DNA from: Dehalococcoidia bacterium | GTDB taxonomy: Bacteria > Chloroflexota > Dehalococcoidia > Lucifugimonadales > Lucifugimonadaceae | Direction: 5' to 3' | DNA length: 64,000 nt | Assembly (NCBI GenBank): GCA_026421185.1 | Contig: JAPKCH010000004.1 | Span: 1 to 64,000 of the forward strand | Shown here: positions 1-64,000 of the stretch, piece by piece | How positions within the stretch are numbered: the first letter of the stretch is position 1 | Layout of the letters: each line of letters opens with the position of its first letter | Position numbers and translations under genes: made by a program | Notes under the pieces: generated by a model | What the model was told of the DNA's origin: nothing | The model's input: only the letters and a program-made list of their open reading frames with translations | The model's database searches: none

Positions 1-116
1 GCGCTGCTCCCACCATCATCACTACTCTCGCCACCACAGGCAACACCTGCGATAACGAGAAGGCTTGCCAGTGCCAAAAGCACCGGTACAAACCGTCTGT
101 TCAAACTAAGATTCAT
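1..116 (-). CDS. Lipoprotein N-terminus (partial, runs off window start)
   Basis: Minus-strand translation MNLSLNRRFVPVLLALASLLVIAGVACGGESSDDGGSSA: signal peptide plus lipobox (GVAC); GGAGG 7 nt upstream of the ATG. Confidence 0.75.
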   Translation of the reverse strand, partial: MNLSLNRRFVPVLLALASLLVIAGVACGGESSDDGGSS

Positions 117-383
117 GCTATTTCCTCCGAGAAGGTCAAATATATAATAATCTGGGATTTTCAAGAAAATCTATCTATCCCGAGATCATAAGCAGCACGA
201 AAATATACACGTACGAATTTAAATGTCAATGTAAAAGAGTGTACTTTTCAACACGGTTCACTGTAACTAAGACTCGTTGGAATAATCACTATTCAAGACG
301 CATATATCGGACGTAGACTTTCGCTAGTCAAATTTAGTTATGTCTAGATTTCCACAAATATTGACTAGGAATCCAGGAACCTT

Positions 384-1574
384 ATGTCGGCAAACACCAG
401 TTTCAGTATCAAATCGATTGAGTCCGTTCACCTTGCGTTTAAGAATTCAGCTTCTTACTGGGAGTCATACAGAGCAAGCGAAGGCGATCGTCAAACCGAA
501 CGTTTTGAATTCAAAAAGGGCTGGCAAACGGTTTACGCCCGCTATATAGAAACCCCCTTGGTAAAGGTGACTTTTTCCGACGGAACAGTCGGTTGGGGTG
601 AAGCAAACACTGGAATTGGTCCAGATGTCGTCACGCTTATCGTGAACGGTCTTATGGCACAGATGATCGAGGGGCAAGAGTACGAGAGCCCTGCCGTTTT
701 GTGGGATTTCTTATACGACGCGCAACGTGGGCGAGGGTATTCATCTGGTTTCTGGCTCGACGCACTTGCTGCTATCGATATCGCCGTTTGGGATGCAATC
801 GGCAAGAGAGAACAATCGCCAGTAGCGGCACTACTCGACCCAAATCCTCGAAAACAGTTTGATGTGTACCTGTCAGGCGTTCGACGATCGACTCTAGAAG
901 AACGAATCTCTCACGTGAAGTCATGGATCGACACTGGTTTAAGAGGCGCAAAGATTTTCCTTACCGGCGATGTGGCAGCAGGAACCGCTGAGTTAGATGG
1001 CCTGATGGCCGGTGCGCCAGAATTAGAACAGTGGATGGTCGACACACTCTGGATGTGTTCTCACGAATCAGCAGAACTTGGAAAAATCGAATACGGGAAG
1101 CGTAATGTCCGATTCTTCGAGTGCCCACTACAGCCTGAAGATCTGATGGGGCACCAGGAACTCGTGAAGAAGCCCGGAGCAGATATCGCTCTAGGTGAGC
1201 ACTTCAGGTCCCGCTACCAGATGGAACAGTGGGTTCAGCAGCCACGTGCGTTGGATGTGTATCAGCCAGATATCGGACGAACAGGCTTCACCGATTACAT
1301 GGTGCAGATGGGCATTGCTGCGAAGGCTGGAATAAAGACGACCCCACACATGGGTAGTGGAGTTTCAGTGTTCCAGGCCGCTACTCTCCAGTGTGCGGCT
1401 GTTGCGCCACCCGACTATCTACAAGAGTTCCAAGGTGGGCTTTCTGACCGATTGGAAAAGGCATCGGATACGGCATGGCAGTACGCCGATGGCGGATTCG
1501 TACTTCCTGACCGTCCCGGTATCGGTGTTGAAATCAACGAAACGCTACTCGAACCATTCATAGTGAAGCACTAA
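384..1574 (+). CDS. Enolase superfamily (mandelate racemase/muconate lactonizing enzyme-like) protein
   Basis: 396 aa ORF; motifs DIAVWDAIGK, FFECPL, ALGEH, QPDIGRTG, TTPHMGSG, GIGVEIN. Confidence 0.88.
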   Translation: MSANTSFSIKSIESVHLAFKNSASYWESYRASEGDRQTERFEFKKGWQTVYARYIETPLVKVTFSDGTVGWGEANTGIGPDVVTLIVNGLMAQMIEGQEYESPAVLWDFLYDAQRGRGYSSGFWLDALAAIDIAVWDAIGKREQSPVAALLDPNPRKQFDVYLSGVRRSTLEERISHVKSWIDTGLRGAKIFLTGDVAAGTAELDGLMAGAPELEQWMVDTLWMCSHESAELGKIEYGKRNVRFFECPLQPEDLMGHQELVKKPGADIALGEHFRSRYQMEQWVQQPRALDVYQPDIGRTGFTDYMVQMGIAAKAGIKTTPHMGSGVSVFQAATLQCAAVAPPDYLQEFQGGLSDRLEKASDTAWQYADGGFVLPDRPGIGVEINETLLEPFIVKH

Positions 1575-1598
1575 TCAACTTTCATCAGTGGCAACGTA

Positions 1599-1644
1599 CA
1601 ACCACTCTAGAAATAACGCACTAGACTTATTTCAAGAGTGGTTG
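1599..1644. repeat. 17-bp inverted repeat (one mismatch), 12-nt loop, after the enolase-like gene
   Basis: caaccactctagaaata ... tatttcaagagtggttg; no clear U-tract. Confidence 0.6.
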
Positions 1645-1791
1645 CTGCACTACAGGACTGGGATCGTTGCAGGTCCTGATATGTGCCAATCTCTCGCACG
1701 CACGAACTCGAATGAGGCTGCGTGCGCCCCCATCTACCTATCATTTAGCCCCCCTACCTGACGTTACTCTAGTTCAATCGAGGAACCTGCC

Positions 1792-3063
1792 CTGGATGAT
1801 AAAGCTGACTACTTAGAAAATTCGTCAGACACAAATGTCAGCAGATCAACAAGATCAGACAAGAATGCAGCTGGCCCATTCAGCATTCTGTCGATTCGAG
1901 ACTATAGATTGTTGGTTCTCTCGAATCTGGCGACATTTGCCGGCTATCAAATACGAAACATGGCTCAGGCGTGGATAGTTCTCGACAAAACAGATTCAGC
2001 AACTCTGATGGGGTTGGTGAACGCAATGCCAGGTATTGCCATCATCTCAATCTCGCTCATCGGCGGAGCACTTGCCGATCGTACTGAACGTTGGCAACTG
2101 CTTTGGCGAACCAAGGCCATCATTGCGTCGATGGCACTGCTAACTGCCGTGTTACTAACAGCTGGCGTACTCGAATGGTGGCATCTGATACCAATATCGC
2201 TTATGACCGGTGCGATGTTCGCTCTGCACAATCCAACAAGTCAGGCTTTTGCTGTCGACGTTGTAGGTCGAGAACGTTTGGTTTCTGCATCGAGCCTGAA
2301 TACGGGAATCTCAATGACAGCAACTATCGCAGGCCCCAGTGCTGGTGGAGCATTGCTTATCCTCGGCTTTGATACTGCGTTTTATGCACTCGCTGGTCTA
2401 TACGCATTTTCAGCTTTCATGATTTTCCGAGTACGAACCCGGCATCAACCAGTTCCGAGCGGACGGAACATGTTTTCGGATATTCGACAGGGTCTTGGCT
2501 ACGCTTATCGAACTCCGATCATTCGGGCTCTTCTCATCCTTGGCTCTAGCGCGATCTTTATGGGGATGATGCAACCAGCGATTCCCGTCAAAGTTAAAGA
2601 TGTTCTCGGGCTAAGTGAAATCGGCTACGGAGTGATGCTCGGGCTCAGTGGAGCCGGTGCGCTCATTGGAGCTTTTTCGTTGTTCGCATTCAGCAACAAA
2701 ATACGAAAAGGGCATCTACTAATATTCGCAATGCTGGTGATGAACATTTCGACAGCCTTGTTCGCCGTCGCGCCAAACATATTCTTGTCTGGTGTCGCAA
2801 TGACGCTCCAAGGCTTGGCGTTCGCATCATGGATGATTTCAGTGCCAGTACTTCTGCAGACAACAGCGTCAGAAGAAATGCGGGGAAGGGTGATGAGTTT
2901 ATACTTCATGACCGTTCTGACCCATCAGCTTGGCTGGCTTATTGGTGGGATGGGTATCGAAGCGTTTGGAATTCAAACTACATTGTTCATCGGAATCACA
3001 GGCAGTTTAATTGTTTCAGGAACGGCGATCCTTATGACACCCGCCTTACGGAAAGCCCGATAA
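1792..3063 (+). CDS. MFS transporter (probable CTG start at 1792; ORF track starts at TTG 1909)
   Basis: Multiple hydrophobic helices; MFS-like N-terminus FSILSIRDYRLLVLSNLATFAGYQIRNMAQAW extends upstream of 1909 in an open frame. Confidence 0.8.
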   Translation: MDDKADYLENSSDTNVSRSTRSDKNAAGPFSILSIRDYRLLVLSNLATFAGYQIRNMAQAWIVLDKTDSATLMGLVNAMPGIAIISISLIGGALADRTERWQLLWRTKAIIASMALLTAVLLTAGVLEWWHLIPISLMTGAMFALHNPTSQAFAVDVVGRERLVSASSLNTGISMTATIAGPSAGGALLILGFDTAFYALAGLYAFSAFMIFRVRTRHQPVPSGRNMFSDIRQGLGYAYRTPIIRALLILGSSAIFMGMMQPAIPVKVKDVLGLSEIGYGVMLGLSGAGALIGAFSLFAFSNKIRKGHLLIFAMLVMNISTALFAVAPNIFLSGVAMTLQGLAFASWMISVPVLLQTTASEEMRGRVMSLYFMTVLTHQLGWLIGGMGIEAFGIQTTLFIGITGSLIVSGTAILMTPALRKAR

Positions 3064-3139
3064 CGTAATGAATAATAGCTGGGGATCGAATTTCGTCGTT
3101 CATCCAGTCTTGTTTATAAGGTGACCGGTAAGCGGCTGT

Positions 3140-3606
3140 CGTGACAGATCCGAACGTTTCATCCCAATTCCAACTGGCGAACGCTACACATAGATCTGGG
3201 AATTCGAAATGGCCCTATCTCGCAACGCCGTTCAATACATTCGTCCCGACGTATGTCTAGTCGGTAGCGTTCTGGTGCTCGAAAGATTACAGATCTCGCT
3301 GAAGCCCGACACGTTGGATTCGTTCCGTACAATCCGCTGTCGCCAGTTTTAACTGCTGCTTGTCTGCAAATCGCAGCCACAGCACCGAACTTCGCTCTTC
3401 AGGAATACCCGATTGGTAAAGATGTTGTGCCCAAGACCAATATGGTCGCCGGTATGGCAGAACATGATGGAAATGGCTACCTGATGATTTCCAACGCCCC
3501 CGGCATCGGTCTCGAACTAAAACCTTGTGCCGTAGAAAACTCCCCTGAAAAGCCATGAGAAGTAATTACTCGTCTCCACGCAGACGGCTCAGTTATCGAC
3601 CAATAG
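3140..3606 (+). pseudogene. Decayed enolase-superfamily gene (C-terminal half)
   Basis: Frame 1: DRSERFIPIPTGERYT*IWEFEMALSRNAVQYIRPDVCLVG; after a frameshift near 3270: ARKITDLAEARHVGFVPYNPLSPVLTAACLQIAATAPNFALQEYP...NAPGIGLELKPCAVENSPEKP*. Confidence 0.8.
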
Positions 3607-3657
3607 ACTGCCATACTGAATTGTTCAAACTAATCTTACCGAGACAATCATTCCAAA

Positions 3658-4551
3658 ATGCCAATTCCAACTCAAAACCCTATCGTTGTTGCTCCAAGTC
3701 CTACGCCGTTCAAGTCCGATGATTCGGTCGATCACGCTGCAATAGAACGCAACGTTGAGAAATGGCTAAAGACTCCGCTTTCAGGGTTTGTATTGGGTAC
3801 TGAAAACGGTGAAGAGCAGTTTCTTTCGGAGAAAGAGCGACTTGAAGTAGTTCGCACAGTGAACAACGCTCGAAACGGCGAAAAGTTCATCATGGGTGGA
3901 GTCGATAGCTCATCAATAACTGACACGATTCGTCAGGCTGAAGATCTTGTTGAAGCCGGTGCCGAGTTGATTCGTATCAGAATTCCTCGACTCACCAAGA
4001 ACGTTACCGGCTATTTCGAGAAGGTCGTACCTCGTGTTCCAGCACCAGTTGCGATCATTCACCAGATGGCTCCAGGAATGTTCGCCGGTGGAGCAGCTCC
4101 GGTTGGAGCAGAGCCAGAGGTGATTGGTGAACTAGTCGATATAGATAACGTTTGGGGCTACATCGCATCGGGTAACGTTCGATTCGAGGCACGAGTTCGC
4201 AATTTCGTAACCACCGACAAGCCGTTCTGGCTAGGTAATGGACTACTGCTTCTGGCAATGTCTGCAATCGGAGCCAACGGTGCCTGCCTCATGTTTGGAA
4301 ACGTGGCACCTACCGAGTGTCACCAGATAATTTCGAGCGTGATGAACGGTGATTTTGCTACTGCACAGGAAATTCAGAGTCGAATAATCGAAGCTGACCA
4401 TCAAATTCTCAATCGTGGAGCAGCTGGCGTCAAAGCGGCACTCGACCTACTCGGCTACGACGGTGGCGCACCACGACTCCCGAACCCATCAGTAAATGAC
4501 GCCGACCGCGAAGTTATTCGAGCAGCAATGCAACAGGCGAAGTTGATTTAA
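3658..4551 (+). CDS. Dihydrodipicolinate synthase/N-acetylneuraminate lyase (DapA) family protein
   Basis: 297 aa, TIM-barrel DapA-like start (VVAPSPTPFKSDDSVDHAAIERNVEKWL...GFVLGTENGEEQFLSEKERLEVVR). Confidence 0.8.
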   Translation: MPIPTQNPIVVAPSPTPFKSDDSVDHAAIERNVEKWLKTPLSGFVLGTENGEEQFLSEKERLEVVRTVNNARNGEKFIMGGVDSSSITDTIRQAEDLVEAGAELIRIRIPRLTKNVTGYFEKVVPRVPAPVAIIHQMAPGMFAGGAAPVGAEPEVIGELVDIDNVWGYIASGNVRFEARVRNFVTTDKPFWLGNGLLLLAMSAIGANGACLMFGNVAPTECHQIISSVMNGDFATAQEIQSRIIEADHQILNRGAAGVKAALDLLGYDGGAPRLPNPSVNDADREVIRAAMQQAKLI

Positions 4552-4572
4552 AGAACTTAGGAACACCAGCGA

Positions 4573-4849
4573 ATGACTAACTTCCTCGTTTGTCATCCCT
4601 ATTTTACGACTCGACTTATATGTTCTATACATGGATGGACCACACCGGGTCGGCCGATCCTGATTTGGCTACAACGCAGTGGGAACGGATGGTTAATGAG
4701 TTGACTGTAGCTCGGGCTGAAGTTCGGTATTTAGAGACATCGCCATACTCGCCTGCTGAGGTTTTCACGGCTGATAGAGCCATCGTTATCGGCGTCAATC
4801 ACGCTCTAGTGCGAGATAATAACGGATCAAACCTATATACCTATCCGTA
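4573..4849 (+). pseudogene. Truncated, frameshifted amidinotransferase (dimethylargininase-like) N-terminus
   Basis: MTNFLVCHPYF (one frame), then YTWMDHTGSADPDLATTQWERMVNELTVARAEVRYLETSPYSPAEVFTADRAIVIGVNHALVRDN in another frame; family normally about 250-300 aa. Confidence 0.65.
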
Positions 4850-4950
4850 ATCGATAAAGTGCCCGGCGACGTTTGACAGAAATCCGGAAGCGACGGGGCT
4901 TAGTCGGCCAACACTCTCGTAGGCGATCAGAAAATGTCCCGGCCCGACAC

Positions 4951-5742
4951 CTACCAGATCGACCAGCCGCCATCTACGCGAAATTCTTGGCCGGTGATCC
5001 ACGCACCTGCATCGGAAGCTAGTAGCGCAACCGTACCTTTGATATCTTGAGATAAACCTGTTCGTTGAAGCGGGATCATCTGGCGGAATATCTCGATCTG
5101 ATCGGTGTTTGTGTCGGTTCGTGGAATCTGTCCAGGCGAAATGCAGTTTGCCGTAATTCCATACTCGCCAAACTCGGCAGCCATGGCACGAGTCAGGTTC
5201 AGCACTCCACCCTTGGCCGCTATGTATGGTGCCCCGGAGCGCTTGAACTCTGAGTTGTAGATACGTATATCCATTGCCAGCGTAGCAGCAATCGATCCGA
5301 GCGTAATAATCGAGCCGCTTTTTGCCGGGATCATCGCCCTACCCGCCGACTGAGCCGTGATGTACGTACCAGTTAGGTTCACCTCTACAGTTCGTTTGAA
5401 CTCTTCAATATTTCCGTCGGGCGGATAGCTAGTGGTGAACGAACCGCCAGCGTTGCACACAGCAATATCGAGCCGACCATGGTCGTTCATCACTCGGTCG
5501 ACAAGCGCATCAACCTGTGATTCCTCGGTGACATCACAGCCCATCGCAGTTACGTCCCTGCCCTCAGCACGTAGTCGCTCAGCCACTTCTTCGCAAAGTT
5601 CAGCGCGACGCGAAGCGATATAAACCTTTGCACCAAGATCAGTAAGTGCTTCCGTAAATGCTGTACCAAGATGTGTCCCACCGCCGGTGACTATCGCGGT
5701 GCGTCCTGTGAGGTCGAAAAGTTCTTGAATTGATTTAGTCAT
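4951..5742 (-). CDS. SDR family oxidoreductase
   Basis: MTKSIQELFDLTGRTAIVTGGGTHLGTAF..., YIAAKGG, C-terminal ITGQEFRVDGGWSIW; start moved to ATG at 5742. Confidence 0.9.
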   Translation of the reverse strand: MTKSIQELFDLTGRTAIVTGGGTHLGTAFTEALTDLGAKVYIASRRAELCEEVAERLRAEGRDVTAMGCDVTEESQVDALVDRVMNDHGRLDIAVCNAGGSFTTSYPPDGNIEEFKRTVEVNLTGTYITAQSAGRAMIPAKSGSIITLGSIAATLAMDIRIYNSEFKRSGAPYIAAKGGVLNLTRAMAAEFGEYGITANCISPGQIPRTDTNTDQIEIFRQMIPLQRTGLSQDIKGTVALLASDAGAWITGQEFRVDGGWSIW

Positions 5743-6790
5743 TGGGCATTTCAAAATCGTGGCGAAGTTTGATCGTTCGTTCAGAAGGTTCGTACCAACC
5801 CTGATCGTCGTACTGATCAGTGTGCAAGTAACACTGCACCCGAACTTCATCAGTTCCTTCAGTGAACGTAAGCAACCGACTCATCGGAATCGAATTACGC
5901 TTGCCGTGGTAGCGAGTAACTGCCGACACGTTTACAAAATTGGCTCCCCATTTTTGCTCGATGTGCGACCGGCCGCCAGTGGTGTCGTCGGGATGAGTGT
6001 GAGTATGGGCACCCAACCACAAATCTATTGCCGGGTTGTTATCGTCCAAGAAATTCTCGATACGGCCTGAGTCTTTTTGACCGCCTACCCAGTAGATAAA
6101 CGATGATCCCGGTGCGCCGCCATCGGGCATTCTACCGTGATACCCCTCGTCACAACCCTCGTTCAATCCGGAAGCCACCGTAGTCTCTTTAATCATATGG
6201 TGGTGGGCTGAAATAACGATCTTATCTTTGTTTTCAGCTACCTTTCCAGTCCACCACTGGAACGTTTCTTCCGAGATGGCACCCGCCGGATATCCACCAA
6301 ACTCGCCACGACCGATCGGGGCGCCGCCATCGTTCCTATCAGCCATCATCAAGAAAACGACGTTACCTATCTCGAACGAATAATTCTCCCACGTACCTTC
6401 GGTTGAGTACGGTCGCTTAGAATTGTCGATTCCCGAATACTCGGTACTCTCACCGGTTGGATCGATCCATTTCCGGAACCACCACTGCATCGGCTCATCA
6501 GCACCTGAAGCATCGTGATTTCCGATCACATCGTAGAAATGCTCGCGACCGTGATGCTCCGCCGCCGCATACTGCGAAACGACCAACTCGCCCTCTTCAT
6601 CGTCGGGTGGCAGCTGTGAACCTGAGAAATCTCCCAGATTCACGGCAACATCAAAACCGCCTCTTTGACCCGGACCGTTAGGCCATGCCTCGGCGTGTTG
6701 AATTACTTCTTCTAGCGAGCGTCGACCAAATTTGATTTCGGTGCCGACATGCGTATCCGATAGCGCCCATAGGCGAAAAGTTCGAGCCAA
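5735..6790 (-). CDS. Calcineurin-like metallophosphoesterase
   Basis: ALSDTHVG, NLGDFSG, GNHDA, ISAHHH, GAHTHTHPD motifs; overlaps the downstream SDR start by 8 nt. Confidence 0.88.
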   Translation of the reverse strand: MARTFRLWALSDTHVGTEIKFGRRSLEEVIQHAEAWPNGPGQRGGFDVAVNLGDFSGSQLPPDDEEGELVVSQYAAAEHHGREHFYDVIGNHDASGADEPMQWWFRKWIDPTGESTEYSGIDNSKRPYSTEGTWENYSFEIGNVVFLMMADRNDGGAPIGRGEFGGYPAGAISEETFQWWTGKVAENKDKIVISAHHHMIKETTVASGLNEGCDEGYHGRMPDGGAPGSSFIYWVGGQKDSGRIENFLDDNNPAIDLWLGAHTHTHPDDTTGGRSHIEQKWGANFVNVSAVTRYHGKRNSIPMSRLLTFTEGTDEVRVQCYLHTDQYDDQGWYEPSERTIKLRHDFEMPND

Positions 6791-7036
6791 AGTTTTCTTT
6801 CCTAGTTCGTCCTTGAGGTGATCAACGGTGAACTCACGACCAAAAGTAAAAAATATCGAATGCGAACCGCATCATAGCCGCAACAGAAACTGATGTGTCG
6901 ACATCAACCAATCAAATCAATCACCAACATCTACTCGAAAGCGGCGTATACTCCCGCCGCGAACGCATTTATATACTCCTTCGCAAACTTGTACGAACGT
7001 CCTAGATAAACGACCCTTTGGCGAGATAAAAAAAAC

Positions 7037-8194
7037 ATGCCAGCAATAACTAGCGTTGAATTCAGACAGTTTTCAGCAAGCCACCACAATGCCCAGCGCA
7101 ACTGGTTGCTGGTGAAACTCAACACCGATGATCCTAACGTTTTCGGCATCGGCGATGCCTCGCCGATGGAAAACGATGATCTTGTTATAGGCATGATCGA
7201 GGCAATGGTACAAAAGCACCTGATTGGCAAAGATCCGCTGGAATCAGAAGTTCTCTGGACGACTCTGTATCAAGACTTTCATGCAAGAGGTGGACGAATA
7301 GCATCGACTGCCCTTTCAGGAATCGATATAGCGCTCTGGGATCTCAAAGGTAAAATTCTGGGTCAGCCGGTTTGGAAACTACTTGGCGGTGCGCATCGCA
7401 AGAGCATTCGGGTCTACGCCAACGGCTGGTATTCGAACCCTGGAACGGCAGCACAAAACGCCGAGGAAGCCAAAGCCGTGGTCGACTTGGGCTACACTGC
7501 GTTGAAGTTCGACCCGTTTGGTCAACACAACTACTACAAGCTGTCTCTTAAAGAGGCTCAACTTGCAGAGGATAAAGTGGCGGCAGTTCGAGAAGCAGTT
7601 GGACCTTACGTCGATATCCTCGTCGAAGCGCATGCCAAGTTCGACGTGATGAACGCAATTCAGATCGGCAAGCGGCTTGAAGAGTATCGGCCGCTGTTCT
7701 ACGAAGAACCAGTTTCTCAGGAACGAGTTTCTGAGCTGCTCGAAGTACGAAACAAGGTGAACATCCCGATTGCGACAGGCGAACGGCTTTACACGAAGTT
7801 CCCGTTTGCAGAGATTGTCGACCGCCATGCCGCCGATGTACTCCAGCCTGATATCGCAAACGCAGGTGGAATTACCGAGCTAAAGAAAATCGCCATCATC
7901 GCTGAAGCAAAGCACATCACAATGGCTCCGCACAACGTGTGCTCACCGGTAGGTGCCATGGCCGAAATGCACTTGGATGCATCGATCATCAACTTCGAAA
8001 TTCAGGAGTACCATGCCGAGTTCTACACAGAGCATTACTTCACCGTCCTTGATGGGTTCACTCGTCAGGTAGACGGCTATGTGGAGATCACGGATGCTCC
8101 GGGTCTCGGTCTTGAACTTAACGAAGCCGAAATCGCAGCGCACCAGCCTTTGAAGAAGGTAAGTTCCGCAGGTGGAACAGTACGAGGAATCTAA
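7037..8194 (+). CDS. Enolase superfamily (sugar-acid dehydratase-like) protein
   Basis: KLLGGAHRKSIRVYANGW, TALKFDPFG, DILVEAHAKFD, FYEEPV, ATGERLYTKF, QPDIANAGGI, APHNVCSPVG. Confidence 0.92.
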   Translation: MPAITSVEFRQFSASHHNAQRNWLLVKLNTDDPNVFGIGDASPMENDDLVIGMIEAMVQKHLIGKDPLESEVLWTTLYQDFHARGGRIASTALSGIDIALWDLKGKILGQPVWKLLGGAHRKSIRVYANGWYSNPGTAAQNAEEAKAVVDLGYTALKFDPFGQHNYYKLSLKEAQLAEDKVAAVREAVGPYVDILVEAHAKFDVMNAIQIGKRLEEYRPLFYEEPVSQERVSELLEVRNKVNIPIATGERLYTKFPFAEIVDRHAADVLQPDIANAGGITELKKIAIIAEAKHITMAPHNVCSPVGAMAEMHLDASIINFEIQEYHAEFYTEHYFTVLDGFTRQVDGYVEITDAPGLGLELNEAEIAAHQPLKKVSSAGGTVRGI

Positions 8195-8290
8195 CTACCT
8201 ATTACCGGAACTAATATTTGTAACTACTGAAATAAAACGATTAGCCCGTAACGAGCAAAAAGATCCCGACGGGATTAGGAGAAAATTAAT

Positions 8291-9043
8291 ATGATTGAGA
8301 ATTCGATTCTTGTTGCGAACAAGGAAGGTCGAAAGGCGACAGTATTCGCGCTGGCACACCCGGCGCTGTACATGATCGAAATGGCAGCACACGTTGGTTT
8401 CGATGCCATCACTATCGACGGTGAGCATGGCGGCTTCCCAGAAGAATCTATCGATGATATTTGCCGCACAGCGAACGGATTCGGAATGTCCGTTATCGCA
8501 CGCGTCCCAGACAATGCGGCTTACCAGATCAATCTCTACCTCGACCGAGGTATTCAAGGCGTAACCGGACCGCACATTAACTCAGGCGCAGAGGCTCAGG
8601 CACTTGCAGACGCATGCCTCTTCCCTGTCGAAGGAAAACGATCTTGGGGCGGTGGACGTGGAACCGAGTTCAACGACCAAACTGTTCTCGATGAAAAGTA
8701 TGACGGTAAGCTCGGCTTCGCAAAATGGGCGAACGCAAACATGATTGTCGTCGCGCAGATTGAAGACAAAAAGGCTTGGGATAGCCTCGACGATATTCTT
8801 GCAGTGTCTGGTCTGACGGGTGTAACTGGTGGGCCGCACGACTTTGCTCAGTCGCTGGGTCACCCAGGTGAGCCAAACCACCCAGACCGCATCGCAGCAA
8901 CCCTAGATGTTGAAACCCGAGCACGAGCTGCGGGCAAAATTGCCGGTGCCGACCTAACTTCTGGTATTGGGATTGCAGAACTCATGCTTGGTGAAGCACG
9001 AGCATTTGTGGCAGAGCACAAGAGTGACAAGCTCGGTTCGTAG
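8291..9043 (+). CDS. HpcH/HpaI aldolase/citrate lyase family protein
   Basis: 250 aa; GFDAITIDGEHGG, VIARVPDN, GIQGVTGPHINS, VAQIEDKKAW. Confidence 0.9.
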   Translation: MIENSILVANKEGRKATVFALAHPALYMIEMAAHVGFDAITIDGEHGGFPEESIDDICRTANGFGMSVIARVPDNAAYQINLYLDRGIQGVTGPHINSGAEAQALADACLFPVEGKRSWGGGRGTEFNDQTVLDEKYDGKLGFAKWANANMIVVAQIEDKKAWDSLDDILAVSGLTGVTGGPHDFAQSLGHPGEPNHPDRIAATLDVETRARAAGKIAGADLTSGIGIAELMLGEARAFVAEHKSDKLGS

Positions 9044-9136
9044 TACGTAATAGTTCGTCGTAACCTCCTGATATTAGTGTTTTTTCATATAAACACTTGC
9101 AGTTTACTAATTGACGTACATAGTTGTGAATAATCG

Positions 9137-9175
9137 AATGCCGACGGCCTTATTTAATAGACCGTCGGCATTTTG
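9137..9175 (+). terminator. Rho-independent terminator
   Basis: aatgccgacgg-loop-ccgtcggcatttt. Confidence 0.8.
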
Positions 9176-9544
9176 TAATGGTTCATATGCCTTTAAGTAC
9201 GGCGCTGCGGAAGCTCCACAAGTAGTACGCAGTTCTAGAGTCAGACTGGCGAGCTGAAGGACATCACAGGTCTCAAAAAACTAATACTGAAGTAATATTC
9301 TCAGTATCCGAAGCTAGCAGGCAATTCGTTTATTAAAGATGTTGAAATAGCTCCTAGTATCGACCATTAAATCCCAAAAAACACAACAGATCGTGATCAA
9401 CAGGACATCATCGCTCTGTATCTACAAATGTCCAGACGCGGCATACGTTCACGCTAACCACGACTGCCAGGATTTTGATGAGTGTGTAGCGAATATCAAG
9501 ATCGACGCATCCAAACCGGTCGATAACCCGTTACGATTACACCC

Positions 9545-10111
9545 ATGGCTATTGAAACTAGTTCGGAACGTGCACACACGTCTGGATCATCCAATACTAA
9601 AAAAAATCCAGCCCAATCAACCGGTCTTCTACCGGGAGAGCGATTAGTCTCAGAGCTCAACTCGAAAGACGACGGCAGTTTCAAACTGACGAGCTCCAGG
9701 GTGATTTATCGTGGCAATGCCGACTCAACTTCGGTTTACGCATCAACCCAACTTAAAGACATTACGTCGATACTGATTTCACGACGTACTCGTGGACGAA
9801 GAAGTGCAGTGTGGGGCATTGTTGGTCTGTTCGCGTCAATCGGTGTTTGGCAAGTAACGCCAGATTCAACGATTGGAATTACAGCCGCAGCGGCAGTTGC
9901 CTTGATTTCGCTTGTTTTGATGGGCGACTACTGGATTCGCCCTGCCGGAGTTCATTTAGAGCTCCAGACTGGAGCTGGAAACATGATTGGCGGCGAAGTT
10001 GGCGGGAAGACATCTGACGCAATGCGGTTCACGAGAGATGTTGAAGACGCGAAACGCCGATTGGTACCAAGCAGAATTAATACGCCATACCGCAACTATC
10101 CGTCAGGCTGA
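9545..10111 (+). CDS. Hypothetical membrane protein with two hydrophobic segments
   Basis: 188 aa ORF; SAVWGIVGLFASIGVW and IGITAAAAVALISLVLMGDYW. Confidence 0.65.
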   Translation: MAIETSSERAHTSGSSNTKKNPAQSTGLLPGERLVSELNSKDDGSFKLTSSRVIYRGNADSTSVYASTQLKDITSILISRRTRGRRSAVWGIVGLFASIGVWQVTPDSTIGITAAAAVALISLVLMGDYWIRPAGVHLELQTGAGNMIGGEVGGKTSDAMRFTRDVEDAKRRLVPSRINTPYRNYPSG

Positions 10112-10121
10112 ACGAACAATA

Positions 10122-11180
10122 CTAAACCAGCGAGCTAGTTCCAATTCGTAAACTTGGAACCACATCAAGATCCCAGTCGTCCCGTCTGCCGTTACGGTAG
10201 TTCACTAGACCACTCATGGCGATCATGGCCCCGTTATCGGTGCAGAGTTTGAACGGTGGAATAGCAACCGGTAACGGAGATTTCATCACCAACGTTTCTC
10301 GCAATTGGGCATTCGCAGCAACGCCACCGACTAGAACAATTCCAGCGCAATTTTCTCGTTTGGCGGCGGCGATTGTTTTCGTGACCAGCACATCTACTAC
10401 CGAATCTTGAAACGCCTTAGCTATTCCAGCGACGATATGCGGATCAGCAGGTTCTCCAGATGTGTTTGGCGGGTATATTCCGAGTTTACGCGCACGAGTC
10501 AACACTGCTGTTTTCAGGCCGCTGAACGAGAACTCGTCGGTTCCACGCATCCAAGCGCGAGGTAGAGGTTCAGCTTCTGGAGCATTTTTGGATACCCGCT
10601 GTATTTCAGGCCCGCCCGGATATCGAAGACCCAATACCCTCGCTACCTTATCGAACGCTTCACCAGCAGCATCGTCTCGGGTTTCGCCTAATAGACGGAA
10701 CTTTCCGTGACCTTCAAGGAGTACGAGTTCGGTGTGCCCTCCCGAAACGACGATACACATGATCGGCTTTTCGCCGACTAACTCCTGAAACGGTTCGAGA
10801 TCACGATCTTCTGTGCGCGCCCACGCCCCGTATACGTGCCCATCCATGTGATTCACACCGACGAGCGGTACGCCCAGCGCAGCAGAGAGCCCTTTAGAAA
10901 AATTCAAGCCAACTATCAACGAACCAGCCAAGCCAGGACCGTGAGTTGCGGCAACAGCGCTTATGTCGCCCCAGTCGATTCCAGCATCTGCCACCGCTTG
11001 CTCACACACGGGTCGAATATCAAGCACGTGCTGTCTCGACGCTACTTCTGGAACTATTCCGCCGTATCGTGCGTGAATATCCACTTGCGTAGCTATTACG
11101 TTAGCGAGCACACATCCTTCGGCGTCGACGATGCCGACGGATGTTTCATCACAGCTTGTTTCAATTCCTAAAATATTCAT
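10122..11180 (-). CDS. tsaD: tRNA N6-adenosine threonylcarbamoyltransferase
   Basis: MNILGIETSCDETSVGIVD; HMDGHVYGAW; SGGHTELVLLEG; GVAANAQLRE. Confidence 0.97.
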   Translation of the reverse strand: MNILGIETSCDETSVGIVDAEGCVLANVIATQVDIHARYGGIVPEVASRQHVLDIRPVCEQAVADAGIDWGDISAVAATHGPGLAGSLIVGLNFSKGLSAALGVPLVGVNHMDGHVYGAWARTEDRDLEPFQELVGEKPIMCIVVSGGHTELVLLEGHGKFRLLGETRDDAAGEAFDKVARVLGLRYPGGPEIQRVSKNAPEAEPLPRAWMRGTDEFSFSGLKTAVLTRARKLGIYPPNTSGEPADPHIVAGIAKAFQDSVVDVLVTKTIAAAKRENCAGIVLVGGVAANAQLRETLVMKSPLPVAIPPFKLCTDNGAMIAMSGLVNYRNGRRDDWDLDVVPSLRIGTSSLV

Positions 11181-11337
11181 GGCTATACGTTCAATGTAAC
11201 GCTCAATTCAGTGAAACTCCCTATGTTTTACAAGTATTATTAGGCATGATCGGAAATTAAGCACATGGAAAATTTCATGATAAATCGAGCCTTCGGTTTG
11301 CAAAAAACATCTGTTTGAACTGTGAAGAGAGATTGAC

Positions 11338-11538
11338 TTGGATTCGACTAACTGGCCTGAGTGTATGAGCTGTGAAGTAGGCCATCTGGTGCCTTTATCG
11401 GACTTTGGTGCGCAAGGCGCCGCTGTTCACTACAAAGCTTGGGTTTGCACAAACCCTGAATGTGAATACAACCTAAAGATTAGAAATGGTGAAATTCACA
11501 TCAACGAGCCGATCATTCGAGGCGCTCGTGTCCGATAG
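11338..11538 (+). CDS. Small zinc-ribbon-like protein (TTG start)
   Basis: 66 aa with CMSC...CTNPEC. Confidence 0.55.
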   Translation: MDSTNWPECMSCEVGHLVPLSDFGAQGAAVHYKAWVCTNPECEYNLKIRNGEIHINEPIIRGARVR

Positions 11539-11587
11539 GATTTAGCCAATCAATCCGTACCGACGATATAGTCGTACTTCAATAGAC

Positions 11588-12490
11588 ATGGCAAACCAAA
11601 ATCCCCCTACCGACTCGGTCCATCAAGGATCAAGGACGGAAAAAACAAGATTTTCAATTGTGACTATCACTGCATATATGATGGCTATAGTTGGTGTTGT
11701 GTTGATCGTCGTATCTGGCGTTTACATCTACTCGAAGTCAAATTCAGGATCTGATGCCTCTGCTTTTACTTATTCGATCCCAGAGAATTCTCTCGATAGT
11801 CACTTAGGCATCTCGATTGTTCGAGAGTCCGAATCTCCAACGACTGGCGAAACGCCAATACCGTTGGAACAGAAATATCCTGATGTTGCCCAGTTCGCTA
11901 ACCTCTATCCCGGTGATCTTCTTAATCCTAAATACTGGTCTGAACCTGAATGGGCAGGATCTGATCCATTCGGTGGACCGACGATACCTGACGAGTTTCG
12001 TCCTATCCTTTCAACAGATTTGTTCCTTGATATCGATCCGACAGCGAACGCCACACGGATAAAAATCCCTGCAATCAAGCTTGATTCGACCGTTTCTGAA
12101 TTAAGAATCGTCGATCTAGGCAATCAGAAGTCGTATCAAACACCGAACAACACAGTCGGGCACATACCCGAGACTTCATTGCCGGGCCAGCAAGGTAGCG
12201 GCTGGTTCTTCGGCCACCTCGAAAGTTTTGCTGCACGAGAAGGCAATATTTTCCGACACCTGCCTGAAATTACCGAATTGATAAAGGAAGACCCAGTCGA
12301 TGTTTATCTTGAAACTCCAGATGCCGAGTACATATACCGAGTGACAGCCACGAGCCAGATACATGAGAGTGAACTTCACCTGAGCAGCACAAGTGACGCT
12401 CAGATAACTCTCGTAACTTGCTGGCCGCCCAGAGTTTACGATCAGCGAGTGCTCGTAAATGCAACGTTGATAGCTTACAAACCGCTATAG
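11588..12490 (+). CDS. Sortase family protein
   Basis: N-terminal TM helix; RIKIPAIKLDSTV; GSGWFFGHLES; ITLVTCWPPRVYDQRVLV (His/Cys/Arg triad). Confidence 0.88.
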   Translation: MANQNPPTDSVHQGSRTEKTRFSIVTITAYMMAIVGVVLIVVSGVYIYSKSNSGSDASAFTYSIPENSLDSHLGISIVRESESPTTGETPIPLEQKYPDVAQFANLYPGDLLNPKYWSEPEWAGSDPFGGPTIPDEFRPILSTDLFLDIDPTANATRIKIPAIKLDSTVSELRIVDLGNQKSYQTPNNTVGHIPETSLPGQQGSGWFFGHLESFAAREGNIFRHLPEITELIKEDPVDVYLETPDAEYIYRVTATSQIHESELHLSSTSDAQITLVTCWPPRVYDQRVLVNATLIAYKPL

Positions 12491-12691
12491 CGATAAACGG
12501 CAGCTAAATTTTCGGTTCAAGTTCAATCATGAGTTCTAATAGTGACGTAACTTGGAATCATGACGCTTTTTTCGTTCCCGATTTACTGAATTATGCGCGA
12601 TCATTAAATTCGGCTAAACGCAGTGCCAAATCTGGTCGCTGATTACTTAACATTAACGGCTCGTTATTTCCTAACTCGAAAATGGATAACA

Positions 12692-13756
12692 ATGGAATCG
12701 TCTGACCTCGTACCGCAAGCGAATGCAACAAACTCTCCAGTTTGGAAAGACAAGTTGCTGCTGATACTGCTTTCAGTTGCGGTTCTTGGGGTGTTATTGC
12801 AGGTGACTCTTGGCGGAGTCGTAAGAGTCACGGGTTCCGGCGATGGATGCCCCGACTGGCCTATGTGTTTTGGGCGCTTTTTCCCTCCTTTAGATCAGGC
12901 AACTATCGATCTTCTTTACGACGGTCCGGGTGACACTCCCAAGGTTCACAACGTTGTGCTCGAATATAGCCATCGTTCAGTTGGCACACTTCTCGGGCTT
13001 GCAATCATCGCTGCTGTTTTTAGAGTCTGGAAGAAGCATCGAGCAAACAGGATCGTAGCTTGGCTTGCAACAGCTGAACTTGGAATGATTTTTATAGTTG
13101 GAATGCTGGGCGGATTAGTAGTATTGAACGACCTCGACCCTGCTATTCGAACGGTTCACCTGTTCCTTGCAGAAATAGTGGCGTTCTTAGCGATTCTTAC
13201 ATTGGTCGCTGCATCATACGGCAGGCCGAAATCCACACAAGGCAGTTCACCGTGGATTTGGGGCAGAGTCAACGACGAGCACCGAGGAGCTTTGAAACTG
13301 GCTGCGGCCGGTGGGATATTTGTACTTATCGCTCTACTTTCGGGTTCTTATGCCGTTTGGAAAGAAGCTGGTAATGTTTGTGCTTCATGGCCACTGTGTG
13401 GTGGTGACTTGATCCCGCAGTCGACTTCAGCTTGGATCCATATGACACATCGAATGCTTTCATTAGTGTCAGTTGTGGTAGTTCTTATTGCTGGTCATCG
13501 GGTGTGGCGCTTGCCCAATATCTCGGGTGCACTGAGATTTGCTGCGCTAGCATCGGCATTCATTATCTTCGCTCAAATACTTATGGGTGCAGCCAATCCA
13601 TGGACCTCATTTGCAGAATGGGCACGTGCCGGGCACCTTACCCTCGCTACTCTCGCATGGGTCGACATGGTATTTATAGTTGCTTTGATTCTTCGACCAG
13701 TCCCCGGACGTGAGTTGGCAGAGTCACGAAATGAAGCAGCCAACGAGGCCAGCTAG
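12692..13756 (+). CDS. ctaA: Heme A synthase (COX15/CtaA)
   Basis: TLGGVVRVTGSGDGCPDWPMCFGRFFPP; HRSVG; HMTHRMLSLV. Confidence 0.93.
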   Translation: MESSDLVPQANATNSPVWKDKLLLILLSVAVLGVLLQVTLGGVVRVTGSGDGCPDWPMCFGRFFPPLDQATIDLLYDGPGDTPKVHNVVLEYSHRSVGTLLGLAIIAAVFRVWKKHRANRIVAWLATAELGMIFIVGMLGGLVVLNDLDPAIRTVHLFLAEIVAFLAILTLVAASYGRPKSTQGSSPWIWGRVNDEHRGALKLAAAGGIFVLIALLSGSYAVWKEAGNVCASWPLCGGDLIPQSTSAWIHMTHRMLSLVSVVVVLIAGHRVWRLPNISGALRFAALASAFIIFAQILMGAANPWTSFAEWARAGHLTLATLAWVDMVFIVALILRPVPGRELAESRNEAANEAS

Positions 13757-13780
13757 GTTCAGACCCGCTACTATTCTATT

Positions 13781-14680
13781 ATGGCAACCAACGAGACAAT
13801 CGAACGCGGCTCGTCAATGAATGTATTGGGCGATTTCATCGCTCTTACAAAGCCGCGCGTCATGTCGCTATTACTGGTATCAGCGATTGCCGGTGCTTTT
13901 CTGGGCGCAGGCTCAACTCCAACGCTTGAAGTACTCATTGCAGTACTCGTCGGTGGAGCGCTCGCCTCTGGCGGTGCAGCATCATTGAACATGGCCTACG
14001 AAGGCGAACTTGATCAGAAGATGGGGCGAACGAAAAACCGACCAGTCGCAGAAGGTCGCATATCTGCACTAACCGCTATTTTGTTTGGGATAACTCTCAA
14101 TGTTGGATCGTTCCTGATCCTTTCAATGATGACGAACGTCCTAGCAGCGGTACTCGCAATTGTTGGAACAGTCCTCTACTTCGGTCTCTACACAGTCATT
14201 TTGAAACGGACCACAACTCAAAATATTGTTCTGGGCGGTGCAGCAGGATCAGTTCCCCCGTTAGTTGGTTACGCAGCCGTTACGGGAACAATCGATCTTT
14301 CTGCGTGGTACTTGTTCGTCGTTATTTTCTTCTGGACTCCACCGCACTTTTGGGCGCTGGCAATTATGATCAAAGACGACTACGCCAAGGCCGATATTCC
14401 AATGCTGCCCGTGGTTCGCGGAGTAAAACACACCACCATACAGATCATGCTTTACACCGTGATCCTCTCGGCCGTGTCGATCATGTTTGGAGTCGTGTCA
14501 GACGCTCTCAGTTGGATATATATGATTGGTGCATCAGGTCTTTGCTTGGCATTCTTCTGGTACGCATATAAGCTAATCAAAGAACCCGATCGCCCGGCAG
14601 CGGTACGCCTGTACAAATACTCGCTGCTGTTCCTAGCACTATTCTTCGTGATTGTTATGGTCGACTCTGTAGTCTCCTAA
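13781..14680 (+). CDS. ctaB: Protoheme IX farnesyltransferase
   Basis: ALTKPRVMSLLL; LNMAYEGELDQKMGRTKNRPVAEGRI; WTPPHFWALAIMIKDDYAKADIPMLPVV. Confidence 0.96.
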   Translation: MATNETIERGSSMNVLGDFIALTKPRVMSLLLVSAIAGAFLGAGSTPTLEVLIAVLVGGALASGGAASLNMAYEGELDQKMGRTKNRPVAEGRISALTAILFGITLNVGSFLILSMMTNVLAAVLAIVGTVLYFGLYTVILKRTTTQNIVLGGAAGSVPPLVGYAAVTGTIDLSAWYLFVVIFFWTPPHFWALAIMIKDDYAKADIPMLPVVRGVKHTTIQIMLYTVILSAVSIMFGVVSDALSWIYMIGASGLCLAFFWYAYKLIKEPDRPAAVRLYKYSLLFLALFFVIVMVDSVVS

Positions 14681-14777
14681 CTTTTCACCGATAGTCACCG
14701 ACCAGTTCATCAAGTAATCACCCGTATCTCAACTCGCTGTACAAAACGCCATATAGTTTCATCGTTAAGATGTTGTC

Positions 14778-15773
14778 GTGGGATTTATAAAAACAACATT
14801 CGCTGTTCTCGGGGTTACTGCAGGTAGCTACGCAGTCATTTCATCGGCAATGGCGGCCAACCTGACCAGAACTCAACGACTCCGTTCGGAAGAGACGCCT
14901 GAGTCAGTTGGACTTGAGTATCGTGATGTGAGCTTCACTAGCCGAGGTGGAGACGCAAAGCTCTCAGGATGGACCATCACACCTGAGTCCGTATCAAACT
15001 CATCACATACGAACGCACGTGACACTTCATGGGTTATTATCGTCCACGGTGACAACACCAACCGAAGCGACGCTAGAACCGTCACGCTGGCAATCGCTCG
15101 TTCGCTCAGTCGCCGTGGATTCGGAATATTCATGTTCGATATGCGCGGTCGAGGCGATTCACCAGCAGCAATGTCGTCATCAGGATATTTCGAACGACTC
15201 GATCTTCAGGGTGCTTCCGATTATCTCGTTAGCAAAGGTGCCGACCGTAGCCGTATTGGCGTTCTGGGTTTCTCGCTGGGCGGTGCCGTAGCATTGATGG
15301 CAGGATCGAATCCCAACAACTTCGGGGCAGTCGTATCCGATAGTTCTTTCGCTGATTACTCACTGATACTTCGAAACTCCATGACAGGTATCAAACGTCC
15401 GTTTACGTTTTTGTTTCCAGGAATGGAATTCATGGCGAAAACTATTTACGGAATCGACATCAAGGATATTTCGCCAGCACGAGCAATCGCACGATCCGAC
15501 ACACCGGTGTTAGTGATTCACGGTGAAGACGACGCAGTGATCCCTGTGGAGCATGCTCGGCTACTTGGGCGAGCGATTGGTGCCAGCTTCGGCGAGATAG
15601 ATGGTAGCGACGAAACGATATGGATAGTTCCGGGCGCAGGGCACACAGGTTCGTTCAAAACCGAACCTAAGGCTTACATAAAAAAGTTGGTTAAATTCTA
15701 TGAGGCGCACCTAGGTGCACCTCATAGATCACATTTGACAGTGGCTGATAATTCTGAAAAATCAGAAGACTAG
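14778..15773 (+). CDS. Alpha/beta hydrolase (GTG start)
   Basis: VHGDNTNRSD; GVLGFSLGGAVAL; VLVIHGEDDAVIPVEHA; GAGHTGSF. Confidence 0.85.
   Translation: MGFIKTTFAVLGVTAGSYAVISSAMAANLTRTQRLRSEETPESVGLEYRDVSFTSRGGDAKLSGWTITPESVSNSSHTNARDTSWVIIVHGDNTNRSDARTVTLAIARSLSRRGFGIFMFDMRGRGDSPAAMSSSGYFERLDLQGASDYLVSKGADRSRIGVLGFSLGGAVALMAGSNPNNFGAVVSDSSFADYSLILRNSMTGIKRPFTFLFPGMEFMAKTIYGIDIKDISPARAIARSDTPVLVIHGEDDAVIPVEHARLLGRAIGASFGEIDGSDETIWIVPGAGHTGSFKTEPKAYIKKLVKFYEAHLGAPHRSHLTVADNSEKSED
15698..15727. repeat. 30-bp near-perfect palindrome at the 3' end of the hydrolase ORF
   Basis: ctatgaggcgcacct|aggtgcacctcatag, one mismatch pair; between convergent genes. Confidence 0.65.
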
Positions 15774-16132
15774 TCTGCAGGCAGTGCCGCCTGTGCTTGC
15801 CTTACAACCAGAGTGAAACCTTCAGGCTCACGTATTGCCAGTTCAGCGAGTGACTTTCGGTCGAGCTCGATGCCTGCTAATACCATGCCGTGAATAAGGC
15901 TTGCGTAGTTGATTCCAAGTGCACGTGCAGCAGCGTTGATTCGAACGATCTGGAGAGATCGGTTCGTACGCTTCTTCAAGCGGCGATGAGCCGTAGAATA
16001 TGCCTGTGCGTGAGTCAGTGACTCACGGGCGACGCGATAGCGCCTGCTACGTGCAGCCCTGTGGCCTCGCGTTGCTTTTAGTACGGCTTTATGCCGCCTT
16101 CGTGTCGTTTTACCGGCTTTAACCCTGGCCAA
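15770..16132 (-). CDS. rplT: 50S ribosomal protein L20
   Basis: MARVKAGKTTRRRHKAVLKATRGHRAARSRRYRVARES... Confidence 0.97.
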   Translation of the reverse strand: MARVKAGKTTRRRHKAVLKATRGHRAARSRRYRVARESLTHAQAYSTAHRRLKKRTNRSLQIVRINAAARALGINYASLIHGMVLAGIELDRKSLAELAIREPEGFTLVVRQAQAALPAD

Positions 16133-16209
16133 TTAATTTCTCCTTGGCGTCAATTGCGGAGCATCCGATGTAGCCCCAACAATGAACTCAGATAGTGGTG
16201 CAGTTGCTT

Positions 16210-16413
16210 CTAGTGAAGCGCGCTTATTGCCTGCTTGATTGTCTTCGAGAATGTCTTCGAGTCGAGAGCAACCTTACCGCCAAATAGACGCTTGACTCGT
16301 GAAGCCTTGCGTCGGCGGAAGTGGCTCTTCGGACCCTTTGACCGCAGCACCTTGCCGGTACCACTTATGTGGAACCGTTTTTTGGCGCCCTTATGGGTCT
16401 TCATCTTCGGCAT
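16210..16413 (-). CDS. rpmI: 50S ribosomal protein L35
   Basis: MPKMKTHKGAKKRFHISGTGKV. Confidence 0.97.
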   Translation of the reverse strand: MPKMKTHKGAKKRFHISGTGKVLRSKGPKSHFRRRKASRVKRLFGGKVALDSKTFSKTIKQAISALH

Positions 16414-16468
16414 ATCAGGTAATTTCCGTTCTCAATTCTCGTTTTCAGACAGTAGTTGCCTGAACTTA

Positions 16469-17071
16469 TTATTCTTTTGCAGAATCGCCGTTTGAAGGCG
16501 CTCCGCTCGTAGTCGCTACTGGAGTCGACTTCACTTGACGATCTCGTTCTTTCTGTTGAGGGGATGGTGCAAGCAATATACTCAACACTCGCCCTTCCAT
16601 ACCAGGCGGTTTCTCAAGTTTAGCGACTGTCGCTACACCTTCAGCAACTTTTCTCAGCACTTTCATTGCGATTTCGGGGTGGGCTCGCTGCCTACCTCGG
16701 AACCTAACGAATACCCTGACCTTAGCTCCTTCTGCAAGAAGCTTCTTTGTCATATTTATTTTCGTTTCGACATCGTTATCCGACATCACAGGGCTAAGGC
16801 GTACGTCTTTTTGCTTACTCGCACTTCGTGAAACCATGCGAGCTTCACGCTGCTTTTTGCTCTGTATAAATTTGAATCGACCATAATCCAGCAAGCGGCA
16901 AACTGGCGGACTTTGGTTAGGGCCAACCTCTACTAAGTCGAGACCCTCGTCCTCAGCCATTTCCAGTGCGTCACGAATGTGCATCACTGTTGAATCAGAC
17001 GAATCTTCTCCACGAATTACCCGAACCTCGTCGGCTCTAATTCGGCGGTTCACCCTAAATTCTTTTGCTAT
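16469..17071 (-). CDS. infC: Translation initiation factor IF-3 (probable AUA start at 17071)
   Basis: IAKEFRVNRRIRADEVRVI...; RLLDYGRFKFIQSKKQ; ORF track extends to TTG 17155 with a non-conserved N-terminus. Confidence 0.9.
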   Translation of the reverse strand: MAKEFRVNRRIRADEVRVIRGEDSSDSTVMHIRDALEMAEDEGLDLVEVGPNQSPPVCRLLDYGRFKFIQSKKQREARMVSRSASKQKDVRLSPVMSDNDVETKINMTKKLLAEGAKVRVFVRFRGRQRAHPEIAMKVLRKVAEGVATVAKLEKPPGMEGRVLSILLAPSPQQKERDRQVKSTPVATTSGAPSNGDSAKE

Positions 17072-17464
17072 GTTCGCGCTCCCTATGACACTGAGCAGAT
17101 AATACCCACTGAAATGCGTTCCTAAAACACCTGTCCGGCGCGCACTTCTTGCCAATGTCGAATTGGTCGAACTTTCAATATACCAACCATGCGCCCGATA
17201 CTCAATTGGAAACTAGCACGAATCTCTTCACTGTTGTTACACGTAATACATGTTGAGTCCACTGCATTGCCAAACCGTCGCTATGGTACGATTACTCCAG
17301 CTTTGGGTAGCAGAAATTGCCATCCAAATATTGTCTTGATATCAACGATTGAATCGTAGTGACCGAAATCAGATCCAACTTGATCCCCAAGTTACCAAGT
17401 AACTAACGGTCGGATCTATTACGATTAACCACACTTAGTAGTAACAATAGGACGGCCAGGACAA

Positions 17465-19405
17465 ATGAGTAACCGCTGGATGCGGAATAGCCTCCTCTAT
17501 CTCGTGATCATCGTCGCAGTGATCACCATTTTCTTCATGTTTGTCGATCAGCCAGCCAGTGGCTCAGAAGATATCGGCATAAACGAAGTTGTAGAGTTGG
17601 CAAAAAACAGTAGTGGATCTGCAAAACTTCAAATTGAAGTTGAAGGCAATTCGCTATCAATTACTGATGGTCTGAACACTTTCACTTCCGTTAAGGAAGA
17701 TGGATCGAGCGTTGCGGAGTTATTAAGCAATGCCGAAGTTCCGAGTGCCAATTACTCGCTGAAAGTTAATTCAGGAGGCGGATTAGGTAGCATCTTTGGA
17801 CTCCTTATAGGCTTCCTACCTCTAATCCTATTCGGAGGAATCCTGGTGTTCATGATGCGTCAGGCACAAGGCAGCAGTAATCAACAGATGGGATTCGGCA
17901 AAAGCAAGGCACGAATGTTCGTTGGCACCAAAGCCACGGTCACATTTTTCGATGTTGCAGGTATTCCTGAAGCAAAAGAAGAACTCGAAGAAGTTGTTGA
18001 ATTTCTCAAGTACCCAGAACGATTTCAAGCTCTGGGCGCAAAAATACCTGCCGGAGTACTCCTTGTAGGGCCTCCTGGTACCGGTAAAACGTTGCTGGCG
18101 CGTGCTGTAGCTGGTGAAGCCGGCGTACCGTTCTTCTCGATCTCGGGTTCCGAGTTCGTAGAAATGTTCGTTGGTGTGGGTGCGTCTCGCGTGCGTGATC
18201 TATTTGAACAGGCTCGGCGCCACTCACCCTGCATCATCTTCGTAGATGAAATTGATGCTGTCGGTCGACACCGTGGTGCCGGTCTCGGCGGTGGTCATGA
18301 CGAACGTGAACAGACGCTCAACCAGATGCTTGTCGAAATGGACGGATTCGATTCAACTACGAACGTCATCGTTATAGCGGCCACAAACCGCCCTGACATT
18401 CTCGACCCTGCACTTCTACGTCCGGGCCGATTCGACCGCAGAGTTATGCTCGACAGTCCCGATATTCGTGGGCGAACAGCGATTCTCGATGTTCACGCCA
18501 AGGGTAAGCCAATCGAAAAGGGTGTTGATCTATCAAACGTAGCTAAGCAGACTCCCGGATTCTCGGGAGCTGACCTGGCTAACCTAATAAACGAAGCAGC
18601 CCTACTAGCAGCACGAAATAATCAGAAACTGATTAGCTACGACAATCTAACTGAAGCTATTGATCGTGTATCGATGGGTCCTGCCCGCAAGAGCAAGGTC
18701 ATCAGTGAGAAAGAACGTAAGATCACCGCATACCACGAAGCTGGTCACGCGCTGGTCGCCCACCTTATGCCCGGTGGTTCGCCTATCGGCAAGATCTCTA
18801 TAATTGCTCGAGGTCAGGCTGGTGGATTCACTCGATGGCAGCAAGAAGATAAGTCTTACGCTTCACAAGAGCATCTCGAAGCACAGATCGCAGCAGCGAT
18901 GGGTGGACGAGCGGCTGAAGTACTGAAAGTCGGCGATGTCACTACTGGTGCGTCAAACGACTTTGAACAGGCAACCAGCATTGCGCGTGAAATGGTGATG
19001 CGACTTGGAATGAGCGACAGGCTATCAAAGCGATCATTCGGAAAACGACAGGGTGGAGCGGTGTTCTTGGGTCGTGAGATGTCGGAAGAACGCGACTACT
19101 CGCTGAAGACCGAAAGCATCATCGACGATGAAATCAACCGACTCTTAAGAGAGGGCGAAGAACGAGCTAACCAGCTCCTCAGCGACCACAATAAAGAGCT
19201 GGAAGGTATCGCCGAGTTCCTTCTTTTACACGAGACGATCGATGCCGAACAATTCATTGCAATAATCGAAGGACGAGACCCACTGCTTGCAAGTGCGTTG
19301 CTGACCGACGATCCTGCTTCTACGGATGAGCCATCAGTTCCAGTTGATGAAGTATCAGATGGGGAAATTGGCGAAGCTAAGAATCCGGAACCTCAAGCCA
19401 CTTGA
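17465..19405 (+). CDS. ftsH: ATP-dependent zinc metalloprotease FtsH
   Basis: [50 protein letters not shown]. Confidence 0.98.
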
Positions 19406-19500
19406 TCTTCTCCTTCCAGATGGAAGATGCTAGAAGTGAGGAGATACTCTAGCCGAGTTACTGAGTCACGAGCGATAGTTATCAAAACTTAGAACCACTG

Positions 19501-19530
19501 AAACGGCGCTTTATGCGCCGTTTCTTTTTA
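19501..19530 (+). terminator. Rho-independent terminator after ftsH
   Basis: aaacggcgc-tttat-gcgccgtttcttttt. Confidence 0.85.
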
Positions 19531-19565
19531 TCGAAACGAAATGTGTTTAAAATGGCAGTAAATGA

Positions 19566-20234
19566 ATGAGCAACGTTTTCACTGGAAAGTATTGGACGAT
19601 TCAAAGTTTCGTATCAGGGTTTTCCAATAACGCCTACCTCATCACATGCAACCGAACCAATAATTCGGTAGTAGTCGACACGCCAGCAGATCCGGTTGAA
19701 CTAGTCGAAGCACGCGAGAAAACGAATCCCACATTCATTCTTATAACTCACGGTCATCAAGATCACGTCGAGGGGTTTGCTGACGTCAGCGGAGATACAG
19801 AACCAATGGTCGGTATCGGTCAAGACGATAAAAATTCTCTGCCAATAAAGACGAATTTACAGATTGATGTATCTACGAACCAGCGACTAAATAGTGGAGA
19901 TATATCGTTTAGGTCGATAGAAACACCGGGACACACCCCAGGCTCGACTTGCTACCTCTTAGAGACCACCGTTTCGAAAGCCGCTGGTGAGCCAGCTCAT
20001 GTATTTACCGGAGATACCCTCTTTCCGGGCGGACCGGGACGTTCGTCTTCTCACCAAGCGCTGAAACAGATTCTTGAATCACTTGAGACACATATTTTCT
20101 CGCTAAAGGAATCTACGATTGTGCTGCCGGGACACGGGGAATTCACAACCATCTCTAATTCAAAGATTGAATACGAATCATTCAAGTCACGCCCTCTTGA
20201 TCCGAATCTCTCAGGCGATGTGACCTGGGCGTAA
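19566..20234 (+). CDS. MBL-fold metallohydrolase
   Basis: ITHGHQDHVEGF; TPGHTPGSTCY; TGDTLFPGGPGR; LPGHGEFTT. Confidence 0.92.
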   Translation: MSNVFTGKYWTIQSFVSGFSNNAYLITCNRTNNSVVVDTPADPVELVEAREKTNPTFILITHGHQDHVEGFADVSGDTEPMVGIGQDDKNSLPIKTNLQIDVSTNQRLNSGDISFRSIETPGHTPGSTCYLLETTVSKAAGEPAHVFTGDTLFPGGPGRSSSHQALKQILESLETHIFSLKESTIVLPGHGEFTTISNSKIEYESFKSRPLDPNLSGDVTWA

Positions 20235-20260
20235 ATAATTCCTCCATCATCTAATAAATC

Positions 20261-21190
20261 TTGATCCCACCACAGCCGCCAACACCACTAGCAACTCGCT
20301 GGAAAGACATTTCACTTCCCGATGTGAAATGGGAAGCGTTGGACGTCGTAGTCGCTGCGACCGTAACGATTCTGCTAATTATCGCAATCCTGAGTCTTGG
20401 CGGATCGTTCGGTGCCGATGCGGGATTCAACACTACGGTCACAACTCCTACTGGCTACTACATCGGTATTATCTCGGCTATTCTCTCAATTGTTCTAACG
20501 CTATTATTTCACTCGCCGCTGTGGCCAATTGTTTTCGCTCTTGGTGCGGGAGTCGGCGTCACAGTCGCCAGCTATCAGTTCGGAAGTGACACTGGTGATG
20601 GATCTGCAATCTTCGCTGGCGTACCAGTAGGAATTATTTCTGCAACCGCTATGTCGGGAGCATTCGCTGCAACCGGATTTTCATTTTCAGTGATTCGATT
20701 CCGTGAACCGATAAGCGTTCTCGGATTCGTCAAAACCAAAGGGATAAAGCCTTACATATTTGCAGTGGGAATGTGGGTTATCGGCCTGAGCATTCTTTTG
20801 TTCTGGGTTCAGGCATTAGTCTGGTTCGGAATCGATTCGCTCGTACCGCCCGACACCGCTCAAAAAGCACTCGATGAAGCCGGCGACAGCATCATCGTAA
20901 CTATCGTTCTTGTTGGAATTCTTGGTCCGATAGCTGAAGAGATTTTCTTCCGTGGATACGTTTTGCCTGGACTAGTCAAACGATTCGGAATTGTATGGGC
21001 CCTTCTATTGTCGTCTCTAATGTTCGGTATGTTTCATATCGATCCGGCCGCAATAGTGCCGACTTTCGCATTGGGATTGGCTCTCGGGTGGGTGTATCTT
21101 AAAACCGGTTCGATTTGGCCAGCAATGTTCGCGCACGGGTTGCACAATACTGTAGCGGTAGTTATCGCAAAGTACGCCACGGCGAGCTGA
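20261..21190 (+). CDS. CPBP family intramembrane metalloprotease (TTG start)
   Basis: GPIAEEIFFRGYVLPGL; MFGMFHIDP; FAHGLHNTVAV. Confidence 0.9.
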   Translation: MIPPQPPTPLATRWKDISLPDVKWEALDVVVAATVTILLIIAILSLGGSFGADAGFNTTVTTPTGYYIGIISAILSIVLTLLFHSPLWPIVFALGAGVGVTVASYQFGSDTGDGSAIFAGVPVGIISATAMSGAFAATGFSFSVIRFREPISVLGFVKTKGIKPYIFAVGMWVIGLSILLFWVQALVWFGIDSLVPPDTAQKALDEAGDSIIVTIVLVGILGPIAEEIFFRGYVLPGLVKRFGIVWALLLSSLMFGMFHIDPAAIVPTFALGLALGWVYLKTGSIWPAMFAHGLHNTVAVVIAKYATAS

Positions 21191-21261
21191 TCTCAACTAA
21201 TATTTAAGCGTGTAATTTCCGTTCAGTACAAAGCTGAACTATTAAGGAACGAACTAGCCAC

Positions 21262-22080
21262 ATGGCAACCGACAGAATTCGAGAAGCATTCGAGAAAGCA
21301 AAGTCCGAGGGACGAATTGCTCTCGTCCCATATGTCACAGTTGGCTTTCCTGAACTCGGGTTCACCACCGACATCGTTCGATCAGTTGTCGAAGCTGGTG
21401 CCGACGTAGTTGAGCTAGGCGTTCCGTTCAGTGATCCACTTGGCGATGGACTAACCATTCAGGCTTCCGGACATAGGGCGCTCGAAAATGGAGTCACGCC
21501 TGATACTTGCATCGAATCTGTCAAAGACATTCGTACTGCAGGAATCAATATTCCTATCGTCTTTATGGGTTACTACAACACCATCTTCAACATGGGGCTC
21601 GACGAATACTGTTCCCGAATCGCCGAAGCAGGTGTCGACGGTCTAATCGCTGCCGATCTTCCAGCAGCCGAAGCTGGGCCACTTCAAGATTCGTGCGATA
21701 AAGCAGGTGTTGCACTTATACCGTTGATAGCGCTTACATCTACTGAGCACTCTATTGAGCACGCCTGCAAACGCGCTGCAGGCTTTATTTACTGCATATC
21801 AGTTCTCGGAGTCACCGGTGCGCGAGCCACGATGTCATCTCGGGTTGAAGGTCTGGTAAACAACGTACGCCAGTTCACCGATCTTCCCGTGGCGGTAGGA
21901 TTTGGAATATCAACTCCCGAGCATGTTGCTGAAGTCGCCGGATTTTCCGATGGAGCAATCGTCGGCAGCGCTCTCATTAACGCCCTCGCCGATGGCGAAG
22001 TGGCTGGTGCAGCTGATCGCGGTGGTGCCTATATCAAGTCGCTAACACCCGGCACATCACGAAAATTCGTGGCAAACTAG
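21262..22080 (+). CDS. trpA: Tryptophan synthase alpha chain
   Basis: VELGVPFSDPLGDGLTIQ; MGYYNTIFNMG; GVTGAR; VGFGIST. Confidence 0.96.
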   Translation: MATDRIREAFEKAKSEGRIALVPYVTVGFPELGFTTDIVRSVVEAGADVVELGVPFSDPLGDGLTIQASGHRALENGVTPDTCIESVKDIRTAGINIPIVFMGYYNTIFNMGLDEYCSRIAEAGVDGLIAADLPAAEAGPLQDSCDKAGVALIPLIALTSTEHSIEHACKRAAGFIYCISVLGVTGARATMSSRVEGLVNNVRQFTDLPVAVGFGISTPEHVAEVAGFSDGAIVGSALINALADGEVAGAADRGGAYIKSLTPGTSRKFVAN

Positions 22081-22142
22081 GTCGCCATAATCACTGGTTT
22101 GTCGAAAACTTATTGATAACAGTTCCAAGTACGAGGTACAGA

Positions 22143-22526
22143 TTGGCTACGAAGGTTAGAGGCGTCAAAGGCGCAACAACCACTGACGGCACGACTGCTG
22201 AAGATGTGCTGGCAGCTACAGAGCAATTGTTAGCAACTTTGATCGATGCGAACGGCATTGATCAGGACGATGTTGCTGCTGTTCAATTCACCACGAGTCC
22301 CGACCTGGTCGCCGAATTTCCAGCAGTTGCGGCACGAGAACGACTCGGCTGGAACGATGTACCGCTGATGTGTGGGCACGAAATGGCTCGCCCCGGTGCG
22401 TTGACCCAATGCATCCGTATACTTATATTTTGGAATACTGATATAGCTCAGAGCGAAGTCAGGCACGCATACTTAAACGATGCTGCTAAACTTCGCCCCG
22501 ACATTTCGACGGATAGCACTAAATAA
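22143..22526 (+). CDS. aroH: Chorismate mutase, AroH type (probable TTG start)
   Basis: MATKVRGVKGATTTDGTTAEDV...VQFTTSPDLVAEFPAVAARERLGWNDVPLMCGHEM. Confidence 0.9.
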   Translation: MATKVRGVKGATTTDGTTAEDVLAATEQLLATLIDANGIDQDDVAAVQFTTSPDLVAEFPAVAARERLGWNDVPLMCGHEMARPGALTQCIRILIFWNTDIAQSEVRHAYLNDAAKLRPDISTDSTK

Positions 22527-22836
22527 TCATGTCCGAACGCAACTTACAGACAAATTCATTATCAAACCGAAGCGATTCTCGCTCGGCTGGTTTCGTCTTC
22601 TGGCGTTCATCTTTTCCTGCTTCGTATAGTGCCAAATATTTTGGCTATGGCTATACCGACAGGCTGTTTATGTACGGACGTTCATATCGCAGCTAAGTCT
22701 GAATGGCCGTCCGCAGCCCCTCTGGATTTACGAAGCTCTCCCTCCCACAGCATGCAACTGTCCCGGTCTGACCGAATGAATCATGAATCCCCAGTTTTAC
22801 ACTCACTCCATAGCTCTTTAGAAACTTAATTCGATC

Positions 22837-23874
22837 ATGTCTACGTCAAACGTCCGAGTCACCAATCTTCAACCACTGCCTTCTCCACGATCGTTCATCG
22901 ACTCGCAGCCGATCACTCCCGAAATAGCGAAGGTCGTTACTGACGCTCGTGCTGCCATCGAAAATATTGAACAAGGTAAAGATGACCGTTTGGTCATGCT
23001 TGTTGGACCATGTTCCATTCACGATGAAAAATCAGGGCTCGAATACGCCAAGAAGCTCGCAGTTCTCGCTGAAGAAGTAAAAGACAAGATTCTCGTTGTG
23101 ATGCGGGTCTACTTTGAAAAGCCACGGACTACTGTCGGTTGGAAGGGGCTAATCAACGATCCTAATCTCGACGGAACGTTCGATATGCAAGCTGGCCTAA
23201 AGCGCGCACGTGCGTTCCTGCTTGAAGTTCTGGGACTGGGATTGGCCGCAGGAACTGAGTTCCTCGATCCGTTCACTCCGCAGTACCTTGCTGATCTCAT
23301 TTCGTGGGGCGCAATCGGAGCTCGCACAACCGAAAGCCAGACTCACCGACAAATGGCGAGCGGACTTTCAATGCCTATTGGGTACAAGAACGGAACCGGT
23401 GGAAGCCTCCAGATCGCAGTAGATGCGATGATGGCAGCTCGGTCACCACACGCATTTCTCGGCATCGACCTTGATGGTCGAGCTTCCGTGGTCAACACAG
23501 CAGGAAACAAAGCACAGCACCTCATCCTTCGTGGCGGAGCTTCAGGCCCTAACTACGATCAAGAAACCGTCGCAAAGGCATCGAGCCTTCTCTCTGGTGC
23601 TGGTCTGAAACCTAACGTTGTCATCGACTGTTCACATGCGAACAGCAACAAGGATCACAACCGACAGCCAATCGTTTTCCGTGACGCTATTCGACAGCGA
23701 ACTGCTGGAAACGCCGGTATGATCGGTCTAATGCTGGAAAGCCACCTAAACGAAGGTAATCAGTCGCTGGGCAACCCTGCGGATTTGAAGTACGGTGTTT
23801 CTATCACTGATGCATGCATAAACTGGGCAACCACCGAAGAATTGATTCGTGAGGCGCACGCAACCCTTAGCTAG
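22837..23874 (+). CDS. 3-deoxy-7-phosphoheptulonate synthase, class I (AroF/G/H type)
   Basis: LVGPCSIHDEKSGLEYA; MRVYFEKPRTTVGWKGLINDPNLDG; GARTTESQTHRQMASGLSMPIGYKNGT. Confidence 0.97.
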   Translation: MSTSNVRVTNLQPLPSPRSFIDSQPITPEIAKVVTDARAAIENIEQGKDDRLVMLVGPCSIHDEKSGLEYAKKLAVLAEEVKDKILVVMRVYFEKPRTTVGWKGLINDPNLDGTFDMQAGLKRARAFLLEVLGLGLAAGTEFLDPFTPQYLADLISWGAIGARTTESQTHRQMASGLSMPIGYKNGTGGSLQIAVDAMMAARSPHAFLGIDLDGRASVVNTAGNKAQHLILRGGASGPNYDQETVAKASSLLSGAGLKPNVVIDCSHANSNKDHNRQPIVFRDAIRQRTAGNAGMIGLMLESHLNEGNQSLGNPADLKYGVSITDACINWATTEELIREAHATLS

Positions 23875-23931
23875 AAAGCTAAGAATTGCGGCTCGATTTC
23901 ATCAGGCCACAATTCCAGCATCCAGACGATC

Positions 23932-24858
23932 ATGTCGACAACTGACCTGTTCGCATCAATAGACGCTTCAGAAGGCCCGACGGTCGCCACCATCGGTACA
24001 TTCGATGGCGTTCATATCGGGCATCAAGCACTACTAAACCGAGTGCAAGATGAAGCTATAAAACGCTGCGCAAAATCGGTCGCTTTCGTGTTCAAAGAAC
24101 AGCCGAGAGCGTTCATCAAACCGAACACACGGGTTACGTACCTCAGCGATATCGAAACTCGCCGAAGCATACTCACTGACATGGGTATAGATCACGTTAT
24201 CGAACTTGAATTTAGCTCTGCGATCCAAAAACTATCGTCGGACGAATTCGTTGGAGCTCTACGAAATCGCATCGGGCTTGTTTCGTTGATTCTTGGCCCT
24301 GGTGCAATGATTGGATCAGATCGCGCCGGAGTCGAGCAGCTCTCGGCTACCAGCGAACATACCGACATCAAGTTTCTTGGCCTGCCATCGATAGTGGTCG
24401 ATGGTGAATCTGTATCGAGTTCAGTAATTCGTATTGCGATCGTCAGCGGAAACTGTGAACTTGCTTCCAAAATGTTGGGTCGAAATTACTCGATTACCGG
24501 TGTAGTTGCGCACGGAGAAAAACGTGGACGAGAAATCGGTTTTCCGACTGCGAATATCGAACCAGAATTTTCAGCAACCGTTCCTGAAAACGGAATTTAT
24601 GCAACTACGGTCGAAGTCGATGGCGTGACACACAAAGCAGCAACCAGCATCGGCGTACGGCCAACATTCGAAACCGACGGAGGTCGCACGATCGAGGCCA
24701 ACCTTCTAGACTTCGACGGGGATCTGTATAAGAAGCGACTTCGACTTGAGTTCGTCACACGCCTCAGGGCAGAAGTCGCATTCGATTCAGTCGAACAACT
24801 CGTTACCCAAATGAATAAAGACGTCGAGCAAACCCGCCAAATTCTGGCAACTAGTTAA
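23932..24858 (+). CDS. ribF: Bifunctional riboflavin kinase/FAD synthetase
   Basis: ATIGTFDGVHIGHQALL; SSSVIRIAI; GREIGFPTANI; LRLEFVTRLRAE. Confidence 0.95.
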   Translation: MSTTDLFASIDASEGPTVATIGTFDGVHIGHQALLNRVQDEAIKRCAKSVAFVFKEQPRAFIKPNTRVTYLSDIETRRSILTDMGIDHVIELEFSSAIQKLSSDEFVGALRNRIGLVSLILGPGAMIGSDRAGVEQLSATSEHTDIKFLGLPSIVVDGESVSSSVIRIAIVSGNCELASKMLGRNYSITGVVAHGEKRGREIGFPTANIEPEFSATVPENGIYATTVEVDGVTHKAATSIGVRPTFETDGGRTIEANLLDFDGDLYKKRLRLEFVTRLRAEVAFDSVEQLVTQMNKDVEQTRQILATS

Positions 24859-24915
24859 AAATCTCGACTCCGCATCCGATCCCCAAAAAACCGGCAAGCC
24901 GGTCAGGATATTTAT

Positions 24916-26241
24916 ATGACCACCAACACAGAATTTCAAAACGTAACCGAAGACCTTAAATGGCGTGGTGCGCTGTTCGATGCCACACCAGGCGCAGAGC
25001 ACATACTCGCGACTGAAAAAATCACCGCTTACAATGGCTTCGACCCCACGGCGAGCAGTCTTCACATCGGCAACTTGGTTGCGATCATGGGACTCGTAAG
25101 ACTCCAGCAGTACGGGCACACGCCTGTCGCACTGGTTGGTGGCGGAACTGGCATGATCGGTGACCCTTCAGGACGCGCTGACGAACGAACACTGCTTTCG
25201 GTCACTGATATCGACTACAACGTAGAGGCGATTCGTGCGCAGTTAGAGCCATTTCTCGATTTCAACGCAAAATCCAACCCAGCTAGCGTGGTAAATAACG
25301 CTGACTGGCTGCGTACCACCGATCTCCTAACGTTCCTGCGTGACGTAGGAAAACACTTCACTGTAAACACGATGATGAGTCGTGATTCAGTGAAGGATCG
25401 ATTCAGCCGTGACAGTGGAATTTCGTTCACCGAGTTCAGTTACCAGCTGCTTCAGGCATACGACTTCCTAAAGCTTTACGAAAATGACAACGTCGGCTTC
25501 CAAGCTGGCGGGTCTGACCAGTGGGGCAACATTCTTGGCGGAGTCGATTTGATTCGCCGCATTCATGGAGCCGACTCTGAGGGTCGTCCACGTGCGCACG
25601 GAATCGCCTACCCACTGGTAGTAAATTCCAACGGTGAAAAATTCGGTAAGTCGATTGGTGGAGCGCCAACGCTCGATCCCAAGCTGACCTCCCCGTACAA
25701 GCTTTACCAGTTCTTTCTGAACGTAGCCGACGCCGATGCTGTTCCTTACGTAAAACTGTTCACCATGTTGAATCAGGTTCGGATAGGTGCGCTTGCAGAA
25801 GCCGTGAGTGCAGAGCCTCACAAACGAGCGGCGCAAAAAGCGCTTGCTGAACAAGTAACGCTTACGATTCACGGACAGAGCGGGCTAGATCAAGCTCTCA
25901 AAGTGACTCAAGCGTTCTTTGGTGGCGATATATCTGGATTGTCTGCAGACCAAATGGAAGATGTTCTAGATGGATCTTCAGTAACCGAAGTAACCAGAGA
26001 TCAACTTTCGGGCGAAGGTCTGCGGTTCTCCGAACTCGCTATTTCAGCAGGAGTCGGTAAATCAGGCGGCGATGTACGACGCACAATTGAACAGGGCGGC
26101 ATGTACCTAAATGGCGAACAAATTGGTGATGCCAACCGAACGATCAAAACCGAAGACCTAGTAGAAGGCCGCCTCCTGATAATACGTCGAGGCCGAAAAA
26201 ACTACTCACTGGTCAAACTAGCGGAGCAGTTGGGGCTCTGA
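24916..26241 (+). CDS. tyrS: Tyrosyl-tRNA synthetase
   Basis: YNGFDPTASSLHIGNLV; GGSDQWGNI; KFGKS; C-terminal S4 domain. Confidence 0.97.
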   Translation: MTTNTEFQNVTEDLKWRGALFDATPGAEHILATEKITAYNGFDPTASSLHIGNLVAIMGLVRLQQYGHTPVALVGGGTGMIGDPSGRADERTLLSVTDIDYNVEAIRAQLEPFLDFNAKSNPASVVNNADWLRTTDLLTFLRDVGKHFTVNTMMSRDSVKDRFSRDSGISFTEFSYQLLQAYDFLKLYENDNVGFQAGGSDQWGNILGGVDLIRRIHGADSEGRPRAHGIAYPLVVNSNGEKFGKSIGGAPTLDPKLTSPYKLYQFFLNVADADAVPYVKLFTMLNQVRIGALAEAVSAEPHKRAAQKALAEQVTLTIHGQSGLDQALKVTQAFFGGDISGLSADQMEDVLDGSSVTEVTRDQLSGEGLRFSELAISAGVGKSGGDVRRTIEQGGMYLNGEQIGDANRTIKTEDLVEGRLLIIRRGRKNYSLVKLAEQLGL

Positions 26242-26292
26242 CATTCCGAGGAGCTTGAGACAGAGGAATGGAGATAGGCAGCTACCTATAGT

Positions 26293-26715
26293 GTGCCGAT
26301 ACAGGAGCCACTGTGTAAGTGGAGAACAGATGGGCGTTTTGAAACACGCACCGTCGCAACTCGGCACCAACTATTACGATTTAGATGGTATCAACGAGAT
26401 CGGTTGATAAGCGAATTTACTCAGGCTTCACACGGGGCGCTAGGGCAACCGAGTCCCGTCGATATCACAACCACTGGTCGAACGTCGAGGCAACCTCGTA
26501 GAATCGAAATATGTGCGCATCTGATCGAAGATAGAATATTCATCACGAACTCTCCAGAAAGACGAAATTGCTCCGCCAATATGCTGGCACAACCCGATAT
26601 CGTCCTGCATTTTAAGGATGGGACGAAGACTGCCAGTCGAACATTCAGCATCACGTCTAAGAGGGGATCGCCGACAACCAGGCGATATAGGACGGCTGGA
26701 TCGCAGACACTATGA
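26293..26715 (+). pseudogene. Probable degraded deazaflavin-dependent nitroreductase (DUF385-like)
   Basis: VDITTTGRTSRQPRRIEICAHLIEDRIFITNSPERRNCSANMLAQPDIVLHFKDG fits the family core; N-terminus does not; an apparent C-terminal continuation lies in another frame. Confidence 0.5.
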
Positions 26716-26779
26716 CCGATGCGTAAAACCGTTTAGAACATCACGCTCAACACCGCTCAATGAAATACTGTTAATACCC

Positions 26780-27844
26780 ATGAATCCATATCTAAAGTTA
26801 GTCGCACGGAAGCTTCATCTATCAGCGCACCAAATAGCGATCATCGCTTCTCTCCTGATAATCGCTCTTTCGGTGGCTTGCGCAAGCGATCCGGTCGACG
26901 ACGTCGACGATGGGATTGTAATTGAAGGACTTACTTCGCCACGCGGGCTCGCTCTTGACCGGGACGAGAACCTGCTGATCGCAGAACCTGGTGGTGGTCG
27001 GGTGCTCAAAGTCACACGTGACGGCGATGTCAGTTCTTTCGCCACCGACTTGCCATACTCGGTCAAAACAGGTCCAGAAGCGGCATACCGAGCCGGTCCT
27101 TCAGCGATCAGTCTTCTCGACGGGGAATTATATGTCATCGTGGGCGAGTTCATTGGCGACGAGTCAGCACGTCTTTACCGCATCACAAGTGAAACCGAAT
27201 ACGAGCCTGTGACACCGGTGACCGATGGTTGGGCTCCGCTTGATAACCGATTATCCAACCCTTACGACCTTATCAACGCGCCTGAAGTCGATGGATGGAT
27301 TGTGTCGGACCCGGGCGGAAACTCTCTACGAGCGGTCGACATGGACGGCAATATTTATGACTATGTGGTGTTCGATAACTTCACTATTCCGGATTACGAG
27401 GCAGAAATTGAGATGGTGCCAACGGGGATAGCGCGTGGTGCTGATGGAGCCGTCTACGTCGGTTCGCTGACAGGCTATCCCTATCCTACAGGCGAGGCTG
27501 TTATCTGGAGAGTGATAGACCTAAACGGTGATGGAGATGGGATGGACGAGGGGGAAGTTGAGCCATATGTCACCGGACTCACTGCTGTCACCGACGTAAC
27601 ATTTGGAACCGACGGCACGCTCTACATAGCGGAATTCTCAACAGATACAGAGACCGTTCTCCAAGGAGGAGATTTTAGTGAAAATGCCGAATCCTATCCC
27701 GGACGAGTCCTCAGATGGAATGGGAGTGAACTAACGGTAGTTACCGATACTGTTGTTTCACCAACCAGCCTTCTCGTAACAGAGTCAACTCTCTACATAA
27801 GCGAAGAGTTCGCCGGAAGAGTCTCCAAAGTTCCACTCGACTAA
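26780..27844 (+). CDS. ScyD/ScyE-like beta-propeller lipoprotein
   Basis: Signal plus LSVACAS lipobox; repeats of GLTSPRGLALDRDENLLIAEPGGGRVLKV / GIARGADGAVYVGSLTGYPYPTGEAVIWRV. Confidence 0.78.
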   Translation: MNPYLKLVARKLHLSAHQIAIIASLLIIALSVACASDPVDDVDDGIVIEGLTSPRGLALDRDENLLIAEPGGGRVLKVTRDGDVSSFATDLPYSVKTGPEAAYRAGPSAISLLDGELYVIVGEFIGDESARLYRITSETEYEPVTPVTDGWAPLDNRLSNPYDLINAPEVDGWIVSDPGGNSLRAVDMDGNIYDYVVFDNFTIPDYEAEIEMVPTGIARGADGAVYVGSLTGYPYPTGEAVIWRVIDLNGDGDGMDEGEVEPYVTGLTAVTDVTFGTDGTLYIAEFSTDTETVLQGGDFSENAESYPGRVLRWNGSELTVVTDTVVSPTSLLVTESTLYISEEFAGRVSKVPLD

Positions 27845-28035
27845 CCACAATCGTTAACGTGAAGGTTCTTGGTACTGTCCCGCTATTTTCAGCCAGAGAA
27901 ACGCAATAAGGCCAGCCATCAGACTTGTATTCATGGTGGGGACGGACCAGGAGGCTGTAACCGGTCGACGTCTGGTGAACACTCCTGGCGTTGGTACGTG
28001 GGACTGATCCCATGATCTACGCGTCTGTTTCTTTC

Positions 28036-28200
28036 GCCCGTACAGATTCGGGAAGACGAATACCGAGAGTGGGTTTAAAGCCACACGGTGATGTCAGATC
28101 GTCGAATCATCTCAAAACTGCTGCAACAGAATTTGCCATTAAAGGATTAGAGCTTGACTGGGTAGATATGTTCAGGGGCGCCGATATACTTGGATATCAC
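28036..28200 (+). pseudogene. Remnant of a DUF2075 (Schlafen-group superfamily 1 helicase-like) gene
   Basis: Translation SGRRIPRVGLKPHGDVRSSNHLKTAATEFAIKGLELDWVDMFRGADI matches the DUF2075 signature DDVRSS..LE.AATEF.IQGLELDW. Confidence 0.6.
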
Positions 28201-28384
28201 CACGAATCCCATCACAAAAACCTCACAAACTTCACGCAGAAAATTTACAGCCGTTTTACATATTGAGAGTTAGAATTCTTAAAGGTAGTTCATGAAACGT
28301 TTGCGAATCGCTCGCTAAAGCGTTTTACACGGGCAACCGCCAATTTGAAAGATTAGTCGAAATCCGTACGAACGGAGCAGTCCG

Positions 28385-29485
28385 GTGAGCAGTCAGAACC
28401 AGCCAAACCTTCGAATCCCAGGTCCAGTACCGCTACCCGATGACGTCCTAGAAATCGCCGGCTCGCAGATGATCAATCACCGTGGCCCTGAATACGCCGA
28501 CATGCTTGATCGCATGACGAAGAACCTGAAGACCGTGTTCATGACTAAGAACGATGCGTACTTCATCACATCATCGGGAACCGGTGCGATGGAAACGGCC
28601 ATCGTGAACACCATTTCACCTGGCGATAAAATTATTTCGATCATCATCGGTACGTTCGGCGAACGATTTGCAGAAATCGCAGAAGCATACGGCGGAGATG
28701 TCACGAAAATCACCTTCGATCTTGGGATGGCTGCCGATCTAGATAAGGTGCGAGAAACTCTCAAGGGTATGAGCAACGTGAAGGCAGTGATCTTCACCCA
28801 CAACGAAAGCTCAACAGGTGTTTCAAATCCGCTTGAAGAACTCTGCCAGCTCATCCACGAAGAATCCGACGCACTGATCCTCGTCGACGCTGTATCCAGC
28901 GCCGGTGGAGTGCCAATCTCTGTCGACGCTTGGGGCATCGACGTTGTTGCCACCGCTTCCCAGAAGAGCTGGATTTCGCCTCCTGGAATCTCGATGGTTA
29001 CGTTCTCGGATAAAGCTTGGAAGGCTCACGCCATCTCGACTTCTCCTAAGTACTACCTCGATGTTCAACAATACGAGGACTATCTGAAAATCGGTCAGCC
29101 GCCGTTCACTCCTTGCCTGCCAGTAATGTTCACGCTTGAAGTTGCTTTGCAATCGATGGTCGACGAAGGAATTGAAAATGTGTTTGCTCGCCATCATGAG
29201 ATCGCACAGCACACCCGTGAAGGTGCGAAGGCACTCGGACTCGATTTGCTGCCAGACCCTCGCTTCGCTTCGAACACCGTTACAGCCATCCGCTTGCCGG
29301 AAGGTCTCGATGGTAAGGCGTTCTTGGCAAAGGTAACCAAGGATTACAACGTAATTCTTGGTGGTGGCCAGAAGTCGCTAGTAGGCAAGATTTTCCGAGT
29401 TGGTCACATGGGTTGGGTCGAAAAGGCTCACATCGATGAGGCTTTGAAAGCTGCAGAAGAAACCCTCAAGTCGATGACTTCGTAA
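28385..29485 (+). CDS. Class V aminotransferase (alanine/serine-glyoxylate aminotransferase-like)
   Basis: RIPGPVPLPDDVL; TSSGTGAMETAIVN; THNESSTGVSNPLEEL; LVDAVSSAGGVPI; SQKSWISPPG. Confidence 0.93.
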   Translation: MSSQNQPNLRIPGPVPLPDDVLEIAGSQMINHRGPEYADMLDRMTKNLKTVFMTKNDAYFITSSGTGAMETAIVNTISPGDKIISIIIGTFGERFAEIAEAYGGDVTKITFDLGMAADLDKVRETLKGMSNVKAVIFTHNESSTGVSNPLEELCQLIHEESDALILVDAVSSAGGVPISVDAWGIDVVATASQKSWISPPGISMVTFSDKAWKAHAISTSPKYYLDVQQYEDYLKIGQPPFTPCLPVMFTLEVALQSMVDEGIENVFARHHEIAQHTREGAKALGLDLLPDPRFASNTVTAIRLPEGLDGKAFLAKVTKDYNVILGGGQKSLVGKIFRVGHMGWVEKAHIDEALKAAEETLKSMTS

Positions 29486-29558
29486 GTTAGTTTTTAGCCG
29501 TTCTAGATGGTCGGTATTTCACTAGGTACACCGGTAAGACTGAACGACTCTTATACGT

Positions 29559-29867
29559 ATGTCACTGCTGAGAAATAGTCGGACATTGATTGAGATATCT
29601 CTGATCGCTGTAATGTTTGCTTTGACTGCGGCATGTGGTGGTTATTCAAATGCTAACTGGCCTGTTGCAAGTGGTTCGACCTCAGCGACGACTTCGACAT
29701 CGGAAGTAGCGGTTACCGCCACTACGTTAGTACCTGCTGTCAGAGATCTCGTAGTAGAACCAATCGAACCGCCCCTTATAAATACGCCATCGCCTGTAAC
29801 TAGAACTTCCTCCGATTTCACTCTATCGTCAGTTCAAGTAACCCAATATAACCTTTCGCAATTCTGA
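29559..29867 (+). CDS. Small hypothetical lipoprotein
   Basis: 102 aa; LTAACGG lipobox and Ser/Thr-rich segment. Confidence 0.45.
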   Translation: MSLLRNSRTLIEISLIAVMFALTAACGGYSNANWPVASGSTSATTSTSEVAVTATTLVPAVRDLVVEPIEPPLINTPSPVTRTSSDFTLSSVQVTQYNLSQF

Positions 29868-29950
29868 GACGATAAGCCGGTAGCGGTAGTCTTTTATCGC
29901 ACTCGACCTAACCACACCTAAGGAATACGGCTTGGTTAACCAATTCAATG

Positions 29951-30003
29951 ACGAATTCGCCGTCAGTATCGGTGTTCCTGATCGATACTGACGGCGAATT
30001 CGT
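29951..30003. repeat. Perfect 21-bp inverted repeat, 11-nt loop
   Basis: acgaattcgccgtcagtatcg gtgttcctgat cgatactgacggcgaattcgt. Confidence 0.85.
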
Positions 30004-30082
30004 TTAGCAAAGCGTCGGATTGAACTACACCCGCCAAGTCGAAGCCGAAGAAATCATCGAGCAGGTCGCAAAGCTCGGCTAG
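29972..30082 (+). pseudogene. C-terminal remnant of a peroxiredoxin-like (AhpC/TSA) gene
   Basis: Translation VFLIDTDGEFV*QSVGLNYTRQVEAEEIIEQVAKLG*. Confidence 0.55.
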
Positions 30083-30086
30083 ACTC

Positions 30087-30707
30087 ATGTCTGTGCATAT
30101 TCAAAAAGCCATGCTTGCTGTTATTGCGGTCTTTCTCATCGCCGTCGCTGCATGCTCAAACTCAACAACTCCTGAGCCGACGGCTACGCCGATACCGATC
30201 GCTACAGCTATTACTGCAACGGTCGAGAATCTAACTGAAAGTTCACCGTCACTGGCTCCAGTTTTCTCCGTATCGAATATCGATGGTGAAAACGTTCGAT
30301 TAGAATATTTACTCGGCACAGTGCCCGTTTATCTGGTGTTCATTCCATCAACCACGAATGAATTAGACATTACACAACTCGAACAAATCCAGTCTCGAAT
30401 GGAACAGTTCAAAGAAATGAACGCAGAAGTTGTTGTTGTTGTTTCTGAATTACCAACGCAGGTAATTAACGCCAGAGATGAGTTTGCTCTCGACTTCTCA
30501 CTTATCGCAGATCCCATCGATGTCGTTGCAAACGATTGGCAAGTGTTCGATCTTGATAATGATGGCGAATCGAATCCCGCCAGTTTCGTATTCGATGCCC
30601 ACGGAAACCTAGTGGCGCGTCTAGTCGCAGCCGAGCCGAACGACCGCCCATCCATTGATGAAGTGCTCAGTGTGATAAGAGAATCGCTCAGCGTCGGGGC
30701 AATCTAA
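30087..30707 (+). CDS. Thioredoxin-fold lipoprotein without catalytic cysteine
   Basis: Lipobox VAACSN; PVYLVFIPSTTNELDITQLEQIQ...; PASFVFDAHGNLVARLVA; only Cys is the lipobox Cys. Confidence 0.6.
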   Translation: MSVHIQKAMLAVIAVFLIAVAACSNSTTPEPTATPIPIATAITATVENLTESSPSLAPVFSVSNIDGENVRLEYLLGTVPVYLVFIPSTTNELDITQLEQIQSRMEQFKEMNAEVVVVVSELPTQVINARDEFALDFSLIADPIDVVANDWQVFDLDNDGESNPASFVFDAHGNLVARLVAAEPNDRPSIDEVLSVIRESLSVGAI

Positions 30708-31999
30708 AGAATTTCACCGAACTGCTGGATAACGGCTCCGGCAGGCGGCTTCGGGAAGAAGTTTGTCGCCTTGGCTGGCAATCGCCAACCTCGAGTTACT
30801 ATCGCAACGAACTCATCGAGCGGCACAGGTCGCATGATGAAGGCCATTCGCGCTTCACCACTTTCGATCTGTCGAGCAATTAGCTCAGCATCGTGATGAG
30901 GGCTGATAACCAATTCTTCGCGCTCTTCAGTAATGACAGGCCGGAGAATGTGCGAGTGAAGTTGCGAGTACTCAGAATTTTCTAATGCGTTCTCCGCAGG
31001 CGCCGGTGATTTCATGCTTGCGATATGAAACTTACCGGGCTCTTTCGCGTACAAGCCAAATATCACTTCCGTACTTTGACGTTCACCAAGTGCCACCGAG
31101 AATTCTTCGATTTGATCCTTTGCCGAAAGACCAGCACTAGGCGTCCATTCTTCGAGATCGCATGTGTTTTCTAAAGACTCGATGATCGCAGAAAATTCTT
31201 CATCTGTAGTCGACTCCACAAGTCGGTGGTAACCACGGGTGATCAGACCCGGCTCATCGAACGCAACCATTAACATTATTCGGAAGTTAATCGACTCGTC
31301 GTGCTCAACTTCTCGTTCTGCACGAACGCTTCCTCGATACCGCAGAGCCGCTTCGTATCGATGATGGCCGTCAGCGATGAATATCTCGGCATCCTTGAGT
31401 GAGGCCTGAAGAACACCAATTGTTCCGGGATCCGAAACTCGCCACAAACGCAGTTGCGGCATATCGGGCGGATTAAACACAGCGGTCGGTTCACCGCCAG
31501 CGATCGCCCTAACAAGATTGCCCACGCTAGATCGTAGATCATCTCTGAATATCGATAGCAATGGACTGTAGTTCGACTGCGCAGCTCCCATCAATTTCAC
31601 ACGGTCGGCGACCCATTCAGATCGAGTCCCCTCGTGAGGAAGTATGACATTCTGATCGTAATCTTCAAGTCGAACGGCAGCTACGAATCCACGCCGTAAA
31701 TGCGTTTGCCCCTGATACTCAAACTTTTCCTCGGTTACATATATCGAAGGGGTTTCTTCGTGTTTTAGCACACCCGAATCGGTCCATACTTGAGCGGTTT
31801 CGGCAGCTGAGTCGTACGGGTCTTGCGTAAGCCCACGGCGCGCCAGCTCAAGCCGGACGATGTTGTACCGCGAGCGTGCATACAGTTCTTGCTGAAGCTG
31901 TGGTGTGATGACGTCGAACGGCGGGCAAACGTTAAGACTCACGTCGCCAGCGACTTCGGGGTTATAACGTACTGCTCGGAAGGGCTGAATTTCTGCCAT
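30704..31999 (-). CDS. DUF1015 family protein
   Basis: MAEIQPFRAVRYNPEVAGDVSLNVCPPFDVITPQLQQELYARSRYNIVRLEL; IADGHHRYEAAL. Confidence 0.92.
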   Translation of the reverse strand: MAEIQPFRAVRYNPEVAGDVSLNVCPPFDVITPQLQQELYARSRYNIVRLELARRGLTQDPYDSAAETAQVWTDSGVLKHEETPSIYVTEEKFEYQGQTHLRRGFVAAVRLEDYDQNVILPHEGTRSEWVADRVKLMGAAQSNYSPLLSIFRDDLRSSVGNLVRAIAGGEPTAVFNPPDMPQLRLWRVSDPGTIGVLQASLKDAEIFIADGHHRYEAALRYRGSVRAEREVEHDESINFRIMLMVAFDEPGLITRGYHRLVESTTDEEFSAIIESLENTCDLEEWTPSAGLSAKDQIEEFSVALGERQSTEVIFGLYAKEPGKFHIASMKSPAPAENALENSEYSQLHSHILRPVITEEREELVISPHHDAELIARQIESGEARMAFIMRPVPLDEFVAIVTRGWRLPAKATNFFPKPPAGAVIQQFGEIL

Positions 32000-32228
32000 A
32001 AGTGAGTTTGAGATAAGAGTCTTGAAGCGTAATAATCGACGCAATTAGGTAAACGAGTATAAACCTACTTTCAGAACTGATCTCTTCGTCAAGTACGATC
32101 ATATTCAAGATTCTTCTAGTTGAGTTGAATCTTCTGGGCGTTGTTATACTCGTCAGGCCGCTTTTGCAGCACATATTTCGGTGCCTTAGCTTTACGTATT
32201 ACCCTTGGATTAACTTTCGAATTTCTAA

Positions 32229-34370
<2,142 letters not shown>

Positions 34371-34389
34371 CCCTGCATTGAACTGACTG

Positions 34390-34437
34390 ACATTAGATTA
34401 GTGATTACCGAACGTCACTGAATCACTAACCTAATGT
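34390..34437. repeat. 17-bp inverted repeat (one mismatch) after ligA
   Basis: acattagattagtgatt ... aatcactaacctaatgt; no U-tract on the + strand. Confidence 0.65.
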
Positions 34438-34786
34438 CGAAAAAAGTGTCGAAACCGTAGTTGCTTCAGCCAGTGCATCTTCCAGTAAACCATTTGGACT
34501 ATCGTTGGGCCTGTGTGTCATAAAGATTGGTAAATCTCTCTCAAGAGCTTTCCTAAACATCGTGTCCTACAGGTGGCGGGCAATCTCTCTGGCATACTGA
34601 TCGGATAGCCGCAGTTGTTTCGATTTTGGTGCTTGATTCACCAAATATCGAAAAACTCGTAAGCCTATTCCGGCTCAATTCCGCTGGAGATTTGCCTGAC
34701 TTTGCCAACGTTCTCGACGATAAGGTCATATCATTTGTAAACAATTTGTTTGGCAAACCCGGCGACACGAGCGGAAGTAACGAAGA

Positions 34787-35443
34787 TTGGGCGTCTCTTC
34801 ACTCTTAGACAAGCTGTTTCCAAGCGGCAACGGCGATGGATCTCAAGGTTCACCGTGGATAATTCTCGGACTTGGAAACCCTGGCGCTGAGTACAAAAAC
34901 ACCCGCCACAATGTTGGCTGGTGGTGTATGGATGAGCTGGTGAAACGCACTAACGCCGTTCTGAATCGCAAACACAAAGAGTTGCGATTCGCTGAGGTTA
35001 AACTTGGAACGTGTCCAGTAGTTCTTGGCTATCCGCGTACATTCATGAATCGATCCGGAACGGCTTTGAGTTATCTCACAAATCGATTCAATCCTGAACC
35101 AGAAAAAATTCTGGTAGTCACCGACGATATAAACCTGAAACCCGGTTCCGTGCGTATAAGGAAAAAGGGCGGTCCAGGCGGACACAACGGGTTGAAGTCG
35201 ATCATCACGACTCTCGGCACTAACGAGTTCCTACGAGTACGGATTGGTGTAGGAAATCCTGAATCATCTGCTGAACAGGTCGCCCACGTATTAGGAACAT
35301 TTGATCCAAAATCACGTGAGCTTGTTAGCGCGGCTGCCAACCGTGCCGCAGATGCGATAACGATGATCGTGAACGGTGAATTTGATAACGCTATGAACAA
35401 GTTCAACGCCAAGAGCAATGACGAAGCACCAACATCGAAATGA
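34787..35443 (+). CDS. pth: Peptidyl-tRNA hydrolase
   Basis: ILGLGNPGAEYKNTRHNVGWWCMDEL; PRTFMNRSG; KGGPGGHNGLKSII. Confidence 0.96.
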   Translation: MGVSSLLDKLFPSGNGDGSQGSPWIILGLGNPGAEYKNTRHNVGWWCMDELVKRTNAVLNRKHKELRFAEVKLGTCPVVLGYPRTFMNRSGTALSYLTNRFNPEPEKILVVTDDINLKPGSVRIRKKGGPGGHNGLKSIITTLGTNEFLRVRIGVGNPESSAEQVAHVLGTFDPKSRELVSAAANRAADAITMIVNGEFDNAMNKFNAKSNDEAPTSK

Positions 35444-37548
35444 CGCTGGGCATAATTTTATTGCAACAATCAAAAAGATTGATCGTCAATTCAGTCGCTT
35501 TCAGCGGATTAGCAGCCTTCGCAATGCTTGGCGGCGCTTGCCAAAACAATTCCGATAACGATCCAGAATCTTCCGCTTCAGTAATCGTATCTTCAGACGA
35601 ACCAACTCAATCGCTAACGATCGTCGAGTCTTCGTCCACTCCGGCTCCGAGCGCCACAAATCGTCCGACAGATATCGCTACTGCCACCTCAGATCCCATC
35701 TCTGTACCAACGGCGACGGCGACAGCAATACCGCTCATTCCTACTGTAGAAAGTTCTCCAACTCCCACTGCGACTCCTATGCCAATATTCGTCCCAGCAC
35801 GCCAAGAACCAAACATTCCAACACCGCCGGATCGAGATCTTCAGGATCTTGGAAAACGCTTAGTCCCCGGCTACAACGAGTCGATAACCTCTTTTACTTC
35901 GGAACCTTTGATCCTCGGTCAGCAAGTTGAATTTTGGGTATCACGTGATATCGGTAGCGTAATCGTTAACGGCGAAGTTTCTTACATATCGGAACACGTT
36001 TACTGGGTGTTCGAACATGGTTTCGAACCTGATACAGCCGTTATAGCGGAAGTCGCTAACAACTTCGAATCCGACGTATGGCCAGCGGTAACTAACGTTT
36101 TTGGCACGCCACTCATACCTGGAATTGATGGGGACGACCGGATAGTCATCTACACCAGCATTCTCCGTACTGGAGTTGCTGGATATTTCTCTGCTGCCGA
36201 TTCGTATCCGATCGAAATTCGAGATCACTCAAATCAACGTGAAGCGCTGTACATGTCGGCGGACAGGATTCAACTCACTGATAGCGAATACCTCAGTGTG
36301 CTCGCCCACGAACTTCAGCATGCGACCCATTTTGCGACCGACAGTAGCGAAGATTCCTGGATAAACGAAGGACTCTCCGAAGTAGCCGCAGAAATCGCTG
36401 GATTCGAGCGATCAGCAGTCAGCCAATTCGTTCGAGCACCTGCGACTTCGCTCACGGCTTGGGCACAAGACATTACGATTTCAACTGCTAATTACGGAGC
36501 GGCGCATCTCTTCTTAGACTTCGTCGCCTCACATTACGGCGGTAATGAAATCCTCTCTGCAATCGCGCTCAATCAAGACGATGGAATTAACTCGATCGAC
36601 GGAACCCTCACCGAAATGGGCTTTAGCGCTACCGCAAACGATGTTTTCGCCGACTGGCTAATCGCCAATTACCTACATGAGGACGAGGGTCCCTATAGCT
36701 ACAAAGAACGCACCTTCCCACCCGTAAAAAGCATCTACAAACGTGCGCCAGATTCAATCAATGGCAAGGTCAAATCGTTTGGAGCTGACTACGTTGTGAC
36801 TTCGAGTGGGTCGAGTCAGATGACCATCGGATTTAGTGGCGAAGCAGAAACAGCATTGCTCACTTCTGCACCACATTCTGGTGATACATGTTGGTGGTCG
36901 AATCAAGGCGACTCAATCGATTCAAATCTCACTCTAAACGTCGATCTTCGTCCAATAAGTGCAGGTAATACGGCAACGCTGAAGTATTGGGTCAATTACG
37001 AAATCGAAGAGTTTTGGGACTACGCCTACGTGATGGTTTCAATCAATAACGGCGAAACATGGGACATCATCGACACCGAGCATACGCTCAATTTTAATCC
37101 CAACGGAAACGCTTACGGGGCGGGACTTACAGGCAGGAGTCTCGGATGGGTTCAGGATTACGTCGATATTTCTGAATATTCCGGTGAGCAAGTCTTGCTG
37201 AGATTCGAATACATTACCGACGATGCAGTCTTCTCGAAAGGCGCATGCTTCGATGATTTCGAAATCCCTGAATTAAACTGGTCCGATGACACATCTACCG
37301 TTGGTAACTGGGATTCGAAAGGATTCGCTCGCGTCGAAGAAACCATCCCTACGCAGTACTTAGTTCAGGTAATCCACGAGAAAAAAAACGGCGATCCGGT
37401 GGTTTACCAGCTACCTATCGACATCAATGGAAAGGGCAGTCTGACGGTCGAAGGAATCGATGAAGACGATCTCGTCATCACAGTGATAAGCGCTGTTACG
37501 CGCCAATCAACCCTGCCGACCGAATACACCATCGAAATCATCCCATAA
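35440..37548 (+). CDS. Secreted lipoprotein metallopeptidase with C-terminal MAM-like/immune inhibitor A-like domain
   Basis: MLGGACQN lipobox; PTATATAIP linker; LAHELQHATHF...WINEGLSEVAAE zinc site; DYAYVMVSINNGETWDII...LLRFEYITDDAVFSKGACFDDFEI. Confidence 0.85.
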   Translation: MTLGIILLQQSKRLIVNSVAFSGLAAFAMLGGACQNNSDNDPESSASVIVSSDEPTQSLTIVESSSTPAPSATNRPTDIATATSDPISVPTATATAIPLIPTVESSPTPTATPMPIFVPARQEPNIPTPPDRDLQDLGKRLVPGYNESITSFTSEPLILGQQVEFWVSRDIGSVIVNGEVSYISEHVYWVFEHGFEPDTAVIAEVANNFESDVWPAVTNVFGTPLIPGIDGDDRIVIYTSILRTGVAGYFSAADSYPIEIRDHSNQREALYMSADRIQLTDSEYLSVLAHELQHATHFATDSSEDSWINEGLSEVAAEIAGFERSAVSQFVRAPATSLTAWAQDITISTANYGAAHLFLDFVASHYGGNEILSAIALNQDDGINSIDGTLTEMGFSATANDVFADWLIANYLHEDEGPYSYKERTFPPVKSIYKRAPDSINGKVKSFGADYVVTSSGSSQMTIGFSGEAETALLTSAPHSGDTCWWSNQGDSIDSNLTLNVDLRPISAGNTATLKYWVNYEIEEFWDYAYVMVSINNGETWDIIDTEHTLNFNPNGNAYGAGLTGRSLGWVQDYVDISEYSGEQVLLRFEYITDDAVFSKGACFDDFEIPELNWSDDTSTVGNWDSKGFARVEETIPTQYLVQVIHEKKNGDPVVYQLPIDINGKGSLTVEGIDEDDLVITVISAVTRQSTLPTEYTIEIIP

Positions 37549-37562
37549 CTTGCACGTTAGCC

Positions 37563-38825
37563 CTACTTGGCTTCGATACGATCCCAACCGGTGTACGGCA
37601 CGAGCACTTCTGGAATAACGATTGAACCATCTTCCTGAAGACCATTCTCGATTACAGCGATCCAGATGCGTGGAAGCGCCAATCCCGACCCGTTCAACGT
37701 GTGCGGTAGCTTCGTTGAAGCGCCTACTTCTGGGCGATAGCGAGTGTTGTTACGGCGTGTCTGAAAATCGGTACATGTCGAGATCGAACTAACTTCAAGC
37801 CACTCGGCGCAACCAGGTGACCAAACCTCGATGTCATACGTCTTAGCCGACTGGAAGCCGATGTCACCAGCGCAAAGCTGGATCACTCGGTAAGTGAGAC
37901 CCAATCGTTCGCAAAGCGTTGAAGCCTCTCCAACCATTTCTTCCAACATTTCATCAGAAGTTTCGGGTTTAACGTAGCGGAACATTTCGACTTTTTCGAA
38001 CTGGTGAACGCGCTTAATTCCTCGAACATCACGGCCAGCCGAAGTTTGCTCTTTTCGAAAGCTCGGTGTCTGAGCAACATATTTCAATGGCAGCGTGTCG
38101 GGATCTATGATTTTTCCCTGATGCAGACCGTTCAGTGCGACTTCGGCTGTAGGAACAAGCCACAGATCCGACTCATCATCTCGGTAAAGATTCTCTTTGA
38201 ACTTAGGTAGGTTCCCTGAACCAGTCATCGTCTCCCCACGAACCAACAGCGGGGGATCGATCTCAGTGTACCCATGCTCCTCCGTATGAACATCGAGCAT
38301 CCAAGCGCCGATCGCACGCTGTAGCTTCGCACCTTTGCCCTTCAAAACATAGAAACGCGCGCCTGAGATGCTAGCACCAGCCTCTAGATCGAGGATTCCT
38401 AGCTCAGTAGCAACATTCCAATGAGCATTTCCGTGCGTTTCGGTAGTGCCTTCCGAAGTTCGAATAATCACGTTCGATTCTTCGTCAAGACCATCCGGAA
38501 CATCAGCCAAAGGAGGGTTTGGAATCGGCAACAATGTTACGTTCAGTTCTGTAAGAACTGTGGCGAGTTCAGCCTCGACTGTCTTAATACGTTCGCCGGT
38601 TTCACGCATCTCAGCTATTTCTTCGAGAGTTGGCTTACGCTTCTCTGCGCCAATTGCCTTGCTCACGTTATTACGTCGAGCACGATCAACATCACCATCC
38701 TGAATTAGTTGCTTTCGACGAGAGTCTAGTTCAAGAATCCTGTCGATTGGCGGATCTTCTCCGCGGCGAACCAATGCGGTTCGGAATTTCTCAGGATCTC
38801 GGACTATCTGTTCCAGTGAAAGCAT
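37563..38825 (-). CDS. serS: Seryl-tRNA synthetase
   Basis: TGSGNLPKFKENLY; LVPTAEVALNGLH; SFRKEQTSAGRDVRGIKRVHQFEKVEMF. Confidence 0.98.
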   Translation of the reverse strand: MLSLEQIVRDPEKFRTALVRRGEDPPIDRILELDSRRKQLIQDGDVDRARRNNVSKAIGAEKRKPTLEEIAEMRETGERIKTVEAELATVLTELNVTLLPIPNPPLADVPDGLDEESNVIIRTSEGTTETHGNAHWNVATELGILDLEAGASISGARFYVLKGKGAKLQRAIGAWMLDVHTEEHGYTEIDPPLLVRGETMTGSGNLPKFKENLYRDDESDLWLVPTAEVALNGLHQGKIIDPDTLPLKYVAQTPSFRKEQTSAGRDVRGIKRVHQFEKVEMFRYVKPETSDEMLEEMVGEASTLCERLGLTYRVIQLCAGDIGFQSAKTYDIEVWSPGCAEWLEVSSISTCTDFQTRRNNTRYRPEVGASTKLPHTLNGSGLALPRIWIAVIENGLQEDGSIVIPEVLVPYTGWDRIEAK

Positions 38826-38896
38826 TTTTTACTCTAGTAATTTTCAGACCATCGATGCAGATGCGATCGACAATTATGTAAGTATTTACGATTAGA

Positions 38897-40456
38897 TCAC
38901 GTATTGCGCATAGCTGGGAATAGCAAGATTTCTCGAATCGACTCCTCACCAGCAATCAGCATAGTTAGGCGGTCGATTCCGAGACCAAGCCCACCCGTTG
39001 GCGGCATACCGTGGTCAATCGCGAGTAAGAAGTCTTCGTCCAAACGATCAGCTTCATCATCACCAAATTCCAATCGTTGCTTTTCCTGCTGATCGAATCG
39101 TTCACGTTGATCAACAGGATCGTTCAATTCGGTAAACGCATTGCAAAGCTCAGTACCCATGACGAAACCTTCAAACCTCTCAACAATTTCGTCGGAGTCA
39201 GGTTTGCGTTTGGCGAGTGGTGACATTTCGACCGGGTAGTCGACCAAGAAATGCGGCTGCACCAAATGTGGTTCAACCTCTGTAGAAATTACCTTGTCGA
39301 GCAACCGGCCCCAAGCCGAACCTGCCTCAACGTGGATTCCACGTTCTCGCATCGCAGCGGCAAGCGATTCCACATCACGGGTTACGACAAAGTCTATTCC
39401 CGTACGTTTCTTAATTTCTTCTCGAAGGTCCAATCGAGGCCACGGGGGAGTCAAATCGATAGAAGGTCGCACGCCCTCTACTTCAGACAGCACCATCGAG
39501 CCAGTAGTTTCTTTGGCGATATATGAAACTAGTTGCTCGACCATTTCCATCACATATTTATAGTCTGCGTACGCCTGATAACTCTCGATAGTTGTGAACT
39601 CAGGGTTGTGATCGTGATCAAGCCCCTCATTACGGAACAATCGACCGATCTCGAATACTTTTTCGATTCCACCGACGATCAATTTCTTGAGATAAAGCTC
39701 TGTGGCAATTCGCAGGTACAAATCACGATCTAGTTGATTGTGGTGAGTCTCAAATGGAGTCGCCTGAGCACCGGCAGCAACCGGAACTAGAATAGGTGTT
39801 TCGACTTCGATAAATCCATGATCATGCATGAAATCACGCATCGACCGCACAACGTTTGATCGTAGCAAAGCGTTCTTCATCGCTTTGTCGTTTGAAATCA
39901 AATCAAGGTATCGCTGTCGGAACCGAATTTCCTGATCCTGTAAACCGTGCCATTTGTCAGGCAGTGGACGAATCGCCTTGGTTAGAACAGTAACCTTTTC
40001 GGCCTCAACACTGACTTCGCCGCGCCGAGTACGAATAACCGAACCCTCGACACCGATAATATCGCCAATATCCAGCAGATTTACGATTTCGTAGGCTTCA
40101 TCACCCATCGTGTTTTGACGAGCGAACGTCTGAATCGAACCGTACCCATCTTTTAAATCTATGAACGCAGCTTTACCCATTCCACGCCGAGCCATGACGC
40201 GGCCAGCGATACGGACGGTTTCAGTTTTTGGATGTTCCGCATCATCACCAACTACGTTGCTCGCCATAATTTCAGCGTACTCAAACAGTTTGGTAGCTTC
40301 AATTGAAGTGTGGGTACGATCATACCGAGCTGGGTACGGATCAATACCTTTCGCTCGAATCTGGGCTGCCTTAGCTAGGCGATCTTCGATGAGTTTCTGC
40401 TCACCCGCTGCCTGTTCTTCTTGATTCGGCTGTTCTTGTTGATCTTCGTTAGTCAT
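38897..40456 (-). CDS. lysS: Lysyl-tRNA synthetase
   Basis: RFRQRYLDLISN; GFIEVETPIL; FEIGRLFRNEGLDHDHNPEFTTIESYQAYADY; GLGLGIDRLTMLI. Confidence 0.98.
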   Translation of the reverse strand: MTNEDQQEQPNQEEQAAGEQKLIEDRLAKAAQIRAKGIDPYPARYDRTHTSIEATKLFEYAEIMASNVVGDDAEHPKTETVRIAGRVMARRGMGKAAFIDLKDGYGSIQTFARQNTMGDEAYEIVNLLDIGDIIGVEGSVIRTRRGEVSVEAEKVTVLTKAIRPLPDKWHGLQDQEIRFRQRYLDLISNDKAMKNALLRSNVVRSMRDFMHDHGFIEVETPILVPVAAGAQATPFETHHNQLDRDLYLRIATELYLKKLIVGGIEKVFEIGRLFRNEGLDHDHNPEFTTIESYQAYADYKYVMEMVEQLVSYIAKETTGSMVLSEVEGVRPSIDLTPPWPRLDLREEIKKRTGIDFVVTRDVESLAAAMRERGIHVEAGSAWGRLLDKVISTEVEPHLVQPHFLVDYPVEMSPLAKRKPDSDEIVERFEGFVMGTELCNAFTELNDPVDQRERFDQQEKQRLEFGDDEADRLDEDFLLAIDHGMPPTGGLGLGIDRLTMLIAGEESIREILLFPAMRNT

Positions 40457-40755
40457 ATATTTCGTGGCAGGAAAATTCTGCTGTACTTCGTATTCAGTCG
40501 TATCGTCACGCAGCTGAGTTCTACTCTGCTGCTGCAGCAATTCATTCTAAGCCAGCTAACGAACATACAGAGCATAAATCCACAACGGATTCAGACACAC
40601 TCTGACAGCACCGCTTCCGTGTAAAAACGCAAAAATCGGTAACAACCCACGATGGTCAATAATCACCCGCACCGTGAATAATCATTTTCGTCCCATCCTT
40701 TCTCTGGACTTATCAGAGGAAAAAACAGTGGTTTCAAGTGCGGATCGAAAGTGCG

Positions 40756-41340
40756 ATGAGTAACAAGCGAAGAGGATCGTCAGATTTTCGACGAGCTTCC
40801 GGTGGAAGTTCTCTTCGACCTACCACATCCAAAGTGAAATCAGCGATTTTCTCTATGCTTGGACCTGCTGGAACAAGCGGACTTCGTGTTCTAGATATCT
40901 ACGCAGGAACTGGGGCGCTTGGGATAGAAGCTCTAAAACGTGGCGCCACAAATGCCGTGTTTATCGAGCAAAACAGACGTCGTTGTGACGACATTAAAAA
41001 GGCTTTGGAAAAACACAAATTGGCAATGCAAAGCTCAGTCCAGACAGGAAACGCACTCAATGTAGTCGGAAGATTACAGGGTGAGTTCGACCTGATTTTT
41101 GCCGACCCACCATACGATTTGGTGGAATTTGAAGCGTTGTTTCATAAAGTCAGCGAAGCACACTTGATCGCTCCAAATGCGATCGTATTTGCCGAGCACT
41201 CGAAGATGACCAAGCTATCAGACGCACTTCCGGGGCTCAAATTATCTACGCACCGACTCTACGGCGATACCGCAGTTTCGGTCTATAAATCTGCAACCGA
41301 TACGTCCCCTTATTCAGGGACAGCAACAGGGGGCGAATAG
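40756..41340 (+). CDS. rsmD: 16S rRNA (guanine966-N2)-methyltransferase
   Basis: RPTTSKVKSAIFSML; VLDIYAGTGALGIEALKRGA; LIFADPPYD. Confidence 0.92.
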   Translation: MSNKRRGSSDFRRASGGSSLRPTTSKVKSAIFSMLGPAGTSGLRVLDIYAGTGALGIEALKRGATNAVFIEQNRRRCDDIKKALEKHKLAMQSSVQTGNALNVVGRLQGEFDLIFADPPYDLVEFEALFHKVSEAHLIAPNAIVFAEHSKMTKLSDALPGLKLSTHRLYGDTAVSVYKSATDTSPYSGTATGGE

Positions 41341-41841
41341 ATGGCGCTAGCGATCTATCCTGGCACATTTGACCCAGTGACCAATGGTCACGTGGATATT
41401 GTCGAAAGAGCATCACACACTGTCGATCATTTGACAGTTGGTGTTGTTCAAGTCTCATCGAAACGAACCATGTTCAACGTCGATGAGCGAATAAAAATGT
41501 TCGCCGATGCAGTGGCACACGTGTCCAACGTATCGGTGGAATCGTACTCAGGGCTCACGGTCAACGCTGCCCGAGAAATCGGCGCAACAGTAATAGTTCG
41601 TGGTCTACGAATCACTAGCGATTTCGAGTACGAAAGTGAAATGGCACTAATGAACCGCAGGATGGCTGAAGATATTGAAACGATTTGTCTTTTTAGCGCT
41701 CTGGAATTCCAGATCCTGAGTTCTTCAAGAGTGAAGGAAGTAGCCACTCTCGGCGCCGATGTGTCGGATCTAGTTCCTAAAAACGTTTGGGGGCCTCTGG
41801 TTGAGAGGCTCGAACAGCAAAAAGCAAGCATCAATAATTAG
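41341..41841 (+). CDS. coaD: Phosphopantetheine adenylyltransferase
   Basis: MALAIYPGTFDPVTNGHVDIVERA; VRGLRITSDFEYESEMALMNR. Confidence 0.97.
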   Translation: MALAIYPGTFDPVTNGHVDIVERASHTVDHLTVGVVQVSSKRTMFNVDERIKMFADAVAHVSNVSVESYSGLTVNAAREIGATVIVRGLRITSDFEYESEMALMNRRMAEDIETICLFSALEFQILSSSRVKEVATLGADVSDLVPKNVWGPLVERLEQQKASINN

Positions 41842-41872
41842 CACGCGTCAGTCCACACACATGGAGGCAGTA

Positions 41873-42466
41873 ATGACACTTATGTCACAACTAGAAGATC
41901 TTGAGGCGATGATCGTCAAAGGTCGAGTACCAGGAACAGCACGAACGCTCGTAAATTTGGACAAAATCACGGCAGTTATCGCCGAGATGAAGGGAGAAAT
42001 GCCCACTCAGATAAACGAAGCTGAAGGTGTTGTTCGTCAGAAAGACGCGATCATCAAGCAGGCTGAACTAGAATCCCGTCGAATTCGAGCATATGCAGAT
42101 GAAGAAGCCACGACGATTCGTCAGCTGGCTGAAGAGCAGTCGAACACTTTGCTGACAACTTCGCAAGAAGAAGCCCGTGCGATGATTCAGGAAACTGAAA
42201 TCACTCGAGTGGCTAACGAAGAAGCAGTCGTAATTGAAGCCGATGCTCAGAAGCGTGCTAGCCGATTGATCGATGATGGTGAGAGCCGTGTAAACGGAAT
42301 CTTGAACGATGCAGAGACTTCAGCAGACTCACGACGCAAGGGAGCAGACAACTATGCTCGCGAGGTACTGTTCACGCTTGAAGAACGGGTCGCCGACACG
42401 CTTGGTCAGGTTAGAGGTGGTATTGACCTCCTAGACGCCCGCCCAGTAGCAAACGTCGCCGATTAG
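41873..42466 (+). CDS. Coiled-coil protein (ATP synthase subunit B/DivIVA-like)
   Basis: Long Ala/Glu/Arg-rich helix; ggagg SD 5 nt before ATG 41873. Confidence 0.7.
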   Translation: MTLMSQLEDLEAMIVKGRVPGTARTLVNLDKITAVIAEMKGEMPTQINEAEGVVRQKDAIIKQAELESRRIRAYADEEATTIRQLAEEQSNTLLTTSQEEARAMIQETEITRVANEEAVVIEADAQKRASRLIDDGESRVNGILNDAETSADSRRKGADNYAREVLFTLEERVADTLGQVRGGIDLLDARPVANVAD

Positions 42467-42533
42467 TTCTGGTTCGCCTCGGAGCTCGTGATGTGTCCAA
42501 GTTAGAAAGCACGCACGGCATTAACAAAAGAAT

Positions 42534-42590
42534 CAACCACTCAGCCCTGTGCTCGCTCTCAAAAAGCGATGCAGGACTGAGTGGTTTTAA
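42534..42590 (+). terminator. Rho-independent terminator
   Basis: aaccactcagccctg...caggactgagtggtttt. Confidence 0.8.
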
Positions 42591-42745
42591 TAAGTCGATA
42601 AGCTAGCCCAAAATAGCCTGTTCAAAAAATAGTTGCCGAACAAGCCATCCGCCTGAACGAGCGCGCCACGCCAAACCCCAAAGTGCTTCCTGATCATTGG
42701 AATCTTTTGTTATTCCGGCTTCCTCAGAAGGAATCGAACTCGCCC

Positions 42746-43897
42746 TTACGGATGCAAAATCACCTTCGTGTAGCCGTCCACTCGCTGGTCGAACTTCTGA
42801 TAAGCCTCTGGAGCTTCATCCAGAGAAACTTCATGCGAAACGACAAAGCTTGGCAGTGCCCGGCCCGAGATGATCAGATCACGCAAATTAGCGTTGTACT
42901 TCTTCACGTTGCACTGCCCGGTTCCCAACCGAATTCCTTTTTCGAATAACTGACCGAAGTTGATAGATAAAGCACCTTTCTTGGCACGCTCATCTACTCC
43001 ACCAGGATCTGAAGGAACATACAAACCTGGAATGCCAAGCGCCCCAGTCGGAGCGACAACGTCGATTAGCTGGTTGAGAACGATGTTCGGCACCTCGTCC
43101 TGCTCACCACCAACCGCTGAAGAACCCGCAGCCGTTGCCTGATACCCAACAGCATCTATGCCCTTGTCGACACCTTCACCATCGAGATGCGCTTTGATCT
43201 GCTCAACAGGGTCAGCATCATCGTAGTTGATCGGTATGGCACCAATTTCGGCAGCCTTATCGAGTCTTTCCTGAACATGATCAACCGCAAATACTTGCGA
43301 AGCACCACGCAATATAGCGCTATACGAAGCCATCAAACCAACAGGACCACACCCGAACACCGCAACACTTTCGCCCGGTATCACACCTGCTAATTCAGTG
43401 CCGTGGTAGCCAGTCGGAAAAATATCGGCCAAAAGCGCGAAATCCGCTTCATGCTCAGTGCCATCAGGCAGCAGAAGACAGTTGAAATCAGCGAACGGAA
43501 CCTGCATCAGCTCCGCCTGTCCACCAACCCACGGGCCCATCGAAACATATCCGTAAGCCCCGCCAGCGAAGCCTGGGTTCACCGTTGTGCAGTAGCCGGT
43601 ATAACCGCCGAGGCAGTTTTTACAGAAACCGCAGGCAACGTTGAACGGCATCACAACACGATCGCCGACCTTACGTTCTTTGACAGCCGGGCCAACTTCA
43701 ACGATCACTCCCATATTCTCGTGCCCAAACACAATACCTGGCGTGGCAGCCGTTCGACCTTCGTACATATGAAGATCGGATCCGCAAATACAAGACGACG
43801 TGATTTTCACAATGGCGTCGTTCGGGTGAAGAATTTGTGGGTCTGGAACCGTTTCAACTGCAACTTTGAATGGCTCTTTGTATACAACCGCTTTCAT
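42746..43897 (-). CDS. Zinc-dependent alcohol dehydrogenase family protein (formaldehyde dehydrogenase-like)
   Basis: MKAVVYKEPFKVAVETVPDP; CICGSDLHMYEG; GHENMGVIVEVG; four-Cys structural zinc region CGFCKNCLGGYTGYC. Confidence 0.92.
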   Translation of the reverse strand: MKAVVYKEPFKVAVETVPDPQILHPNDAIVKITSSCICGSDLHMYEGRTAATPGIVFGHENMGVIVEVGPAVKERKVGDRVVMPFNVACGFCKNCLGGYTGYCTTVNPGFAGGAYGYVSMGPWVGGQAELMQVPFADFNCLLLPDGTEHEADFALLADIFPTGYHGTELAGVIPGESVAVFGCGPVGLMASYSAILRGASQVFAVDHVQERLDKAAEIGAIPINYDDADPVEQIKAHLDGEGVDKGIDAVGYQATAAGSSAVGGEQDEVPNIVLNQLIDVVAPTGALGIPGLYVPSDPGGVDERAKKGALSINFGQLFEKGIRLGTGQCNVKKYNANLRDLIISGRALPSFVVSHEVSLDEAPEAYQKFDQRVDGYTKVILHP

Positions 43898-44132
43898 ACG
43901 AATTCTCCTGCTAATGCTCAGAAATAGACTACCTGCTAGGCACACTATGGTCAGCCTTTTGTCGTTTGTCCATAGAAAAAGGTGCCAAAGAGACGAAACG
44001 AATAAGGCCGTTGTGACGTCAAAATCCTATCCATTATGGAGAGTATTTAGGCCTGTGCTGAGCTAGTTGAAGTACGAGGGATAATGACGGAGGTGGGCAG
44101 GGGCTTGTATATTGCAACATTCAAACGAGCAG

Positions 44133-44188
44133 AATACCCCCTCAACCTAGCCTTCTCCCTAATAGAGAAGGAACTAGGGAAGAGAACA
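44133..44188. repeat. Degenerate dispersed hairpin repeat
   Basis: ccccctcaacctagccttctccctaatagagaaggaactagggaagag; related segments near 61570-61675. Confidence 0.45.
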
Positions 44189-44210
44189 GCCCATTCGGCC
44201 GTTCGCTCCT

Positions 44211-45164
44211 CTAAACCAGACCTGCAGCCCAGTCGCCACCAAGTACGGTTTCGAACATCCCGGCTGACTCATCGTTCCAACCAAAGCGGTTGACGAGATT
44301 CAGACGATAGATGAGTTCGGTAGTGCTGAGACGTGCCGAAAGCGCTTCGTCACTTAAGTCGCCCTGACACAGATCTACGAACGGCTTCATTAGTTCGAGA
44401 TCAAGTGGATCGTCGTAAGTCGCTTCCAACTGTTCAGGAACGAAGTTCCACGGGTGGCGCCAGAACCGCAGCAGCATGTCCAGCTCATAGTCGGCAGGTG
44501 CCATTGCCATTCGATCAAAATCGAGAATTCCAGCTAATCCACCATAGTTGTCGACCAATATATTTCCTAGCCACAGATCACCGTGGCAAAGGACTTTAGG
44601 TCGTTCTTCTAGCGCCTCTGACCACTGAGCAAAAGCTCCCTGGGAGGAAGTTAGCACCCGCCCTGGCACAACGTTGTCTACGCTGCGTAGAGCACGGTTG
44701 AATGACTTCCGAATGTACTGTGCCCAATTATCGGAGTTCGAATGAAGCATCCCTACATCGGGAACGAACTTCTGCATTTGCCCAAGCGCCGTTGCAAGCT
44801 GCTCCGTGAGCTTGACGCGAGCGATCTGATCCAAGCCGGGCCACACGTTGTATCCACTCGATCCGTCGAGGCGAGTGAGAATTACCCATGCCCTGCCTTC
44901 GAGAGCGCCGGTTTCAAGAACTCGTGGAGTGGCGACTCCCGGTATCTCCATTTGGCTTACCGCCAACTCATGACTGAATCGTTCGGGGCGACCAACTTCG
45001 GGGTCGATCTTGATCACAGTCTCGTTGCCTATAAATACCCAAGTGCCGTATCCGAAACCGTAGTCGACATTGCTGCCAAGTTTGTTGGCAGCCCATTCAC
45101 GAACGCGACCAAGCGCGGCATGGTCATCTTTCTCGTAGTTTCGCACCCAGGGATTAATCAGCAT
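44211..45164 (-). CDS. Aminoglycoside phosphotransferase (APH) family kinase
   Basis: VLCHGDLWLGNILVDNYGGLAGILDFDRMAMAPADYELDML. Confidence 0.9.
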   Translation of the reverse strand: MLINPWVRNYEKDDHAALGRVREWAANKLGSNVDYGFGYGTWVFIGNETVIKIDPEVGRPERFSHELAVSQMEIPGVATPRVLETGALEGRAWVILTRLDGSSGYNVWPGLDQIARVKLTEQLATALGQMQKFVPDVGMLHSNSDNWAQYIRKSFNRALRSVDNVVPGRVLTSSQGAFAQWSEALEERPKVLCHGDLWLGNILVDNYGGLAGILDFDRMAMAPADYELDMLLRFWRHPWNFVPEQLEATYDDPLDLELMKPFVDLCQGDLSDEALSARLSTTELIYRLNLVNRFGWNDESAGMFETVLGGDWAAGLV

Positions 45165-45358
45165 TGCTAAATACAAGTGTAGCGAGGCAATGATGCGGCT
45201 GTGTTTTGAAGTCCTCTCGATTAGGGAGTGGGTTGTAGGCGGGTTTAATCGATAGGAAGGCAACTCGTTGATTCAGCCAAACGATCCGGTCAATCCTCTA
45301 ACTCACCCCTCCAGCTATTAAAAGAAGGAGGACTTATGCAGACATAGCCCGAACGAAA

Positions 45359-46204
45359 CTACTCAGCAGGTTTGAATGCTCGAAGAGTGAGATCAATCAT
45401 CGACGAACGCCAGACTTCGGCTCCGCCACCGCTTTTGTTTTCCTTGAGAATCTCGACAAGTTCAAATCCGGTTTCTTTAACCAAGGCTAGATAGTCACTC
45501 ATCACAGCAGCACCAGCGACACACGAAACCCACTCAGCTGCCGAGTTTCTAACTTCCTCCGTAAGAGGTTTATCGGTAACCATGTCGGAAATAACGAACC
45601 GACCACCCGGCTTCAATATTCGCATAATCTCTGAGAACACACGTTCCTTCTGTTCCGACAGCGCGATGACGCAGTTCGAAATAACCAGATCCACAGAGTT
45701 GTCCTGCTGAGGAATCTGCTCGATGTGACCTAGCTTGAAAACAACATTCGTAGTCTCGAGTTTTTCTGCGTTCGTACGCGCAAGTTCGAGCATGCGAGGA
45801 GTCATATCTATCCCGATAACCAAACCCGTAGGTCCGACTTCTTTGGAAGCAAGGAAACAGTCGATACCGCCCCCCGAACCAAGATCGAGAACAGTCTCAG
45901 CAGTCTTGGCGTCGGCGATGCCAACCGGATTTCCACAACCAGCCGAAGCGCCAGCAGCAGCAGCAGGTAAAACAGCCCGTTGCTCTTCGGTGTAGAACCT
46001 GTCAGTCGCTTTCGTGTTCGACGAAACACGCTCCCCAGCACGTTCAGCAAGTGTCCCGTAATGATGCTGCACAGCCGTGGTAATCGAATCGAGCTGAGCG
46101 TGCGTTATCTCGGCGGTCGGATCTCCACAGCACGAAGCATCTTCACCGCAACAAGCCTCACCGGCGTCGATAGGGCTCAGTGTTCCAAATCGGTTGTTCG
46201 TCAT
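45359..46204 (-). CDS. arsM: Arsenite methyltransferase
   Basis: N-terminal CCGEDASCCG; GCGNPV; VLDLGSGGGIDCFLAS; ISNCVIAL; WVSCVAGA (three conserved Cys sites). Confidence 0.9.
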   Translation of the reverse strand: MTNNRFGTLSPIDAGEACCGEDASCCGDPTAEITHAQLDSITTAVQHHYGTLAERAGERVSSNTKATDRFYTEEQRAVLPAAAAGASAGCGNPVGIADAKTAETVLDLGSGGGIDCFLASKEVGPTGLVIGIDMTPRMLELARTNAEKLETTNVVFKLGHIEQIPQQDNSVDLVISNCVIALSEQKERVFSEIMRILKPGGRFVISDMVTDKPLTEEVRNSAAEWVSCVAGAAVMSDYLALVKETGFELVEILKENKSGGGAEVWRSSMIDLTLRAFKPAE

Positions 46205-47043
46205 TTTCTCAGTCTCCTATAATTCTGGAATCGATAACCGTTATCGTGCAGTAGGCCGTCTCAACGCCCGTCTCTTTCACCGTTTTTTCAAGTTGCGGTA
46301 GTATGTTAGACCACGCCTGATCCGAAGCTCGGTTTGCCTCAGTTAAAGCGAGTAGTTCTTTCGCTTTCGGTCGTTGAGCACGACCGATTCCATCTCCACG
46401 TAATCGCCAGTCTCTAACTCCTTCAAAATTGGGGCGGTCATGGCGTCAGCCGGTCGTGCATCACCGCAAAGTACGATTCGGGTGCGGATCTAATATCCGT
46501 GCATCGGCTCGTTGCTCAGCTGTTGCAACATAAAGAACCTAAGAAGGCTTTTACGGTTGAGTGACTACCAGTAGTCTAATCGATACTCGCTAGATCATTT
46601 AGCGGTTTAGTTTTTGTGGTAATTTTCTTCTCATTCGCAGCGATTTGATCACTGTAAGGACAATATATCGCACTCGAACCGCGACACTAACGATGACACG
46701 CAGCACTGTCATTTCCATAAACGAAGAATACGTAACGTGACAATCTGCCCAAACAAACAATCCAACTTGCGACTACGGACATGTCGTCCACGTCTCCGTC
46801 AACTCCGGCGCAGGAACATAGTGTTGTAATCGCCCAATAATTGCCAAGCCGTTCCTTCTCGGAATGAGAAAACTGGCGGTTCAATCCTAATATTTCGCAG
46901 CATCAATGATGAGAAATTGAACCTTAAACGGTCTTAAGCCAAGTCCACTCTTCCCGTGGAAGCTATAATCCGCACACCGCTTTTAGTGGCGCATCGTCGT
47001 CACGCAATTCCGAGACCTGTCGAGCACCACTCTTCGCCTTTAT

Positions 47044-49968
47044 ATGACCACTTCTAAAGCAAACTCCGACGACCAACTCTTCCTCCTTATCGACGGTCAC
47101 GCAATAGTGTTCCGAGCATGGTTCGCCATGCGCGACCACTTGATCACTGCGTCAGGACAGAACACAACGGGTGCCAGCGGGTTCATGACGATGTTCCTTA
47201 AAACGATTCGAGAGCAAAATCCCACTCATATCGCAGTTACTTTCGACACAAAGGCTCCAACCTTCCGAAAAGAGATGTTCCCTGCATACAAGGCTCAACG
47301 AAAACCGGTCGATCCTGCCCTTCATGAGCAGATCCCAATTCTCAAAGAAATCCTCGAACCTATGGGCGTACCCGTGTTCGAGTACCCGGGATTTGAAGCC
47401 GACGACCTCATCGGAACGCTCTCAAAACAGGCATCTGCACAGGGAATCAAAACGCTGATTCTTACTGGTGATGCCGACCAGCTACAGCTAGTCGATGAAT
47501 ACACATCGCTCCTGATGTACACCGGATTCGGCGATATGCGAACGTACGATCCAGTCGGTGTTGCCGACAAGTACGACGGTCTTGGACCTGAGTACGTCGC
47601 CGAGATAAAGGCACTCGAAGGCGACTCATCCGACAACATCCCCGGCGTGCCGGGAGTCGGAAAGAAATCAGCTCGCGCCGTGCTCACAAAGCTCGGTCAC
47701 TTCCCATCATTGTTCAGTCATCTCGAAGAGGTCGAAAAAATCGAAGGACTCCGTGGCGCCAAGCGCACGATGACCCTCCTCAAAGAGCATCGCGAAACCG
47801 CTGCGACCGCGCTGGTGCTTACAACTATCGTTCGTGACGTTCCTGTTGAGTTCAGCGAATCTGATTCCAAGTTCGGTGATTTCGACCGCGGAGCGGTTAT
47901 CAAGAAGCTCATGGAATACGAGATGCGGATCGTGGCCAACCGCTTGCCGCAAGCCGGAGCTGAATCCTCATCACTAGCTACTAGTTCTGCTGACTTAGAA
48001 GCAGCTCCCGGCTGGGAACCGAACGAAGCTCCAGCGGTTACTGCTTCTGGCCAGATGGACATGATGGGCGAGGGCGAACCAGTCGAAGCCTCGACCACAC
48101 CTGAGCCGCCAAAGCCACTCGGGAAGTACGAAATCGTGAGCGACATGGCTGGGCTCAACTCAATGATTGACGCTCTTCGTACCAAAGGAGAATTTGCTTT
48201 CGACACCGAAACAACGGGGCTCAATTCGATGACAGCCGACTTAGTGGGTCTTTCCTTCTCAATCAAGTCAGAACATGCCTGGTACGTGGCGGTGGGTCAC
48301 AACGAAGGCGATCAAGTTCCGTTTGCTGAAGGACTCAATGCTCTTCGAGCACTATTCGAAGACGATTCGATCAAGAAGATCGCCCACAATGCCAACTTCG
48401 ACATGATGGTGTTGCAAACGGCTGGCATCACGCTGAAAAACCTGTCATTCGACACAATGATCGCAGCAGCACTTTGCGGCAGGCGTGCGTTTGGTCTTAA
48501 GCAGCTTTCTCTCGAACTGTTCCAAGCTGAAATGACCGAAATAAAGACACTTATTGGCGTCGGTAAAAAACAGATAACGATGGCAGCAGTGCCGATCGAT
48601 CTGGCAGGCCCATATGCCGCAGCTGATGCCGATTTCACTTGGAGGTTATACAAACATTTTGAACATGAAATCGATGAACACGAAGCACGTTATGTGAACG
48701 AAGAAGTCGAGCTTCCGCTTCTGCCAGTCATCATCGATATGCAGCGTAACGGCATGATGATCGACAAAGCGGCACTTGCCGAAATGTCGGAGCAACTAGG
48801 AGCCGACGTCGAACAGATCAAACAAGCTGCTACAGCTGTAATCGGTGGCAGGGAATTAAACCTTGCTTCGAATCAACAAGTAGCCGCCCTGCTCATCAAC
48901 GAACTCGGTGCACCAAAAACTCGCAAAACAAAAACCGGTTACTCGATGGACGCCAACGCCCTCGAGAAAATTTCTGAAACAACCGGACTCGATGACCGTA
49001 TTTACCAGATCGCTGACGGCGTTCTGAAATTCCGTGAACTGTCAAAGCTAAAATCAACATATGTAGACGCTTTACCTGAGCTAGTGAACTCCGCGACGGG
49101 TCGAGTGCACACAAGCTTCAATCAGGTTGGTTCAGCGACGGGTCGACTCTCAAGCACTGATCCCAACGTGCAGAACATTCCGGTTCGCACGGAACTAGGC
49201 AGAAAAGTTCGAAAAGCTTTCATCGCCGATTCCGCAAATGGCTGGCAGTTCTTAGCTGCCGACTACTCGCAGATTGAACTACGAATTCTTGCTCACTTAT
49301 CTCAAGAGCCAGGATTGCTCGCAGCGTTCCACAAAGGTGAAGATATTCACGCCGCGACCGCACGAGCAATGTACGGCGTCGAAGATGTCAGCATTGACCA
49401 ACGTCGTATCGCCAAGATTTTAAACTTTGGCGTGATCTACGGATTGGGTCCAGTCGGAGTAGCACGACAGACCGACCTCACCCGTAAGCAGGGTCAGGAA
49501 TTTATCGATCTCTACTTCGGAAAATATCCGGGAATTCGTGACTATATCGAGGAAGTAAAGCAGTCGGCACGTGACAATGGTTACGCCGAAACTATCACGG
49601 GACGAAGACGCTATCTACCAGACATAAACGCCGGACACCCCGGTCACCGTGCCGCTGCTGAACGTGTGTCGGTGAACATGCCGATTCAGGGCACGGCAGC
49701 CGATGTGATCAAGCTGGCGATGGTCAACATTTCAAATGAGATGAAGACTCAAAAGATGCAATCTAAAATGTCGATTCAGGTTCACGATGAGTTGATTTTC
49801 GAGATAGCTCCCGGTGAGCTAATGGAAATGCAGATGATAGTCACGTCCATGATGCCCGCCGCAATGGACCTCGATGTACCACTTCTAGTTGAAGCCAAAA
49901 CAGGCCCAACTTGGGGCGACATGGATTCAGTAGACCATGGTGCCATTGGCGCGCCATCAGGAACTTGA
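47044..49968 (+). CDS. polA: DNA polymerase I
   Basis: 5'-nuclease domain; FAFDTETTGLNS 3'-5' exonuclease motif; DYSQIELRILAHLSQ; QVHDELIFE. Confidence 0.98.
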   Translation: MTTSKANSDDQLFLLIDGHAIVFRAWFAMRDHLITASGQNTTGASGFMTMFLKTIREQNPTHIAVTFDTKAPTFRKEMFPAYKAQRKPVDPALHEQIPILKEILEPMGVPVFEYPGFEADDLIGTLSKQASAQGIKTLILTGDADQLQLVDEYTSLLMYTGFGDMRTYDPVGVADKYDGLGPEYVAEIKALEGDSSDNIPGVPGVGKKSARAVLTKLGHFPSLFSHLEEVEKIEGLRGAKRTMTLLKEHRETAATALVLTTIVRDVPVEFSESDSKFGDFDRGAVIKKLMEYEMRIVANRLPQAGAESSSLATSSADLEAAPGWEPNEAPAVTASGQMDMMGEGEPVEASTTPEPPKPLGKYEIVSDMAGLNSMIDALRTKGEFAFDTETTGLNSMTADLVGLSFSIKSEHAWYVAVGHNEGDQVPFAEGLNALRALFEDDSIKKIAHNANFDMMVLQTAGITLKNLSFDTMIAAALCGRRAFGLKQLSLELFQAEMTEIKTLIGVGKKQITMAAVPIDLAGPYAAADADFTWRLYKHFEHEIDEHEARYVNEEVELPLLPVIIDMQRNGMMIDKAALAEMSEQLGADVEQIKQAATAVIGGRELNLASNQQVAALLINELGAPKTRKTKTGYSMDANALEKISETTGLDDRIYQIADGVLKFRELSKLKSTYVDALPELVNSATGRVHTSFNQVGSATGRLSSTDPNVQNIPVRTELGRKVRKAFIADSANGWQFLAADYSQIELRILAHLSQEPGLLAAFHKGEDIHAATARAMYGVEDVSIDQRRIAKILNFGVIYGLGPVGVARQTDLTRKQGQEFIDLYFGKYPGIRDYIEEVKQSARDNGYAETITGRRRYLPDINAGHPGHRAAAERVSVNMPIQGTAADVIKLAMVNISNEMKTQKMQSKMSIQVHDELIFEIAPGELMEMQMIVTSMMPAAMDLDVPLLVEAKTGPTWGDMDSVDHGAIGAPSGT

Positions 49969-50122
49969 ATGAAATCATCATATTGCCGCAACGAATAATG
50001 CCATCCTGAGACTCTCAAAGGACGGTATTTCGGGAAGCACTCGTCATCGTTGAGTCCTCGTTTAGTTGTTGTCCTCTGAGAACCTAAGGATGACGCCTAA
50101 TAGATGAGAGCGTCTGTAAACA

Positions 50123-50935
50123 ATGCCTGAGTTACCTGAAGTCGAATCGCTGCGCCGCTACCTCATACGAGAGGGCATCGTCGGTCGTACCTTCGATCAG
50201 ATCGTACTAGAAGACAAGCCAAGTCCGATATCTGGCACAGGCGCCATCTCACGCATCGCCAACGTTAAGGGCAGAAAAATAAAAAGCCTCGAACGTCGTG
50301 GCAAGCAAATCGTTGCAGTGCTCGACGGTGGCGTTATGGGTCTCCACATGGGCATGACCGGGCAACTAAACGTACTAGGTAGCGATGAGTCAGCTCCCCG
50401 ATTCACCCGAGCGTTGTTCACTCTAACCAACGACTTACGAATAGCTCTAGTCGATCCTAGACGCTGGGCGAAACTCCAGTATTTTGAAACTCTCAATCAA
50501 GCGCTAAAAGGGCTTGGCCCAGATGCGCTAGACCCAGATCTCACTGGTGACCGTTTCGTTCAAAGCTTTCGAGGAAGAACAGCGCAAATCAAACCGTTAC
50601 TTCTCAACCAATCGATCATCGCAGGTGTCGGAAATATTTATGCAGATGAATCGCTTCACAGAGTAAAAATTTCACCTGATCGGCGAGCGGACGATATCCC
50701 TACAGATTCATATAAGGCTCTGCTGTTAGCAATTCGAGAATCACTCGAACACGCCCTAGCATTCATTCAGAGCAACCTTGATGATCGAGGGCGGCCATAC
50801 ATCGTCGATGCACATGACGAGCGCATGCATCTACTTAGGAAGCCTGGATCGTTTTGCCCGCGCTGTGAAATCCCGTTGGTAACTCAGAAATTCAGCGGGC
50901 GCACAGCGTACTTCTGCTCCAACTGTCAAAAGTGA
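50123..50935 (+). CDS. mutM: Formamidopyrimidine-DNA glycosylase
   Basis: MPELPEVESLRRYL; GVGNIYADESL; zinc finger FCPRCEIPLVTQKFSGRTAYFCSNCQK. Confidence 0.96.
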   Translation: MPELPEVESLRRYLIREGIVGRTFDQIVLEDKPSPISGTGAISRIANVKGRKIKSLERRGKQIVAVLDGGVMGLHMGMTGQLNVLGSDESAPRFTRALFTLTNDLRIALVDPRRWAKLQYFETLNQALKGLGPDALDPDLTGDRFVQSFRGRTAQIKPLLLNQSIIAGVGNIYADESLHRVKISPDRRADDIPTDSYKALLLAIRESLEHALAFIQSNLDDRGRPYIVDAHDERMHLLRKPGSFCPRCEIPLVTQKFSGRTAYFCSNCQK

Positions 50936-50947
50936 GTAAGCAACGAT

Positions 50948-51130
50948 CTAGTTAAAGCACACATGATCTATATCGTCGGCTTTCCTAGCACGCAGGCGAT
51001 CACGAATCGTCACCCATAAAAGCAAAGCATCACCAACAAAAACTACAGCTTAACCGGCTGCGTAGAGAATCAAAGATTCTTCGGTGGTGATCAACACAAC
51101 GGTTCCCATAACCTCAAACATGGCACCAGC
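50948..51130 (-). pseudogene. Possible membrane-protein remnant with internal stop
   Basis: AGAMFEVMGTVVLITTEESLILYAAG*AVVFVGDALLLWVTIRDRLRARKADDIDHVCFN*: two hydrophobic helices split by TAA; family not identified. Confidence 0.35.
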
Positions 51131-51395
51131 AAAAAATAATCCACATGCCCGATATTTCTAGAAACCGATTAATGGCTACCCCCTAGCAAGTCACGTCGTA
51201 TCTATCCGTCACACAGTCAAATTTACAATTGCGATGGCGAGAACTACACTCTCCAAATTCAGTATTTATCACTGAAAATCACATCAATAGATCAGATCAC
51301 TGAGGAAATCGTAGCTTTTACAGTTTCAGATAAGCATCGATTGCTATTAGACTTATCTTCTGTGCGGTTTCATATCGAAACCTCGGTACCTCTGC

Positions 51396-51485
51396 GGAGG
51401 GGTGGCAGAGCGGTTGAATGCGCTTGTCTTGAAAACAAGTATGGCGGTAACGTCATCGCAGGTTCGAATCCTGTCCCCTCCGCCA
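51396..51485 (+). tRNA. tRNA-Ser (anticodon UGA), CCA encoded
   Basis: ggagggg acceptor pairs with cccctcc; anticodon arm cttgt-cttgaaa-acaag; long variable arm; ggttcgaatcc T-arm; gcca 3' end. Confidence 0.97.
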
Positions 51486-51577
51486 CATTTCTCTCTCCGA
51501 TAATCGGACTCTCAGAAAACGCTACGGTACGTAGAAAGAGCATCTTGGTAGCATTCAAGCGTTCGAACATATCGAAT

Positions 51578-51622
51578 AAATAGCTCGAATTCGCTTATTG
51601 CGGGTTCGAGCTATTTTAATTT
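51578..51622 (+). terminator. Rho-independent terminator after tRNA-Ser
   Basis: aaatagctcgaa ... ttcgagctattttaattt. Confidence 0.7.
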
Positions 51623-51787
51623 CTCTCACAATCTAGTCTAGATCAGTCTCGGAACCAGCTTATTCGTAGACACTGACCACTGCCCTCGGTACGATGATTT
51701 GCGGTCCTGAATAAAAGGACTCACCCATACGAAGCAATTTCGGCAATATTCGTGTGGTCGCTAATAATCAGAAGCGAGTAATCGTTC

Positions 51788-52966
51788 GTGAATATCCACG
51801 AGTATCAAGCGAAGGCAATCCTCGATAAATTCGGAGTCCCAACTCCGAAAGCAGAGGTAGCGTCCACCCCCGCAGAAGCAAAAGAGATCGCTTCACGCAT
51901 CGGTGGACGAGTAGTCGTAAAAGCGCAAGTTCATGCAGGTGGTCGAGGCAAGGTTGGCGGTGTAAAGCTGGTCAACTCACCAGAAGAGGCTGAACAAGTA
52001 GCAGCATCACTTCTCGGCACACGTCTAGTCACCAACCAAACCGGTGCCAACGGTGTACCTGTCGACAAGGTTATGATCGCCGAAACGCTCGACATTAAAG
52101 ACGAGCTATATATATCGATCGTTATCGACGGTGACATCGGTGCGCCTCTCGTAATGGCAAGCACTGAAGGTGGCATGGATATAGAGGAAGTTGCAGAGTC
52201 AACTCCGGAAAAGATCTTCCGAGTCGCTGGTGACCCACTCATAGGACTCACCACGTACCACGCTCGTGATATAGCCCTCGCCCTTGGCGTTCCTGCCAAA
52301 GCAGTACGAGCAACCACGAAGCTAATAACCGATCTCTACAACGTATTTGTAGAAAACGATTGTTCGCTTGTTGAGATCAATCCACTCGTTGTTACTGAAG
52401 ACGATCAGGTCATCGCTCTCGATGCCAAAATCAACCTCGAAGACGATGCACTTTTCCGCCACCCGGAACTAGCCAAACTTCGTGACCCCAACCAGCAGGA
52501 CCCGCTAGAACAGCGCTCTGACAAAGCCGAGCTCGCCTACGTCAAACTCGAAGGTGGACGAGTTGGCTGCATGGTCAACGGCGCAGGTCTTGCAATGGCA
52601 ACAATGGATATCACGAAGGCAGCAGGTGCCGACCCTGCCAACTTCCTCGACATTGGTGGTTCAGCCGATCAGGCTCGAATTGAAGAAGCTTTCAAGATCA
52701 TCATCGGCGATGACGATGTTGAAATGATTCTCGTGAACCTATTCGCAGGAATCGCCCGCTCCGACATTGTCGCTCAGGGGATTGTTGCAGCAGCAAAAGA
52801 AACCAACGCCTCCGTGCCTATGGTGGTCGCAATGCGAGGAACCAACGCCAAAGAGGGAATAAAAATCCTCGCCGACTCTGGTCTCAACATCACGGGCGCT
52901 CCCGATCTTGCTGGAGCAGCTGAAGTTTTGAAAGCAAAATTACTAGAACTTGGGAGCTCCAACTAA
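51788..52966 (+). CDS. sucC: Succinyl-CoA ligase [ADP-forming] beta subunit
   Basis: [51 protein letters not shown]. Confidence 0.98.
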
Positions 52967-53838
52967 TGTCTATTCTTGTTGGAGAGAACACTCGTCTCCT
53001 AGTTCAAGGTCTCGGTCGAGACGGTAGCTTTCAGGCAAACCGTACTCGTGAATACGGAACCAATATGGTCGCAGCGGTTCACCCTGGTCGTGACGGCACG
53101 AAATTTGAAGATGAAGTTCCTTACTTCTCAACAGTTTCTAAGGCAGTTGAAGAAACCGGCGCAAACACCGGTGTAATCTTCGTTCCTGCGCCGTTCGCTA
53201 TGGACGCCATCATCGAGCAGGTTGATGCGGGTCTCGAACTCGTAGTCTGCATTACCGAAGGCGTTCCAGTGCTCGACATGGTGAAAGTCATGGCGTACAT
53301 CAAGGACAAGACAACCCGACTCATCGGCTCAAACTGCCCCGGTGTCCTAAGCCCGGCATCGAAAGCCAAGGTTGGAATCGTTCCCGGCAACATCGTTCAG
53401 CCCGGCAACGTAGGAGTTGTATCACGCTCTGGCACGCTCACCTACGAAGCAATTGCACAGCTAGTGCAGCACGGCATGGGTCAGTCGACCTGTGTTGGTA
53501 TTGGTGGCGACCCGGTTCACGGCACGACGTTTACCGACGTACTTGAACTGTTCCAGGCCGACGACGAAACCGAAGCAATTGTGCTTATCGGTGAAATCGG
53601 TGGCATCCGCGAACAGCTTGCTGCTGATTACATCAAAGAACACGTAACCAAGCCTGTCGTAGCAGCCATCGCTGGCTCGTCGGCTCCTGCTGGTAAGCGC
53701 ATGGGCCATGCCGGTGCGATTATCACCGGTAAGGCAGCGCTTGCTTCCGAGAAGAACAAGGCACTTGAAGCTGCTGGTGTTCACGTTGTTGAATCACCAG
53801 CACTAATCGGAGCCAAGATGAAGGAAGTGCTCGGCTAA
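52966..53838 (+). CDS. sucD: Succinyl-CoA ligase alpha subunit
   Basis: [42 protein letters not shown]. Confidence 0.97.
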
Positions 53839-53858
53839 ATACCGGGCAACCGTTCCTC

Positions 53859-54686
53859 ATGACGTTTACCGAACGCTACGTTCATACCGGCAATGTCGCT
53901 CTGAACGTGGCGGAATTCGATTCGCCATCATCAGATGCACCAGTAATGGTGCTTGTTCACGGCTACGGATCGAACTGGAACACTTGGGGGAGAGTTGTAG
54001 ATAAACTCGCCGCCGAATTCCACTTGTTCGCTCTCGACCTTCGAGGGATGGGTCGTTCAGCCAGCTATGGAAAAGGCTCAAGCCGGCAAACTTGGGCCGA
54101 TGACGTAGCAACTGTTATTCCAATGCTCAGCGACGAGCCGGTCTATTTGATCGGGCACTCGCTTGGCGGCTGGGTTACGGCATCGGTTGCCTCCGATCAT
54201 CCAGAGTTAATTTCCAAAGCAATTCTAGTCGAGCCGTACTCCGGAGCCAAATCAGAAGTACGCAAACAGGCACGACAACGCCCACCGGAGCAACGAGGCA
54301 TTCGAGCGCGACAGATCCGATCAGCTCGAACTCCTGAAGATTTGGCCGCATCGGTTTCCGAACAATACGAAGGTGCTTCGGAAGACAGCGTCCGACGCAT
54401 CTCTATCATGTGGTTCCAAATGGACCCAGCACTTGAAGAGGGACCAATCAGCAGATCCGAAGACGAAGAAACCTTCGACGATATGTTCAGCTCGATCAAG
54501 TGCCCAATTCTGATGATTAACGGAGCTGCCGATAAAGGCGGAATCCTCTCGCAAGAAGAGTCGGATCGTATAGAGGGATTGATTCCAGACGCCCGAGTGC
54601 TGTCATGGCCAAAAGTCGGGCACTCACCTCACATCGCTCGTAATCACGATTTCATTCGAGCTACAAAACGCTTCTGGGCTGAATAG
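53859..54686 (+). CDS. Alpha/beta hydrolase
   Basis: LVHGYGSNWNTW; LDLRGMGRS; LIGHSLGGWV. Confidence 0.9.
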   Translation: MTFTERYVHTGNVALNVAEFDSPSSDAPVMVLVHGYGSNWNTWGRVVDKLAAEFHLFALDLRGMGRSASYGKGSSRQTWADDVATVIPMLSDEPVYLIGHSLGGWVTASVASDHPELISKAILVEPYSGAKSEVRKQARQRPPEQRGIRARQIRSARTPEDLAASVSEQYEGASEDSVRRISIMWFQMDPALEEGPISRSEDEETFDDMFSSIKCPILMINGAADKGGILSQEESDRIEGLIPDARVLSWPKVGHSPHIARNHDFIRATKRFWAE

Positions 54687-54734
54687 ATGCATGCCACACT
54701 AAAAGTCGTGTAGCCTTTCGCATCAGAGGACCAC

Positions 54735-55553
54735 GTGAACAACTATCCAGAAAAAATATTCGCCGCCAGCACTGTCAAAGTTAACTACGCTGAAGGACCC
54801 AACAATGGTCCGCCATTGGTATTGATTCACGGTATCGGTGGCAGATGGGTTAACTGGTCATCCGTAATCGATCAATTTGCTGAAAACTGGCACGTTTACG
54901 CAATCGACCTTCGTGGTCATGGGGACACCGGATATGTTGCCGACTCCTATCGATTTATCGACTATCCAATCGAGGTTGTCGAATTCCTAAGAAACGTAGT
55001 CGGTGAGCCAGCGTATCTGGTTGGACACTCATTGGGTGCGGTAACAGCCAGTGGCGTCTGTGCGGTCACTCCAGACCTCGTAGTTGCAGCCGTTCTTGAA
55101 GATCCGCCAATGTATGTAGAGCAAACTGATCAGTTCAAGACCAACTACGAAATCCGAATGAAGAACCTCAACGTAAAAGACACTGCTATCGAGCTTCGGA
55201 AAGCAGATAAGAATTCTTCTGACGAACAGGTTGCAAAACGAGCACTCGCCATCACCAAAGTCGATCCTGAAGTTTGGGAGTTCCCGCAAGATGGTCGACT
55301 CGCCGAATCCTGGGATCCAGACGCTGTGCTCGATGCGATTGACCGCCCAATTCTCCTGATGCAAGCCAACCCCGAGATGGGTGCTGCAATCAGCGATTCA
55401 GAAGCGACTCATGCCGATGATTTACTCAAGCAGGGTCGATACGTTAAGTGGGACGATGTCGGACACGGTATGCACGATGCCCAACCGGAACGATTCGTTC
55501 AGCTAGTAAACGTATTTTTAGGGCAAGTAATTCGCAAACAGGGCAAGAGCTAG
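54735..55553 (+). CDS. Alpha/beta hydrolase (paralog of neighbour)
   Basis: LIHGIGGRWVNWS; IDLRGHGDT; LVGHSLGAVTA. Confidence 0.9.
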   Translation: MNNYPEKIFAASTVKVNYAEGPNNGPPLVLIHGIGGRWVNWSSVIDQFAENWHVYAIDLRGHGDTGYVADSYRFIDYPIEVVEFLRNVVGEPAYLVGHSLGAVTASGVCAVTPDLVVAAVLEDPPMYVEQTDQFKTNYEIRMKNLNVKDTAIELRKADKNSSDEQVAKRALAITKVDPEVWEFPQDGRLAESWDPDAVLDAIDRPILLMQANPEMGAAISDSEATHADDLLKQGRYVKWDDVGHGMHDAQPERFVQLVNVFLGQVIRKQGKS

Positions 55554-56059
55554 TTAAAGAACGCCAATCGCAATCCGTTCAAGAGGACTGCACCGAGAAC
55601 CCCTGCCGCTACATCATCGAACATGATGCCCCATCCGCCCGGCCAAGCTTCGATCTTACGAATGCCCAGCGGCTTAAAAATGTCGAAGGCTCGGAATACG
55701 AAGAATCCGGCGACCATCCATGGCCAGCTCACAGGCAGGAATAACACTGTTATCCATACACCGACCCATTCGTCGATCACTCCGCGCTTGGGATCGTGAT
55801 CGTCTTCGTTGTCGATGTAGTCTGTCGCCCAAACCCCGACAGCAGTCACAATGGCTATCAGAGCAAAGAACCAAACCGAATCGCCATATCCATTAAACAC
55901 GGTCGCATCAAGCAACCAGTAGGAAATGATTGCTGCAAACGTTCCAACAGTCGCAGGAGCCACAAACGGCCATTTACCTGAGCCAAATCCAGTCGCAATT
56001 GTTTCAGCAATGAACGACACAATCGGCTTATTTTGTGATGAATTAGGTGAATTAGACAT
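55550..56059 (-). CDS. pgpA: Phosphatidylglycerophosphatase A family protein
   Basis: ATGFGSGKWPFVAPATVGTFAA; KRGVIDEWVGVW; RAFDIFKPLGIRKIEAWPGGWGIMFDDVAAG. Confidence 0.93.
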   Translation of the reverse strand: MSNSPNSSQNKPIVSFIAETIATGFGSGKWPFVAPATVGTFAAIISYWLLDATVFNGYGDSVWFFALIAIVTAVGVWATDYIDNEDDHDPKRGVIDEWVGVWITVLFLPVSWPWMVAGFFVFRAFDIFKPLGIRKIEAWPGGWGIMFDDVAAGVLGAVLLNGLRLAFFN

Positions 56060-56064
56060 TGTGA

Positions 56065-58827
56065 TCAGCCCGTGTTCTTCAGGCCTGCAGCAACGCCGTT
56101 AATAGACAGCAACAATGCTCGCTCAACCGCCGGGTCCTCACCTTCTGCTGACCTATGTCGCGCCAGCAGTGAAACCTGCAAATAGTTAAGCGGATCAACG
56201 TAGTACTCACGAACAGCGAGTGTTCGTTTCAGCACTGGTTGATGATCGAGCAAGTTTTCCTGCCCTGTAATTTTCAACAGCTCTTGAACTGCTTTATTAC
56301 GTTCATCCTTAATATTTTCGAATATATGGTGCAAGCTGGGATCAACCAGAGTGTCGACGTATCGACCGGCGATCTCCATGCTCGACTTCACAAGTGTCAT
56401 CTCGACGTTTGAAATGAAGGTATTGAAGAACGTCCATTCCTTGAACATTTCAGCGAGGACATCTTCCATTCCCGCCTCCCTAGCTTCACGTAGCGCCTGA
56501 CCTACGCCGAAATATCCAGGGACAATCTGGCGACTTTGCATCCAGCCAAATACCCATGGAATCGCTCGAAGGTCATCGATACTTCGCGAACCATTTGCCA
56601 AGGCACGACGCGCCGGCCTGGATCCAATGTTCATTCCAGCGAGTTCTTCAACCGGCGTGGAATCCATGAAGTAGTCAACGAACCCGTCAATTTCGATCAA
56701 GTCGCGATATTTCACATACGCCTTATCAGAAATCCAATCCATTGCGGTAAACCACTCTTGAAGTTTTTCATCGGAGTAGCGCGGTTCTGTATGCAAGACC
56801 GAAGCCTCTATGACGGCAGCCACCGAGAGTTCTAAGTGATTGCGAGCAAGTTCAGGCAGTCCGTACTTGTCGGATATGACCTCGCCTTGTTCAGTGATTT
56901 TAATTTTCCCGTCGACCGTCGCATACGGCTGCGCCATGATGGCATCCTTTGTTGGGCCTCCACCTCGACCAACACTTCCGCCACGACCGTGGAACAATCG
57001 AATCGACACGCCATGCTTTTGGCCAATAGTTCGCAGTTCACGCTGAGCTTTGTAGAGCTCCCACTGTGAAGTCGTTATCCCGCCGTCTTTGTTCGAATCG
57101 GAATACCCAAGCATCACTTCAACTACACCACCGGAGGTTTTTACAAGTGACTTGATCTCAGGAATCGACAGAAAGCGATCCATCACTTCGTGACTGCGTC
57201 GAAGGTCTTCAATTTCTTCAAATAGCGGCACAACTGAAATACGTGCAATGCTTTCCTCGGGCACCACAAGTCCGGCTTCTTTAGCGAGAACAAGCACTGC
57301 AAGCAGATCGTCGATATCGCGAGTCATCGCAACGATCCAGCTTTCGATAACTGCTTGACCATACTCGTCCTGAGCCTGTCTAACCGTTTCGACCAAATCG
57401 AGAACCTCGGTCGTCTCTGCTGAGAACGTTATCGCTCTCGAACTCAGCACCCGTTTAGAGTTCAACTCTTCCACAAGTCGAGCCGACCGTTCATCCATAG
57501 AAAGACTTCCGAAGCCGCCTTCAATTGAATCAATCCTATCGATGAGTTCATTGACCGCGGCACCCGTAACATCAGCGTGCTGTCGAATGTCCATCGTAGC
57601 GAGCGTCATACCAAACGCAGAAATACGCTGCATTAATCGACGTACCTCACCGTTCGCTGAAGCACTGCTCTCGTTTGCTTCCAGCGAATCTAGCATCAAC
57701 TGAAGATCAGCCAACAATGGCTGAACGTCCGCATACCGAGGCTTGCCCTTAGCCGAACCCTCTACGGCTGCGATGCCGTTAAGCAGTCGCTCGTACATGA
57801 ATGCGCACTTCAGTCGGTAAGGTTCATCCGCGTCGAGATTCCAGAATTCGTCCCACACCGATGGCAGCTCTGCACGATCCTTCTCTATCGAATCGGCCAG
57901 CTCTTTCGTTATTTCGACGATACGAGTCGACTGACTCAGTGTCTGAGCCAAACGAGCAACAGCCGGTGCGAACATTTTGAGCGCACGTTCGTGCTGTAAA
58001 TCGAGAATTTTTCGAGTTAGATCGTGAGTTACGTTGGGATTTCCATCACGATCACCACCAACCCAGGTTCCAAACCGCATTGATCGAGTTGTAGGTTCTC
58101 GAGTTATTCCGAACGTTTCTAACTGATCGTCGAGAGCTTCCTCAACCTCAGCGATCGCAAACGTGAACATGTCTTCCATGTAGTACATGATGTTACGGGC
58201 TTCGGCCGTAGGTTCGGGTCGGGTGTGCCTAAGTTCGTCTGTCTGGAGAATTTCCTCCATGACCTCAGACAATCGTCGATCAATACGACGTGTCTCCGAT
58301 TTCAGTAAACGTGGATTCGAACGCTCGTTCAATAGCTCGCCAACACGGCGAAGTTTGTTCAAAATCGAACGACGTGCAGCTTCTGTAGGATGAGCCGTGT
58401 AAACGGGTCGAACCTCAAGTCTGTTAACTACATCGCTTATCTCAGCGGTCGGAACATTCGCATCACGAATTCGATCAAATGCCTCTTCAAGCCACTCACG
58501 ACGAGGCCCTGCAGCGCCTTTAAATTCGATTCGGTGGTGCTGTTCAGCGACGTTTGCCAAGTGGAAATAGCTGGTGAAAGCCCGAACAGTTCTGATCACG
58601 TGCCAGAGTTCGGTTTTATCAAGCTTATTAATTAGCTCTTCACGAAGTTCAGGATTTGGAGAGTCACGCAACGTACGAGTCGACGATCGAACATACTCAA
58701 CTAGCTCGTAAAGATCGTCGCCCCACAAACTGCGTAACGTCTCCCCGAGCATATCGCCCATACGTCGAATATCAGCTCGAAGATCAGCGTCTTCGCTATC
58801 GAATTGAGTTATATCTCGAGTGCTCAT
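56065..58827 (-). CDS. ppc: Phosphoenolpyruvate carboxylase
   Basis: VYTAHPTEAARRS; GGDRDGNPNV; MLGYSDSNKDGGI; FHGRGGSVGRGGGPT; C-terminal INGVAAGLKNTG. Confidence 0.98.
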   Translation of the reverse strand: MSTRDITQFDSEDADLRADIRRMGDMLGETLRSLWGDDLYELVEYVRSSTRTLRDSPNPELREELINKLDKTELWHVIRTVRAFTSYFHLANVAEQHHRIEFKGAAGPRREWLEEAFDRIRDANVPTAEISDVVNRLEVRPVYTAHPTEAARRSILNKLRRVGELLNERSNPRLLKSETRRIDRRLSEVMEEILQTDELRHTRPEPTAEARNIMYYMEDMFTFAIAEVEEALDDQLETFGITREPTTRSMRFGTWVGGDRDGNPNVTHDLTRKILDLQHERALKMFAPAVARLAQTLSQSTRIVEITKELADSIEKDRAELPSVWDEFWNLDADEPYRLKCAFMYERLLNGIAAVEGSAKGKPRYADVQPLLADLQLMLDSLEANESSASANGEVRRLMQRISAFGMTLATMDIRQHADVTGAAVNELIDRIDSIEGGFGSLSMDERSARLVEELNSKRVLSSRAITFSAETTEVLDLVETVRQAQDEYGQAVIESWIVAMTRDIDDLLAVLVLAKEAGLVVPEESIARISVVPLFEEIEDLRRSHEVMDRFLSIPEIKSLVKTSGGVVEVMLGYSDSNKDGGITTSQWELYKAQRELRTIGQKHGVSIRLFHGRGGSVGRGGGPTKDAIMAQPYATVDGKIKITEQGEVISDKYGLPELARNHLELSVAAVIEASVLHTEPRYSDEKLQEWFTAMDWISDKAYVKYRDLIEIDGFVDYFMDSTPVEELAGMNIGSRPARRALANGSRSIDDLRAIPWVFGWMQSRQIVPGYFGVGQALREAREAGMEDVLAEMFKEWTFFNTFISNVEMTLVKSSMEIAGRYVDTLVDPSLHHIFENIKDERNKAVQELLKITGQENLLDHQPVLKRTLAVREYYVDPLNYLQVSLLARHRSAEGEDPAVERALLLSINGVAAGLKNTG

Positions 58828-58868
58828 TGCTGCAACCTCACATCCGGTCAAATATTACGAATCAACGC

Positions 58869-59642
58869 CTAAAGCCAGGCTGAAGCCCAGCCGAGTGTCT
58901 GCTCAGTATTTCCACTTGGTCCGTACTCGCAACCAACCCAGCCGTCATAACCAATTTCATCGAGATAAGGCAAGATGTGATTGTAGTTGATCTCACCGGT
59001 GCCAGGCTCATTACGACCCGGGTTATCCGCTATCTGAATATGCCTGATGGATGAAAGGTTTTCTTTCACCGTCAATGAAAGTTCGCCCTCCATTATTTGC
59101 ATGTGATAGAAGTCATACAGCACTGCCAAGTTCGGGTGGTTCGCTTCAGCAATCACATCCAAAGCCATCTGTGTGGTGTTCACAAAGAAGCCAGGCTGAT
59201 CTCGTGTGTTGATCGCTTCAACCAGAGCAATCACACCCACTTTTTCAAGCTCTTCTGCCGCATGGCGAATGTTCGCAATAAACGTCTCATGCGCTTCGTC
59301 AGGATCAATATCGTCGATCGGACCACAGCCGATGTTCACACCGATACATCCCAGTCCAGAGGCATATTCAGCGGCCTGAGCTGTCCGTTCCTTATATAGA
59401 TCCATGTGACTGGCTCGAAGCGGAATATTATTTTTGCCTGTATCAGGATCGCTGGTGGGTGAATTGATAATCACGTGCTTGAGATCGTGCTTATTAAGTC
59501 GTTCAACGATCTGGTCGATCTCTAGTGAATAAGGAGCTTGAAGCTCAACACCTTTGAACCCTGCACGAGCAGCCGCTTCATACCTATCTATCAGATCGTA
59601 TTCGTTGAACATCCACTGCAAATTAGCTTCAAGCTTCGGCAT
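58869..59642 (-). CDS. Hydroxypyruvate isomerase-like TIM-barrel protein
   Basis: MPKLEANLQWMFNEYDLIDRYEAAARAGFKGVE; ALVEAINTRDQPGFF; YDFYHMQIMEG; GEINYNHILPYLDEIGYDGWVGCEYGP. Confidence 0.9.
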   Translation of the reverse strand: MPKLEANLQWMFNEYDLIDRYEAAARAGFKGVELQAPYSLEIDQIVERLNKHDLKHVIINSPTSDPDTGKNNIPLRASHMDLYKERTAQAAEYASGLGCIGVNIGCGPIDDIDPDEAHETFIANIRHAAEELEKVGVIALVEAINTRDQPGFFVNTTQMALDVIAEANHPNLAVLYDFYHMQIMEGELSLTVKENLSSIRHIQIADNPGRNEPGTGEINYNHILPYLDEIGYDGWVGCEYGPSGNTEQTLGWASAWL

Positions 59643-59756
59643 CTGTACCCCTCTCACTCACTCCCAAATACGGGCAGTGTGTATTTACGTTTATTGTATG
59701 TACAACATCACATCGTGTTTTGTGCGAATCGTCGGTGAATTTTGTACTCAAGTGAA

Positions 59757-60533
59757 CTAGAGGTACTTCGCAGCCCAAAGCAGACCAGATACTGTATCGC
59801 CTGCAGGAGCGTACTCACATCCAATCCAGCCTTCATAGCCCAATGAGTCGATGTGCGGCAGCAAGAAGTCATAGTTGATTTCACCGCTGCCAGGTTCATG
59901 TCGACCAGGGTTGTCAGCAAGCTGAAAATGGCCAATTACATCCATATTGTTATCGATAGTACGAGTGACATCGCCTTCCATGATTTGCATGTGGTAGATG
60001 TCGTACTGAACTTTCACGTTGTCAGCACCGGTCTCCTCTACCACGGCTCGACTCTGGTTTGTGCGGAATACCGAGTAGCCAGGAATATCTATGGTGTTGA
60101 TAGCTTCCAGCAAAACGGTGATGTCAGATCCTGCGACTGCTTCAGAAGCAAATTTCATATTGTCGACCAGAGTGTTGTGCATCGTTATAGCGCTCACGTT
60201 TGATGTCGCTTTGCCCGCAAGAACCGTAAGTAGCCCGCACTCCAAAACCTTGGCGTATTCAATCGCTTTACCAACACCGTCCTGAAATTCACCAACACGG
60301 TCAGGGAATGAAGCACAACCACGGTCACCCGCATCCCAGTCACCAGCAGGGAAGTCGAAAAGCACCTGAGTCAGATTGTACTTATCGAGCTTATCTTTGA
60401 TCTGTTCAGCCGAATAATCATAAGGAAATAAGTACTCGACACCTTTGAATCCAGCCTTGGCTGCTGCTTCAAATCGGTCTAGGAAATCGACTTCGTTGAA
60501 CATCATCGAAAGGTTTGCGGCAAGATTGGTCAT
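59757..60533 (-). CDS. Hydroxypyruvate isomerase-like TIM-barrel protein (tandem paralog)
   Basis: MTNLAANLSMMFNEVDFLDRFEAAAKAGFKGVEYLFPY; LLEAINTIDIPGY; YDIYHMQIMEGD; GEINYDFLLPHIDSLGYEGWIGCEYAP. Confidence 0.9.
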   Translation of the reverse strand: MTNLAANLSMMFNEVDFLDRFEAAAKAGFKGVEYLFPYDYSAEQIKDKLDKYNLTQVLFDFPAGDWDAGDRGCASFPDRVGEFQDGVGKAIEYAKVLECGLLTVLAGKATSNVSAITMHNTLVDNMKFASEAVAGSDITVLLEAINTIDIPGYSVFRTNQSRAVVEETGADNVKVQYDIYHMQIMEGDVTRTIDNNMDVIGHFQLADNPGRHEPGSGEINYDFLLPHIDSLGYEGWIGCEYAPAGDTVSGLLWAAKYL

Positions 60534-60671
60534 AGGTCATGATTCTCCGGGAGTCTCTCTGACGAAACAGAGGGTTGGTCGTCTATTTCCAGCACTAAGA
60601 TAAAGAAACCTCGTGCCGGAGTTACCCAATCATACTGGCAGATTGGGCAAGACAGACAAGTACAACCCGTT

Positions 60672-61472
60672 CTAGTAGTAGATCGCCGTGCCCACACCGC
60701 CACCAGCAGCGATGCCATCGCCATTAATTGCTATCGAAAGCGGTGAAGCGAGCATGGCTACAACGTATGCGATATCGGATGCATCAATGAGTGTTCGGGA
60801 AGAATTCCCTTGAGCCATCATCGCCTCAATTTCGCTCTCGCTTACGCCCTCTTCCAAAGCACGCTTGGCTATTACGCCTTCAGTGGCTTCAGTGCGAGTC
60901 ATCCCGGGATGAATCACGGTTACGTTGATGCCATGTGGTCCCAATTCATCTGCAAGATTTTTCGTCATCGCGGTAACGGCTACGTTTCGCATCGAGCCGA
61001 CAACAGTGCCGGTGCTGCGTGACGCTAATCCAGATATGTTGATAATTCGCCCCCAACCTTGCTTAGTCATGACGGGCGCGACTTCTCTTGCACAGCGCAA
61101 GTAGCCCATAACTTTCACGTTCATGTGATCGCTGAACTCTTCGGTCGTGACACCAGCAAGCGTTGGAACGGTGCTCTGGCCTCCGGGACGAGCTGCGCAG
61201 TTCACGAGAATATCGATGCCACCCATGATATTTTTTGCTTCAGTAATAAGTGCGTTAACGCTGTCGTCCGATCCGGTATCTGTAGAAACGCCGGTAACCA
61301 TAGAACCTGTTTCGTTGGTTAACTCTTCCGCAGTCGCATCGAGTGCGTTCTGTCCACGAGCAGATATAACGACTGACACGCCCTCTGCTGCCAACACACG
61401 AGCAATTGCCTTCCCGATACCTCGACTACCACCAGTAACTATTGCGCGCTTACCAAGAAGTTTGAGATCCAT
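60672..61472 (-). CDS. SDR family oxidoreductase
   Basis: MDLKLLGKRAIVTGGSRGIGKAIARVLAAEG; GINVTVIHPGMTRTE; INGDGIAAGGGVG. Confidence 0.85.
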   Translation of the reverse strand: MDLKLLGKRAIVTGGSRGIGKAIARVLAAEGVSVVISARGQNALDATAEELTNETGSMVTGVSTDTGSDDSVNALITEAKNIMGGIDILVNCAARPGGQSTVPTLAGVTTEEFSDHMNVKVMGYLRCAREVAPVMTKQGWGRIINISGLASRSTGTVVGSMRNVAVTAMTKNLADELGPHGINVTVIHPGMTRTEATEGVIAKRALEEGVSESEIEAMMAQGNSSRTLIDASDIAYVVAMLASPLSIAINGDGIAAGGGVGTAIYY

Positions 61473-61549
61473 AACGCTGTTTCCTGAGTCCTTGCTCGTT
61501 ATATACATTGCCCCTGCACACACAACCGGCTTCTCGATAGGAGTCCGGC

Positions 61550-61675
61550 GAAGCCGAGGGGTATGGTTTCTCATTCTCCCTGAGGAGAAGGACGGGATGA
61601 GGGAGAAATCGATTGCAGTTTACTCCTGAGATTCCACCCTCACCTAAATCCTTTCACCCGGGAGAGGACTTCTAC
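61550..61675. repeat. Degenerate dispersed hairpin repeat cluster
   Basis: ctcattctccctgaggagaaggacgggatgaggg and caccctcacctaaatcctttcacccgggagagga. Confidence 0.45.
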
Positions 61676-61691
61676 TATCGAAAATTCTTGG

Positions 61692-63122
61692 CTATCCAAC
61701 CACACTCGGTCGTTGCTTCCAAAAGTTCGTTTCGCCTTCGAATGCGCTCGCCAATTGAAGCAAGCCCATCTCATCGCGAGGTCGACTTACTAGTTGCAAC
61801 CCAACAGGCAATTCGTCTTTGGTAAAACCTGCCGGAATCGACATAGCGGGGAGTCCAGTTACTGATATTGTGTAGCATGGCCACATCCAGTCGAGGTACG
61901 TTTCAGGTACTACACCGTTGATATCGGCAGGGTACTCAAGGTCGATAGAAAATGGTGGAACCGAAGTGACTGGGAGTGCGAGGAATTCGTACTTGTCAAA
62001 GAACTTCATCAACTGTTCCCACAAACGAGTACGAAGTCGTTCAGCGTGAGCGACGTCGATTGCCAACATCTTCAGTCCTTGATCAGCGTTCCATACGACT
62101 GTTTCTTTCAACTTGCTGCGGTGATCTCGCATATGAGCTTCATGTTTTATTCCGAAGCTGTAAGCACGAAGCGCCTGAAATATTTGGTCGGTAGTCGAAA
62201 GATCAGGTTCATCATCTTCAACAATACAACCTAGGTCTTCGAAAACGTGCTTTTGAGCTTCAGTGACACGACTACTCTCAGCATCGATAGGCCGACCGCC
62301 AAGATCCTTACTCCAAGCGATTCGTACTCCCTTGAAATCACGTTCCAGCGAACCGGCGTAGCCAGCACCAGATTCTCTAAGTGATAGTGGCGACCTAACA
62401 TCGTCTCCCGCCATGACGCTTAACTGGAGAGCCACATCGTCTACAGTTCGCCCCATTGGGCCGTCCGTAGAGAGTGTTGACCAACCTAAATCACCGCCAA
62501 CAGCAGGAACCCTGCCCGGGCTAGGCCGGATACCAACCACGTTCGACCATGCAGCCGGGTTGCGTAGCGATCCACCTAAGTCAGATCCTGTGGCGATCGT
62601 CGTCATACCGGTCGCAAGCGCAACACCAGCGCCACCCGAGCTACCACCGCACGTCTTGCTCACGTCGTACGGATTTTTTGTTGAACCAAACACAGGATTG
62701 AACGTTTGAGAACCTGCTCCAAATTCCGGAGTATTCGATTTGCCGAGCACAATAGCACCGGCTTTTTTCACTCGTTCTACGATGAGCGCATCCGAAGTAG
62801 GAACGAAATCTTTGTAAATCAGCGAACCCTGAGTTGTGAGAATGCCTTTGGTGTTCTGCAAATCCTTGATGGCAATTGGAAGGCCGTAAAGAGGACCCAT
62901 TTTTTCGCCAGCCATTCGGGCCATATCTGCCTCACACGCCTGCTTTAACGCTGATTCTGCATCCAAAGTGACCATCGCATTTACGGCGGGGTTTACTCGT
63001 TCGATCTGCTCCAAATGAGCTTGAACAAGTTCCTCCGACAGAACTTCGCCATCAGCAATCAACTTCGCCTGCTCACGAGCAGTTTTGAATATCAATTCCG
63101 AATTCGTTGAACTATCCGACAA
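61692..63122 (-). CDS. Amidase (amidase signature family)
   Basis: GLPIAIKDLQNTKGILTTQGSLIYKD; GGSSGGAGVALATGMTTIATGSDLGGSLRNPAAW; GPMGRTVDDVA. Confidence 0.95.
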   Translation of the reverse strand: MSDSSTNSELIFKTAREQAKLIADGEVLSEELVQAHLEQIERVNPAVNAMVTLDAESALKQACEADMARMAGEKMGPLYGLPIAIKDLQNTKGILTTQGSLIYKDFVPTSDALIVERVKKAGAIVLGKSNTPEFGAGSQTFNPVFGSTKNPYDVSKTCGGSSGGAGVALATGMTTIATGSDLGGSLRNPAAWSNVVGIRPSPGRVPAVGGDLGWSTLSTDGPMGRTVDDVALQLSVMAGDDVRSPLSLRESGAGYAGSLERDFKGVRIAWSKDLGGRPIDAESSRVTEAQKHVFEDLGCIVEDDEPDLSTTDQIFQALRAYSFGIKHEAHMRDHRSKLKETVVWNADQGLKMLAIDVAHAERLRTRLWEQLMKFFDKYEFLALPVTSVPPFSIDLEYPADINGVVPETYLDWMWPCYTISVTGLPAMSIPAGFTKDELPVGLQLVSRPRDEMGLLQLASAFEGETNFWKQRPSVVG

Positions 63123-63203
63123 ATCTAAAACTCCTACAAATCACCGACATCAACAAGAAAACAAGCCAACGGCTCTAAACATGTCTTCAATGTCGGTGGC
63201 ACA

Positions 63204-63240
63204 TATAAAACGATCCCCATCCGAAAACGGTGGGGATCGT
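63204..63240 (-). terminator. Rho-independent terminator downstream of the cysteine synthase-like gene
   Basis: Minus strand: cgatccccaccgttttcggatggggatcgttttat. Confidence 0.75.
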
Positions 63241-63263
63241 GATACTAACCTGAAATTAAGAGG

Positions 63264-64000
63264 TTACCACCAAGTCTTGCCTTCGATTTCCGACTGCTTG
63301 AACTTGAAGTCTTCACCGTAAATACCCGTAGACAAATACTTCCATCCGCCATCAGCGAACATGCAAACGATCTTGCCTTCACGCCCTTCCTTAGACCACT
63401 TCTGCGCAATCTTGCGAGCAGTAGCGAACGTTGCTCCCGAGGAAACACCGACGAAGTAACCCGCATCAGTAAGCAACCGACGTGTCCAGTAGAATGCTTC
63501 TTCACCGTCTACGAGAATTCGACTATCAAGCTTATCTAGATCGAGAATTGGGGGGATGAATCCATGTTCGATTGAACGCAATCCTTGCACTTTATCGTCG
63601 GGGTGCGGAGCGGTTGCGACGATCTCTACGTTTGGGTTGTGCTCTTTAAGAGCCTTACCAACACCCATCAACGTTCCGCCGGTACCTAGGCCAGCTACAA
63701 AAGCGTCGACATCTGGCATATCACGGGCAATCTCAGGCCCCGTCGTCGTGTAGTGGGCTTTCGGATTCGCAAGATTTCCGTACTGAAACGGCATGTAGTA
63801 CGAAGGGTTTTCTTCTGCAAGTTGCTTTGCAACAATAATCGATTCATTCGTACCTTTGTCCTTGTGCGAAAGAATTACCTCAGCACCGAACGCCTGCAAC
63901 AGTTGCACCCGTTCAGGCGGCACGCTCGCAGGCATAACAACTTTTACGTCGTATCCTTTGATTCGCCCGATCATCGCCAAACCCAACCCGGTATTACCCG
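63264..64000 (-). CDS. Cysteine synthase/PLP-dependent beta-family enzyme (5' end beyond window)
   Basis: GNTGLGLAMIGRIKGYDVKVVMPASVPPERVQLLQAFGAEVILS; GLGTGGTLMGVGKALKE; VGVSSGATFATARKIA; frame open to window end. Confidence 0.92.
   Translation of the reverse strand, partial: GNTGLGLAMIGRIKGYDVKVVMPASVPPERVQLLQAFGAEVILSHKDKGTNESIIVAKQLAEENPSYYMPFQYGNLANPKAHYTTTGPEIARDMPDVDAFVAGLGTGGTLMGVGKALKEHNPNVEIVATAPHPDDKVQGLRSIEHGFIPPILDLDKLDSRILVDGEEAFYWTRRLLTDAGYFVGVSSGATFATARKIAQKWSKEGREGKIVCMFADGGWKYLSTGIYGEDFKFKQSEIEGKTWW

Follow-up and report, generated by a model that had tools for sequence, protein, structure and literature searches.

An AUA codon as the probable translation start of infC in Lucifugimonas-type SAR202 genomes and across the Dehalococcoidia

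The question raised by the infC gene on the minus strand of the window (the whole 64,000-nucleotide stretch of DNA that was analysed) is at which codon its translation begins, and whether that codon takes part in the control of the gene. The minus strand around the start reads ...CATAGGGAGCGCGAACATAGCAAAAGAATTTAGGGTG, in which the ATA at 17071-17069 shares the frame of IF-3, with AGGGAG and seven further bases being followed by ATA GCA AAA GAA TTT (from 17071) and the remainder of a complete IF-3 reading frame. The encoded protein was identified as IF3 by its score of 166.6 bits against the NCBIfam infC model TIGR00168 (cut-off 60) and by the presence of both Pfam domains, and infC is single-copy in the genome. 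Position 3 of TIGR00168 corresponds to residue 31 of the reading frame when it is read from the TTG at 17155, which places model position 1 at the ATA codon. A sequence-only reading of this DNA had proposed this in-frame ATA as the start, with an AGGGAG Shine-Dalgarno sequence (SD) 7 nt upstream, no ATG or GTG between TTG 17155 and the ATA, and no IF-3 character in the stretch before it. The letters read exactly so, the codon listing agrees (the only in-frame candidates there are a CTG at -9 and an ATA at -5), and the stretch 5′ of the ATA gave no match in the Pfam and NCBIfam libraries.

The energy of pairing with the anti-SD was calculated as −7.1 kcal/mol for the ATA, +0.4 kcal/mol for TTG 17155 and −1.1 kcal/mol for an in-frame GTG at 17053, and of the window's 1477 ATA triplets a mere 1.7% have an SD as strong as that of the infC ATA. 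Judged from sequence comparison, translation of infC almost certainly starts at AUA 17071; comparative evidence thus gives infC a near-cognate start codon other than AUG, GUG or UUG, placed behind an SD. The coordinates of this and the neighbouring features are collected in Table 1.

Table 1 Features of the infC region in the window, with the evidence for each.
Feature	Position	Strand	Evidence
infC CDS read from the AUA, 200 codons and stop	16469..17071	-	PF05198, PF00707 and TIGR00168 matches; start kept in relatives
Probable AUA start codon of infC	17069..17071	-	18/18 in the genus, codon-invariant; ~110/140 in the class
Putative Shine-Dalgarno AGGGAG, 7 nt 5′ of the AUA	17079..17084	-	Anti-SD pairing −7.1 kcal/mol; mean −7.5 over 17 congeners
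rpmI (L35), the gene after infC in the cluster	16210..16413	-	Translation; named by sequence and the E. coli infC-rpmI-rplT order; ATG 17/17
rplT (L20), TTG start (16132)	15770..16132	-	Translation; named like rpmI; TTG 16/16, mean SD −8.7
Structured leader RNA, three-way junction	17079..17171	-	Covariation in 18 sequences; genus only, ahead of infC
Leader helices	17159-17154/17092-17087; 17144-17140/17119-17115; 17110-17107/17097-17094	-	Covariation
Leader closing pairs	CC 17166-17165 with GG 17082-17081 of the SD	-	Predicted fold
Promoter-like TTGAGT-17-TATATT with TG extension; transcript predicted to begin at ~17170	17177..17205	-	Scan; spacing 17 in 18/18

The window belongs to a marine Candidatus Lucifugimonas-type SAR202 genome (Dehalococcoidia, Chloroflexota), and its close relatives are SAR202 Chloroflexota including the cultured Candidatus Lucifugimonas marina JH1073 (CP046147.1, L065), a species whose isolates are described in PMC10444878. 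Most of the genomes compared are drafts. In all 18 genus genomes with a complete 5′ end, the window's own among them, the SD is followed by ATA GCA AAA GAA TT(T/C). The codon alignment of these 18 genomes contains 124 fully conserved residues, a single codon being kept at eight of them, four of which are codons 1-4; beyond these, one codon is kept at 4 of 120 conserved residues. The internal Ile codons of the same genes are ATA in 20%, ATC in 30% and ATT in 50% of cases, so ATA in all 18 is not expected of an ordinary internal Ile, with a formal probability for 18/18 being inappropriate because of shared ancestry.

The survey was extended to 140 infC genes of the Dehalococcoidia using a rule by which ATG, GTG, TTG, CTG, ATT, ATC and ATA were weighted alike and the codon with the best SD was taken. 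ATA was picked in 105 genes, and when near-ties were read manually by position, 110 genes had ATA at the matching codon, two had ATA two to three codons upstream, and the others had ATC (11), ATT (6), CTG (4) or TTG (7). No convincing ATG start of infC was found among the 140 genes: the only ATG with the best SD, in L199, is 31 codons 5′ of the asparagine in the RVN motif, and the similar L181 and L196 have ATT at the usual position. Eighty of the 140 genes contain no ATG, GTG or TTG at all from the upstream stop (or from 47 codons) to the domain. The E. coli infC gene, included as a control of the method, gave ATT behind GGAGG, as expected. The alignment of related genes that the sequence-only reading had suggested as a check therefore finds the ATA kept in all 18 genus genomes and in about 110 of the 140 genes of the class, nearly all with an SD; relatives starting at an ATG elsewhere, named there as counter-evidence, were looked for as well and not found, the ATA standing at this codon in both sets.

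Five single-contig Dehalococcoidia genomes of 1.4-1.9 Mb (G070, G099, G142, G116 and G163) have the ATA behind AAGGAGGT or GGGGAGGT. The 28 infC genes from other Chloroflexota are divided between ATC (12), ATA (8), ATT (7) and CTG (1), and phyla beyond Chloroflexota were represented only by a few loci from Planctomycetes and Armatimonadetes and by E. coli. On a quick tree, at least 20 changes are required when the codons are labelled as AUA or other and at least 26 with a five-codon label, which means that the infC start codon does change, yet without settling on AUG. The comparison shows the start site, the SD in front of it and an avoidance of AUG throughout the class. In some members of other Dehalococcoidia families (L217, L219, L222, L223 and L228-L231) infC is apparently started by TTG or CTG and not by AUN, and as TTG is a codon tolerated by IF3, a start of the AUN type is not universal. 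Two infC matches each were observed in the drafts G085, G089, G211 and G217, which may reflect a split gene, contamination or an additional gene copy.

A non-AUG start of infC is in itself of a known kind, with AUU used in E. coli and AUA in S. aureus. According to PMC5472188, initiation on any codon but AUG, GUG and UUG is destabilised by IF3, and the E. coli gene with its AUU start is under IF3 feedback. The S. aureus infC start at AUA was seen by Ribo-Ret ribosome profiling, and AUA starts of other genes of that species gave ~10-30% of the AUG reporter output (PMC13009471). The view that AUA would be another non-AUG solution is thus supported, though S. aureus infC is a precedent for it. 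That system is alike in the gene, in the AUA codon directed by an SD and in the autoregulation proposed there too; it differs in belonging to another phylum and in having ribosome data, whereas the AUA of the Dehalococcoidia is seen class-wide by comparison. The E. coli gene likewise has an AUN codon with a third-base mismatch and an SD and is followed by rpmI and rplT. Unlike the gene considered here, it starts with AUU and follows thrS, while infC in the window has AUA, adjoins a divergent ftsH and possesses its own promoter-like site and leader.

By analogy with E. coli, it is reasonable to suggest that IF3 regulates its own synthesis in the Dehalococcoidia. The initiator tRNA (CAU anticodon) would read the infC AUA with a mismatch at the third position, which the strong SD would offset, and a high level of IF3 would lower its own synthesis and a low level raise it, since initiation complexes on codons besides AUG, GUG and UUG are disfavoured by IF3. 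The AUA start and IF3 feedback, taken jointly, are given a probability of roughly 0.8. In three related genomes, those of L. marina and two relatives, the initiator-type tRNA carries the usual CAU anticodon, so special decoding of AUA is not needed, and a special AUA-reading initiator tRNA was rejected on this ground. A search of the window's draft genome by anticodon-stem pattern did not find an initiator tRNA, which is perhaps absent from the draft or has a variant stem.

In the genus, infC is preceded by two further elements. The promoter-like TTGAG(T/A)-17-TATATT with TG extension is common to all 18 genomes, the end of its -10 element lying 98-127 bases 5′ of the ATA, and the predicted leader RNA that follows it has a three-way-junction structure conserved by covariation, with 91.2% of the alignment cells pairing and both partners changed in 11 of 17 pairs. 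None of the five measures used was reached by more than 2 of 500 shuffles, and slid partners pair in no more than 55%. The two outermost pairs, between CC near the 5′ end and GG of the SD, are almost invariant and hence beyond the reach of covariation; in the predicted fold these closing pairs may extend into the SD. Folded as a single sequence, the window's leader does only mildly better than its shuffled versions (z −2.0), so support for the leader is comparative, and nothing special is seen in the folding of the short stretch 17130-17040, the signal being located in the full leader. A covariance model of the leader found one copy per genome in the 18 genus genomes, each directly ahead of infC, and no match in 41 genomes outside the genus. 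It also matches L067 (SMWD01000155.1), a contig left out of its building; the record is titled Gammaproteobacteria and carries a SAR202-genus infC with the leader, so its title looks wrong. Rfam gave no match at the gathering score, and when 15700-17500 was searched by cmscan with the complete Rfam 15 model set, none appeared at E ≤ 1.

Within the genus Lucifugimonas the leader probably adds a second control over access to the SD, which may be exerted by L20, IF3 or another factor. This could be taken further to suggest that AUA merely lowers the output of infC and that the real control lies in the leader RNA, to which L20 perhaps binds, with IF3 feedback being minor. Such a reading gains from the possible pairing of the covarying leader into the SD, from rpmI and rplT coming after infC, and from B. 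subtilis, for which PMC6097659 describes an RNA that interacts with L20 and regulates the synthesis of ribosomal proteins, a structured leader before the same infC-rpmI-rplT genes. The window's leader differs in matching no Rfam model even at E = 1, and it is restricted to the genus while the non-AUG start is class-wide, which makes the start codon independent of the leader and the leader improbable as the main control. A wider version of IF3 feedback was also considered, namely that AUA itself, rather than any non-AUG codon, is kept class-wide because the mismatch at its final A determines where the point of IF3 feedback lies, and that Lucifugimonas combines it with an undescribed SD-gating leader in a two-layer control of infC-rpmI-rplT; this proposal is a tentative one and somewhat doubtful.

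Two other start sites remain to be weighed against AUA 17071. The GTG at 17053 (MNRRIRADEV...) is in frame, GTG is present there in 14 of the 18 genus genomes, and the Pfam IF3_N match begins at this codon; nevertheless, it has no SD, four congeners have GTA or GTT at its position, other codons are found there outside the genus, and four invariant codons lie 5′ of it, so that a start there is very improbable. The TTG at 17155, from which the frame is open and which is also present at -28 in L003, L005 and L011, would yield a protein with a 28-residue N-terminal extension (including MARSARRTGVLGTHFSGYYLLSVIGSAN) and is scarcely credible, as it has no SD, is located within the conserved helix 17159-17154 and just ~15 nt from where the transcript is predicted to begin, survives in some near relatives only and gives an extension with no IF-3 match, the upstream frame in other congeners being closed, or shifted because leader lengths differ by something other than a multiple of three. 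Conservation reaching up to this TTG, which had been named as evidence against the AUA, was looked for and found to stop short of it. Both codons were rejected as infC starts, being poorly conserved and having no SD.

A limited search of open-licence full texts found no description of a class-wide infC AUA or of the genus leader RNA. AUA is prevalent in the class, which has cultured organisms among its members, and is invisible to gene callers restricted to ATG, GTG and TTG, so infC may well be mis-annotated across the class. The class also provides a natural series (AUA, AUC, AUU, CUG and UUG, with no convincing AUG) in which the start codon can be set against IF3 feedback, and in the leader RNA a widespread clade of the ocean offers a specific candidate regulator of a ribosomal operon.

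About 20 genes in the surrounding 20 kb were compared in up to 17 congeners with regard to the specificity of this start. Most of them have a conserved column of ATG, GTG or TTG close to the 5′ end, and only infC combines a conserved, SD-preceded ATA with the lack of any canonical start carrying an SD; the frames 17126-17359 (+) and 22527-22829 (+) are weakly conserved and show no clear start. As far as these alignments go, the AUA start looks specific to infC. The SDs of the neighbourhood are mostly weak, with strong ones at infC (mean −7.5) and rplT (mean −8.7, the strongest mean), and we infer that their strength at these two genes fits compensation of a weak start codon.
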